From: a virus
DNA: 48,438 bases
Virus record (IMG/VR): IMGVR_UViG_3300009183_000128
Span: 1-48,438 of that record
Direction: 5' to 3' (one strand)
Numbering within the stretch: the first letter of the stretch is position 1; each line of letters opens with the position of its first letter. The position numbers and the translations under genes are program-made. Shown here piece after piece: positions 1-48,438 of this stretch. Under the pieces are notes generated by a model. It was given only the letters and a program-made list of their open reading frames with translations. It made no database searches and was not told the DNA's origin.

Positions 1-1
1 G

Positions 2-1105
2 TTTAGAGATATATATGTTGGTCCAGGATCTTTATATGTTAACGGACAAAAAGTTCTTCAAACTGTCTCAGGTGACGTTATTATTACTGCCGATGCTAAT
101 GAAAACTTAGCATTAAGAACAAGCGGAAGTGGTAATCTTGAACTAGATCCAACAGGAAGTGGTGTTGTAAGCATAAAAGGTGCACTTTCTATGGAAGCAG
201 GCTCTAATATATCAAGTGCTGATGGTAATGCAGTTACATTTGGCGGTGCAATTAATACCGACACAATTAGCAGCAAAACAACAAATACAGATTTATCTAT
301 AACTGCAAATGGAACAGGAAAAGTTTATCTTAATGATAACGCAGAAGTAAGCGGAAACCTTGTAATCGGTGGAAACTTAACAGTAAGCGGAACAAGCACA
401 ACTGTTAACACTGAAACTATTAGTTTGGCTGATAACATTATTGATTTAAACAGCAATTTTACTACTGGAACTCCAACAGAAAATGCAGGTCTAAGAATTA
501 TGCGTGGAGATTCTGCAAATGTACAAATTCGATGGAATGAATCCAGCGATGTGTGGGATTTTACAAATGATGGAACAAACTACTCTACTTTGTTATCAGC
601 ATCATCAACAGACACATTTACTAACAAATCAATTTCTCTTGCTACAAACACAATTACATCAACTCTTGCTCAGTTAAATACTGCAGTTAGTGATGCTGAT
701 GTAGCCTCTCTTGCTGGCACAGAAACTTTAACAAACAAGACAATCTCACTTGGTTCAAACACTGTTACATCAACTCTTGCTCAGTTAAATACTGCAGTTA
801 GTGATGCTGACCTTGCGTCTTTAGCGGGTAGTGAAACACTTACAAACAAAACACTTTCTAGCGCAGTAGCAACAACAGCACTTACTCTTAATGCTACAGC
901 AGAACTTAGATTAGCAGATACAGACTCAACTCATTATGTTGGATTTAAGTCTCCAGGTACTGTTACTACAAATAAAATTTGGACACTTCCATCAGCAGAC
1001 GGAACTGCTAATCAAGTTTTGTCAACAAATGGATCTGCAACCCTATCATGGTCAACACCATCACAAGGTGCAGCATTTAGCGAATTCATGTTGATTGGTG
1101 CATAG
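2..1105 (+). CDS. Tail-fibre-like structural protein, 5' end cut off by the window edge
   Basis: The frame is open from the first bases, so the 367 residues seen are the C-terminal part of a longer protein; the first ATG (191) is internal. The segment is rich in Gly, Thr, Asn and Ser. It carries motifs common in phage tail fibres: a 'TANGTGKVYL' type segment, a 'GNLTVSG' strand, and a 'DNIIDLNSNFTTGTPTENAG' type segment followed by a 'RWNESSDVW' element. About 37-residue repeats with TNK[ST] follow at roughly 614, 728 and 839. The protein ends just before a terminator. By family resemblance it is a virion appendage, probably involved in host contact. The exact receptor-binding role cannot be read from the sequence. 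Confidence 0.75.
   Translation, partial: FRDIYVGPGSLYVNGQKVLQTVSGDVIITADANENLALRTSGSGNLELDPTGSGVVSIKGALSMEAGSNISSADGNAVTFGGAINTDTISSKTTNTDLSITANGTGKVYLNDNAEVSGNLVIGGNLTVSGTSTTVNTETISLADNIIDLNSNFTTGTPTENAGLRIMRGDSANVQIRWNESSDVWDFTNDGTNYSTLLSASSTDTFTNKSISLATNTITSTLAQLNTAVSDADVASLAGTETLTNKTISLGSNTVTSTLAQLNTAVSDADLASLAGSETLTNKTLSSAVATTALTLNATAELRLADTDSTHYVGFKSPGTVTTNKIWTLPSADGTANQVLSTNGSATLSWSTPSQGAAFSEFMLIGA
654..810 (+). repeat. 46-bp exact direct repeat inside the tail-fibre-like gene
   Basis: Bases 654-699 and 765-810 are identical and lie 111 bp apart, exactly 37 codons. They encode the TSTLAQLNTAVSDAD part of consecutive protein repeats. Identity at the DNA level suggests a recent duplication or ongoing recombination between repeat units. 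Confidence 0.85.
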
Positions 1106-1146
1106 TACTTTATAAAATACAAAGCACTAACTCTTAACTAGAGATT

Positions 1147-1178
1147 AACACGCCCTAAACAAGCGTGTTTTTCTTTTT
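1147..1178 (+). terminator. Intrinsic terminator after the tail-fibre-like gene
   Basis: A 7-bp perfect stem (AACACGC, 1147-1153, with GCGTGTT, 1163-1169) encloses a 9-base loop and runs into a T-rich tract to 1178. It separates the fibre gene from the reductase gene. Confidence 0.85.
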
Positions 1179-1185
1179 AATTCTA

Positions 1186-1229
1186 TGATATACTTAACAC
1201 TACTTTGGATTTTACAAAGTGCCTATAAT
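1186..1229 (+). promoter_or_regulatory. Promoter region of the ribonucleotide reductase gene
   Basis: An extended -10 (TGATATACT, 1186-1194) follows directly after the terminator, and a second -10-like TATAAT lies at 1224-1229. No convincing -35 is seen. Either could start a short leader before the ATG at 1254. Confidence 0.6.
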
Positions 1230-1253
1230 ATTTAATAGAAAGTTGGAACATAA

Positions 1254-3284
1254 ATGTCAGATATCTTTTCTTTTCGTTTGTCAGATGAGTTTGTAAATAA
1301 ATATACTAACGTACCAGCCCCATTTGGCTTTTCAGATGCTGGATCAAACTCTTTAGGTGAGATTACTTTTATACGCACTTATTCTCGTATGAAAGAAGAC
1401 GGTACAAAAGAAAGATGGCATGAGGTTTGTAAGCGGGTAATTGAAGGAATGTATTCAGTACAAAAGAATCACGCTAAAGACAATCGTCTGCCTTGGAATG
1501 ATAATAAGGCTCAAAAGTCTGCTCAAGAAGCATATGAGCGTATGTTTAATTTAAAGTGGACTCCACCAGGTAGAGGTCTTTGGGCATTTGGAACTCCAAT
1601 GACTATGGAAAAACGTAACTCTGCTTCGCTTCAAAACTGTGCAATGGTTTCTACTCGTGATATTGATCGTAATGATCCAGGAGCATTATTTGCTTGGGTT
1701 ATGGATGCACTAATGCTTGGTATAGGAGTTGGTTTTGATACCGTTGGTCAAGACAAAGAAATGTCTATTTATGCCCCAACAGAACCAGAAAATGTGTGGG
1801 ATATTCCAGATACTCGTGAGGGCTGGGTAGATTCTGTAAGAATGCTCTTAAACTCATACCTACGCCCTAATCAGGCTATACAGAAGTTTAACTATGACCT
1901 TATCCGTCCTCTAGGTGCCCCTATAAAAGGCTTTGGAGGGGTCGCTAGCGGTCCAGCACCACTCATTGCACTACATGACAAGATAGATAGAGTAATTGGC
2001 GGTAGATCAGGAGAAAAACTTGACTCTCGTGCAATAGTAGACATTGTAAATCTTATTGGTACATGTGTTGTTTCTGGGAATGTTCGTCGTTCTGCTACCT
2101 TGGCTTTAGGGTTATCAGGAGATGATGATTTTATTAATCTTAAGAATCCAGAGGTTTTTCCAGATCGTAATTCATTTGATCCAGCAAAACCAGGATGGGC
2201 ATGGATGTCAAACAACTCAATCTCTGCAGAAGTAGGAACAAAGTATGAAGATTATGTTGATTTAATTTCAAATAATGGAGAGCCAGGATTTATTTGGTTA
2301 GATGTTGCTAGAGATTATGGAAGGTTAGCAGATGCTGCAGACTACAAAGATTCTCGTGTTATGGGATTTAACCCTTGCGCTGAACAGCCATTAGAGAGTT
2401 ATGAATTATGCACTCTTGTAGAAGTTCACTTAAATAGACATGATGATAAAGAAGACTTTCTTCGTACATTAAAGTTTGCCTACCTATATGGTAAAACTGT
2501 AACGCTTATGCCAACACATTGGCAAACCACAAATGGAATCATGCAACGTAATCGTCGTATTGGAACATCTCTTACTGGTATTGCATCTTTTGCAGATACT
2601 AAAGGTATGCCAACAATGCGTCAATGGATGGATGAAGGGTATCAAAAGATTCGTTCATACGATCATACCTATTCAGAATGGTTATGTGTACGTGAGTCAA
2701 TTCGTGTAACTACCGTCAAACCTTCAGGATCTGTTTCACTATTATCTGGTGCAACACCAGGAGTTCATTGGGGTCCAGGAGGAGAATTCTATCTTCGTGC
2801 TATAAGGTTTGGTAATACAGATCCAATGATGCATTTATTTAAAGCGGCAGGGTATAAAATTGAAGATGACGTAGTATCAGCAAACACTTCAGTAGTATAT
2901 TTCCCAGTAGCATCTGGACATCCTCGTTCTGAAAAAGATGTAAGTCTTTTTGAAAAGATTGGTTTGGCTGCTACTGCTCAAAAGTATTGGTCTGATAATG
3001 GAGTATCTGTAACTTTATCATTTGACAAGGAATCTGAGACTAAGCATATTGCTCCAGCATTACACATGTATGAAGGTCAATTAAAAGCAGTTTCATTTCT
3101 GCCGATGGGTAATAAAACTTATCCTCAACAACCATATACAAATATTACAAGAGAAGAATATAATTCTTACGTTGGCAAAATTGGTAAAATTGATTGGTCG
3201 GCTATCTATGATGGCAAGGATAATCTTGACGCAGAGTCTGAAAAGTATTGCTCAACAGACGCTTGCGAAATTAAATTATACTAG
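1254..3284 (+). CDS. nrdJ: Adenosylcobalamin-dependent (class II) ribonucleotide reductase
   Basis: Reduces ribonucleotides to deoxyribonucleotides for phage DNA synthesis, using adenosylcobalamin as radical source. The 676-residue protein shows the active-site pattern of the monomeric class II family: C129 in an NCAMVST context, the N373-P-C375-A-E377 motif, C386 eleven residues after C375, and a C-terminal redox pair C666/C671 in CSTDACEIKLY. The spacings (11 and 5) match those of the Lactobacillus-type reductase. PPGRGLW at 104-110 is another family signature. No activase, glutaredoxin or thioredoxin gene is seen, so reduction of the C-terminal cysteines probably relies on the host. The gene sits between two virion genes, with a terminator and promoter in front and another promoter after it, like an inserted cassette. 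Its Shine-Dalgarno sequence is weak. Confidence 0.95.
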   Translation: MSDIFSFRLSDEFVNKYTNVPAPFGFSDAGSNSLGEITFIRTYSRMKEDGTKERWHEVCKRVIEGMYSVQKNHAKDNRLPWNDNKAQKSAQEAYERMFNLKWTPPGRGLWAFGTPMTMEKRNSASLQNCAMVSTRDIDRNDPGALFAWVMDALMLGIGVGFDTVGQDKEMSIYAPTEPENVWDIPDTREGWVDSVRMLLNSYLRPNQAIQKFNYDLIRPLGAPIKGFGGVASGPAPLIALHDKIDRVIGGRSGEKLDSRAIVDIVNLIGTCVVSGNVRRSATLALGLSGDDDFINLKNPEVFPDRNSFDPAKPGWAWMSNNSISAEVGTKYEDYVDLISNNGEPGFIWLDVARDYGRLADAADYKDSRVMGFNPCAEQPLESYELCTLVEVHLNRHDDKEDFLRTLKFAYLYGKTVTLMPTHWQTTNGIMQRNRRIGTSLTGIASFADTKGMPTMRQWMDEGYQKIRSYDHTYSEWLCVRESIRVTTVKPSGSVSLLSGATPGVHWGPGGEFYLRAIRFGNTDPMMHLFKAAGYKIEDDVVSANTSVVYFPVASGHPRSEKDVSLFEKIGLAATAQKYWSDNGVSVTLSFDKESETKHIAPALHMYEGQLKAVSFLPMGNKTYPQQPYTNITREEYNSYVGKIGKIDWSAIYDGKDNLDAESEKYCSTDACEIKLY

Positions 3285-3293
3285 CCTTCATCC

Positions 3294-3302
3294 TGCTATA
3301 AT
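3294..3302 (+). promoter_or_regulatory. Extended -10 promoter before the LamG-like gene
   Basis: TGCTATAAT ends at 3302. Transcription would begin near 3309, just before the AGGAG ribosome site at 3311-3315 and the ATG at 3320. No -35 is evident. Confidence 0.65.
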
Positions 3303-3319
3303 AAGGGGATAGGAGAACT

Positions 3320-6300
3320 ATGGCCAACCCGTCTAACTTATATGCAGAAAAGATATTTTCTGAGCATCCTCTGGCGCTATGGGCTTTGGATCAAACTGTT
3401 GACTATATAAGTTTATTTGATTTAGATTATCAAGATATTCAAAATTTTTGGACGGTAAGTGGGGCAACCGCCTCTTTAGAAACATCAGATGTAGACGCAC
3501 CATTTTCTACAGTAGAAGTAAATAAATTATTAGGAACTGTCCCTGCAGGAGCAACTGCAGATATTGTTTGCATCAGCCCAGAGTTAGTAAACTTTTCAGA
3601 CTTAAATACAGATCTTGGTACATTTTGTGTAGGTGCTCACATATACGTTGACAGCGTACACATAAACTCTATATCTATTGGGTTTGAATACACAGACACA
3701 ACAACAGCAAGTGTAGTTCAAAAATTAAAAACTTATGAAAATCTTACAGAAAATTCTTGGGTTTTCGTTTCACAAACTTCAGAAATAGTCAGTGAGAATA
3801 CAACACTTAGGGTTGTAATAAAAATAACTTCTGAAACTGGTGGAGCAACATCTTCTGACTACTTGTACTATATAAATGGAATTAGTGTTGGTCAATGGTC
3901 TGAAGAATTTAACTATCAATCACTTGGGGTTGTCCCAATATCAATGCCAGCAACAATAGCATTAACTTCAGATCAAGTAATTCCTTCACCAGCCTACGGA
4001 GTGTCTGGAGAAAATGCCTATCATATAGTTTCAGACAATAGTCTTTTTGCAAAAAATACAAGCATACCTCTTGTTTATGGAGCATCAAATATAACAACTC
4101 TTAGAGCAAATCCTAGCGGAGAACCATCTTTAATTGTTCCAGGAAAAGGTTTTTTAAATAAAGTTGGTCAATATAAAGACTATACCGTAGAGTTTTGGGC
4201 AAGAATAAACTCAGACTCTCCTACATCTAAAAAAATATTTGGTCCAATAGCATCAGAAGATGGGGTTTATGTTGATAACGGGTTTCTAACATTAGTAATA
4301 GGTAAAAACTTTTCATCTCATTTTGTTGGAGAGTGGTTTAGACCAATGCTTATTCAGATTAGATTAATTAGGAATGCTGCAAGTTTAATTTTAAATGGAG
4401 AAGAAATTATATCTTTAACAATTGAAACAGATAATCTTGAACTACCAGAAGAGTATAATCAATCAAATAAAAACCAGGACTGGCTAGGATTTTATGCATA
4501 TGATGATATTACTCCAATTGATATAGATTGTGTTGCTATTTATTCTTATCAGGTTCCTATAAATGTAGCAAAAAGAAGATGGGTTTATGGACAAGGAGTT
4601 ATTTCTCCAGAGGGTATTAACTCTTCTTACGGAGGAACATCTGCATTTATTGATTATTCTTTTGCAGATTACACCGCCAACTACAGTTATCCAGATTTTG
4701 CTGAATGGCAACAAGGGTCTTTTGATAATTTAACAACAACAGCAAAAGTTTTAAGAACTCCTGAATACGAACTTCCAGAAATTTTTTTATCAGATAAAAC
4801 TTTAACCGAACTGTATGAAGATAATAAATCAATTCAAAATAGTGTTTCTGGACCAATTGATGATGAAACCTTTATAACCTTTAGGCCTAATAGTTCTTGG
4901 AATACAAAAACTTGCTACCTTAACTTTGATAATTTTAATATTCTAAATACTAAGGTCGATTGTTTTTACGGTGTATTTAGTAATCACAACCTTAACTCTA
5001 ATCAAACTTTATTTAAAATTTATAATTCTTTAAACAATAATTATTTTTCAATTCAGCAAAATCAAAATGTAATTACCTATAACCTATACTATAACGGTGT
5101 CAATCAAGTAATCTATACATCTGAAGTTATTGAATCCCATCAACTATTTTCTGCAGGTATTAATATAGAGTTATTAATAGAAACTTTTGGCGGAAATGTC
5201 TCTACGTTTTTTGGTAGTCGAAATTCACTTAAAGTTTATATAGGTGGAGATGGTTCTTTAAGCAAAACCTTTTTAGGAAAAATGTATTCTGTTGGATTTG
5301 CTACAACAAAAAATACAACCCTTATATCTGATTATTTTAATTCTGAAGGTATAGCAATTTTTGACGACATGTCTGTTTCTGGTATCACAGAAGAAGAGAA
5401 TGCTATTGCATTATTCAATCATTTATCAAGTTACACTCTACTACCTATAGAAAATTATGATTCTTACTTTTTAGATATAGGCGTCTCTGGATCTTGGCAA
5501 GACTATCTCCCGCTTTCTTATTTTGCTCAGTTTGTAACCAATGACGTTGGCAATCAATTTTATGATTTAGATTTTTTACAGTTTAACGTAGGCGTTCCGT
5601 CACCAACATCTTTAATAGAAAATGAAACTGTTTCAGCCTGGACTTACGCAGATTTATATCAAAATTATTTTCAACCAACTCAACAAACATACTATCAGTT
5701 TGACAATCAACTGCTAACTGGATGGAATAATTACGAAGATGCCAATCAAGAGGCTGTAAAAACTTATGAATATGACACCACAGACTCTGCAGTTAGATGT
5801 TATTTAACTTTTCAATATATTGAAGATGGTGCTAACTTATTAGATAGTGATTTTACCATTACTCAACCAGTTTTACGTGACTCCATTATTGATGTAAATG
5901 AATATGAAAATTGGGAAACAACAAAGTTTGAAGTTGTAAATAATGCAATAGTTTATCCAAGTAAAACTGTAGATTTTAATGATCTAGCAATTGTTTATCA
6001 TTTAGAATTTAAAGTACGAGGAATATTACATAAACCAATTCTATTAAATAGACTTCAACTTGCTTCTCAAGCATTTAATGATAACTCGTTTAATCCTGTT
6101 GGAACAAGATTTGGGGTTGACTTATTTCCTTACAAGCGTTCAGGAATCTATTATGACTATAAATCTAAAAATCCTTTTACTATTTATAAAGGCACTACGC
6201 CATATCTTTATTTAACAAAAGACTCTGGAATTCAAGTTCGTGGAGATATTCTTTCTTTAGAAGATCGTGGTATTTCTTTACCAATAAATCAGGCATTGTC

Positions 6301-6955
6301 TTCAGATTATCTTGTTAGTGCAGTACAACTTTGGCTTAGATATTCAGAAGATGAATTTCCACCAGTTCCAACAGAATTGTTTGAGATTATTTACAAGGAA
6401 GATACCTTTAAATTTTACATAGTAGCAGATAGTGACACTGGATCAAGAGCAAGAGTTTTTGCAAAAAGTCTTTCAACTGGTCAAATAGTTGATGATTTTC
6501 AATATTATTGGAATGGTTTAGAAGTTAGAGAGCCAGTCTTTACTTCTAAAGAGTGGGGAGTCCTTGGAATATTTTTTTCTACCGCACTTAATTTTGATGA
6601 ATTTTTAGGATCAATTAATATTAATGGTCCCGTGCTGTTTAATAATGTGGCATACTATCAAGCAAATAATTTACAACAAATTCAGGGAACAGTTACAAGA
6701 CCTTGGCTTAGGGTAAAAACAGAGGATGCCATTAACTTTACATGGTCTTATTGGCAAACAAATAAGACTTGGTATGAAACATTGGTCATAGGGTCATCAA
6801 ACCTGTATGGAGTAAGTCCAGGAGACATCTATCGAGCATACCTAGGCACTAATAAAATAATATTTGATGATGAAAGTGGTTTAAGTGTAGACTCAGACAA
6901 AATGCAAATATATCAAGATGTAACTTGGTCAACGACTGTCGCTTCAGCCCTATAA
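3320..6955 (+). CDS. Very large structural protein with concanavalin/LamG-like regions
   Basis: A 1211-residue protein of mostly predicted beta structure, rich in Asn, Tyr, Ser and Thr, with no signal peptide. Its N-terminus (HPLALWALD) and the segment around residues 285-430 (YTVEFWARI, then SLILNGEEI) resemble LamG/concanavalin-like modules of phage surface proteins. A second such region may lie near residues 540-680. It is preceded by AGGAG and ATG. Its place in the late cluster suggests a virion protein, perhaps a tail or capsid appendage that binds glycans. The 3' end overlaps a TATAAT, and the promoter of the next gene follows at once. The specific role is unknown; the structural assignment is fairly firm. 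Confidence 0.65.
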   Translation: MANPSNLYAEKIFSEHPLALWALDQTVDYISLFDLDYQDIQNFWTVSGATASLETSDVDAPFSTVEVNKLLGTVPAGATADIVCISPELVNFSDLNTDLGTFCVGAHIYVDSVHINSISIGFEYTDTTTASVVQKLKTYENLTENSWVFVSQTSEIVSENTTLRVVIKITSETGGATSSDYLYYINGISVGQWSEEFNYQSLGVVPISMPATIALTSDQVIPSPAYGVSGENAYHIVSDNSLFAKNTSIPLVYGASNITTLRANPSGEPSLIVPGKGFLNKVGQYKDYTVEFWARINSDSPTSKKIFGPIASEDGVYVDNGFLTLVIGKNFSSHFVGEWFRPMLIQIRLIRNAASLILNGEEIISLTIETDNLELPEEYNQSNKNQDWLGFYAYDDITPIDIDCVAIYSYQVPINVAKRRWVYGQGVISPEGINSSYGGTSAFIDYSFADYTANYSYPDFAEWQQGSFDNLTTTAKVLRTPEYELPEIFLSDKTLTELYEDNKSIQNSVSGPIDDETFITFRPNSSWNTKTCYLNFDNFNILNTKVDCFYGVFSNHNLNSNQTLFKIYNSLNNNYFSIQQNQNVITYNLYYNGVNQVIYTSEVIESHQLFSAGINIELLIETFGGNVSTFFGSRNSLKVYIGGDGSLSKTFLGKMYSVGFATTKNTTLISDYFNSEGIAIFDDMSVSGITEEENAIALFNHLSSYTLLPIENYDSYFLDIGVSGSWQDYLPLSYFAQFVTNDVGNQFYDLDFLQFNVGVPSPTSLIENETVSAWTYADLYQNYFQPTQQTYYQFDNQLLTGWNNYEDANQEAVKTYEYDTTDSAVRCYLTFQYIEDGANLLDSDFTITQPVLRDSIIDVNEYENWETTKFEVVNNAIVYPSKTVDFNDLAIVYHLEFKVRGILHKPILLNRLQLASQAFNDNSFNPVGTRFGVDLFPYKRSGIYYDYKSKNPFTIYKGTTPYLYLTKDSGIQVRGDILSLEDRGISLPINQALSSDYLVSAVQLWLRYSEDEFPPVPTELFEIIYKEDTFKFYIVADSDTGSRARVFAKSLSTGQIVDDFQYYWNGLEVREPVFTSKEWGVLGIFFSTALNFDEFLGSININGPVLFNNVAYYQANNLQQIQGTVTRPWLRVKTEDAINFTWSYWQTNKTWYETLVIGSSNLYGVSPGDIYRAYLGTNKIIFDDESGLSVDSDKMQIYQDVTWSTTVASAL

Positions 6956-6957
6956 TA

Positions 6958-6966
6958 TGCTATACT
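6958..6966 (+). promoter_or_regulatory. Extended -10 promoter giving a leaderless start
   Basis: TGCTATACT ends at 6966; another TATAAT (6951-6956) overlaps the preceding stop codon. The expected transcription start (about 6973) falls at the ATG at 6974, so the messenger would be leaderless. Confidence 0.65.
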
Positions 6967-6973
6967 GATGGTT

Positions 6974-7345
6974 ATGAATAACGATATTCTTAAAAAAGTT
7001 GGTAATGTCCGACGCAAAGTAATAGAAAAAGACTACAATTGGGGTCTTTACGTGTACAAAAAGTCAGATGGTTCATGGTTTACAGATGGCTCTGGCAGCA
7101 TATTAAACATACCAGCAGAACGTGGTGATATTACAAAAATTTCAGAATTAAAAAAAGTTGCCATTCATTACGGTGATGACGGTGAAGGAAGTGCAGTATT
7201 TGTTCCTGGACTTACAAGAATTAGCGAGGAAGAGCATTCTGAACAACTAGATAGAATGAAGAATGGCTTAATTCCTTCCATGAATGATCATGGTGCTTGG
7301 GTAGCAGCACGACAAACCTATGATAAGTATGGTAGCAATGAGTGA
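6974..7345 (+). CDS. Small phage protein upstream of the portal, function unknown
   Basis: A 123-residue, mostly polar protein I do not recognise as a named family. An upstream in-frame ATG at 6968 would touch the -10 box (6961-6966), so I prefer the ATG at 6974. No Shine-Dalgarno sequence precedes it, which fits a leaderless messenger. It contains a WGLYVYKKSDGSWF segment that looks like a beta hairpin and a charged C-terminal region. It overlaps the start of the portal gene by a few bases, implying translational coupling and a role in head assembly or packaging, but this is inferred from position only. Confidence 0.7.
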   Translation: MNNDILKKVGNVRRKVIEKDYNWGLYVYKKSDGSWFTDGSGSILNIPAERGDITKISELKKVAIHYGDDGEGSAVFVPGLTRISEEEHSEQLDRMKNGLIPSMNDHGAWVAARQTYDKYGSNE

Positions 7346-8933
7346 AGAATTCGTAAGAGTTGGATTAAACACACAAGAAAAAGATGGCAATCCATTTTCA
7401 CAACAAGATCCATTTAATAAAACTTGGGATGCATTAAAAGATTTTACAGGATTAGAACAAAATTTCCGTAGGAAAACCGCAAGGAATGTTACAAAGGCAA
7501 TGACCTATGCAACAAATGAATATTTAGATTCTGCTAACTCTACACCATCTGGAGTAGATGCAGGATCAAAGGCTATTAATCCTGGCACGGTATATAGAAA
7601 TGGTTACGGACTATTTGACGTAATTACTCCTCCATATAACATGTATGAGTTAGCCAACTTCTATGACACATCATTTGCTAATCATGCTGCTATTGATGCT
7701 AAGGTAGAAAACGTAGTTGGTCTTGGATATCGTTTTGATATTGCAGATAGAACAATGCTTAGGTTTGAAATGAGTGAAGATCAGGCAGCAGTTGATCGTG
7801 CTCGTAACAGAATTGAAAGAATGAAACTTGAGTTAAAGGATTGGCTAGAAAACCTTAACGATGATGATTCATTTACTAAGACTATGGAAAAATTTTATAC
7901 AGATGTTCAGGCAACTGGTAATGGGTTTATTGAAATTGGTAGAACTGTAACTGGTGAAATTGGCTACGTTGGTCATATACCTGCAACCACTGTTCGTGTT
8001 CGTCGTTTACATGATGGCTTTGTTCAGATTATTGGAAACTCAGTAGTTTATTTTAGAAACTTTGGTGCTAAAAATCCAAACCCAATGACTAATGATGCAC
8101 GTCCAAATGAGATTATTCACTATAAAGAATACTCTCCATTAAATACATTTTATGGTATTCCAGACATTGTTGCTGCTATGCCATCACTTATTGGTGATCA
8201 ATTAGCCTCACAATACAACATTGACTATTTTGAAAACAAGGCAGTTCCTAGATACATCGTAACCTTAAAGGGTGCAAAATTATCATCTGATGGTGAAGAT
8301 AAGATGTTTAGATTTTTACAAACAGGCCTGAAATCTCAATCACATAGAACTCTTTATATCCCACTTCCTGGAGATACCGAAAGTAACAAGGTTGAGTTTA
8401 AAATGGAGCCAATTGAGAATGGTATACAAGAGGGGTCATTTAAAGAGTATCGCAAGCAAAATCGTGATGATATTCTAATTGCACATCAAGTTCCAATTTC
8501 TAAACTTGGTGGGGCAGATTCTGGAATTGCAGCAGCCTTATCACAGGATCGTACCTTTAAAGAGCAGGTATCTCGTCCAGCACAAAAGCATCTTGAAAAG
8601 GTTGTTAATAAGATTGTTCGTGAAAAGACAGATATTCTTGAACTTAAATTTAACGAACTAACCCTTACAGATGAGATTGCTCAATCTCAAATTATTGAGC
8701 GCTATGTAAAAACACAGGTTATGACTCCAAACGAGGCTCGTGAAAAGTTAGATCTTCCACAAAGAGCCGATGGAGATGAGCCATTTGTTATGTCTGCAAG
8801 ACAGGCAACTGACACAAGGGCTAATTTGGCAGGGAATCGTCAAAGAGATGCAGAACGAACAAATAACAATTCTGACTCTACTACAACCATCTCTGGTCGT
8901 AATGCACAGGGTGAAGGTCGCTCATCTCAATAA
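7338..8933 (+). CDS. Portal protein
   Basis: Forms the dodecameric ring at one capsid vertex through which DNA is packaged and to which the tail connects. The roughly 530-residue protein resembles HK97/PBSX-type portals. It has an N-terminal region, a central core with GNGFIEIGR, an IPATTVRVRR segment, EIIHYKEYSPLNTFYGIPD followed by a long helix, and a late HQVPISKLG loop with LSQDRTFKEQV. The C-terminus is a low-complexity polar tail. In-frame ATGs at 7320, 7329 and 7338 are possible; I chose 7338 because it overlaps the upstream stop (ATGAGTGA) and fits coupling. No strong Shine-Dalgarno sequence is visible. The protease and capsid genes follow in the classical order. Confidence 0.92.
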   Translation: MSEEFVRVGLNTQEKDGNPFSQQDPFNKTWDALKDFTGLEQNFRRKTARNVTKAMTYATNEYLDSANSTPSGVDAGSKAINPGTVYRNGYGLFDVITPPYNMYELANFYDTSFANHAAIDAKVENVVGLGYRFDIADRTMLRFEMSEDQAAVDRARNRIERMKLELKDWLENLNDDDSFTKTMEKFYTDVQATGNGFIEIGRTVTGEIGYVGHIPATTVRVRRLHDGFVQIIGNSVVYFRNFGAKNPNPMTNDARPNEIIHYKEYSPLNTFYGIPDIVAAMPSLIGDQLASQYNIDYFENKAVPRYIVTLKGAKLSSDGEDKMFRFLQTGLKSQSHRTLYIPLPGDTESNKVEFKMEPIENGIQEGSFKEYRKQNRDDILIAHQVPISKLGGADSGIAAALSQDRTFKEQVSRPAQKHLEKVVNKIVREKTDILELKFNELTLTDEIAQSQIIERYVKTQVMTPNEAREKLDLPQRADGDEPFVMSARQATDTRANLAGNRQRDAERTNNNSDSTTTISGRNAQGEGRSSQ

Positions 8934-8955
8934 TTGAGATAAGTGTAATAATATT

Positions 8956-8964
8956 TGGTATAAT
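8956..8964 (+). promoter_or_regulatory. Extended -10 promoter before the protease-scaffold gene
   Basis: TGGTATAAT ends at 8964; a weak TTGAGA (8934-8939) could be a -35 with a long spacer. The expected transcription start (8971-8973) lies only a few bases before the ATG at 8975. Confidence 0.65.
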
Positions 8965-8974
8965 GGATAACGAT

Positions 8975-10294
8975 ATGTTAATAAATAAGGCTCATTGGGA
9001 AACTACTGGCGACAGCGTTCGCCTATCAATGCCTATTGGTAAAATAGACATAGAGCGTCGTATGGTTTCTGGTTTTGCTACTTTAGATAATATTGATAAG
9101 CAAGGCGACATCGTAACAACAGAGTCAAGCGTTGAAGCATTCAAAAATTTTAGAGGAAACTTGCGTGAGATGCACCAACCATCCGCAGTTGGAAAAATTG
9201 TATCATTTAAAGAAGATCGTTATTTTGATCCATCAGTTAAGAAGTTTTATAGTGGAGTATACGTTTCAGCATATGTTTCAAAAGGTGCACAAGATGCATG
9301 GGAAAAGGTTTTAGACGGAACATACAAAGGTTTTTCTATTGGCGGTAACATTAAAAATTGGGACGATGCATACAACGAAGAACTAAGCAAAACTATACGT
9401 GTAATTAAAGAATATGATTTATTTGAGTTGTCGTTGGTTGATAATCCTGCAAACCAATTTGCAAACATTGTATCTATTGAAAAAGTAGATGGTAAAAATG
9501 TTGTTGGTGGATATCTTTCAAAGGCAGAAATTGAAAATGTGTTTTGGGATTCAGAAACTGGAATTGTTATGGTATCAGAGTCTGAAAACGAAACAAGCCC
9601 TACATCAGGAAAGGCAATGCAAAACATTGGCTTTATTGAAAAGGGAGACAAGAATAATACAGAAACAATAAAGTTCTTAGTTGATAGTGCTAAAGGCATT
9701 AGTACAATTAAGATTACAAAGGAGGTTAGTCCTATGACTGAAACAACAGAAGCAGTGGTTGACACTGCAGTTGAAGAAGTACAGGTCGCTCCAGAGGCAC
9801 AGCCAGTAGCAGTTGAAGAAACTGTTGCAGTTGCTGAGGAGGCACCAGCAGTTGAAGAACTTGCTCTTGCTAAATCTAGCGATGGTAGTGCAGATTCTTC
9901 TGTTGAAAAAACAGAAGAGGGAGAAGTTGTTGCAACTGAAACTGTTGTAGCAAAGTCTGATGAAGTAATTGTTGAGGCAGTTACAGAAATCAAAAATTCT
10001 CTTACAAATGCCTTTGGCGATTTAGCAACAACCGTTAAGTCTCTTCACGAGCAAATTGTTGCATTGAGTAAGTCTCTTGACACCGTATCAGGTGAGGTTA
10101 AGACCGTATCTGATGAAGTAAAAAATGTAAAGGGAGTTTTTAATGAGTTTGGTAAGCGAGTAGATCTTGTAGAACAAGACACCGCTTTCCGCAAGTCTGG
10201 CGATCTAGGCGAGATCGTGCAGTTTGAACCGTCAAAAGTTCAGAAATCCCTATGGGGCGGTCGTTTCCTCACATCAACCGACCTATTTAACTAA
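8975..10294 (+). CDS. Prohead protease fused to a scaffold domain
   Basis: Serine protease that matures the procapsid, joined to a scaffold region. The N-terminal part (about residues 1-180) resembles the S78/HK97 prohead protease family: the likely catalytic His is H67 in REMHQPS, the Ser is S121 in YKGFSIGG, and FELSLVDNPAN follows. Residues about 250-440 are Glu, Val and Ala rich and look like a coiled scaffold. The ATG at 8963 lies inside the -10 element, so the ATG at 8975 is the likely start, with almost no leader. A second, in-frame start at 9734 with a strong ribosome site would make the scaffold alone. The capsid gene follows after 28 bases. Confidence 0.9.
   Translation: MLINKAHWETTGDSVRLSMPIGKIDIERRMVSGFATLDNIDKQGDIVTTESSVEAFKNFRGNLREMHQPSAVGKIVSFKEDRYFDPSVKKFYSGVYVSAYVSKGAQDAWEKVLDGTYKGFSIGGNIKNWDDAYNEELSKTIRVIKEYDLFELSLVDNPANQFANIVSIEKVDGKNVVGGYLSKAEIENVFWDSETGIVMVSESENETSPTSGKAMQNIGFIEKGDKNNTETIKFLVDSAKGISTIKITKEVSPMTETTEAVVDTAVEEVQVAPEAQPVAVEETVAVAEEAPAVEELALAKSSDGSADSSVEKTEEGEVVATETVVAKSDEVIVEAVTEIKNSLTNAFGDLATTVKSLHEQIVALSKSLDTVSGEVKTVSDEVKNVKGVFNEFGKRVDLVEQDTAFRKSGDLGEIVQFEPSKVQKSLWGGRFLTSTDLFN
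9718..10294 (+). CDS. Nested scaffold protein from an internal start (ATG at 9734)
   Basis: Inside the protease gene, AAAGGAGG at 9718-9725 is followed after 8 bases by an in-frame ATG at 9734. This is one of the best ribosome sites in the window. Translation from 9734 would give a 186-residue protein without the protease domain. It starts MTETTEAVVDT, is acidic and Val/Ala/Glu rich, and has a predicted coiled coil before its basic end. The arrangement matches lambda C/Nu3, where a scaffold is made from the 3' end of the protease gene. The feature start includes the ribosome site. Confidence 0.75.
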
Positions 10295-10322
10295 AGTAAA
10301 AAATCACTAGGAGGTGAAAATA

Positions 10323-11474
10323 ATGTCGGAACAAAATAAAGACCTAGAAAAGAACTACCCAGGATCAGGCGGAGCAGGCAATGAGATTAACTCTCAAGGC
10401 GGATTCGTATCTGGTGGCGTAGGTAGTGCTACTGGTTTAAACTCTGCAGCAGCGTCTGTAGGATCACAACTTGGTAACACTGCAACTGCAGCATTCGGAT
10501 CAACATCTGGAGACAATGCAGTAAACCCAACAGGCGTCGCAGGTGGTATTCTAGCACCAGAACAAGCACGTCGCTTCATCGACTATGTGTGGGATGCAAC
10601 AGTTCTCGCTAAAGATGGTCGTAGAGTTACAATGCGTGCCAATACAATGGAGATCGAAAAGGTCAACGTTGGAGAGCGTGTTATCCGTGCAGCCGCACAA
10701 GGCGCACCAGATTACACAAACATTGGTGCAACATTCTCAAAGGTTGAATTAACTACCAAAAAGATTCGTCTTGATTGGGAAGTATCAACTGAAGCACTAG
10801 AAGACAATATTGAAGGTGGAGCACTTGAAGATCATTTAGTTCGCTTAATGACCAATGCATTCGCTAACGATATTGAAGACCTTGCAATTAATGGTCTAGG
10901 AACAGGCGCAGATGCCTTCCTTTCCATCATGCCTGGCTTTGTTAAGCAAACTCGTTTGACAGCAGGAAATGCTGCTCACGAATATGCTGCAACAGTTGCA
11001 GACAACAACTACACCACATCAGTAATGCAAGGCTTGCTATTAGCAATGCCTCGTAAGTACCGTGCACTTAAGAGCAATCTTAAGTTCTATGCAGGTACTG
11101 ATGCTTTTGCTGGTATTGTTCGCAACAACGGTACACTAGCAGATGCTATTTCATCAGCGTTCTCAGATCGCACTGGTAGCACTCAAGCAAATCGTCAAGA
11201 TTATCTTGATGGCACAGCACAAACACTAGGTAATACACGTACAACTCGTGTACTTGGTGTAGATGTTCTAGAAGTTCCTTACTACCCTGCAGGTTATGTT
11301 GATTTAACATTCCCTCAGAACCGTGTATGGGGTTTCCAAAGAGACATCACTGTAAACCGTGAATACAAGCCAAAGAAAGATACAATTGAGTACACAGTAT
11401 TTGTACGCTTTGGTATCCAATGGGAAGAACTAGATGCAGTCGCTTATGTTGACTCAGATAGCGCTGATTCCTAA
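10323..11474 (+). CDS. Major capsid protein (HK97 fold)
   Basis: Builds the icosahedral head. The 383-residue protein has a flexible Gly/Ser/Ala-rich N-terminus (about residues 1-75), followed by a region like the HK97-family capsid core. This includes TMRANTMEIEKV, ELTTKKIRLDWEVSTEAL (a strand and spine-helix type segment), and IEDLAINGLG. AGGAGGTG (10309-10316) precedes the ATG at 10323; a GTG at 10314 lies inside that ribosome site and is not the start. Codons such as AAG, AAC and CGT are more frequent here than in neighbouring genes, as expected for a very highly expressed protein. A strong terminator follows. Confidence 0.92.
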   Translation: MSEQNKDLEKNYPGSGGAGNEINSQGGFVSGGVGSATGLNSAAASVGSQLGNTATAAFGSTSGDNAVNPTGVAGGILAPEQARRFIDYVWDATVLAKDGRRVTMRANTMEIEKVNVGERVIRAAAQGAPDYTNIGATFSKVELTTKKIRLDWEVSTEALEDNIEGGALEDHLVRLMTNAFANDIEDLAINGLGTGADAFLSIMPGFVKQTRLTAGNAAHEYAATVADNNYTTSVMQGLLLAMPRKYRALKSNLKFYAGTDAFAGIVRNNGTLADAISSAFSDRTGSTQANRQDYLDGTAQTLGNTRTTRVLGVDVLEVPYYPAGYVDLTFPQNRVWGFQRDITVNREYKPKKDTIEYTVFVRFGIQWEELDAVAYVDSDSADS

Positions 11475-11496
11475 GATCTAAAAGATCAAATATTAG

Positions 11497-11529
11497 GGCG
11501 GGTAGCGTAAAAACTACCCGCCTTATTCT
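11497..11529 (+). terminator. Strong intrinsic terminator after the capsid gene
   Basis: A perfect 9-bp GC-rich stem (GGCGGGTAG, 11497-11505, with CTACCCGCC, 11514-11522) has an 8-base loop and a T-rich tail. It ends the head transcript. Confidence 0.9.
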
Positions 11530-11534
11530 TATTC

Positions 11535-11543
11535 TGGTATAAT
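11535..11543 (+). promoter_or_regulatory. Extended -10 promoter before the connector genes
   Basis: TGGTATAAT at 11535-11543 lies directly after the capsid terminator. No -35 is seen. Transcription would begin near 11550, before AGGAG at 11557-11561. Confidence 0.7.
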
Positions 11544-11565
11544 TACAAATAAGCATAGGAGAATT

Positions 11566-11919
11566 ATGAATTTAACAATAGAAGAATTATCTACTAAAAC
11601 TGTAATGGCACTTAAAGCATATGCAAAGAAAAATAAAATAGAATTATTTGAAGCAAACACTAAACTTGAAATTTTAGAAATTTTGGCTAGTTGGATTCCA
11701 CCAGAAAAAACAGAAGAGCAAGTGCAAGAAGCAGATAAAGCGAAAAGTATGATAAATAAAATAGCGTTATACTCAGAAAGAAACCTACACATGGATAACC
11801 TAGGTGCTCTTAAGGTAGGATACAACATAGTCTCAAAGGAGGCATCGGAAAAGTGGCTAACCCACAGGTTGGTAAGAGTTGCACCACCTGAAGAGGTAGC
11901 CGCATACTACGGTAAATAA
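11566..11919 (+). CDS. Head-tail region protein with a HeH/SAP-like N-terminus
   Basis: A 117-residue protein directly after the capsid terminator, preceded by a good AGGAG site. Residues about 3-45 (LTIEELSTKTVMALKAYAK onward) form two predicted helices that resemble the HeH/LEM/SAP-like module often seen in small proteins next to capsid genes. The remainder is charged and helical. It is the first gene of a tightly packed connector series. Whether it is a connector, capsid accessory or DNA-binding protein is not clear from the sequence. Confidence 0.7.
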   Translation: MNLTIEELSTKTVMALKAYAKKNKIELFEANTKLEILEILASWIPPEKTEEQVQEADKAKSMINKIALYSERNLHMDNLGALKVGYNIVSKEASEKWLTHRLVRVAPPEEVAAYYGK

Positions 11920-11921
11920 AA

Positions 11922-12908
11922 ATGCAGATATTACGTCTTCCCCCATACCCACTTTCTGTTACTTACACAGTTCCAGATGCTAATGCTGACTATATTATTG
12001 TTATTGAAAACGTTGCAGAATTAACAGAAATTGAAGAGACCATTGAGTCTAATGCTACTAAAAAAATAACTTATTCTTTAGATGATGACTTTGTTAAATA
12101 CGATAAATCATATGCTTTAACAATTTATGAAGATGGCGGATCCTCTGGAGCAAACATTGTACGTGGTGATGTTGTAGTACAAGATAATCTAGAAATTATG
12201 AGACCATACGTAGATCCAACATCTTTGGCTACATCTGGTACAGCAACTGACATAGCACTTTATACAGGTTATGAAAATTTAGCAAGAGCAATTATTGATG
12301 CTGCTGTCGGTGGATTTTATTATGATAGAACATACTTAGAAGTTGTTGGACAAGGAAATGATTATTTACCACTTTGGAAAAAAACTCACAAAATTTTAAA
12401 GGTATATGAAAATGCACAACTAGTTTATGATATAAACAACGCAGACGGACCAGAACTGTTGGACTATACTTTTTTAATTACTAAAGATAAAACAGCAATT
12501 ACTAAAGATCCATTAGAAGAAATTGACTCTATTAATCGGGCAGAACGAAGATATGCACGTATTCCACTAGGATACTCAGATTCTATTAGCATGTTTGATA
12601 CAGAAGATAGTGGACACACCCAAACTGTTGTTCCTGGAGTTGCATTTCCAGAAGGAGCAGATTATATTATGTTGCTAGAAACTGGGTATAAGGTTGTTCC
12701 TTATGACATCCAAGATGCAACATTAATGTTAATTGATGACATTAAGTGTGGAAAATTAGATTACTATAAGAGATATATTAAAAACTATAGCACCGATCAA
12801 TTTAAAATTCAATACGATAAACGTTTAATTGATGGTACTGGAAACATCCTAGTAGATAAAATTTTAGAAAAATATAAAGAGAATATCATCCGTCCAGGAG
12901 TATTATAA
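11922..12908 (+). CDS. Probable head-tail connector/adaptor protein
   Basis: A 328-residue protein two bases downstream of the previous stop and overlapping the next gene by one base (TAATG). The N-terminal half is predicted beta structure. The C-terminal half contains helical segments such as YDIQDATLMLIDDIKCGKL and ends with a short basic tail. Position between capsid and tail tube, and the pattern of several small coupled genes, indicate an adaptor joining portal and tail. At this length the N-terminal domain is an extension beyond the usual small adaptor. The assignment rests mainly on gene order. Confidence 0.6.
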   Translation: MQILRLPPYPLSVTYTVPDANADYIIVIENVAELTEIEETIESNATKKITYSLDDDFVKYDKSYALTIYEDGGSSGANIVRGDVVVQDNLEIMRPYVDPTSLATSGTATDIALYTGYENLARAIIDAAVGGFYYDRTYLEVVGQGNDYLPLWKKTHKILKVYENAQLVYDINNADGPELLDYTFLITKDKTAITKDPLEEIDSINRAERRYARIPLGYSDSISMFDTEDSGHTQTVVPGVAFPEGADYIMLLETGYKVVPYDIQDATLMLIDDIKCGKLDYYKRYIKNYSTDQFKIQYDKRLIDGTGNILVDKILEKYKENIIRPGVL

Positions 12909-13357
12909 TGGAAGACTGTACAACAACAGACTTTCTTTATCCAATGAAGGCTGACCTATATTATCCAGTAATAAACCAAACACAATACGGACAAGCAAGT
13001 AGAACCTGGTTTTATGATAGAACAATTATATGCAATGCTACCTCTATAGGAGGAGCGGGTACTGAACAAATTAAACCAGAAGCATTTTTACAACATGAAA
13101 ACAAACTAATAGCAAGAGTAAAAGCAGATCCTAGAATGTCTTCAACTGAAACAGAAAATGCAATTAACAATATTTTAATTACAAATATCCGTAATGCCAA
13201 CGACCAACTCATTTATAGAGAAACAGGAGGCTCAAGGTCTGGACGTGGAACAATCTATGAGGTAGCAACTGTAGACCCTTTTACTGGACCATTTGGATCA
13301 ATTGAGTATTTTAAAATATTATTACGCAGAACAGAAAATCAAACAATAACAGACTAA
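12908..13357 (+). CDS. Probable head closure (stopper) protein
   Basis: A 149-residue protein coupled to both neighbours by TAATG overlaps, with an AGGAG site at 12896-12900. Its size, predicted beta-rich fold and position as second connector gene match head closure or stopper proteins that seal the head after packaging. Signatures include YPMKADLYYPVINQTQYGQ near the N-terminus and the segment FKILLRRTENQ at the end. No catalytic motif is visible. The identification is by context and moderate. Confidence 0.55.
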   Translation: MEDCTTTDFLYPMKADLYYPVINQTQYGQASRTWFYDRTIICNATSIGGAGTEQIKPEAFLQHENKLIARVKADPRMSSTETENAINNILITNIRNANDQLIYRETGGSRSGRGTIYEVATVDPFTGPFGSIEYFKILLRRTENQTITD

Positions 13358-14034
13358 TGATAATTACAACAAATACTAAAAGTTTTGACAAACAGATGAA
13401 CAACATTGTCCAATATGCTTTTGGATTTTTAGATGGTGCTCAAAAAGGTAAAACTGTTTTTTTAAAAAACTTAGGTGCAGGAACAATAGATGCAATGGCT
13501 AGATATGTAGATGTTTCTGCAAGGGGAAATCCCGCAGCACTTCAACATGTATATGAGTGGTATCAAACGGGTAGTCCAAGTTCAAGACTATTTAACATTA
13601 CATATACTGTTAGTAACTTAGGGTTAAGCATTAATTCAACATTTACTCAATCAAGAGGTATAAAAAAAGAATCAAATATCCCATTTTACAATAAGGCTAA
13701 AATTATGGAAGAAGGAATTCCAGTTGTAATTAAACCAATAAAGTCTCCAGTTCTTGTTTTTAATGAAGGCGGTCAAACCATCTTTACTAAAAATCCTGTA
13801 ACAGTTAGAAACCCTGGAGGAAGTCAGGCTCAAGGATCTTTTGAAAAAACTATGGATGAATTTATTTTAAGATATTTTAAACAATCATTTTTACGTGCTA
13901 GTGGTATATATAATTACATTAAAAAACCAATAATATTTAAAAAAGAAATAAAAACTGGAGCAAGAATGGGCAGATCAAAAGGTATCAATACTGGCTTTAA
14001 ATGGATTGCTAATGCAAAGATTAGTGTAGAATAG
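13357..14034 (+). CDS. Probable tail completion protein (HK97 gp10-like position)
   Basis: A 225-residue basic protein coupled to the previous gene by a TAATG overlap. It has a central beta-rich region and a charged helical C-terminus rich in Lys. In related gene orders the third connector gene encodes a tail completion or neck protein of this size. I do not see a diagnostic motif, so the name is inferred from order and size. Confidence 0.5.
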   Translation: MIITTNTKSFDKQMNNIVQYAFGFLDGAQKGKTVFLKNLGAGTIDAMARYVDVSARGNPAALQHVYEWYQTGSPSSRLFNITYTVSNLGLSINSTFTQSRGIKKESNIPFYNKAKIMEEGIPVVIKPIKSPVLVFNEGGQTIFTKNPVTVRNPGGSQAQGSFEKTMDEFILRYFKQSFLRASGIYNYIKKPIIFKKEIKTGARMGRSKGINTGFKWIANAKISVE

Positions 14035-14038
14035 TATT

Positions 14039-14617
14039 ATGGTATCAATAGTATCAGCAGAAACTGGATTCCCGCCACTCTTTGTTAATGCCTTTGTTAA
14101 CAGCGAACTTAAAGAGTTTGAGTTAATGCCAACTGGACCAGAACCGTTTCAACCATTTTTTCCTGCCCAAGTGCCCGATAGCGTAGAGGGTATTTATAAT
14201 GACATTCCCTTTATTAGAAATAATCCTGATACTACCGTAATTATATTTGACAGACTTATGAGGTTTAGACCTACCCCATTTTATAAGCATAAAAGAGAAC
14301 AATTAATATATTTTATTTACAGCCCCAACCTTTCTAAATTATTTGACACTACCAGAGTAATAATAGAATGTCTTGATCGAGAAGATGTTGCAGCGCAGGC
14401 TTTAAACTCTTGGATAGCAGAAAATGATATAGAAGATGAAAATGGTAACGTAATCCCTAAAAATGTATTTTTTCACAATTTAAAAGTATATCAAGCAGAT
14501 GAAAGTAGAGATATAATAGAGTTAGCCTCAGCCAGAACTTTGGGGCTAAACAAGTTAGTCATAGAGTATGACTATCACACGGTAAGCGTAGAAGGCTCAA
14601 ATCAAAGGTACTCCTAA
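14039..14617 (+). CDS. Probable tail terminator protein
   Basis: A 192-residue protein immediately before the tail tube gene, the usual position of the tail terminator, which caps the tube and joins it to the head. It includes KREQLIYFIYS, SNLSKL-type and DYHTVSVEGSNQRY segments that suggest an alpha/beta fold. The start at 14039 has no obvious Shine-Dalgarno sequence and lies four bases past the upstream stop. The name is by position. Confidence 0.5.
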   Translation: MVSIVSAETGFPPLFVNAFVNSELKEFELMPTGPEPFQPFFPAQVPDSVEGIYNDIPFIRNNPDTTVIIFDRLMRFRPTPFYKHKREQLIYFIYSPNLSKLFDTTRVIIECLDREDVAAQALNSWIAENDIEDENGNVIPKNVFFHNLKVYQADESRDIIELASARTLGLNKLVIEYDYHTVSVEGSNQRYS

Positions 14618-14622
14618 AACGG

Positions 14623-14637
14623 TGATATAATTATATC
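14623..14637 (+). promoter_or_regulatory. Extended -10 promoter before the tail tube gene, inside a palindrome
   Basis: TGATATAAT (14623-14631) lies within the perfect 14-base palindrome GATATAATTATATC at 14624-14637. Transcription would begin near 14638, leaving a leader of about 55 bases before the ATG at 14693. Confidence 0.6.
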
Positions 14638-14692
14638 GAGGAAACAACGCCATACAACTTAATATCTACTATTATGAAAAGAGGTAAAATAC

Positions 14693-15325
14693 ATGCCATA
14701 TAGCCGTGGTACGTCGAACAACATTATCGTTGGTGCAGCAGCACTTTTTGTTTGCGACACAACTTTAACTCCAGCAACCCTGGAAGCATTTGATGCAAGT
14801 GAGTCTTTTAAAGATACACTTACAGCAGACGCTGCATACGACAACGTAGGTTATACAATGAACGGTCTTGAATTACAGTTCCAACCAGATTTCGGTGAAG
14901 TCCAGGTAGATCAGGTTCTTGACGTTGCTAGACTATTTAAGCAAGGCATGCAAGTAAATCTTGCAACAGCCTTTGCCGAAGCAACTTTAGAAAACTTGCT
15001 TCTTGCTCTAGCGTATACTAGCGACAAAATCTCAGGAAACAAAGCAGCATCTACAGGAAGAACATTAAACCTTTCTGCAGGCGATATTGGAGAAGTTCCA
15101 GTAGAGCGTGGATTAGTTGCTGTTGGCCCAGGAACTGGAAACCCAGTAACTGCAGCCGATGTTGAAAGAGTTTACACAGCATACCGTGCTTTGTCAATTG
15201 AAAACGTAACTGTATCAGCAAAGCGTGATGAGGCTTCAATGTTTGAAGTATCATTCCGTTTATTGCCAGAAGATACATCAGGATCTTACGGTAAAATCGT
15301 AGATCGCACATACGGTCAATCATAA
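14693..15325 (+). CDS. Major tail tube protein
   Basis: Stacks in rings to make the non-contractile tail tube. The 210-residue size, the position between the connector genes and the chaperones, the own promoter and the strong terminator right after all fit. The sequence starts MPYSRGTSNNIIVG and contains ELQFQPDFGEVQVDQVLD and FEVSFRLLPEDTSGSYG, typical of beta-sandwich tube subunits. AGAGG at 14680-14684 gives a good ribosome site. C-ending codons such as AAC and GAC are frequent, as in the capsid gene, consistent with high expression. Confidence 0.8.
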   Translation: MPYSRGTSNNIIVGAAALFVCDTTLTPATLEAFDASESFKDTLTADAAYDNVGYTMNGLELQFQPDFGEVQVDQVLDVARLFKQGMQVNLATAFAEATLENLLLALAYTSDKISGNKAASTGRTLNLSAGDIGEVPVERGLVAVGPGTGNPVTAADVERVYTAYRALSIENVTVSAKRDEASMFEVSFRLLPEDTSGSYGKIVDRTYGQS

Positions 15326-15348
15326 TCTAAATTCAGATTAAACAAATA

Positions 15349-15374
15349 CCCACTTCTTCGGAGGTGGGTTTTTT
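15349..15374 (+). terminator. Intrinsic terminator with a UUCG tetraloop
   Basis: CCCACTTC (15349-15356) pairs with GAGGTGGG (15361-15368), with one G-U pair, around a TTCG loop and before six Ts. The UUCG loop is unusually stable. It lies between the tail tube and chaperone genes. Confidence 0.9.
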
Positions 15375-15384
15375 GTTGTGTCTG

Positions 15385-15393
15385 TGATAGAAT
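15385..15393 (+). promoter_or_regulatory. Extended -10 promoter giving a leaderless long chaperone
   Basis: TGATAGAAT ends at 15393, so transcription should begin near 15400, one or two bases before the ATG at 15402. No Shine-Dalgarno sequence could fit in such a leader. Confidence 0.65.
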
Positions 15394-15401
15394 AGAATTC
15401 T

Positions 15402-16097
15402 ATGGCAACTACAATATATAAAAGTGATATAGTCTATTTATTTGATGGGACAGAACTAGAAATAATACCATTAAAAATAAAGTATCTTCGTGAGTTTATG
15501 TTGACATTTAATAATATTAAAAACACAAAAAATGATGATGACGCAATTGGTATATTAATAGAATGTGTTAGAATCTGTATGAAACAATACTATCCTAAAA
15601 TTTCAGGTACTGTTAAGAATGTTGAGGACAGTGTAGATATGCCCACTGTCTATAAAATACTAGATGCCGCCGCTGGCATTAAGATTAACAAAAAGTCAGA
15701 AGAACCAGTAAAGGATCAAGCAGTTGGTAGTGGTCAAACCTGGGAAACCCTAGACCTTGCAAAACTAGAAGCAGAGGTATTTTTGCTCGGTATTTGGAAA
15801 GACTACCAAGAGTTAGAAACTTCCTTATCAATGCCAGAGTTAATGGCAACCTTAGAGGTAATTAGAGAATTAGATTATACAGAAAAAAAATTCTTGGCAG
15901 CAATTCAAGGGGTGGACCTAGACAAAGAATCAAATAAAGATAAAGGTCAAAAGGAGTGGGAAGATATGAAAGCAAGAGTTTTTAGCAAAGGAAAAACTGT
16001 TGACGGCAACGATATTTTAGCATTACAAGGACCTAATGCACAGAAAGCAGGGTTTGGTATAGGTATGGGTTTGGATTACGAAGATCTAACAAAATAA
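15402..16097 (+). CDS. Tail assembly chaperone, long form (G-T-like)
   Basis: Chaperone that holds the tape measure protein while the tube polymerises. The 231-residue protein has an N-terminal domain (residues 1-95) clearly homologous to the whole of the following gene, sharing MATT, LIECV, an MxQYxP element and PTVYKI. Its extra C-terminal part (about residues 96-231), with KDYQELETSLSMPELMATLE, corresponds in placement to the T extension of lambda gpGT. It is therefore a complete long form made without a frameshift. The start appears leaderless, which may keep expression low. It reads through to a promoter for the short form. Confidence 0.8.
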   Translation: MATTIYKSDIVYLFDGTELEIIPLKIKYLREFMLTFNNIKNTKNDDDAIGILIECVRICMKQYYPKISGTVKNVEDSVDMPTVYKILDAAAGIKINKKSEEPVKDQAVGSGQTWETLDLAKLEAEVFLLGIWKDYQELETSLSMPELMATLEVIRELDYTEKKFLAAIQGVDLDKESNKDKGQKEWEDMKARVFSKGKTVDGNDILALQGPNAQKAGFGIGMGLDYEDLTK

Positions 16098-16105
16098 CTT
16101 CCCTA

Positions 16106-16114
16106 TGCTATAAT
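16106..16114 (+). promoter_or_regulatory. Extended -10 promoter before the short chaperone
   Basis: TGCTATAAT at 16106-16114; transcription would start near 16121. A strong AGGAGG (16130-16135) follows, 8 bases before the ATG at 16144. Confidence 0.75.
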
Positions 16115-16143
16115 TGACATAGCCTATATAGGAGGATACACAA

Positions 16144-16476
16144 ATGGCAACAACAGTACACGAGGGTGAAGAACTTGTTCTCATGGACGGCACAAAAATT
16201 AAGGTACGCTCACTTAAGATTTCTTTGCTTCGTCCATTTATGAAAAAGTTTGAGCAGGTAGCAGGGGTAGCAGAAGATAACGATAAGTCAATGACTCTTC
16301 TTATTGAGTGCGTACAAATTGCTATGGAGCAGTACAATCCAGACCTGTCTAAAGATATTAGTAAACTAGAAGAGGTCTTAGACCTTCCAACAGTTTATAA
16401 AATTATTGAAGCCGCTTCTGGAGTTAAGTTAGCAGATGCAAACGCTCTTTTAAATACAGTGCTTGCAAACAACTAA
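16144..16476 (+). CDS. Tail assembly chaperone, short form (G-like)
   Basis: A 110-residue protein paralogous to the N-terminal domain of the upstream long chaperone (about 40 percent identical by eye over 95 residues). It has the full domain but no T-like extension. Unlike the long form it has a strong ribosome site and a normal leader, so it is probably made in larger amounts, as G is relative to GT. It ends 22 bases before the tape measure gene. Near its end, bases 16449-16455 form a canonical slippery heptamer in the right frame, but a -1 shift would add only about 18 residues. Confidence 0.8.
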   Translation: MATTVHEGEELVLMDGTKIKVRSLKISLLRPFMKKFEQVAGVAEDNDKSMTLLIECVQIAMEQYNPDLSKDISKLEEVLDLPTVYKIIEAASGVKLADANALLNTVLANN

Positions 16477-16498
16477 ATAATAAAAGAGGTGTAAATGA

Positions 16499-19400
16499 AT
16501 GGCTGATGTAAATGCTAATATTGGCGTACATATTGATACGTCGGCGGCACTGGCAGAACTTAAAAATCTCCAACGTCAATTAGCAACCTTCCATTCATCT
16601 GTAGCAAAAAGTAGCGCTGCCGCAGCAGCCGCTCAAAAAGGCTTACAGACCAATCTTTTAAATTCAATAAATGCAACGGGTAAATTCCGTGCACAAATGG
16701 GGTTAGTAAGAACCTCAACAGAATCATTTACTCACGCACTGGAGACTAATAAACTCTCTATGCGTGAGTATTTCCGTTATGCAGGCGGATCTACAAAAAC
16801 ATTTGGCAGATTATTTAAACAAGAATTTAACACAATTGGCAAAGTAGCCGAAGAGCGTGTTAAGAAAATGCAGACCCAGTATATAAAGATGGGTCGTGAT
16901 GCTTCTGGAGCAATGAAAGCAATTTCAATAACTCCAAATACAGTTAACATGAAAGACTACTCTACAAAATTAGCGGTAGCAGCACAAAAACAAGCACTAT
17001 TAAATCAACTATTAAAGCAAGGATCTACCAACCTTTTAAATTTTGGTAAAAATACACAATGGGCAGGACGCCAACTTATGGTTGGTTTTACAATTCCTCT
17101 TGCTTATTTTGGTACCGCCGCTGCTAAAACATTTATGGATCTTGAAAAACAAGCCATTAGATTTAAACGTGTTTATGGAGACATGTTTACTACCAGTGAT
17201 CAAACAAATAAAGCATTGGCTGAAGTACAATTACTTGCCGAAGAATTTACAAAGTATGGTGTTGCGGTTGCTAAAACAATGGAGATGGCAGCATCTGCTG
17301 CAGCAATGGGTAAAACAGGAGCAGACCTTACAGCCCAAGTAGCACAAGCAACTCGACTTGCAGTGCTTGGTGGGGTAGAACAAGAACAAGCATTAGAAAC
17401 AACAATATCAGTAACAAATGCTTTTGGTATAGCAGCAGAAGATTTAGCAAGCAAAATAAACTTCCTTAACGCAGTTGAAAACCAAACTGTAGTATCTATT
17501 GAAGACTTAACAGAGGCTATTCCTAAAGCAGGTCCAGTTGTTAAACAATTAGGCGGTACAGTAGAAGACTTAGCCTTCTTCTTAACAGCAATGAAAGAAG
17601 GCGGAATTAATGCATCAGAAGGTGCAAACGCCCTTAAGTCAGGTCTTGCCTCTTTAATTAATCCAAGTGAAAAAGCAAGCAAAATGCTTGCTAGCATGGG
17701 CATTAATATTAAAGCAATTGTTGAGGGTAATGCTGGAAACATTAAAGAAACAGTTATAGATTTTGCCCAAGCCCTAGACACTTTAGATCCCCTTAATCGT
17801 GCTCGTGCAATTGAGCAATTGTTTGGTAAGTTTCAATTTTCACGTCTATCAACACTATTTCAAAACGTAACAAAAGACGGAACACAGGCTGCCAGAGTAT
17901 TAGAACTTGCAGGGGCTTCAATTGAAGAACTTGCAATATTATCTGAGCGAGAATTAGGCGTATTAGAAGATGCAATTGGCACAGACTTTAAAGAATCTAT
18001 AGAAAAACTTAAACTTGCAATAGCCCCAATAGGTAAAGAATTTTTAAAAGCAGTTACACCAATTGCAAAAGCCCTTGGAGGATTTTTAGAAAAATTTAAT
18101 AATCTTGGAGACGGCACTAAAAAGTTTATTGTTGTAGCAACAACTCTTGTTGGTGTAATTGGACCAGTGTTATTGATGACCTTTGGTTTGCTTGCCAACG
18201 GTGTTGCAAACATAATAAAACTATTTATAACAATGCGCTCTGGATTTTTAAGGGCTGGAACAAATAGTAATCTTCTTGCACAGCAAACCCAATATTTAAA
18301 TAGCGAACAACTAGAAGCAGCCACAGTAGCGGCATCTTTAAATCAGGCTCATACACGTCTAACGCAATCATTTGCAGTAGAAACAACGGCAGTTAGATTA
18401 TTACGTCAAGCCTATATTGATGCAACCGTAGCAGCAACAAGATTTGCTATGGCAAATCCAGGTATGATGATGCCAGGTGGAAAGTTTACTCCTAAAAAGT
18501 TTGCAAGTGGTGTAGCCGAAGTTCCAGGAACTGGAAATAAAGATACTGTTCCTGCTTTATTGATGCCAGGCGAAGCGGTAATTCCAAAGAAAATTGCACA
18601 AGACAATAAATATGCACCAATTATTAATGCAATGGTTAATGGAACAATACAAGCATTTGGTGATGGAACTACTGGGGCTGAAAGGTTTAGATCCTTACCC
18701 GCAGGCACCAACCTAGATGAAGCAATCAACAGAATAAGAGAAAAAACAGCAGGTACTGGTGGCGGTGCAAACATGGTTGCTGGAGTAAGAGCAGGACAAC
18801 AAGCACAATATAATAGAGAAGACTCTTCTGTTTTACAAGCACTAAGTGGAAAAACTTCAGGAACACCAAATCAAACATTGCAAAAAGAAATAGAGTTAAA
18901 GTATGGCCGCAACTTAGGAGTAGATACTGAAGCACAACAAGCATACAAAAAGAACAGAAAAGGATTCCAAGAAATTCTTTCAAGAATTACTTATGATGAA
19001 AAATCTGGAAAATATATTTACAGTGATAAAAAAGGTATTATACAATCTACTTTTACTAAAGAACAACTTGACCGTCAAATAAAATATGCCTTTAAAGAAG
19101 CACCTAGCCAAAATGGAACGATGTCTAAGAGAAAAACTATTCCAGAGACACTTAATAGATATATTGGTAGACTTGGAAAAGCAGGAAGTGGTGCTCCACG
19201 AGAAGTAAGAGAATTAAGACAAAAATACAATCAAAAAACTGCTGGACTTGGTTTAGATAGAGAAAACCTTGCTCTTACTAAAGAACTAAGAAAACAGGGT
19301 TTGACAACAAATGAAATTAACAAATTTATGGGAAAGAAATCAGAATCCCATATATTTAAACCATTAGATCCAAAAACTAAATGGCAAAGTGGGCTTACAA

Positions 19401-22400
19401 TTTCTGATCATGAAGGCATTGGTCAATATTTAAACCGTGCTGGTAAAAAATCTGTTGGAAAACTTATTAATGATCCTAGAATATTAAAAGAACTAGGATA
19501 TACAGATAGAGATATTTCAAAATTAAAACAAAGTTATGCTTTTGCACAACAAGAAAGACAACCAACAAATGCAAAACAATTAGGACATCTTGCAAGAATA
19601 GCAGATCTTGAGGTTAGAGCCCACAATTCAGGTAAGGTAAATATTCCAAATATTTATCAGGCAAAAGGTATTCTTGGTGTATCAGCAGTAAGAACTCCAC
19701 AAATTTGGAAAGAACTTTCACAATCAATTATTAGACTTGGAAACAATCCAAATTTTGTAAATAAAAAAGCATATGCCGTTATGCAAAACAAAGAAGGAAT
19801 TCTTAATAATAAAGGCTTTACTCAATTTAGTTCTCAAAACACAGAACCAAGAAGTAGCAAAACGCCAACTAAAAATCCATCTCTTGACAACAGAGTTACA
19901 AATCTTAATCCAGCACAAGTAGCAAGTGTTCGTAAATTTGGAAAATTTGGACCAACACCAAAGGTTGCAGGGCTATCAGATGCTCCAAAAATTGATGCTA
20001 GAACATCACCAGGAATGGCTATTTCAGCAATAGAGAAACAATTCCGTTCTGAACAAAAATCATTAAGACGTCAAATTGAAAAGGTAGAGCAAAGAAGACT
20101 TGTTGCATTAAAACAAGAATTAAAAATAGTTGAAGACAAAAACAAACTTGCTACACAGGCAGCCCCATTAACAAAAGAAGACCTAAAAAATCAAAAACGT
20201 GAAGCAAGAGCACAAAGAGCACAAAGAGTTGGATCGGTTGCAGGTCCTGTTGCTGGAATTGCGGGTATTGGAGCAATGGCAGGATTTATGACTGGCAATA
20301 CTGGAGTTGGCACTGCAATGATGGGTGTTTCTGCTCTTGCAACAATTGCCCCTATGCTTACTAATCCACTTGGAATAGCAGTTGCAGCAGCAGCCACACT
20401 TGCTGGAGGATTTTTCTTATTAAATAAACGAATGGCTGATGCAAGGAAAAAACAAATAGAGTATATTGACTCTGTAACATCAGGAACTAAACAAATGCAA
20501 AAGGTTGGTGAATTAACTGGCAAGGTTGGAGCATCACAAATTGCACAAAAACAAAGAGAAACTGGTGCAAGAGTAAATGAATTTAGAACTGGATATGATC
20601 GGGGTGGAAATCAATTTGGCACTAACTTCTTGGCATCTGATATTGGCAAACAAATATTTAAAGGATTTAATGATACTGTAGCAAAAGATGGACCAAAGGC
20701 TGCTAAATTATTAGCAACACAACTTTCAACTTATATTTCTGATGGAGTCATGTCGGCAGAACAAGCAAACAGTGTAGCAAGAGTAATTGGTATTAATCTT
20801 GGAGATATGTCTATAACTTCACAAATAAATGGTACATTAAGAGAACTTGTTGGTCCAGACGGGCAAGACTTATTAAAAGATCCACTTAAGGTAAGAGTAA
20901 ATATTATTACTCAACAAAATGAAAATACTCAAGATATAGTAAATGCAGCAAAGATAGATGGCGGGGATAATCGAGACAATTTAATTGCTGCTGCTGCAGT
21001 CTCGGCAACAAGAAATTTACAAATAACCCAGGCACAAAGAGATGCCCAATATCAAACCAACCAAGCGATTATTGATGGTTTAGAAAAACAAAAAGCAGCA
21101 ACCACAGACAAAACAAAACAATTACAATTAGAGAATCAAATTGTTGCTGCAAAAACAAAACAAAAATCAGAAGATGCACTTCTTGCAGAAAAAAATAAAC
21201 AAAACCTTAAAAATGCAGGAACCGATGCTAAATCAATTGGACCTGAAACTTATATAAAAACTTTACGTGATAGTATTAAAATAAGTCAAAAGGATAATCC
21301 ATTTAAACAAACATTCCTTGACGCAATGTCAGATCTGAAAGATGAATCACTAGAACTTAAAATAACAACAGCAGTAGAGGGTGGACTATTAGGTCCAAAA
21401 ACAGCAATAGACTTGGTAAAAATATTTGCGGGGGAAAAAGATTCCGAAGCAAAAATTAATAAAATTATAGATACAACATTAACATCACAAGATCCAGGAG
21501 TTTTTGCTACGTTTGTGAGTATTATAACTGGCAAAGATATAACACCTAAAATAAAATTAGATATTTTAACAGATCAAGAAAATTTTGAAGACATTACTAA
21601 TGTATTAAATAAATTAAAAGATTTTGATGGAGATGCCTTAAACCTTGAAGTTTTAGTAAACAAAGAGGGAGCAAATGGATTAGCGACACTTGCAAAACAA
21701 TTTAAGACAATAGAAAAAATTAAAAGTCCAATAACCTTAAAGACTGTAAATGAAATAGCAACAATTACCAGCGACCCTAATTTAGATATGTCTGGCTTAG
21801 TTTCTATTTGGGAGAAATATGCAAATTCAACTAATGAAATAAAGAAAACCGTAATACAAGAATATATTGCTGTTTATAAAAGTATTGGTGATAAAGAAGC
21901 AAAAGATTTAATAAATAGTCAACTTTCAGCAAGTGGATCACCAGACAATATGGATCGAAAAAGAGCAGCACTAGAGGCAAAATATTTTAATAAAGATGGC
22001 ACAGTAAATGCTCCAGCGGTAGCAGCCGCATTAGTTTCACAACGTGCTGCTGTAGGACCAAATACAATTCCAGAAGGTGGGCTTGGCGGTAAGGGCGGTA
22101 GTGGATCAAGAGACACCACACTTGATGATCTTTTAAGACAACTAAAATTAACAAGAGATGCAAGCATTGATGCACAAGGTGGATTAAAAGAACTTAAAAG
22201 AGTGTTTAATGATGCAGGTGGGGATGTGGTAAAATTTTCGGGAGTTATAGAACAACTCAACGCTATGGGTGCTGACACAGGGTTTATTGACTTTGTTTCT
22301 GGCTTAGATAATAAAACTCAGGCAACATACCTTAATGTTGACCTTCTTAAAAAAGGAATTGTAGAACTTACCGATGAAGGTAAAAAAGCAATGGCCTTAT

Positions 22401-23974
22401 ATAAAGAAGCAGCGCTAGGTGCTTTTTATGCTAGTTCAGATTCAGAAATTGCAGATTTAAATGCACAAATTGATGGTTTTAAGAGATTGACTAAGGCTGG
22501 AGTTGGTGTTGCAGATAGTTTAAAGTTAATTGCAAATGCAGAACAAATGAGAGCGCTTGCTCAAGCAAAAACTCCTACTGAACTTAATAATTTAATTAAA
22601 AAATATAAAGATTTAACAACAGCACAACTTGCTTATTTAATTCAAACTGATCCAGCACAAGCGTTTAAAAATAGAATGGAAGAAACCTTAAAGTATTATG
22701 ATTTTCTTGAAAGAGAAGCAAGGGCTTCTGTTAAATTAGAAATTGATAGAATCAATGATCTTATTGATGCAAATGATAGATTAATTGAAACACAAGAAAG
22801 GGCTATTGAAGAAAGTATTAATAGACCAATTGATAAATTTAATCAAGACTTGGCTGTAATTGACAGGTCTATTGCAAAAATTAATGACAAATATGATGCA
22901 CAGGAAAAGGCTCTTCAAACAATATCAGATATTAATGATGATATTGCTAATAGAGAATCATCAAGAATTACAATTGCCGATGCCTTAACTAGGGGAGATA
23001 TCTCTGCTGCAGCAAAAGCAATACAAGAGCGAAGAGCAGAAGAAGCAAGAAAGGCAAAAGAAAAAAGTTCAAACTTATTACAAATTGCAAAAGAAAAAGA
23101 AATTGCTAAACTAACAAATTCCAACGGTTTAACAAAAGTACAGATTGAAGAAAAAATATATTCTCTTGAACAACAAAGAATACCTCTTGTTGCCGCAATT
23201 GTAGCACTACAAGATAAAAATTACACACTTCAAAATGTTACATTACGTGCACAGGAAGACTCTTTAAAGGCAACACTTAAAGGTATTGATGCTGCAAGGT
23301 TTGCATATGAGCAACAGTCAATTGCTATAGAGGGGGCAAACTGGAAAGCAAAAGGCTTTAATGATATTTTATTAGTTGCTGAAGCCACTCTTTTAAGAAT
23401 GAAAGCCATTTGGGATTCAATGAACCAAGCAAATGCAAAACAAATTGAAAAAAGTACATTTGACAATATTGGTACTACGGTTAAAGCCCCAAACTCTGTT
23501 AGCGGAGTAAGCAATATAGCAACTGAAATTTCTAAGTATGTTAGTGAACTGTCTGCAGAAACTATTAGTAAAAAATATATTAACGCAGCACAAGCCGAAC
23601 AATATATTATTGATCAAAAGATAAACTCTTTGGGTCTTGGTCCAAAATATGCAGGAATGCTAAAAGGATCTTTTGGTATGTCTGTAGGAGGAATGGTTCC
23701 AAAATATTTTGCTTCAGGTGGTTATTCTAAAGGTACCGACACAATTCCAACAATGCTTACTCCTGGAGAATTTATTGTTCGTAAAAATGCTGTTGATTCT
23801 TTTGGGGTAAATAATCTCAATAAAATAAATGACGGCTCTTACGGTGGATCTTCAGTGTATAATTATAGTCTAAACGTTAATGTTAAGTCTGACTCAAGTC
23901 CCGACGATATTGCAAGGACCGTTATGACACAAATTAGACGAATAGACAATCAAAGAATTAAGGGGCAAAAATAA
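16499..23974 (+). CDS. Tail tape measure protein
   Basis: Sets tail length and is ejected with the DNA. At 2491 residues it would specify a tail of about 370 nm at the usual 0.15 nm per residue. Order of parts: a coiled N-terminus; a TP901-type tape measure core (about 180-460); a hydrophobic segment (about 541-575); a first G-x-x-DT-(V/I)-P...PGE motif near 668-700; a long basic helical middle; a second hydrophobic stretch (about 1248-1312); more coiled regions; and a second copy of the PGE motif near 2404-2430, close to the C-terminus. AGAGGTG precedes the ATG. The next gene overlaps its stop codon by one base. Confidence 0.95.
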   Translation: MADVNANIGVHIDTSAALAELKNLQRQLATFHSSVAKSSAAAAAAQKGLQTNLLNSINATGKFRAQMGLVRTSTESFTHALETNKLSMREYFRYAGGSTKTFGRLFKQEFNTIGKVAEERVKKMQTQYIKMGRDASGAMKAISITPNTVNMKDYSTKLAVAAQKQALLNQLLKQGSTNLLNFGKNTQWAGRQLMVGFTIPLAYFGTAAAKTFMDLEKQAIRFKRVYGDMFTTSDQTNKALAEVQLLAEEFTKYGVAVAKTMEMAASAAAMGKTGADLTAQVAQATRLAVLGGVEQEQALETTISVTNAFGIAAEDLASKINFLNAVENQTVVSIEDLTEAIPKAGPVVKQLGGTVEDLAFFLTAMKEGGINASEGANALKSGLASLINPSEKASKMLASMGINIKAIVEGNAGNIKETVIDFAQALDTLDPLNRARAIEQLFGKFQFSRLSTLFQNVTKDGTQAARVLELAGASIEELAILSERELGVLEDAIGTDFKESIEKLKLAIAPIGKEFLKAVTPIAKALGGFLEKFNNLGDGTKKFIVVATTLVGVIGPVLLMTFGLLANGVANIIKLFITMRSGFLRAGTNSNLLAQQTQYLNSEQLEAATVAASLNQAHTRLTQSFAVETTAVRLLRQAYIDATVAATRFAMANPGMMMPGGKFTPKKFASGVAEVPGTGNKDTVPALLMPGEAVIPKKIAQDNKYAPIINAMVNGTIQAFGDGTTGAERFRSLPAGTNLDEAINRIREKTAGTGGGANMVAGVRAGQQAQYNREDSSVLQALSGKTSGTPNQTLQKEIELKYGRNLGVDTEAQQAYKKNRKGFQEILSRITYDEKSGKYIYSDKKGIIQSTFTKEQLDRQIKYAFKEAPSQNGTMSKRKTIPETLNRYIGRLGKAGSGAPREVRELRQKYNQKTAGLGLDRENLALTKELRKQGLTTNEINKFMGKKSESHIFKPLDPKTKWQSGLTISDHEGIGQYLNRAGKKSVGKLINDPRILKELGYTDRDISKLKQSYAFAQQERQPTNAKQLGHLARIADLEVRAHNSGKVNIPNIYQAKGILGVSAVRTPQIWKELSQSIIRLGNNPNFVNKKAYAVMQNKEGILNNKGFTQFSSQNTEPRSSKTPTKNPSLDNRVTNLNPAQVASVRKFGKFGPTPKVAGLSDAPKIDARTSPGMAISAIEKQFRSEQKSLRRQIEKVEQRRLVALKQELKIVEDKNKLATQAAPLTKEDLKNQKREARAQRAQRVGSVAGPVAGIAGIGAMAGFMTGNTGVGTAMMGVSALATIAPMLTNPLGIAVAAAATLAGGFFLLNKRMADARKKQIEYIDSVTSGTKQMQKVGELTGKVGASQIAQKQRETGARVNEFRTGYDRGGNQFGTNFLASDIGKQIFKGFNDTVAKDGPKAAKLLATQLSTYISDGVMSAEQANSVARVIGINLGDMSITSQINGTLRELVGPDGQDLLKDPLKVRVNIITQQNENTQDIVNAAKIDGGDNRDNLIAAAAVSATRNLQITQAQRDAQYQTNQAIIDGLEKQKAATTDKTKQLQLENQIVAAKTKQKSEDALLAEKNKQNLKNAGTDAKSIGPETYIKTLRDSIKISQKDNPFKQTFLDAMSDLKDESLELKITTAVEGGLLGPKTAIDLVKIFAGEKDSEAKINKIIDTTLTSQDPGVFATFVSIITGKDITPKIKLDILTDQENFEDITNVLNKLKDFDGDALNLEVLVNKEGANGLATLAKQFKTIEKIKSPITLKTVNEIATITSDPNLDMSGLVSIWEKYANSTNEIKKTVIQEYIAVYKSIGDKEAKDLINSQLSASGSPDNMDRKRAALEAKYFNKDGTVNAPAVAAALVSQRAAVGPNTIPEGGLGGKGGSGSRDTTLDDLLRQLKLTRDASIDAQGGLKELKRVFNDAGGDVVKFSGVIEQLNAMGADTGFIDFVSGLDNKTQATYLNVDLLKKGIVELTDEGKKAMALYKEAALGAFYASSDSEIADLNAQIDGFKRLTKAGVGVADSLKLIANAEQMRALAQAKTPTELNNLIKKYKDLTTAQLAYLIQTDPAQAFKNRMEETLKYYDFLEREARASVKLEIDRINDLIDANDRLIETQERAIEESINRPIDKFNQDLAVIDRSIAKINDKYDAQEKALQTISDINDDIANRESSRITIADALTRGDISAAAKAIQERRAEEARKAKEKSSNLLQIAKEKEIAKLTNSNGLTKVQIEEKIYSLEQQRIPLVAAIVALQDKNYTLQNVTLRAQEDSLKATLKGIDAARFAYEQQSIAIEGANWKAKGFNDILLVAEATLLRMKAIWDSMNQANAKQIEKSTFDNIGTTVKAPNSVSGVSNIATEISKYVSELSAETISKKYINAAQAEQYIIDQKINSLGLGPKYAGMLKGSFGMSVGGMVPKYFASGGYSKGTDTIPTMLTPGEFIVRKNAVDSFGVNNLNKINDGSYGGSSVYNYSLNVNVKSDSSPDDIARTVMTQIRRIDNQRIKGQK

Positions 23975-24615
23975 TGGCAACCTCAGCGTATATTTCGGGT
24001 AGAAAGAGGTATCAAAGACCACAATCAATTCTATGGTCAGAGAATGCGGGAACCCTGAGTAATGGCCTTTACGTGCCAACTGGACAAGAAATAGGGGCTA
24101 ATTCAAGCCTTACCACAGGCGGTATTAATCAATTTTTAATATTATCAGATCACAACAGAGAAGACATGTCCTTTAACTCAGAAAGAATTGAAAAACGAGA
24201 AAGAACTATCAATGGTAGGATGAGGTCTTATCATATTGCAGATAAACTTACCATGAATGTATCTTGGAATAATTTGCCATCCCGTGCATATTCTGACAAA
24301 GCAGATTTTGCTTCAACTGGATTATCTCCTAATAAAGGAACAAGTTCGGAGTTTACTGCAGATGGTGGAGCAGGAGGAGTTGAGGTTTTAGATTGGTATG
24401 AGAATCATCAAGGTCCTTTTTGGATGTATTTAGCATATGATAAATATACTAATTTTCCAGTTAATGGAGAAACCACAGATGCATCTTTTGGACACCTAGG
24501 TAAATACAATCAAATTGTAGAAGTTTATTTTTCTGATTTTAACTACAGCGTTGTCAAACGTGGCGGAACAAATCACGACCTTTGGAATATTTCGGTATCT
24601 CTGGAAGAGGTTTAA
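23974..24615 (+). CDS. Probable distal tail or tail tip protein
   Basis: A 213-residue protein overlapping the tape measure stop (TAATG) with AAGGGG upstream. Genes in this position commonly encode the distal tail protein that joins the tube to the tip. It has predicted beta structure with HIADKLTMNVSWNNLPSRAY and a DWYENHQGPFWMYLAYD segment resembling proteins of this class. The fold assignment is mine by eye. The next gene starts just past its stop. Confidence 0.6.
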   Translation: MATSAYISGRKRYQRPQSILWSENAGTLSNGLYVPTGQEIGANSSLTTGGINQFLILSDHNREDMSFNSERIEKRERTINGRMRSYHIADKLTMNVSWNNLPSRAYSDKADFASTGLSPNKGTSSEFTADGGAGGVEVLDWYENHQGPFWMYLAYDKYTNFPVNGETTDASFGHLGKYNQIVEVYFSDFNYSVVKRGGTNHDLWNISVSLEEV

Positions 24616-24616
24616 A

Positions 24617-27600
24617 TTGTTTGTAAGTCAAGAATTAAAAACTCATTTTGAAACATCTCCAACAATTCAAACAAGATCTTTAGTTCTTGCTGAATGGAAC
24701 ATGAACATGCCAGATAATATTTTTTATGTTGGAAACTATAGATATAGACCTACTGGGGATGAGATTAAATTTCAAACACTACCGTCATCTTTTGACTCAC
24801 TAGATGCTGGAGATTACTACACAGATGCTACAGATTCTGAAATATCTATAAATGGTGGGGTAGATGATCAAGACCTTCCACAACTATTTACATCAATAGA
24901 GCAAAAAAGAAAACTATTGTACTCATTAGAAGATTGTTTAAAACCATTTAGACCAAGGTCTGGAATTAACAAGCCTTTGTTTTTTGATAGAAGCAATCAA
25001 TATCTTTCAAACTCTGGAGTGTTTATGGCACAAAGACCTAGATACTACATGTCCTCTAGGTATGATGAATTTAAATATTGGAACTCTTACAGAAAAGAAA
25101 ACAATGTAGAACGTGGTATTGCAAAAAATATTTTAAATGGTTTTTATTACATTGATGATGCTGTGCCGTTTGTGGTCTATAAAGAGCAAGTACCAACAAA
25201 TAGAATTGTAATTAAAATGCAAACAAACATTGGCAATGTAGACTTACAAGATTTTATTAATTTTTCTTCAGTAAATGCAGATCCTTTTTTTGGAGAATTA
25301 AACAAGACTACTCCTAAAAGATGGAAAGTTCAATATTTAAAAAATAATAATTGGGTAGATGCATATTCATTTAATGAAAACTCTACAAGGTCAGACGGTA
25401 GCCCTATAATTGGATCAGACGGATATGTAGAACTAGAGTATGGGTTAATAATTCCAAGTGAGTATGCCGATACTTTTGTTTTTGCAGAGACGTATTCTTC
25501 AACTACCCTGCTTCCTGAATCTTCAATAAACGGCTACGCTTATCTTGTTTTAGAAACAAGCAACGGTATAGGAACATATCATGTCTGGAATAGTACAAGT
25601 CAGGCCTATGAAACATTTACTCCTACCTACGGATGGACAATTGGATCTGAGTCCATAAATCCAAAAACTAATTTTGTAAAAGATCTTGTATCGCCAGGAC
25701 TTTTTGTAGATCCAACAAGTGGAGAGTCTAGATACAGGGAGTTTGCATACATTCGTGGTATTAGAATTGTTGCAGAAATAATGAATAAAAAAGATTCAAC
25801 CTTTGATTTAATTGAGATGTCTCCAAGACTAGTTGTTGATGTTTCTGATGAAGTTATAAGTTACAACATAAAAAAATCTCTTTCAGATCTTGGAAACACC
25901 GCTTTGCCAGTTGGACAACTTTTAGCATCTACTGGATCTATTTCTATTTTTGATGCAGAGCAAGCGTTTAATCCAATTAACACAAATAGTATTATTAGCG
26001 ACTATTTAAGAAAAAATATTAAGTTTACTTTTTATGAAAAAATTCTTAATGTAGAAAACTATGATTATTGCGTACCCATAAAAACCTTGTACTCAGAAGG
26101 CATGCCCCAGTCTGATGTAACTGGAGGTAGTTTATCTTTAGAGTTAAGAGATTTTTATTTCTTTTTAGAGTCTATGCCAGCACCAAGAATGCTTGTTACA
26201 AATGTATCACTTAGTTATGCTATTTGTTTATTGCTAGATTATATTGGATTTGCTAATTATTCTTTTAAGAGAGTTATCGACGAACAAGACCCCATAATTC
26301 CTTATTTATTTATAGCACCAGATCAAAATGTTGCTGAAGTTTTAAACCAACTTGCAGTAGCAACACAAACATCAATGTTTTTTGATGAATATAATAATTT
26401 TATTGTAATGAGCAAAGACTATTTAATGCCAACAGAATCTCAAAGAAGTACAAATATCCAGTTGCTTGGAAACAATAATCAGTCAGTTTCTGGCATTATT
26501 GAAAATCAAACAACATCAAATATACCAAACATTATTGCAATAACTGCTGAAGATAAAACAATATTTAATGATGGCAAAATAAATTATACAACAAGATATA
26601 TTCAAAGATCTTATGGATCTATTAATCAAGCAAATGTTCTTGATCAAGACAAAACTTGGGTCTATAAACCGTCTTTGCTTTGGGAAGTTTCTGGAACTAA
26701 TGAAACAAAAACAATAAATGAATCAGTATCTAAATCAGATAATTATATTTTAGCAGCAATGCCATTAAATTCAAATTTATCTAGCGCATTGCCAACTGTT
26801 TTTGGTAATTCAGTTATTAATAACACAATTGATATTGGAGAAAATGTATACTTTTTAACAAGAAATCAGGGGTATTTTTATTCAAATGGAGAAATTATAA
26901 GATATGATGCCGTGCAATACAGCATTACTGGAGTTGGAAACGTATACATTTCTAATAACCAAGAGTATCAAAAATATTTTGCAACCCTTCCTTTTAACGG
27001 TAAAATATATCCAACTGGCCTTATTCGTATTTTTTCAACACCATATTACGAGTCAATTGGTTCTTTAACAAGGTTGCAAGCAGGAGAAGTTTATGAACAC
27101 GGTCGTGGTCAATTTGGAACTCAAATAACTTCTCATTTTGCAGGAATAAATCCTTATTGGTCTGATAAAGACAACGTTCGTGGAATAGAGATGCAGTCTC
27201 AATATTTATTTACAACAGAACTTAATCCTACAATACCCGCAACATCTGTAGGTGCTGCAGGAATTAGTAATGACTTAGCAAAACAAGCATCTAGAAATGG
27301 AATTATTAAAAATTCAAATGCTACAAATTTTTTAACAGAAACAGAAGTAAATCAATTATCATCAACTAAGGCTGGAGTTGTTCAGGCTTCTGCTTTAATT
27401 ATTAATGGCCCATCATTTAAAACCACAGAAACCCCTATTAATTTTGTTTCTTATGTTTATAAGAACTTAAATAGTGCTTTTAAAGCATTTGGAACTAGGG
27501 TTAGAATTGTTGGTAAAATAGAAAACAATGAAGTAAGAGGGCAAACCCCAATTGGAAGCATGCCCTACTATCAACTTGGTGCAATACAGCCAAATCAAAA

Positions 27601-28933
27601 CATCAGCATTGGTGGAGGTTCTGGAGGTCTAGGTGTGCTAGTTAATCCTGAAACAAACAATGGCTATTATTTTGAAATTATTGCATTAACAGAAAACAAT
27701 GTTGAATCATATTTAAATTTAAATGAACGAGGTCAATCAAACATTTCTATTAACAATGTTGTATTTTACAAAATTAAAAAAGAAACCGCATCAGATAAAG
27801 CAATTCCAATTAAGTTATACGGTGGACTCACTCAAATAAATATTGATAGCGGAACTTTTGCGGGGTATCAAAGAGCATCAGCAGAAGAAGACACAACGGT
27901 ATATGATCTAACGGTAGAATATCAAGACATTGGTAATACTAGAAGGTTTTTCCTATATATTAATAATCAGTTAATTCAAGTTGTTGACGATACCGACCCA
28001 CTTCCAATATACAACAACATGGCATTATTTTCTCGTGGTTCTTCAAGATGCATGTTTGAACACGTCTACGCTTTATCTGGAAATTATTCTGAAAGTTTTG
28101 ACTCTTCCGCAACAGAAACATTATCTTCTGCATTTAAAAATAAAGAGGTTGGTACTAATGAATCATTTAGAAAATACGCAATGAGTGGGGTTGTTCAATC
28201 AACTTACCTCTCTGGAATAAGTGCACAACAGCCACCAAAATATAACATATACTTTGAAGAGTTTGGATCTATAATGCGTGAGTGCGCCTATTTTAATATT
28301 AGATATGATCGTGCATATCCAGCCTTGTATTCTAAACTAGCCCCTCCAATTAACAAAAACCTTGCATATACAGTTTCTGGGTTTTACTCAGACTCGTATG
28401 GTGCTGAGTTTTTAATATTTAATTCAACGGATAATTTTTTAGTATTAGATGAAACAAGTGGAAACTATTTAAGAATTCAAGGTATTGCTTTTACACAAAA
28501 CACAACTCACGAACTAACAGTAGACGAATATTTCAAGAAAAAAGGAAATCTTTCAGACCCACCATTTAAAGGAAATACCTTAACTTATTCTCCATTAGTT
28601 CAAAAAAACAAATATGATGAAATTAAATTAAGCAGGTTAATTTATGGCAAAAATGAATTTTCCATAAGCACTGATTATATTCAAACACAAGATGATGCAG
28701 AAGCCCTAATGGGATGGATTATTAGTAAAATTATGACTCCTAAAAAATCAGTAGGCGTAAAGATATTTGCTACACCAACAATACAACTAGGAGATATTGT
28801 AACAATTGATTATAAAAATCCTAATGATTTAGATTTAGTTGCTACAGAAAATGATAGGTTTGTAGTATACAATATAGAGTATTCAAGAAATGTAGATGGT
28901 CCAGATATGACTATCTATTTAAGTGAGGTATAA
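24617..28933 (+). CDS. Large tail hub/tip protein with an embedded concanavalin-like region
   Basis: The likely start is TTG at 24617, one base past the upstream stop and six bases after GGAAGAGG (24603-24610); an in-frame TTG at 24551 lies inside the previous gene and lacks a site. The 1438-residue protein has a hub-like central part (GGSLSLELRDFYFFLESMP; LLDYIGFANYSFKRVIDEQD; VAEVLNQLAVATQTSMFFDE) similar in style to gp27/Tal-type tail proteins. A later region (about residues 1030-1160) contains RFFLYINNQLIQVVDDTD, like a concanavalin-type domain. The C-terminal MGWIISKIMTPKKSVGVKIF and QLGDIVTIDY again look hub-like. It probably forms the tail tip and may contact host glycans. Confidence 0.65.
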   Translation: MFVSQELKTHFETSPTIQTRSLVLAEWNMNMPDNIFYVGNYRYRPTGDEIKFQTLPSSFDSLDAGDYYTDATDSEISINGGVDDQDLPQLFTSIEQKRKLLYSLEDCLKPFRPRSGINKPLFFDRSNQYLSNSGVFMAQRPRYYMSSRYDEFKYWNSYRKENNVERGIAKNILNGFYYIDDAVPFVVYKEQVPTNRIVIKMQTNIGNVDLQDFINFSSVNADPFFGELNKTTPKRWKVQYLKNNNWVDAYSFNENSTRSDGSPIIGSDGYVELEYGLIIPSEYADTFVFAETYSSTTLLPESSINGYAYLVLETSNGIGTYHVWNSTSQAYETFTPTYGWTIGSESINPKTNFVKDLVSPGLFVDPTSGESRYREFAYIRGIRIVAEIMNKKDSTFDLIEMSPRLVVDVSDEVISYNIKKSLSDLGNTALPVGQLLASTGSISIFDAEQAFNPINTNSIISDYLRKNIKFTFYEKILNVENYDYCVPIKTLYSEGMPQSDVTGGSLSLELRDFYFFLESMPAPRMLVTNVSLSYAICLLLDYIGFANYSFKRVIDEQDPIIPYLFIAPDQNVAEVLNQLAVATQTSMFFDEYNNFIVMSKDYLMPTESQRSTNIQLLGNNNQSVSGIIENQTTSNIPNIIAITAEDKTIFNDGKINYTTRYIQRSYGSINQANVLDQDKTWVYKPSLLWEVSGTNETKTINESVSKSDNYILAAMPLNSNLSSALPTVFGNSVINNTIDIGENVYFLTRNQGYFYSNGEIIRYDAVQYSITGVGNVYISNNQEYQKYFATLPFNGKIYPTGLIRIFSTPYYESIGSLTRLQAGEVYEHGRGQFGTQITSHFAGINPYWSDKDNVRGIEMQSQYLFTTELNPTIPATSVGAAGISNDLAKQASRNGIIKNSNATNFLTETEVNQLSSTKAGVVQASALIINGPSFKTTETPINFVSYVYKNLNSAFKAFGTRVRIVGKIENNEVRGQTPIGSMPYYQLGAIQPNQNISIGGGSGGLGVLVNPETNNGYYFEIIALTENNVESYLNLNERGQSNISINNVVFYKIKKETASDKAIPIKLYGGLTQINIDSGTFAGYQRASAEEDTTVYDLTVEYQDIGNTRRFFLYINNQLIQVVDDTDPLPIYNNMALFSRGSSRCMFEHVYALSGNYSESFDSSATETLSSAFKNKEVGTNESFRKYAMSGVVQSTYLSGISAQQPPKYNIYFEEFGSIMRECAYFNIRYDRAYPALYSKLAPPINKNLAYTVSGFYSDSYGAEFLIFNSTDNFLVLDETSGNYLRIQGIAFTQNTTHELTVDEYFKKKGNLSDPPFKGNTLTYSPLVQKNKYDEIKLSRLIYGKNEFSISTDYIQTQDDAEALMGWIISKIMTPKKSVGVKIFATPTIQLGDIVTIDYKNPNDLDLVATENDRFVVYNIEYSRNVDGPDMTIYLSEV

Positions 28934-28934
28934 A

Positions 28935-29444
28935 ATGTCAATTAGTTTATCTGCAACACCGCAAACCCCTACAACTTTAAATCAAATACTATCAGCCTCA
29001 AATGTTAATCAAATAAAGGCAGCCACACCAGATATTATTTTGTTTGAAGATGATTATGTTTCAATAAGTGAAATGTCAACTTTATATTTTGAAGACATTG
29101 GCGCTCAAGAATTAATAAGCATATCAAGAAATGACACAATTAATGGACAAAACATATCTTATCAACCAATAAAAAATATTAAATCTTTACAACAATCATA
29201 TAATCCAAACAATATTCTTGGTTTGCAAAAAACATCAGATAAATATTTTGCTGGATTTTCTATTAGATTTGATCAAAAATTTCCAAACGTTGGTAACGGG
29301 TTAGATGGAGAGAATATTTATGTTGATGAAGAGGGCAATCTAGTTATAGAAGCAATAGGCTTAAACAATGATGAGCAAATTGAGGTTGAACTAAGCACTA
29401 GTGGTACAATATATAATATACAATTTGACGGGAACGAATCGTGA
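28935..29444 (+). CDS. Small tail appendage protein, function unknown
   Basis: A 169-residue protein. ATG at 28935 sits six bases after GAGG and just past the upstream stop; a GTG at 28923 lies in the previous gene and is less likely. The N-terminus is Ser/Thr/Ala rich, followed by beta-type sequence with FAGFSIRFDQKFPNVGNG-like content. The stop overlaps the next gene. Its place in the tail tip cluster suggests a virion component. Confidence 0.6.
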   Translation: MSISLSATPQTPTTLNQILSASNVNQIKAATPDIILFEDDYVSISEMSTLYFEDIGAQELISISRNDTINGQNISYQPIKNIKSLQQSYNPNNILGLQKTSDKYFAGFSIRFDQKFPNVGNGLDGENIYVDEEGNLVIEAIGLNNDEQIEVELSTSGTIYNIQFDGNES

Positions 29445-30604
29445 TAACTAATACTGGAAAAGGTATTATTGGCAAATACCTGCTTGGACAGGCCCCAGCC
29501 TATGCATCATATATTGCAATTGGGTGTGGCCCAACACCACTAAATACCAATGATACTTCTGAAGATTTTTCTTCAAAAAAGAATTTAGACTTTGAAATGT
29601 TTAGGGTACCAATTTCTTCTAGAGGATTTGTAAACGAAAACGGTACAGATAAAATTGTTCTTACTGCAGAATTACCAACAGAAGAAAGATATGAAATATC
29701 AGAAATAGGGCTATACTCTGCTGGATCAAATCCTTCTGCTGGAGTTTATGATAGTAAAACAATCTTTGCATTTACAGCAACAGAAAGTTGGCAGTATACC
29801 ACTAGCGCTGCAACAACAGCAATTCAAACTTTTCCCGAACCGCTTGATAATGGCAATGGCAATATTATTCTTGTTGCAGATCCAGTGTTTAAAACAAATG
29901 CTGATAATACTATTTTCTTTAATCCATCTCGTGCAAACAGGTATGAAAGGTGTAGGTTTTTAAATAACATAATTTTAATTAGGGGTGATCAGGCAGACTT
30001 AACCCTTAGTTCTGAAAGCGATGAAACCCTTGATCATTTTGTAATTGAATCAGGATCAAATCATATAAAATTAACAGGTGCTAACATTGATCTATCAAGA
30101 AACTCTCCAAAAGATGAATTAAAATTAGCGTTTTCTTTAGTAAGCAGAGATGGAAACTCAGCCTCAATACCTGAAACAATTAGAATTCTTGTTGAATTTT
30201 CTTCTCCTGACGGAACACAGTATGCAAGGTTTGAAGCAGAACTAGACCAAGGGAGTTCTGGAAATTTAGAAAATTCAATTGCAGATTTTGAGACTAATAG
30301 ATATTTTGTAATATCAAAAGAATTGCAGGACTTGTACAAAACAGAAAATTTTAGTTGGGAAATAGCAACTATAGTAAAAATTTATGCCTGTGTTATTACA
30401 GATGAAAGTGGAGAATTTAATGTTCCTTCTAATAACTATTATATTGCATTAGACGCTTTAAGATTAGAAAATACTCAAACAGTTAATCCACTTTATGGAC
30501 TAACGGGGTATTCTATTGTAAAAAATGAAAATGAAGAAACTGTTATAAAGTCTCCTAATACTAGCAACTATGTTGAATTTAGATTTTCTGTTGGTGTGTC
30601 GTAA
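29441..30604 (+). CDS. Tail appendage protein with conserved N-terminal attachment domain
   Basis: A 387-residue protein starting at GTG (GTGA overlap with the upstream stop). Its N-terminus (MITNTGKGIIGKYLLGQAP, then AYASYIAIGCGPTP) resembles N-terminal regions of phage baseplate or tail-fibre base proteins, with ELPTEERYEISEIGLYSAGS further on. The remainder is beta-rich and could bear a carbohydrate- or receptor-binding fold (LKLAFSLVSRDGNS and LVEFSSPDGTQYARFEAELD). The next gene overlaps its stop by one base. The domain reading is by eye. Confidence 0.6.
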   Translation: MITNTGKGIIGKYLLGQAPAYASYIAIGCGPTPLNTNDTSEDFSSKKNLDFEMFRVPISSRGFVNENGTDKIVLTAELPTEERYEISEIGLYSAGSNPSAGVYDSKTIFAFTATESWQYTTSAATTAIQTFPEPLDNGNGNIILVADPVFKTNADNTIFFNPSRANRYERCRFLNNIILIRGDQADLTLSSESDETLDHFVIESGSNHIKLTGANIDLSRNSPKDELKLAFSLVSRDGNSASIPETIRILVEFSSPDGTQYARFEAELDQGSSGNLENSIADFETNRYFVISKELQDLYKTENFSWEIATIVKIYACVITDESGEFNVPSNNYYIALDALRLENTQTVNPLYGLTGYSIVKNENEETVIKSPNTSNYVEFRFSVGVS

Positions 30605-31029
30605 TGGCTGATGCAGGGATTAAAAAATTAGTTATTCCAAAGAGTCAATTGCCACCAGTAAATGACGACAATGAGTATGTTTTAAGATACAGGATTGTAT
30701 CTGATGATAAAAACAGAACTTCTCACTATTCTCCAATCTTTACAGCAGTAGCAAATACCATTGAGCCTGTAAGCGGAAACCTTTCGAGAAACGGAAATAG
30801 TTTAGTTGCAGTCTGGGGCGATGAAAATAATAGACCTAAATATGATATTTTTGTAAAATTTGATAATGGGACCTATGAATATCACGGAACATCGCCAATA
30901 CATACATATGGGTTTCTTAAAGGAAATGCTACAATAAATGTTAGAGTTGCAGTCCAGGTTGAAGGAATTAACAAAGAAAGAAATGCTGGATTAACTATAT
31001 TTGAATCAAGCATAGTTTCTTTGGTATAA
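30604..31029 (+). CDS. Small Ig/FnIII-like tail protein
   Basis: A 141-residue protein overlapping the previous stop (TAATG). It looks like one or two beta-sandwich domains: YVLRYRIVSDDKNRTSHYSP is typical of FnIII strands, and INVRVAVQVEGINKERN follows. It is probably a tail tip decoration. The extended -10 of the next gene overlaps its stop codon. Confidence 0.6.
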   Translation: MADAGIKKLVIPKSQLPPVNDDNEYVLRYRIVSDDKNRTSHYSPIFTAVANTIEPVSGNLSRNGNSLVAVWGDENNRPKYDIFVKFDNGTYEYHGTSPIHTYGFLKGNATINVRVAVQVEGINKERNAGLTIFESSIVSLV

Positions 31030-31030
31030 T
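31022..31030 (+). promoter_or_regulatory. Extended -10 promoter overlapping a stop codon
   Basis: TGGTATAAT at 31022-31030 contains the TAA of the upstream gene. TTGAAT at 31001-31006 could be a -35 with an 18-base spacer. AGGAGG (31036-31041) and the ATG at 31046 follow closely. Confidence 0.7.
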
Positions 31031-31045
31031 TAAATAGGAGGATAA

Positions 31046-31489
31046 ATGTCAAAAATACCACTACCAGAACGTGGGCAACCATTAGATGTTACTTACATTT
31101 ATGAATTAGCCAAAGCAATAAACGACCTGTCTACGCAGATCTCTTCTGCAAGTTATAATTTTACAACTATTGATAACGGATCGTCAAACAAAGAAACAAT
31201 AAAAACTTCAAATGCAAAAATAGCAGGCGGATACATACCAGTTTTCACAAATAGCACAGTTAGTGCTGGCAACGAAAGAGCATTTACTTATTCTTTTCAA
31301 AGTGAATTTAAGTTTCCACCAATAGTTACAGCAACGCCATTAAATATTGGAAACACAGAGGCAGGACAAAATGTTACAGTTGTTTTACAAACAATAACAA
31401 CATCTAAAGTAGACGGCTTTGTAAGGTTTGGAGCATCTGGTAATTTATCTTTGGCTGTTAACTTAATTGCCGTTGGCATACCAAACTAA
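31046..31489 (+). CDS. Small tail protein, possible lectin-like fold
   Basis: A 147-residue protein with a strong AGGAGG ribosome site and its own promoter. The N-terminus (about 45 residues) is helical (TYIYELAKAINDLSTQ), suitable for a trimerising stalk. The rest is beta-type with FKFPPIVTATPLNIGN, which recalls H-type-lectin-like domains at the ends of fibres. This would suit a terminal receptor-binding knob. It is the last gene of the tail cluster. Confidence 0.55.
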   Translation: MSKIPLPERGQPLDVTYIYELAKAINDLSTQISSASYNFTTIDNGSSNKETIKTSNAKIAGGYIPVFTNSTVSAGNERAFTYSFQSEFKFPPIVTATPLNIGNTEAGQNVTVVLQTITTSKVDGFVRFGASGNLSLAVNLIAVGIPN

Positions 31490-31503
31490 AAGATAGCAGC
31501 ATA

Positions 31504-31695
31504 ATGATTTTTTGTAATAAATGTAATGGTCGTTTGTTTATTGATAGACAATATACAAGCGTACAGCATATGGAAACGTATTGTATTCGGTGTGGATCAA
31601 GAAGGTTTTATCATCCACCAACTGAAAGCGGAGAGGGCAGATGGTTACTGGCAAAGGAATTATCGAGAGCCAAACTTACAATAACGAATCTATAA
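31504..31695 (+). CDS. Small zinc-ribbon protein
   Basis: A 63-residue protein with C4-x2-C7 and C27-x2-C30, the pattern of a zinc ribbon. It lies between the tail cluster and the replication genes. Its 3' end overlaps the following HTH gene by 55 bases, so the two are probably made together. It has no obvious Shine-Dalgarno sequence. A role in transcription or DNA binding is likely but not shown. Confidence 0.7.
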   Translation: MIFCNKCNGRLFIDRQYTSVQHMETYCIRCGSRRFYHPPTESGEGRWLLAKELSRAKLTITNL

Positions 31696-32183
31696 TAAAA
31701 GGAAGTAAGAAAATTTGGTTTCTTAATGGAGACCTTGTAAGGCTTTACCATAGTTCAAGATCTACTGGTTTGGTGTCTGTATACAACATTAATAAAGATA
31801 GAGTTGAAACTTGCCTAAGAACTGATTTTAGAAAAAATAGAGAAAAGGCTTATACGGTTGCTGAGACTGCTAGATTAATTAATCGTCATAGAAAGTATAT
31901 GCCAACATTAATTAAAAAAGGAGTTATTCCGCCACCAGTAGGATCTACCATTAATGGAAGGACTGGATGGCAAATAAGATCATACTATTCAGAAAGCGCA
32001 GTTAAGGTGATTCGTGATATACTGGCATCTATACATATGGGGCAACCAAGAAAAGACGGGTTAATAACAAATAATATGACGCCTACGAACCAAGAGTTGA
32101 CACGACGAATGGGAAAAGGTATACTTACATATACAAAGACAGATGACGGAAGGTATATTCCAATCTGGTCTGAAAACATTTAA
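31641..32183 (+). CDS. Helix-turn-helix DNA-binding protein (MerR/excisionase-like)
   Basis: A 180-residue protein. Residues about 70-125 contain YTVAETARLINRHRKYMPT, a winged-helix type recognition region like excisionase and MerR proteins, followed by a WQIRSYYSE beta-wing. A GGAGAGG site at 31630-31636 precedes the ATG. The C-terminal part (TNQELTRRMGKGILTYTK) may be a second DNA-contacting element. It could control the switch between early and late genes; the target is unknown. Confidence 0.75.
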   Translation: MVTGKGIIESQTYNNESIIKGSKKIWFLNGDLVRLYHSSRSTGLVSVYNINKDRVETCLRTDFRKNREKAYTVAETARLINRHRKYMPTLIKKGVIPPPVGSTINGRTGWQIRSYYSESAVKVIRDILASIHMGQPRKDGLITNNMTPTNQELTRRMGKGILTYTKTDDGRYIPIWSENI

Positions 32184-32202
32184 AATAGAGAAAAGGTGGG
32201 GT

Positions 32203-32415
32203 ATGGAAAACGATAATACAAAAGTATCAGTAACTCTAGGATATACACTTAATCTGGGTAACTTCCAGTCTTTAAGAATTGATCTAGGGGTTGTTGACTC
32301 TAAGCGTGATGGTGAAAACTCAGATCAGGCTTTTGATAGAGTCTATAAGTTTGTTGAAGACAAACTAACTGAAAAAATTCAAGAGGCACAATTAGAGGCT
32401 GATAGCAAAGACTAA
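32203..32415 (+). CDS. Small protein of unknown function
   Basis: A 70-residue protein starting at the ATG at 32203 (AGGTGG a few bases upstream); an in-frame ATG at 32143 lies inside the HTH gene and has no site. The sequence has a beta-type first half (VSVTLGYTLNLGNFQSLRID) and an acidic helical second half. It overlaps the next start (TAATG). It is the first gene of the replication cluster. I do not recognise the family. Confidence 0.7.
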   Translation: MENDNTKVSVTLGYTLNLGNFQSLRIDLGVVDSKRDGENSDQAFDRVYKFVEDKLTEKIQEAQLEADSKD

Positions 32416-32723
32416 TGGCTGAACGCAAAGACCGCATGGCTTTGCTTAGTAGGTACAGCAAGTTACATACAGCAAAGTATGAGCAAAAGCCATCTTTAAA
32501 TTTAAATGTAGAGCAATGGTCTGCTGATGCCTTAGTAGAGTCCTATGGTATTTCTGGTTGTTATGATTTGCTAGAATATTATTTTAGTATTGCACAAGAA
32601 CCAAGTTGGAATTACTTTGCATATAATGCAGAAAAGATTATTAACGGTAAACTAGATTTTGAAAAAGATACATTAGAACGAATAGAGCGAAGAAAGTTAG
32701 CAAGGAGGTGGCTCAGTGAATAA
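32415..32723 (+). CDS. Small protein directly before the helicase
   Basis: A 102-residue, mostly helical protein that starts at the previous stop and carries the ribosome site of the helicase (AAGGAGGTG at 32702-32710) inside its own 3' end, overlapping the helicase by 8 bases. The tight coupling suggests a helicase partner such as a loader, but no motif proves this. The name is deliberately left open. Confidence 0.65.
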   Translation: MAERKDRMALLSRYSKLHTAKYEQKPSLNLNVEQWSADALVESYGISGCYDLLEYYFSIAQEPSWNYFAYNAEKIINGKLDFEKDTLERIERRKLARRWLSE

Positions 32724-33939
32724 TACAGAAGCAAGAGTTATCTCAGCATTATTACAAGACAAACAAATGCACGTACTTCTACAGGCTAATGTTGAAAACC
32801 TTCTTAGGACTCATAATGATGTTTGGAATTTTATAAGGTTGTATTTTGAAAATAATAGTGTAGTTCCTCCAACCTCTTTGGTTGTAGAAAAGTTTAGAGA
32901 CTTCCAGCCAGTAGAGAATGTTGGTGCAACTAAACACCATCTTGAAGAGTTACAGACTGAATACTTAAACGATAGCCTAAAGGATATTTTAAGATCTGCA
33001 GCAGGAGAAGTTCAAACTGGTAATGGCACAGAAGCCCTTAATGGTCTTATTACAAAAACATCTGAACTAAAAAAGAATACATCTGCCATACGTGATATTG
33101 ATGCAACAGACCTAGAGTCTGCCGTTGCATATTTTGAAAAGATTAAAGAACAAAAAGAGACTGGTCAAATTGGAATTAAAACAGGTTTACCAGGATTTGA
33201 TAACTACCTACCTTCTGGAATTATGCCAGGACAACTAGGTGTCTTTTTGGCTTATCCTGGAATTGGTAAATCATGGCTAGCACTTTACTTTGCAGTCCAA
33301 GCATGGAAACAAGGTAAGTCTCCATTAGTTATTTCTTTAGAAATGTCTGAGACAGAAGTTCGTAATCGTGTGTTTGCTATTATGGGTGAAGGTCTTTGGT
33401 CTCATCGCAAACTTAGCAATGGTGAAGTTGAAATTGATATGTTAAAGAATTGGCATAAAAATAAAATAGAAGGCAAACCAGAGTTTCATATTATATCTAA
33501 TGATAGTGGTGGAGAAGTAAGCCCATCTGTTATTCGTGGAAAGATTGATCAGTATAAACCAGACTTTATAATTGTAGACTATTTACAACTTATGGCTCCA
33601 AACCAAAAATCTGAGAATGAGACAGTTAGAATGAAAAACCTTTCTCGTGAATTAAAGTTAATGGCTATATCAGAAGAGGTTCCAATTATTGCTATTTCAT
33701 CTGCTACGCCTGACGATGTAAAAGATTTAAGCAGCGCACCAACACTTGGTCAGACTGCATGGTCTAGACAAATTGCTTACGATGCTGACTGGGTTATGGC
33801 ATTAGGTCGTGCTACAAACAGTGATATTATTGAATGTGTATTTAGAAAAAATCGTAACGGTTTTATGGGAGACTTTTTAGTACAAGTAGATTTTGACAAA
33901 GGTTATTACAGATATAAGGATTACGAAGATGGTAAATAA
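32716..33939 (+). CDS. dnaB: Replicative DNA helicase, DnaB type
   Basis: Hexameric 5'-3' helicase that unwinds the replication fork. The 407-residue protein starts at a GTG (32716) after a strong AAGGAGGTG. It has a short N-terminal domain (about residues 1-110), then the RecA-like motor: Walker A at 179-186 with K185 (AYPGIGKS), a SLEMSETEV motif, and Walker B with D288 in IIVDYLQLM. The SATPDDVKDLSSAPTLGQTAWS segment and the RKNRNGFMGDF segment match the C-terminal DnaB signatures. The primase gene overlaps its end, a usual helicase-primase pair. Confidence 0.93.
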   Translation: MNNTEARVISALLQDKQMHVLLQANVENLLRTHNDVWNFIRLYFENNSVVPPTSLVVEKFRDFQPVENVGATKHHLEELQTEYLNDSLKDILRSAAGEVQTGNGTEALNGLITKTSELKKNTSAIRDIDATDLESAVAYFEKIKEQKETGQIGIKTGLPGFDNYLPSGIMPGQLGVFLAYPGIGKSWLALYFAVQAWKQGKSPLVISLEMSETEVRNRVFAIMGEGLWSHRKLSNGEVEIDMLKNWHKNKIEGKPEFHIISNDSGGEVSPSVIRGKIDQYKPDFIIVDYLQLMAPNQKSENETVRMKNLSRELKLMAISEEVPIIAISSATPDDVKDLSSAPTLGQTAWSRQIAYDADWVMALGRATNSDIIECVFRKNRNGFMGDFLVQVDFDKGYYRYKDYEDGK

Positions 33940-34852
33940 CATTTATAGTAAAGAACAAATACAAAGAGTGCTTAGTGGTGCAGGTATTGATGTTGAAGCA
34001 GAGTTTGGCAATGATTACATAATCTATTGTCCATATCATAATAACACTAGAACTCCTGCTGCCGAAGTTGCAAAAGATAGTGGATTGTTTTTTTGTTTTG
34101 GATGTCAAACAACTAAAAACCTTGAAGAATTTATCATGTTTGTAACTGGTAGAACTTATTTTGAAGCAGCACGGTATATAAAAAGCAAACAAACAGAAAC
34201 TAATATTGAGAGTGTAATTAATAAAGCAATGTATGCTCCACCAGATTTTGTTCAGTATGACGAGGTGTTAATTAAAAGATTAAATAATCAGGCTCTAGAG
34301 TCTCCAAGAGCAATGAGATATTATGCTGGAAGATACATAACAGAAGATTCAGTTAAAAAATTTGGACTTGGCTATTCAGAAAAACAAGATATGTTGACTA
34401 TACCAGTTCACTCTCCAGATGGATTAACACTTGGCTTTGTTGGTCGATCTGTAGAAGGTAAAGAGTTTAAAAATACTCCAGGACTTCCAAAAGGTAAAAT
34501 ATTGTTTAACTTACACAGGATTAAAGCATCCAGTATTGTGTATGTAGTTGAATCATCTTTTGATGCTATAAGGCTAGACCAAGTAGGATTCCCAGCAGTG
34601 GCAACTCTGGGGGCTAACGTATCTGCATCACAGATCAAACTGTTAGCAAAATACTTCAACAATGTTGTTCTTGTTGCAGACAATGACGAGGCTGGTTCAA
34701 TAATGAAAGATAAGTTAATTGAAAAACTTGGCTCATTAGTGACCGTAATAAACATAGATAAAAAATATAAAGATATAGGCGATATGGATGATGAGGCAAT
34801 TCGAAGCATAGAGTTTCAATTTGACAAATCTATATCAACTATGTTAAACTAA
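33929..34852 (+). CDS. DNA primase, DnaG type, short form
   Basis: Makes RNA primers for replication. The 307-residue protein has a CHC2-like zinc finger (C34-x2-H37, C56-x2-C59) and a TOPRIM catalytic domain with E208 (VVESSFDAI) and D251/D253 (ADNDEAGS). It is about half the length of bacterial DnaG and lacks the C-terminal helicase-binding domain, so it may contact the phage helicase differently. The in-frame ATG at 33893 lies deeper in the helicase gene; I prefer 33929, which has AAGGA upstream and overlaps the helicase stop. Confidence 0.88.
   Translation: MVNNIYSKEQIQRVLSGAGIDVEAEFGNDYIIYCPYHNNTRTPAAEVAKDSGLFFCFGCQTTKNLEEFIMFVTGRTYFEAARYIKSKQTETNIESVINKAMYAPPDFVQYDEVLIKRLNNQALESPRAMRYYAGRYITEDSVKKFGLGYSEKQDMLTIPVHSPDGLTLGFVGRSVEGKEFKNTPGLPKGKILFNLHRIKASSIVYVVESSFDAIRLDQVGFPAVATLGANVSASQIKLLAKYFNNVVLVADNDEAGSIMKDKLIEKLGSLVTVINIDKKYKDIGDMDDEAIRSIEFQFDKSISTMLN
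34842..34850 (+). promoter_or_regulatory. Possible extended -10 promoter before the SSB-like gene
   Basis: TGTTAAACT at 34842-34850 is a weaker match to the recurrent element and overlaps the end of the primase gene. AAGGAGA (34864-34870) and the ATG at 34875 follow. Confidence 0.4.
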
Positions 34853-34874
34853 TATAACAAACGAAGGAGAATAT

Positions 34875-35531
34875 ATGAGCGTAGTAAAGGGACTAAAAAA
34901 TATAAATGCCCTGCTCGAAAAACCAAAATATGATGAAAACTCTCCAAAGGTAAGATGGTTAAAAATTGCCGATGGACAAGCAGTAAAAATCCGTTTCATT
35001 GAAGAACTAGATGAAGACTCTGCAAATTATAATGCAGACCGTGGTCTTGCTCTAGTCGTTAAGGAACATACAAATCCAAAAGACTACAAGCGCAAGGCTG
35101 TAGACACAATGGAATCAGAAGGTCGTGACTGGGCAGAAGAAATGCATCGCAAAGATGTAAAGGCTGGCTGGAGAGCACGTCTTCGTTTCTATTGCAATGT
35201 TTTAGTCGACGATGGCATTGAAGCACCGTATGTGGCTATTTGGTCAATGGGTGTTAGCAAGCAATCAGCATTTAATACAATTCGTGAGTATGCACTTGAA
35301 ACAGGTAGCATCTCAAACGTAGTCTGGAAAGTAAAGCGAAATGGTCAGGGTACTGAAACAAGTTACACAACCATTCCAGGTGCACCAGATACAGAACCAT
35401 TTGACTGGTCAGCATTTAAGCCTTATCCTCTTGAGTTAGCATTAAAGAAAATTCCTTATGCTGAACAAGAAGCATTCTACTTAGGCTTTGACGGTCCAAC
35501 AACTTCATCTGCTACCAACGTAGACTGGTAA
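34875..35531 (+). CDS. Probable single-stranded DNA-binding protein
   Basis: A 218-residue protein between primase and polymerase, with a good AAGGAGA site. The region WLKIADGQAVKIRFIEELDE looks like the first strands of an OB-type fold, and FKPYPLELALKKIPYAEQEA follows. It ends TNVDW, an Asp plus a terminal aromatic residue reminiscent of SSB tails that bind partners. Its position and size match T7 gp2.5 or T4 gp32-type SSBs of other phages. No DNA-contact residues can be proven by eye. Confidence 0.65.
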   Translation: MSVVKGLKNINALLEKPKYDENSPKVRWLKIADGQAVKIRFIEELDEDSANYNADRGLALVVKEHTNPKDYKRKAVDTMESEGRDWAEEMHRKDVKAGWRARLRFYCNVLVDDGIEAPYVAIWSMGVSKQSAFNTIREYALETGSISNVVWKVKRNGQGTETSYTTIPGAPDTEPFDWSAFKPYPLELALKKIPYAEQEAFYLGFDGPTTSSATNVDW

Positions 35532-35534
35532 TAG

Positions 35535-38500
35535 ATGAACTATGTAGGCTTACATGTTCATACTCACTACTCCCTATTTGACGGCATAGCAACTCCACAA
35601 GAGTATGTAGACCGTGCTAGCAAGTTGGGTATGAACGCTCTTGCAATTACAGATCACGGTACACTTTCTGGTCACAGAGAGTTGTATCGTGCTGCAAAAG
35701 AAAAGGGTATTAAGCCAATCCTTGGTTTAGAAGGATACATGTGTGCAGATATATCTGATAAAAGAGATAAGTCTGAAAGAGAAGGTCAACAAGATCTTGT
35801 CTATAACCACATTGTCCTTCTAGCCAAGAACCAAAAAGGTTTGGAAAACCTTAACAAGATTAGTGAAATTGCATGGACAGATGGGTTTTTTAAAAAACCA
35901 AGGTTTGACTTTGAGATTCTTAAAAAGTATAAAGAAGGAATTATTGTAACCTCTGCTTGTCCTAGTAGCGTTATTGTTAAAGCACTGGAAGAGCAAGAGT
36001 TTGCAATTGCTAAAAAGAACATTAACTGGTTTAAAGATAACTTTGGTAGCGATTACTATATTGAGGTTATGCCACACAACACACCAGAAATAAATAAATA
36101 TCTTATTGAACTTGCTGATGAGTTTGATATAAAGGTTGTTGTTACACCAGACTGTCATCATTCAGATACATTGCAAAAAGAAATACAAGAATTTAAGTTA
36201 ATTTTAAATACACATGGAAAAATAAACAAAGAAGCAACATACGAAAAGTCTAAAAAGAAAACAGATATGATGGAAAGACTTGACTATTTATACGGAGAAG
36301 ACCGCCAAATAACATTTAATAAATTTGATATCCATCTATTATCTTATGAAGAAATTAAGGCAGCAATGGAACTGCAGGGTATTGATCGACCAGACATATA
36401 CTCAAACACAATACTTTTAGCAGATACAGTAGAAGACTATGACATTAAAGATGGGCTAAATCTTTTACCAGTTCAATATAAAAACCCAGATCAAGAGTTA
36501 GCAAACTTAGCGTTTGCAGGACTTGAAAAATATCGGCTTACCGACAACTGGCTTGGAAATGATATTTATGAACAAAGACTTGACGAAGAGTTAGAAATTA
36601 TTCGTAATAAAAAATTTGCACCATATTTTCTTGTAGTAAGCAATATGATTAATTGGGCTAAGAAAGAAGGTGTTTTAGTTGGTCCAGGTCGTGGATCATC
36701 TGCTGGTTCTTTAGTTTGTTATTTACTTGGTATTACAACAATTGATCCAATAGAACATGGTCTTTTGTTTTTCCGTTTTATTAATCCAGAACGTAACGAC
36801 TTTCCTGATATCGATACGGACATTCAAGATACTCGTCGTGATGAAGTAAAAGATTATTTAGTTAGACAGTATAGACACGTAGCATCTATTGCTACATTCC
36901 TTGAGTTTAAAGATAAAGGTGTTGTAAGAGATGTTGCACGAGTTTTAGATATACCATTAACAGATGTTAACAAAGTATTAAAGTTAGTCGATACTTGGGA
37001 TGAATATTGTACCTCTAAAACTACACTGTGGTTTAGAGAAAAATATCCAGAGGTGGAGATTTATGGAGAACAATTACGTGGTCGTATTAGAGGTACTGGC
37101 ATTCATGCTGCTGGTGTGGTTACTAGTAAGGATCCAATATTTAGGTATGCGCCATTGGAAACTCGCTCTTCTCCTGGATCCGATGATCGCATTCCTGTGG
37201 TTGGTGTTGATATGGAAGAGGCTGAAAAGATTGGTCTTATTAAAATTGACGCATTAGGTCTTAAAACTTTAAGCGTAGTAAAAGATGCTATTGATATGAT
37301 TAAACAAAATCACTACAAAGACATCGATCTTTTATCAATTGATATGGCAGATCCCAAAGTATATGAGATGCTTTCAGACGGGTATACAAAAGGTGTATTC
37401 CAGTGTGAAGCAACACCATATACAAACCTCTTAGTAAAAATGGGAGTAAAGAACTTTAATGAGTTGGCAGCATCAAATGCTTTAGTTCGTCCAGGTGCTA
37501 TGAATACTATTGGTAAAGACTATATTGCTCGTAAGCATGGTAAGCAGAATGTTTCCTATACCCACCAAATTATGAAAGAATTCACAGATGATACATATGG
37601 GTGTATCCTGTATCAAGAGCAAGTTATGCAGGCTTGTGTTCACCTAGGTGGAATGTCAATGTCTGATGCTGACAAGGTACGTAAAATTATTGGAAAGAAG
37701 AAAGATGCAAAAGAGTTCGATATTTATAAAGAACGTTTTATTACTGGCGCTTCTGCCTATATTGCTCCCAATCAGGCTCGTGATCTATGGCATGACTTTG
37801 AGGCGCATGCGGGATACTCGTTCAACAAGTCTCATGCGGTTGCTTACTCTACGCTCTCGTATTGGACGGCGTGGTTAAAATACTACTATCCACTTGAGTT
37901 TATGTTTGCCCTTCTTAAAAATGAGAAGGATAAAGACGGTAGAACAGAATATCTAATTGAAGCAAAACGTATGGGCATATCAGTTAAACTACCTCATATA
38001 AATGATTCAGATCTTGATTTTAAAATTGAAGGTAAGGGCATAAGGTTTGGGCTAACAGGAATTAAGTTTATTTCTAATAACATTGCTGAAAAATATATTG
38101 CTGCTCGTCCATTTAAAACATACAAAGAACTTGAAGAATTTACCTTTACAAAAGGTAATGGCGTAAACAGTAGAGCGCTTAACGCTCTTAGACTTATTGG
38201 TGCAGCAACCTTTGCCGATAATGAAAGAAACGATAGTGAGATTAAAGAAAATATTTATGAATACTTAAATTTACCAGAGTTTAACATAACAATTCCCTCA
38301 CACTATTATGCATTTATTCAAGACGTTGATTCATTTGAAGAAAAGGGATCATACATTTTAATGGGTATGGTTAAAACAATTAAACGAGGAAAGGGATGGT
38401 CACGAATTGAAATTCTTGACAAAACTGGGAGTGTTGGTATATTTGATGAAGAAGCAACGACTATTGAGACGGGTCGTACTTATTTGGTTCTTGCTAATGA

Positions 38501-38822
38501 TAATCGGATTGTCTCTGCAATTCCTGTTGATGAAATAAAAGAATCTTCAAATGCACTTGTTAAGTTTTTAGGTTACAAACAATTACCATATAGTGAAGAA
38601 GAAATGTTTGTAGTTTCTTTTAAACCAAGAATTACAAAGGCTGGAAAGAAAATGGCTTCTTTAACTTTAGCAGATACGGCTAGAGACTTACACTCTGTTA
38701 CAGTATTTCCTACTGCATTTCCTAAAGCATATATGCATATTGAAGAAGGTAAATCGTATAAATTTAGTTTTGGTAAAACCAAAGATGGAACCGTTATAAT
38801 GGAGGATGTAAATGTCAGTTAG
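35535..38822 (+). CDS. dnaE: DNA polymerase III alpha subunit (C family) with intact PHP domain
   Basis: Replicative DNA polymerase, 1095 residues. The palm carries the metal-binding pair D425/D427 in PDIDTDI and a third Asp D572 in IKIDALGLKTL; GPGRGSSAG precedes and FNKSHAVAYS follows. The N-terminal PHP domain has H7, H9, D16, H41, E66, H92, C142, D206 and H208, all in the positions used as metal ligands in active PHP exonucleases. Two OB-type segments lie near the C-terminus. The ATG at 35535 follows the SSB stop by three bases. No separate epsilon-type exonuclease, clamp or loader is seen. RecA-like gene overlaps its 3' end. Confidence 0.95.
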   Translation: MNYVGLHVHTHYSLFDGIATPQEYVDRASKLGMNALAITDHGTLSGHRELYRAAKEKGIKPILGLEGYMCADISDKRDKSEREGQQDLVYNHIVLLAKNQKGLENLNKISEIAWTDGFFKKPRFDFEILKKYKEGIIVTSACPSSVIVKALEEQEFAIAKKNINWFKDNFGSDYYIEVMPHNTPEINKYLIELADEFDIKVVVTPDCHHSDTLQKEIQEFKLILNTHGKINKEATYEKSKKKTDMMERLDYLYGEDRQITFNKFDIHLLSYEEIKAAMELQGIDRPDIYSNTILLADTVEDYDIKDGLNLLPVQYKNPDQELANLAFAGLEKYRLTDNWLGNDIYEQRLDEELEIIRNKKFAPYFLVVSNMINWAKKEGVLVGPGRGSSAGSLVCYLLGITTIDPIEHGLLFFRFINPERNDFPDIDTDIQDTRRDEVKDYLVRQYRHVASIATFLEFKDKGVVRDVARVLDIPLTDVNKVLKLVDTWDEYCTSKTTLWFREKYPEVEIYGEQLRGRIRGTGIHAAGVVTSKDPIFRYAPLETRSSPGSDDRIPVVGVDMEEAEKIGLIKIDALGLKTLSVVKDAIDMIKQNHYKDIDLLSIDMADPKVYEMLSDGYTKGVFQCEATPYTNLLVKMGVKNFNELAASNALVRPGAMNTIGKDYIARKHGKQNVSYTHQIMKEFTDDTYGCILYQEQVMQACVHLGGMSMSDADKVRKIIGKKKDAKEFDIYKERFITGASAYIAPNQARDLWHDFEAHAGYSFNKSHAVAYSTLSYWTAWLKYYYPLEFMFALLKNEKDKDGRTEYLIEAKRMGISVKLPHINDSDLDFKIEGKGIRFGLTGIKFISNNIAEKYIAARPFKTYKELEEFTFTKGNGVNSRALNALRLIGAATFADNERNDSEIKENIYEYLNLPEFNITIPSHYYAFIQDVDSFEEKGSYILMGMVKTIKRGKGWSRIEILDKTGSVGIFDEEATTIETGRTYLVLANDNRIVSAIPVDEIKESSNALVKFLGYKQLPYSEEEMFVVSFKPRITKAGKKMASLTLADTARDLHSVTVFPTAFPKAYMHIEEGKSYKFSFGKTKDGTVIMEDVNVS

Positions 38823-39825
38823 TGTAGAAGATGTATTATCTCAATTAGATCCAAGACTTAGAAAACGACTTGGAACTGGCGAAGGTATTAGTTTTGATTA
38901 TCAACCAACACCAAGTTTTGGATTAAACCGTGCCCTAGGCGGTGGACTACCATACGGTAGACAAGTCCTGGTATGGGGAAGTAAGTCATCGGCTAAGTCA
39001 TCTATGTGTTTACAGATGATTGCTTTGGCGCAAGCAGAAGGCAAAGTTTGTGCATGGATTGATTCTGAAATGTCATACTCTGAGGATTGGGCAAAGAAAT
39101 TAGGGGTTGATCCAACAAAATTAATTTACTCTCAAGCAAGAACTATTAGCGATATGGTAGATGTTGGTGTTGGACTTATAAATGCTGGAGTGGATTTAAT
39201 TGTCATTGACTCTATTACTTCTATGCTTCCTGCTATATATTTTGAAAAAGATACAGATGAAATGAAGGCTTTAGAAAATACAAAACAGATTGGAGCGGAG
39301 TCTCGTGATTTTAGTAACGCTTGGAAAATGCTTAATTATGCAAATAATAAAGTTAAGCCAACTCTTTTGGTTCTTATTAGTCAAAGCCGTAACAATATTA
39401 GTGCTATGTATACTAGCCAGCAGCCTTCTGGTGGGCAGGCTACTAAATTCTATTCATCTTGTGTTATCAAGTTATTTTCCTCTGAGTCCGACAATCAGGC
39501 TATCAAAGGTAAGATTAAGGTTGGCGATAAACTCATTGAAGAAAAGATTGGTAGAAAGATTCGTTGGGAGTTACAATTTTCTAAAACGTCTCCTGGATTC
39601 CAATCTGGGGAATACGATTTCTATTTCCGTGGAGATAATATTGGCATTGACGCTATTGGTGATCTTGTTGATACGGCTGAGTCAGTTGGTCTATTAAAAA
39701 GAACTGGAGCCTGGTATCAATTAGATGACGGTACAAAGGTACAAGGAAGAGAAGGAATTATTAATAGAATAAAAGAAGATTTAGACTTACAACAACAATT
39801 AAGGACTAAACTAAGTAATGTCTAA
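38812..39825 (+). CDS. RecA/UvsX-like recombinase
   Basis: Strand-exchange protein for recombination-dependent replication and repair. The 337-residue ATPase has a Walker A at 56-63 (GSKSSAKS) in which the usual second Gly is Ala, as in T4 UvsX-type variants. Walker B (LIVIDSITSM) follows, and a LISQSRNNISAMYTSQQ segment resembles the DNA-binding loop region. The GGAGG ribosome site lies in the 3' end of the polymerase gene, with an 11-base overlap. It is the first gene of the recombination group. Confidence 0.88.
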   Translation: MSVSVEDVLSQLDPRLRKRLGTGEGISFDYQPTPSFGLNRALGGGLPYGRQVLVWGSKSSAKSSMCLQMIALAQAEGKVCAWIDSEMSYSEDWAKKLGVDPTKLIYSQARTISDMVDVGVGLINAGVDLIVIDSITSMLPAIYFEKDTDEMKALENTKQIGAESRDFSNAWKMLNYANNKVKPTLLVLISQSRNNISAMYTSQQPSGGQATKFYSSCVIKLFSSESDNQAIKGKIKVGDKLIEEKIGRKIRWELQFSKTSPGFQSGEYDFYFRGDNIGIDAIGDLVDTAESVGLLKRTGAWYQLDDGTKVQGREGIINRIKEDLDLQQQLRTKLSNV

Positions 39826-40000
39826 CAATTTTACAATATATCCAGGCAAGTTTCCATGCAAAACTTGTCAAGAAGAAGTTAATTCTTTAAGGTATTGGAG
39901 AGAAACTGGTGATGCAACCTGGATGTGTTCTAAAAAACATATATCTAAAGTTGGGTTAATTCCACCAAAAAGAAAAAAGAAAGACTTTGCTAATGAGTGA
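39818..40000 (+). CDS. Small Cys-rich, possible zinc-binding protein
   Basis: A 60-residue protein overlapping the recombinase gene by 8 bases. It has CKTC in the first third and one further Cys and a His in WMCSKKH, plus a basic C-terminus (PPKRKKKDF). A small zinc-finger DNA-binding protein is plausible, but only three cysteines are present, so metal binding would need the His. The family is not recognised. Confidence 0.6.
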   Translation: MSNNFTIYPGKFPCKTCQEEVNSLRYWRETGDATWMCSKKHISKVGLIPPKRKKKDFANE

Positions 40001-40283
40001 AAAAAGCGAGTCTAAAAGAATTGGGGCTAAACAACATAAAAACTCTGGTCGTAATAATAAAAAAGGCGATGCAACTTGGAGAAATTTTATAGTTGATTTT
40101 AAAGAAGTTGGAAAATCTTTTACATTAAATAAAGATGTATGGGCTAAGGCTGTTACTGATTCAATAAAGTCGGGGATTGATAAGTCTCCAGCAATTGTTG
40201 TAATACTTGGAGAAGGTAATACAAAGGTAAGGCTTGCTATAATTGAAATGGATCTTTTAGAACAACTAACGGAGGGTAAGTAA
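39993..40283 (+). CDS. Possible PDDEXK-fold nuclease (junction-resolvase-like)
   Basis: A 96-residue protein starting at the ATG at 39993. The pattern SGRNNKKGDATWRNF, VDFKEVGKSFTL and a C-terminal PAIVVIL strand resembles compact phage PDDEXK proteins in which K-G-D and (E/D)-x-K supply the active site; here the second is Asp-Phe-Lys. The first acidic residue is not certain. The call is by motif only. It sits between recombinase and Cas4-like genes, as expected for a junction-processing enzyme. Confidence 0.5.
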   Translation: MSEKSESKRIGAKQHKNSGRNNKKGDATWRNFIVDFKEVGKSFTLNKDVWAKAVTDSIKSGIDKSPAIVVILGEGNTKVRLAIIEMDLLEQLTEGK

Positions 40284-40284
40284 A

Positions 40285-40602
40285 ATGATAGAGCAAGTTA
40301 AACAAACAGGAACAACTATAGATATGGTCAATGGTTTGACTGAGATTGCTGACTATATGAATGACGAAGAGTTAACAACCGCCTTAACAATGATTGCTAA
40401 ATTAATCATTAAACCAGATGTTCCGTTTAATGTTGCTACTGTTGAAATTGTAAGACTTCAGGCAATTGCAGCAAAGATGTCATTCAAGGCAACCTGGATG
40501 GCTAATGTAGATAAAGGCGATAGGGCAAAGAAAAACATATATTTCACGGCAGCAGAATCAATTAACAACTTAGTGTCAGCACTTAAATACATAATACGCT
40601 AA
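40285..40602 (+). CDS. Conserved-looking small helical protein, function unknown
   Basis: A 105-residue protein with a strong GGAGGG site, mostly helical (MIAKLIIKPDVPFN and VEIVRLQAIAAKMSFKATWM segments). I do not recognise a family. Its location between nucleases and tight spacing suggest a role in DNA recombination, but this is from context only. Confidence 0.7.
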   Translation: MIEQVKQTGTTIDMVNGLTEIADYMNDEELTTALTMIAKLIIKPDVPFNVATVEIVRLQAIAAKMSFKATWMANVDKGDRAKKNIYFTAAESINNLVSALKYIIR

Positions 40603-40604
40603 CC

Positions 40605-40613
40605 TGGTATACT
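40605..40613 (+). promoter_or_regulatory. Extended -10 promoter before the Cas4-like gene
   Basis: TGGTATACT at 40605-40613; transcription would start near 40620. AAAGGA (40623-40628) and the ATG at 40634 follow. No -35 is obvious. Confidence 0.65.
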
Positions 40614-40633
40614 TATATAAACAAAGGATAAAA

Positions 40634-41479
40634 ATGAGTAAAAACTTACTAAAACAAATTATGATTAAAACAGATGAACCAAAACATAACGAAGATATTG
40701 GGTATACAGAAGGATTAGTAGACGCTATTCAACAAGGATATGTAGCAGATATTAAACCAAAGTTTACTAAGAAATATTCTTTTTCTCCATCAACACTTAC
40801 TTATGGTGCTGGAGAGTGTGCAAGGTTTTGGTATCTTGCTTTTGATGGCGCAGTGTTTTATGATAATGCTGACCCATATGGTGTAGCAAATAGGACAAGT
40901 GGTTCTTTAAGCCATGATCGAATTCAAGATGCAATGATTAAAGCAGATATCTTAGATAAAAATATGGAGTTTGAAACAGAGCGTAAATATGGCAAACAAA
41001 AACATCCAGCATTAGAGTTTACAGTTAAGGTAGATGATCCTCCTATCTTTGGCTATGGAGATGTAATGCTTGACTATAAAGGTGAATCAATTCTTGGTGA
41101 AATTAAAACAATGCCAAACGATGGATTTGAATATAAAAAAGCAAATAGAAAAGCAAAAGGCAAACACCTTATGCAATTACTAATGTATATGAAGGTATTA
41201 AAAAAAGATAAAGGTGTTTTAATTTATGAAAATAAAAATAATCATGAATTATTAACTTTGCCAGTATTAGTAAATGATGAATATCGTAACTGGGTTAATT
41301 ACGCTTTTGACTGGATGAAACAAGTTCGCAAGGCTTGGACAGATAGAGATATTCCAGTAAAAACATATAGAGCAAACTCAAAAATTTGTAAAGTTTGTCC
41401 TATCCAAAAAGCCTGTGCAGAGGCAGAAGTAGGGGTTTTAAAAATTAAACCTCTTGAGGAATTAAGTGAAACTATGTGA
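40634..41479 (+). CDS. Cas4/RecB-like nuclease with an Fe-S cluster site
   Basis: Exonuclease of the PDDEXK superfamily, 281 residues. The active-site pattern is present: D143 (GYGDVML), E156-x-K158 (LGEIKTM) and Q181 (HLMQLLMY). Four cysteines, C62 and then C252, C255 and C261, have the spread layout of Cas4 and AddB, where they hold a 4Fe-4S cluster. No CRISPR array or other Cas protein is near, so a role in DNA end processing with the RecA-like protein is more likely than immunity. The end overlaps the next gene by 14 bases. Confidence 0.85.
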   Translation: MSKNLLKQIMIKTDEPKHNEDIGYTEGLVDAIQQGYVADIKPKFTKKYSFSPSTLTYGAGECARFWYLAFDGAVFYDNADPYGVANRTSGSLSHDRIQDAMIKADILDKNMEFETERKYGKQKHPALEFTVKVDDPPIFGYGDVMLDYKGESILGEIKTMPNDGFEYKKANRKAKGKHLMQLLMYMKVLKKDKGVLIYENKNNHELLTLPVLVNDEYRNWVNYAFDWMKQVRKAWTDRDIPVKTYRANSKICKVCPIQKACAEAEVGVLKIKPLEELSETM

Positions 41480-41756
41480 TCGATGTGATAAGGCATTTAA
41501 TCCCAAAGTAAGTTATCAAATTTACTGCGGGATTGAGTGTAGAGACATTGCAACAAAAGATAAAATTGTGCAACGCTACCACATAACTCGTAGACAAAAA
41601 AGAATTGGCAAGGTAAGAAGATGCCTTGGTGGTTGTGGCGTAGACCTATCAATTTATAACGACTCTGGATTTTGTTCAAATTGTAATGTAAGTAAAAAAA
41701 ATGTTGATAAAATGTTAAAACAAATAAAGGGATTTTTTGATTATGAACAAGACTAA
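41466..41756 (+). CDS. Double zinc-ribbon protein
   Basis: A 96-residue protein that starts at GTG (41466) after GAGGAA and overlaps the nuclease gene. It has C4-x2-C7 with C21-x3-C25, and a second set of four cysteines (CLGGC and CSNC). Two zinc-binding units are therefore likely. The middle is basic. Its gene overlaps the RuvC-like gene, so it may help target or regulate junction cleavage, but this is inference. Confidence 0.75.
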   Translation: MKLCDRCDKAFNPKVSYQIYCGIECRDIATKDKIVQRYHITRRQKRIGKVRRCLGGCGVDLSIYNDSGFCSNCNVSKKNVDKMLKQIKGFFDYEQD

Positions 41757-42333
41757 ATGGGGTGCAGCAGTGGAACCAAATAAAATATGTGCCATTGATG
41801 CTAGTACTAACAGTCTTGCTTTTGCGTTATTTGAAAATAAAAAACTTGGGACTATTGGAAAAATAAAATTTGAAGGTAATACTAATTATGAAAAAGTAAT
41901 GGACGCTTGTGCTAAAACAAAAGCATTTTTTGAATACTCTGGTGGATTTGAAGCAATAGTAATTGAACACACAGTCTTTATGAATAGTCCTAAGACTGCT
42001 GCAGATCTTGCATTGGTTCAAGGTGCACTGCTTGGTGCAGCAGGGCTAACTGGAACAAAACAAATAGGAACCGTAGCCCCAATTACCTGGCAAAACTATT
42101 TAGGAAATAAAAAATTAAGTAAAGAAGAACAACTAGAAATTAGATTAAAAAATCCTGGAAAATCAATCTCTTGGTATAAAACATTTGAACGGCAGATAAG
42201 AAAAGAAAGGACAATGAAATTAATTGAAATCAACTATGATAAAATCATTAACGATAATGACGTTGCTGACGCTTGTGGTATCGGTCACTGGGCTATTAAT
42301 AATTGGAATAAAGCAGTAGGAGGAATAGAATAA
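41743..42333 (+). CDS. RuvC-like Holliday junction resolvase
   Basis: Resolves branched DNA before packaging. The 196-residue protein has an RNase H-type fold with acidic positions D19 (AIDASTN), E75 (IVIEHT), and D173 and D176 (NDVADACG). The ATG at 41743 is the best start; an in-frame TTG lies six bases upstream. The gene overlaps the zinc-ribbon gene by 14 bases and starts a new gene at its TAATG end. Confidence 0.85.
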   Translation: MNKTKWGAAVEPNKICAIDASTNSLAFALFENKKLGTIGKIKFEGNTNYEKVMDACAKTKAFFEYSGGFEAIVIEHTVFMNSPKTAADLALVQGALLGAAGLTGTKQIGTVAPITWQNYLGNKKLSKEEQLEIRLKNPGKSISWYKTFERQIRKERTMKLIEINYDKIINDNDVADACGIGHWAINNWNKAVGGIE

Positions 42334-42977
42334 TGCCAGAGTTAAATGCAAACATACCTCCCATAGAATGTTATGTGCGTGGAAACTATTTAAGGAATCA
42401 GTTAGATAGTCATGATAAGTATTTTCCATGTGTTATATTTGGTGTTGCTAGTATAAAAAGCAGAAGCCCTTTATTTCACATAATGATGGAAGATGGTGGG
42501 TTGTGGTGGAGATTACCAATTAGTGCATTTTGTACAAAACCTGGAGTTCCTGAAATAGACTTACACAATTTAGTTTTATGGAACGCTTTTAGTCATCACA
42601 TATCTGTGACTAAATTTGAAAACCTTACAAACCTTAGAATGTCATACATCGATAGAACAAAAACAATGCATAAAGGTACTTACTTGTTTACTCTTGATTG
42701 GCATAACCCAGATAACAACGTAATAGATGATGGATACTCTGAGAGTCCTTCTGAACATAAATGTGGACATGTAATACAAAGAGATGATGGAAACTTTGCT
42801 ATTCAACCTAACAACAGAGTTCGCATATACGAACCTTCTTTTACTTTAAAAAAGGACTATGTCATAGATAGAATAATTAATGATTATAAGTGGGACGTAG
42901 AAAATCAAGACAAGTGGACCTTAGAAGACAGTGATAGGTTTAATTATGATATTAATGAGACTGAGGTTGACAAATAA
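42333..42977 (+). CDS. Phage protein of unknown function
   Basis: A 214-residue protein with AGGAGG (42318-42323) nine bases before its ATG. It looks alpha/beta with GGLWWRLPISAFCTKPG, FTLDWHNPDNN and a C-terminal region of charged residues. It resembles uncharacterised proteins of other large phages, but I cannot name a family. Its place after the resolvase and before small regulators gives no clear function. Confidence 0.75.
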   Translation: MPELNANIPPIECYVRGNYLRNQLDSHDKYFPCVIFGVASIKSRSPLFHIMMEDGGLWWRLPISAFCTKPGVPEIDLHNLVLWNAFSHHISVTKFENLTNLRMSYIDRTKTMHKGTYLFTLDWHNPDNNVIDDGYSESPSEHKCGHVIQRDDGNFAIQPNNRVRIYEPSFTLKKDYVIDRIINDYKWDVENQDKWTLEDSDRFNYDINETEVDK

Positions 42978-42981
42978 TCTT

Positions 42982-43137
42982 ATGACTGGTAAACTATATA
43001 CAAGCGAGGTTTGGCTTCGTAAGAGATATCTTATAGATAAAAAATCTCCACAAGACATTGCCAAGGAGTGTGGGGCAAGCATAGAAACAATCTATGTATA
43101 CCTTGCAAAATTTGGATTAAGGAAATCAAAACGATGA
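42982..43137 (+). CDS. Small HTH protein
   Basis: A 51-residue protein; the ATG at 42982 is preferred over upstream in-frame starts that lie in the previous gene. SPQDIAKECGASIETIYVYL is a helix-turn-helix of the type found in small regulators and resolvase tails. The next gene starts at its stop (ATGA). It may be a transcription regulator or a DNA-binding subunit for packaging. Confidence 0.6.
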   Translation: MTGKLYTSEVWLRKRYLIDKKSPQDIAKECGASIETIYVYLAKFGLRKSKR

Positions 43138-43379
43138 GTAATAATTTAAACATTACGGTTGATCAAGTCAACCATCCTTTACACTACACGACTGATCCTA
43201 GTGGGGTTGAGTGTATACAAATTACACGTCACCGCAATTTTAATATTGGAAATGCCTTTAAGTATTTGTGGAGAGCAGGACTTAAAGATGAACAAAAAAC
43301 AATCCAAGATTTAGAAAAAGCAATTTTTTATATTAAAGATGAGATTAATCGTTTAGAAGGAAAATATCATGTCAACTGA
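43134..43379 (+). CDS. DUF3310-family small protein
   Basis: An 81-residue protein starting at the ATG at 43134, which overlaps the HTH stop. The sequence VNHPLHYTT, ECIQITRHRNFNIGNAFKYL, WRAGLKDE and DLEKAIFYI is the pattern of the DUF3310 phage family. These occur widely in phage early regions; their function is not established. Confidence 0.85.
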   Translation: MSNNLNITVDQVNHPLHYTTDPSGVECIQITRHRNFNIGNAFKYLWRAGLKDEQKTIQDLEKAIFYIKDEINRLEGKYHVN

Positions 43380-43902
43380 AACAGAATTGGTTCAACATTT
43401 AGATGAAGTAAACAAAGTAGTTACAGAATATTTAAAGGGTCAAGACCCAACAAAAATATCTAAAGAACTAGACATGCCTAGAACTCGTGTTGTTGCATTA
43501 ATTAATGAGTGGAAAGTTATGGCATCTGCTAATGATGCAATTCGTGCACGGGCTAAAGAAGCCCTTGCTGGAGCAGACACACACTATAGCAAACTTATTA
43601 CAAAGGCTTATGAGGTTATTGATGAATCAAGTATGACAAATAACCTTAGTGCAAAGACTCAGGCTATCAAACTTGTTATGGATATTGAAAAATCTAGAAT
43701 TGAAATGCTTCAAAAGGCTGGTTTGTTAGAAAATAAAGAACTTGCCGAAGAGATGGTTCAAATTGAAAGACGACAAGAAGTCCTTGTTGAAATACTTAGA
43801 GAGATTGCTTCTACGCATCCAGAAGTTCGTGATTTAATTATGCACAGACTTTCACAAATTGCAAAAGAAGGCGAAGTGATTACGATTGTCCAAGATGTTT
43901 AA
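43369..43902 (+). CDS. Probable terminase small subunit
   Basis: A 177-residue protein overlapping its neighbours, directly before the large subunit. Residues about 25-52 (DPTKISKELDMPRTRVVALI) form a helix-turn-helix, and the rest is a long predicted coiled helix suitable for a ring. That layout and position match small terminase subunits that recognise DNA for packaging. Confidence 0.8.
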   Translation: MSTETELVQHLDEVNKVVTEYLKGQDPTKISKELDMPRTRVVALINEWKVMASANDAIRARAKEALAGADTHYSKLITKAYEVIDESSMTNNLSAKTQAIKLVMDIEKSRIEMLQKAGLLENKELAEEMVQIERRQEVLVEILREIASTHPEVRDLIMHRLSQIAKEGEVITIVQDV

Positions 43903-45670
43903 TGATTTTTTAGATGTACTAAAAGAAAATCAGTTTGATGAAAAACCAGTAGATGTTAAAACATTTGTTGAGTCATCTGACTATCTTGGTCAACCAACCT
44001 TGTCAGCAATCCAGTATGACATAGTTGAAGCAATGAGTCAGATATACAAGAAAGAAGATTTACAAGAACTTTATGGGTCTGTAGAAGGGGCTAGATACTA
44101 TGACAAATATACAAAAAACGAAATCATATTACAGTTGGGGAAGGGTAGCGGTAAAGATTTTACTTCCACTGTTGCTTGTGCTTACATTGTTTATAAGTTA
44201 CTTTGTCTCAAAGACCCCGCAAGATACTTCGGAAAACCAAGCGGGGATGCGATAGATTTAATTAACGTTGCCATTAACGCACAACAGGCTAAGAACGTTT
44301 TCTTTAAAGGTTTTAAAACAAAAATTGAAAAATCTCCTTGGTTTGCAGGTAAGTATAATGCTAAGGCTGATAGTGTTGAGTTTGATAAATCAATCACTGT
44401 CTACTCTGGGCACTCAGAAAGAGAATCTCATGAAGGTTTAAACTTGTTGCTTGCAGTACTTGATGAAATTTCTGGATTTGCTTCTGAGGTTGGAACTGGT
44501 AATGAACAAGGTAAGACTGCAGAAAATATTTATAAAGCATTTCGTGGATCGGTAGACTCTCGTTTTCCAGATCTTGGTAAGGTTGTTCTTCTTTCATTCC
44601 CTCGTTATCAAGGTGACTTTATTTCAAAACGGTATGAAGATGTAATTATGGAAAAAGAATCAATAGAAAAAAAACATACTTTTATTATGAATGAAGACTT
44701 ACCACATAATGACCCAAACAATCAATTTGAAATTACATGGGAAGAAGATCAAATTATTTCCTACAAAGTTCCAAGGGTATTAGCATTTAAAAGACCTACA
44801 TGGGAAGTAAATCCAACAAGAAAGATAGATGATTTTAAACTAGCATTTTATACAGACCTTGGTGATGCTATGATGCGTTTTGCATGTGTCCCAACGTATG
44901 CCTCAGATGCCTTCTTTAAACAAAAAGAAAAGTTAGAAAAATGTATGAATACAAGAAATCCAATAGATTCGTTTAAAAGGTTTGAAGAAACATTTAAACC
45001 AGATCCAGAAAAAATGTATTATATCCATGCTGACCTTGCACAAAAACATGACAAGTGTGCTGTTGCTATTGCACATGTTGATAAATGGGTTAACATTCAA
45101 GTTATTAAAGATTATGAGCAGGTAGCCCCTATAGTTGTTGTTGACGCTGTTGTGTGGTGGGAACCAAGATCAGAAGGTCCAGTTAATTTATCTGAAGTAA
45201 AACAATGGATAATTAATTTACGCAGAGAAGGATTTAATATTGGCATGGTTTCTTTTGACCGCTGGCAATCATTTGATATTCAAAATGAACTACAGGCTGT
45301 TGGTATTAGAACAGAAACTGTTTCAGTTGCCAAAAAACATTATGAAGATTTAGCAATGATGATTTATGAAGAGCGAGTAGCAATTCCTATGATTCCATTA
45401 TTGTTGGAAGAAATGTCAGAATTAAAAATTATGAAGGGCAACAAAGTAGATCACCCTCGTAAAAAATCCAAGGACTTAGCGGATGCGGTCTGCGGAGCGG
45501 TATTTGGGGCAATATCTCATACCCCAAAGAATAATAATACAGAAATTGAGGTCCATACCTGGAGTTCTGCAACTCGACTTGCAGAAAAACAGCAACGTAT
45601 GGTAGAATTAGATAATCGGGAAATGCCTAACGATGTTAAGGATTTTCTAGATAATTTAAACTTAATATAA
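43895..45670 (+). CDS. Terminase large subunit
   Basis: ATP-driven motor and nuclease that packages DNA through the portal. The 591-residue protein has Walker A at 82-88 with K87 (GKGSGKD), Walker B with D190 and E191 (AVLDEIS), and a C-terminal RNase H-type nuclease with D380 (HADLAQKHD), D455 (SFDRWQS) and D527/D530 (SKDLADAV). The start is uncertain between ATG 43895 and TTG 43886, both overlapping the small subunit end. It follows the small subunit but is far from the portal on this window, which suggests a circularly permuted or circular map. Confidence 0.95.
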   Translation: MFNDFLDVLKENQFDEKPVDVKTFVESSDYLGQPTLSAIQYDIVEAMSQIYKKEDLQELYGSVEGARYYDKYTKNEIILQLGKGSGKDFTSTVACAYIVYKLLCLKDPARYFGKPSGDAIDLINVAINAQQAKNVFFKGFKTKIEKSPWFAGKYNAKADSVEFDKSITVYSGHSERESHEGLNLLLAVLDEISGFASEVGTGNEQGKTAENIYKAFRGSVDSRFPDLGKVVLLSFPRYQGDFISKRYEDVIMEKESIEKKHTFIMNEDLPHNDPNNQFEITWEEDQIISYKVPRVLAFKRPTWEVNPTRKIDDFKLAFYTDLGDAMMRFACVPTYASDAFFKQKEKLEKCMNTRNPIDSFKRFEETFKPDPEKMYYIHADLAQKHDKCAVAIAHVDKWVNIQVIKDYEQVAPIVVVDAVVWWEPRSEGPVNLSEVKQWIINLRREGFNIGMVSFDRWQSFDIQNELQAVGIRTETVSVAKKHYEDLAMMIYEERVAIPMIPLLLEEMSELKIMKGNKVDHPRKKSKDLADAVCGAVFGAISHTPKNNNTEIEVHTWSSATRLAEKQQRMVELDNREMPNDVKDFLDNLNLI

Positions 45671-45686
45671 ACTAACAAGGAGAATA

Positions 45687-47285
45687 ATGAATTCATTTAA
45701 GAAACTTGCCACAGTCTTGGCTGCAGCCTTGACACTTGGCGTGATGTCGGCACTTCCGACACAGGCTACAGTATATGCTGACGTTGTCACCATTGATGCC
45801 GTAGCAGATACAATTAATCCTGGTGAGACTGCAACAGCAGTAGTATCAGTATCATTTTTGGGAACAAGTATTGGAGATACCGTTTCGGTAATATCTGCAG
45901 TACTATCTGCCCCATCTACTGCTAGCGTTCCACAGTTTGCCGTTACAGAAACATCTAGCGCAACAGTGGCACTATCAGCAGACACAAAAACAGCAGCAGT
46001 ATCTCCAGCAACTAATACTTCTGGTTATGTTACTGCAAAGTTGACATCATCATTTTATGTGCCTACCGTCGCTGGATCATATGTAGTTAGATTTATTCCT
46101 ACATTGACTAGCGCATCTGGTTCAGTTACATCTGCTGCCATTACATGGACAGTTACTGTTACCGCTCCAGACCTTAAGGCATCAACTGCTTATACAACAT
46201 CTTTTATTAATACTGGAGAAACAATTTCAGCAACAACAGATGCTACTGTATATGCTTCAAAGACAGTCTCATCTGATGCAGCAGCAGTTATTGTTTTAAC
46301 TCAAAAGAATGCTGTTAATGCTTCTGCTTCAGAATCTGTTACAGCAACAATTTCAGGAGCGGGTATGTTGGGGTATGGTACAAACCATACAACAATTAAC
46401 GGTCTTGGTAGATCATTAGTTGTACCTGCAGGAAACTACATTGGAGTATTCTCTGATGGAACATCTGGAGTAGGAACAATTACACTTACTTCACAGTCTG
46501 GAGCATTATTAGCAACAGAGAAAGTAACATTTTATGGTGACATTGCCAAAGTTGTTACAACTGTAAAGAAGCCAGCAATTGCTGTAGGTTCTAACGCAGA
46601 CGCAATTTCTGCCGTAGCATATGATGCTGCTGGCGTAGTTGTAGGAGCAGGAACACTAACAGTTACTTCAAATGATCTTACAGTAATCAGCAACTCAGCA
46701 ACAACTGCTTCTATCTCTAATGGTGCAGCGTTGTTTTCTTTGGCTGGTGTTAAGACTGGTTCAGTAGGTGTAGTAGTAAAGAGTGGAACAATCTCTGCAG
46801 ACACAGTTACTGTGCGTGTAGAGGCTGCCGTTGCTTCTATTAAGTTGGCTTTTGATAAAGCAAACTATGTAGCAGGAGAGCAAGCCACAATTACTCTTTC
46901 ACCAGTTGATGCAACAGGTGCCGTATTGTCTGGAAAGACATATGCTAGCCTACTTGCTTCTACAGGAATTACTACAAGTTATTCCTTTGGTGGATCAAGC
47001 GATACCATTACTGCAACATCTATTACAACTGACGCAAATGGTGTAAAAACTTACAAAGTTTATATGCCATTATCTGCAGGAGCAGTTACTATCAGCGCAA
47101 CTGGTGGAACTGATTTACCAGCAGCAGGTCAAGTAAAGGTGTCAGCATCTGCAACAGTAACTGATTCAGCATCACAAGCACTTGCTGCTGTGGCTGCATT
47201 AACTGTAACCGTTGCACAACTTAAGACATTAATCACAACCTTGACTAATCTTGTATTAAAGATTCAGAAAAAGGTTAAGGCTTAA
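45687..47285 (+). CDS. Secreted Ala/Thr/Ser-rich surface protein with signal peptide
   Basis: A 532-residue protein with a classical signal peptide: KK at 5-6, a hydrophobic segment to about residue 20 and likely cleavage after A27 (PTQA). The body is predicted beta-sandwich repeats rich in Ala, Thr, Ser and Val and without Cys. The C-terminal 40 residues form an amphipathic helix (ALTVTVAQLKTLITTLTNLV) ending in a basic KIQKKVKA. AAGGAGA precedes the ATG. The layout recalls host surface proteins of aquatic actinobacteria, but no search was possible. Codon use (frequent AAG) resembles the capsid gene. A terminator follows. Possible roles are cell-surface change, superinfection exclusion or a virion component. 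Confidence 0.75.
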   Translation: MNSFKKLATVLAAALTLGVMSALPTQATVYADVVTIDAVADTINPGETATAVVSVSFLGTSIGDTVSVISAVLSAPSTASVPQFAVTETSSATVALSADTKTAAVSPATNTSGYVTAKLTSSFYVPTVAGSYVVRFIPTLTSASGSVTSAAITWTVTVTAPDLKASTAYTTSFINTGETISATTDATVYASKTVSSDAAAVIVLTQKNAVNASASESVTATISGAGMLGYGTNHTTINGLGRSLVVPAGNYIGVFSDGTSGVGTITLTSQSGALLATEKVTFYGDIAKVVTTVKKPAIAVGSNADAISAVAYDAAGVVVGAGTLTVTSNDLTVISNSATTASISNGAALFSLAGVKTGSVGVVVKSGTISADTVTVRVEAAVASIKLAFDKANYVAGEQATITLSPVDATGAVLSGKTYASLLASTGITTSYSFGGSSDTITATSITTDANGVKTYKVYMPLSAGAVTISATGGTDLPAAGQVKVSASATVTDSASQALAAVAALTVTVAQLKTLITTLTNLVLKIQKKVKA

Positions 47286-47303
47286 CAACTCCTTATAAAA
47301 ATT

Positions 47304-47333
47304 GAGGGTAGATTAATTTCTACCCTCTTTTTT
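47304..47333 (+). terminator. Intrinsic terminator after the secreted protein
   Basis: A perfect 9-bp stem (GAGGGTAGA, 47304-47312, with TCTACCCTC, 47319-47327), a 6-base loop and six Ts form a strong terminator. Confidence 0.92.
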
Positions 47334-47345
47334 ATTGCATAAAAA

Positions 47346-47366
47346 TGGTATAATTACTAATATAAT
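47346..47366 (+). promoter_or_regulatory. Promoter before the second secreted protein
   Basis: TGGTATAAT at 47346-47354 is an extended -10, and another TATAAT lies at 47361-47366. Both precede GGAGAG (47375-47380) and a TTG start. No -35 is evident. Confidence 0.65.
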
Positions 47367-47388
47367 TACACATTGGAGAGCCTTATAA

Positions 47389-48438
47389 TTGACTAACCTT
47401 AAACGAAGACTAGTATTAGCCTTTGGGGTAGGGTTGTGTTTAACAATTTTTGGGATAATGGCTCCTGATCGTGCCCATGCTACAGAAAATCAAGAACAAG
47501 TTGTTGTAAGTCCCGCTCAACAAGCAGTTAATACAGCCCTTGCAACAGCCACTACAGAGGTTCAACAGGCTATTACAGCCACAGATACTGCCACTGCCAC
47601 CATAGCCGTAGCAGTTTCTGAAAGAGTAGAGGCTCAGGCAGCGGTAGATACAGTAACAGCCACAATAGCAGTAGCACAATCAAATGTAGCCTTAGTAGAC
47701 ACAGCAACAGCCACAATTAGTTCTGTAGATTTATCTGTTACACCAATAGATCAAAGTTCTCAAATAGTTATAGATGCAAAAAATACAATTACAACAGCAC
47801 AAACCTCCATAAATAATATTGACACATTAACTGCACAGGTACAAATATCTGAAGCCGTTGCAGCAAAAACAACAGCAACAACAGCACAAGCCACCGCACA
47901 AACCGAACTAACTCAAGCCAACATTGCAATTGATAATGCTCAAACAGCAGTAAATAATTTACAAGCCACCATTGGAACTAGCACTAATGTTCTTGCTGGC
48001 GTAGACGATGCTGGCGTTAAAATGAATCTTCCATTCGGAATGCAAATGGGTGGAACTTTATATAACAATGTATTTGTTGGGTCTAATGCAACCATAACAT
48101 TTGGTGTTAACGAAGGTCCTAATTATTATTCTACTCCAAGTGCACCATCCGTATCTATTGCTGGCTGGGACTGGACAACTTGGAGCACAGGAACTGGAAT
48201 TACATATGCAACTACTGGAACAAGTTTAGATATTGCATGGGACCTTCGCCCTTATCCACAACAAGATGCTTCAACACAAATGGTTCAAGTAAGATTTAAT
48301 GCTGATGTGAATCCCAATGATGGTGCTTGGATGGCAACTGTTAGTGCTAATGGACCAATACCTAATGGAGCAAGATTTAATTATAGAGAAACTACAAATG
48401 GAAATGTAAATAATATTGAGGATATAAATTCTGGGTCA
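47389..48438 (+). CDS. Second secreted protein, coiled region plus beta domain, runs off the right edge
   Basis: The reading frame from TTG at 47389 (GGAGAG eight bases upstream) stays open to the window end: 350 codons, 3' incomplete. A first in-frame ATG at 47458 would cut off the signal peptide, so TTG is preferred. Residues 1-31 form a signal peptide (NLKRR, hydrophobic core, cleavage after AHA). An Ala/Thr/Gln-rich region of about residues 32-200 looks like a coiled or stalk segment. A beta-type domain follows with YNNVFVGSNATITFG and SIAGWDWTTW, a pattern common in bacterial adhesin domains. It is probably a cell-surface or virion adhesin. Confidence 0.75.
   Translation, partial: MTNLKRRLVLAFGVGLCLTIFGIMAPDRAHATENQEQVVVSPAQQAVNTALATATTEVQQAITATDTATATIAVAVSERVEAQAAVDTVTATIAVAQSNVALVDTATATISSVDLSVTPIDQSSQIVIDAKNTITTAQTSINNIDTLTAQVQISEAVAAKTTATTAQATAQTELTQANIAIDNAQTAVNNLQATIGTSTNVLAGVDDAGVKMNLPFGMQMGGTLYNNVFVGSNATITFGVNEGPNYYSTPSAPSVSIAGWDWTTWSTGTGITYATTGTSLDIAWDLRPYPQQDASTQMVQVRFNADVNPNDGAWMATVSANGPIPNGARFNYRETTNGNVNNIEDINSGS

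Follow-up and report, generated by a model that had tools for sequence, protein, structure and literature searches.

Frameshifting in tail assembly chaperone genes is widely conserved in long-tailed phages. The question raised by the locus described here is how the short form of the chaperone (G) and the long form (GT) are supplied, and in what ratio, when each has a gene of its own. The locus lies in the window, which is the whole stretch of DNA that was analyzed, an IMG/VR virus record of 48,438 bases. An earlier note on this DNA claimed that two adjacent chaperone genes stand in place of one frameshifted gene, and that the short form could be made in excess without frameshifting. The reading we favor, with a probability of about 0.8, is that an ancestral frameshift gene for G and GT was duplicated, that one copy was fixed as GT and the other encodes G only, and that the ratio of the products is set by initiation.

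Layout of the locus

The features of the locus and its neighbors are as follows.

14693–15325, + strand: major tail protein gene, upstream neighbor (PHROG 2175, "protein with Ig domain", E 7e-32; further profile PHROG 885, "major tail protein", E 0.015)
15348–15374, + strand: terminator-like hairpin and T run (hairpin 15348–15369, 9 bp stem, 4 nt loop)
15385–15393, + strand: extended −10 of the long gene, TGaTAGAAT (last T 9 nt before the A of the ATG)
15402–16097, + strand: long tail assembly chaperone gene, GT-like, 231 aa, G and T domains fused in frame
15402–15689, + strand: G-like N domain of the long gene, residues 1–96 (PHROG 10504 at 1–100; BLASTP to the short protein)
15690–15740, + strand: linker of the long gene, residues about 97–113, read in frame, no in-frame XXXYYYZ
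15741–16094, + strand: T-like domain of the long gene, residues 114–231 (PHROG 10474 at 131–204)
16086–16114, + strand: promoter-like site of the short gene (CTAACA, 17 nt, TATAAT; −10 at 16109–16114)
16130–16135, + strand: Shine-Dalgarno (SD) sequence AGGAGG of the short gene
16144–16476, + strand: short tail assembly chaperone gene, G-like only, 110 aa
16499–23974, + strand: tape measure protein gene, downstream neighbor, 2491 aa

The two chaperone reading frames, of 231 and 110 residues with the long one first, were found where the earlier note had placed them. The order of elements is major tail protein gene, hairpin, extended −10, long gene, promoter-like site, AGGAGG, short gene, and tape measure gene. 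The pair is flanked by the genes for the major tail protein and the tape measure protein, as is the chaperone gene in the fetched phage relatives, and the gene at 14693–15325 is syntenic with the annotated major tail protein genes of Coruscant, Circinus, Moab, and NiceHouse. The first 833 residues of the tape measure protein were scanned and matched PHROG 10030 (E 6e-98) and 16 more tape-measure profiles; the gene also has a match to Pfam PhageMin_Tail. It lies directly 3' of the short gene, with no T ORF between them.

A single BLASTP comparison of the long and short proteins gave 41 identical residues of 96 (43%) with one gap (E = 3e-28), close to the 40 percent or so that had been claimed for the first 95 residues. 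PHROG 10504 is common to both proteins, and PHROG 10474 was matched by the long protein too. Both profiles are labeled as unknown function, and as they are currently the best PHROGs of the two chaperone genes, naming these genes is a gain for annotation. The pair shares an N domain, to which the longer product adds a T domain, as in chaperones of the gpG/gpGT type; judged by its sequence, the short gene duplicates the G part.

The terminator-like hairpin, which was absent from the earlier note, follows the major tail protein gene and precedes the long chaperone gene, and the fold z-score for 15326–15401 was −5.45. The extended −10 and the long-gene ATG are separated by 8 nt that contain no SD core. 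Read from this −10 element, the long transcript would begin at the ATG or no more than a few bases from it and would be leaderless, as had been proposed. The proposal that the short gene has its own promoter and a strong AGGAGG site also held: TGC precedes its TATAAT (TGcTATAAT, 16106–16114), and the promoter-like site overlaps the 3' end of the long gene, in a region where the number of promoter-like sites is no greater than in shuffles.

Relatives that probably frameshift

The long protein matched 130 of 50,697 phage records in tblastn searches (127 Streptomyces and 3 Rhodococcus), all at less than 60% identity, and the short protein matched 127 records at one place per record. Aligned directly by tblastn, the short protein and the Streptomyces chaperone genes were 38.9–43.2% identical in the 60 matches listed of 127. 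All eight phage regions that were fetched are frameshifters. In the five Streptomyces regions (four annotated, Ankus not), one chaperone gene is succeeded by another ORF, which lies in the −1 frame; the three Rhodococcus regions share this layout, annotated in two of them as a joined gene. The annotations name a tail assembly chaperone in Coruscant, Circinus, Moab, NiceHouse, and Francesca, with the gene given as two joined pieces in NiceHouse and Francesca, and the homologues of Samisti12 and Trina are labeled "hypothetical protein". The T domain of the window's long gene aligns with the −1 frame of the Streptomyces phages and is 45% identical to the Circinus T.

The Stanwilliamsviridae (Streptomyces phages Coruscant, Samisti12, Circinus, and Moab, to which we add the unclassified Ankus) resemble the window in having homologous G and T domains, a chaperone likewise located between the major tail and tape measure genes, and, on visual inspection, a G gene preceded by a terminator-like hairpin, a −10, and in most cases an SD. 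They differ in that T lies in the −1 frame relative to a lone G gene and the overlap carries CCCAAAT or CCCGGAA; the searches found no further place for G in them. Homologous domains at the same gene place were found in the Rhodococcus Trinavirus phages (NiceHouse and Trina) and in Rhodococcus phage Francesca, which differ from the window in having GGGAAAA at the overlap and, in NiceHouse and Francesca, an annotated joined gene. The linker at 15690–15740 is the place of the slip heptamer and the −1 overlap in these frameshifting relatives.

When the G/T overlap was examined in 45 distinct junctions, 31 contained a canonical in-frame XXXYYYZ and 14 contained the imperfect CCCGGAA. The heptamers CCCAAAT, CCCAAAC, CCCAAAA, GGGAAAC, and GGGAAAA were among those in the junctions printed. 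From sequence and annotation we infer that these relatives frameshift (FRAMESHIFTERS look like FRAMESHIFTERS). One of the frameshifters, L286, has an in-frame ATG 24 nt upstream of the G start and 8 nt behind a TGATATACT −10 (L286:2650–2700), and this single gene may be started at two places, one leaderless and one later; no in-frame upstream start was seen in the other 12 frameshifters printed.

Distribution of the two-gene arrangement

Loci were collected from seven scans of viral contigs and from the eight phage regions, and were classified by G and T profiles built from the window and phage sequences. This gave 474 loci (465 from viral contigs, 8 phage regions, and the window), after the window's own copies, L001 and L002, were dropped. 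Because no more than 80 loci were kept per scan and some contigs were fetched more than once, counts among the 474 are not prevalences. A fused long gene followed by a separate short gene was found in 395 of the loci listed (243 distinct DNA sequences), that is, in the window and 394 further loci, and a single G with T in the −1 frame in 67 (45 distinct). Eleven loci at contig ends had a fused gene only (7), G only (3), or T then G (1). The remaining locus, L132, was counted apart as broken; its reading-frame break in T is located beside a run of T (L132:3600–3640) and may be a sequencing error. An earlier count of 314 loci had given 251 fused plus short, 55 frameshifters, 5 fused only, 2 G only, none with T then G, and 1 broken. 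Intermediates having a frameshifted G/T pair and a second G were absent from the 474 loci listed, within the fetched flanks.

The search of related phages for the same pair, which the earlier note had suggested, thus found it as a conserved trait of one clade, a large set of viruses that appear to be uncultured and probably infect actinobacteria. The chaperone and portal relatives point to a host of the window virus in Actinobacteria: the window portal protein was 42.6–45.1% identical to those of Streptomyces phages in six matches listed of 127, and 45.8% identical to that of Trina over 78% of the query. Two scans of genome contigs for cellular copies or a host link gave 277 and 55 pattern matches, with no relatives among them.

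Start signals across the clade

The upstream regions of the 395 two-gene loci, with duplicates collapsed, gave 210 distinct upstream pairs; three loci in which no start codon lay close to the expected position, and four with less than 100 nt upstream, were left out of the counts. An SD core was defined as AGGA, GGAG, or GAGG within −20 to −1, and a leaderless-type −10 as a match of at least 5/6 with its last T at −13 to −4. For the long genes, none of the 210 had an SD core, 187 had a −10 ending 4–13 nt before the start, and 186 had an extended −10 at this place. The remaining 23 fell below 5/6, and all 23 have TGGTA[AG]ACT at the same place. For the short genes, an SD core was present in 210/210 and a five-base core in 200/210, and an extended, exact TATAAT was located at −35 to −22 in 192/210, so that the promoter and SD of the window's short gene are kept clade-wide. 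The start codon was ATG in 391 of 392 long genes and 385 of 392 short genes.

Dinucleotide shuffles of an earlier set of 125 distinct upstream pairs served as controls. The leaderless-type extended −10 was found in 119 of 125 long genes vs. 0.5% of shuffles; the four-base SD core was found in 125/125 short and 0/125 long genes, compared with 17–18% of shuffles; and a terminator-like hairpin preceded the long gene in 123 of 125 distinct relatives, compared with 4 of 125 shuffles. The conservation of most upstream columns was only moderate.

The single G gene of 39 distinct frameshifters had an SD in 33, an upstream −10 (−45 to −18) in 35, and a leaderless-type −10 in none. The short gene therefore resembles the ancestral type of control, and the control of the long gene is new.

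Codon usage pointed in the same direction as the start signals. A codon score was trained on five window genes, with the capsid and tail tube genes set against the portal gene, the tape measure gene, and the ORF at 3320–6955; short genes of less than 90 codons, long genes of less than 200 codons, and rows with N were left out of this and the rate tests described below. The score of the short gene exceeded that of the long N domain in 58/58 representatives and that of T in 57/58, although these representatives are related sequences and 58/58 does not amount to 58 independent tests. The major tail protein scored above the tape measure protein in all 53 representatives in which both were found. 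With a simpler NNC/NNY measure, the short gene exceeded the long in only 42/58.

These results bear on the view that the two proteins are a chaperone pair whose ratio depends mostly on protein stability or on a regulator, the split in start signals being a by-product of the insertion of the duplicate. In its favor, leaderless genes can be well translated in actinobacteria. However, with the SD asymmetry present in every distinct relative and the codon usage leaning the same way, we consider this view unlikely.

Reading of the long gene

The long ORF is open in frame and has no heptamer at the G/T junction, and so lacks the marks of a long form made by programmed frameshift. A different view is that it is a disguised frameshifter, which makes G by a slip and an early stop, and that the short gene is a paralogue with another job. 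In-frame slip-like heptamers do occur in the window's long gene at codons 43, 162, and 223, and an in-frame XXXYYYZ within codons 88–118 was found in 17 of 124 distinct long genes. None of the three in the window is at the junction, however, where all 45 frameshifter junctions had either the canonical or the CCCGGAA form, and the A run of codon 162 was rejected as a conserved slip site because the codons there differ among relatives. The start signals of the short gene, moreover, are of the ancestral type, its C-terminal tail aligns with the G tail of the frameshifters in several rows (a reading by eye), and it is under purifying selection. Median pairwise dN/dS (122 loci, pairs with dS of 0.2–1.2) was 0.22 for the long N domain, 0.13 for T, and 0.13 for the short gene, and therefore no part is decaying. 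Taken together, these observations make a disguised frameshifter very improbable.

AAGGAG before an ATG near residue 189 of the window's long protein suggested that a C-terminal fragment might be translated from a start inside the gene. This was rejected; the site was recognized in 149 of 210 rows, and 5 of the 149 have AGGAG.

Protein models and profiles

AlphaFold2 models had a pLDDT of 62.8 for the long protein and 75.5 for the short protein. Foldseek gave no significant match for either model. In a second structure comparison the first row for the short model was 2ob9 (HK97 tail assembly chaperone, gp13), with Z 4.3 and 89 residues aligned at an rmsd of 5.4, tied with unrelated chains; this agrees with a gpG-like fold but does not prove it. 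Neither protein had a Pfam or NCBIfam match above the cut-off, and a PDB sequence search gave nothing relevant for the pair. Although these profile and fold results leave room for the idea that one of the pair is not a tail chaperone, the short protein being, for example, an unrelated small helical protein or a decayed copy, the homology searches found clearly homologous N domains where the earlier note had allowed for an unrelated partner, and these, the direct tblastn matches of the short protein to Streptomyces chaperones, and its dN/dS of 0.13 make the idea scarcely credible.

Origin of the pair

A tree of joined G and T columns, with the Rhodococcus phages as root, covered 33 frameshifters and 57 two-gene viruses; the latter formed one clade (99/97) nested among the frameshifters. 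In the sister and outgroup lineages G is a single gene and T lies in the −1 frame, which agrees with the claim that two genes have taken the place of one frameshifted gene. In a tree of T only, the two-gene clade was weakly supported (56/82).

Short proteins of less than 95 aa and rows with X were left out of the first N-domain tree, which was thinned to 64 pairs. The long copies formed one group (97/91) and the short copies another (99/97), on few columns and with long branches. A second N-domain tree again grouped the long copies (100/98) and the short copies (96/71), and placed the frameshifting lineages L286, L214, and L260 beside the short clade, not outside both copies (98/93). Forcing the long and short copies into one clade was not rejected (AU p 0.348). 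Mean identity was 0.58 for the long N domain vs. 0.69 for the short protein; because the long N domain evolves faster, the placement of these three lineages likely results from rate or attraction. From the trees the split looks like one event; as an alternative to this simplest order, the duplication may have been older, with later loss. What is traceable here is an event in which frameshifting was replaced by duplication and division of labor, with frameshifting sisters persisting just outside the branch.

Proposed control of the G:GT ratio

Under the reading that we favor, a single ancestral gene, which gave G, or GT by −1 frameshift, would have been duplicated; one copy would have been fixed in frame as GT (the long gene), and the other would have kept G only (the short gene). 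The G:GT ratio would then be set by initiation. Lying behind a terminator-like hairpin and presumably leaderless, the long gene would be translated well only from transcripts begun at its own promoter, and readthrough transcripts from the tail tube gene, transcripts from the long-gene promoter, and transcripts from the short-gene promoter would all feed the SD-led short gene. Since the short gene would be translatable from every transcript that crosses it, and has a consensus −10 of its own and a strong SD, G would be expected in excess. The mechanism put forward in the earlier note, excess of the short form without frameshifting, is thus well supported by the sequence evidence.

A narrower claim is that the mode of initiation, leaderless behind a terminator for one gene and a strong SD with a consensus −10 for the other, replaces frameshifting in setting the dose of G and GT, and did so once, from a frameshifting ancestor. 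We consider this somewhat probable. If true, the split in initiation mode has been kept through the deep divergence of the clade. Leaderless and SD-led initiation may respond differently to ribosome conditions, and therefore the ratio could be tunable by the state of the host. Because the leaderless/SD split is consistent, the two genes also allow a side-by-side test of whether initiation mode can serve phages to control dosage.

Comparison with known systems

By analogy with lambda and TP901-1, G would coat the tape measure protein, and GT would use its T domain to recruit the major tail protein. T4-like phages are contractile-tailed and belong to another lineage. In some of them one short gene and one longer fusion gene are reported instead of frameshifting, in the available text of PMC10885494, citing Vladimirov et al. 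2022; as reported, they resemble the window in having a separate short gene and a fused long gene, and they differ in lineage and in tail type. Because these phages are reported to lack the frameshift, it is usual but not universal, and the pair described here is a variant and not a frameshifter of the lambda type.

The gpG and gpGT of lambda and TP901-1 resemble the pair in sharing the G part, with the T part in the long form only, and differ in that their two forms are made by −1 frameshift, according to the portions available of PMC5009743 and PMC4493119. The G:GT ratio in lambda is given as 30:1 (PMC5009743). A permanent gpG-gpT fusion in TP901-1 yields particles that look complete and are not infectious (PMC4493119), so a fused GT is expected to need a separate G. 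In contrast to TP901-1, phages of the clade carry a G-T fusion naturally and have free G from its own gene. They are a natural experiment on the purpose of the frameshift, which could be a fixed ratio or merely two products.

Leaderless mRNAs have been predicted at other promoters of Cluster O mycobacteriophages (available text of PMC4351075). The literature searched, composed mostly of sources other than subscription papers and in part of excerpts, held no description of the clade's pair or of a leaderless chaperone gene. The two-gene kind of arrangement is known; what is new, within that literature, is this clade, a switch from frameshifters that can be traced, and the conservation of the leaderless/SD split.

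Other genes of the window

Three genes elsewhere in the window were observed in passing. The gene at 1254–3284 resembles a B12-dependent ribonucleotide reductase, with clear alpha and insertion domains and a weak match in the barrel domain. The ORF at 3320–6955 (1211 aa) lies upstream of the portal gene, in a position that might suit a terminase, and had no match in Pfam (E up to 0.1) or PHROG (E up to 0.001). A small gene before the portal gene, at 6968–7345, matched PHROG 9394 (unknown function); its ATG is located 11 nt after a TATAAT with no SD core, and it is possibly a second leaderless gene.
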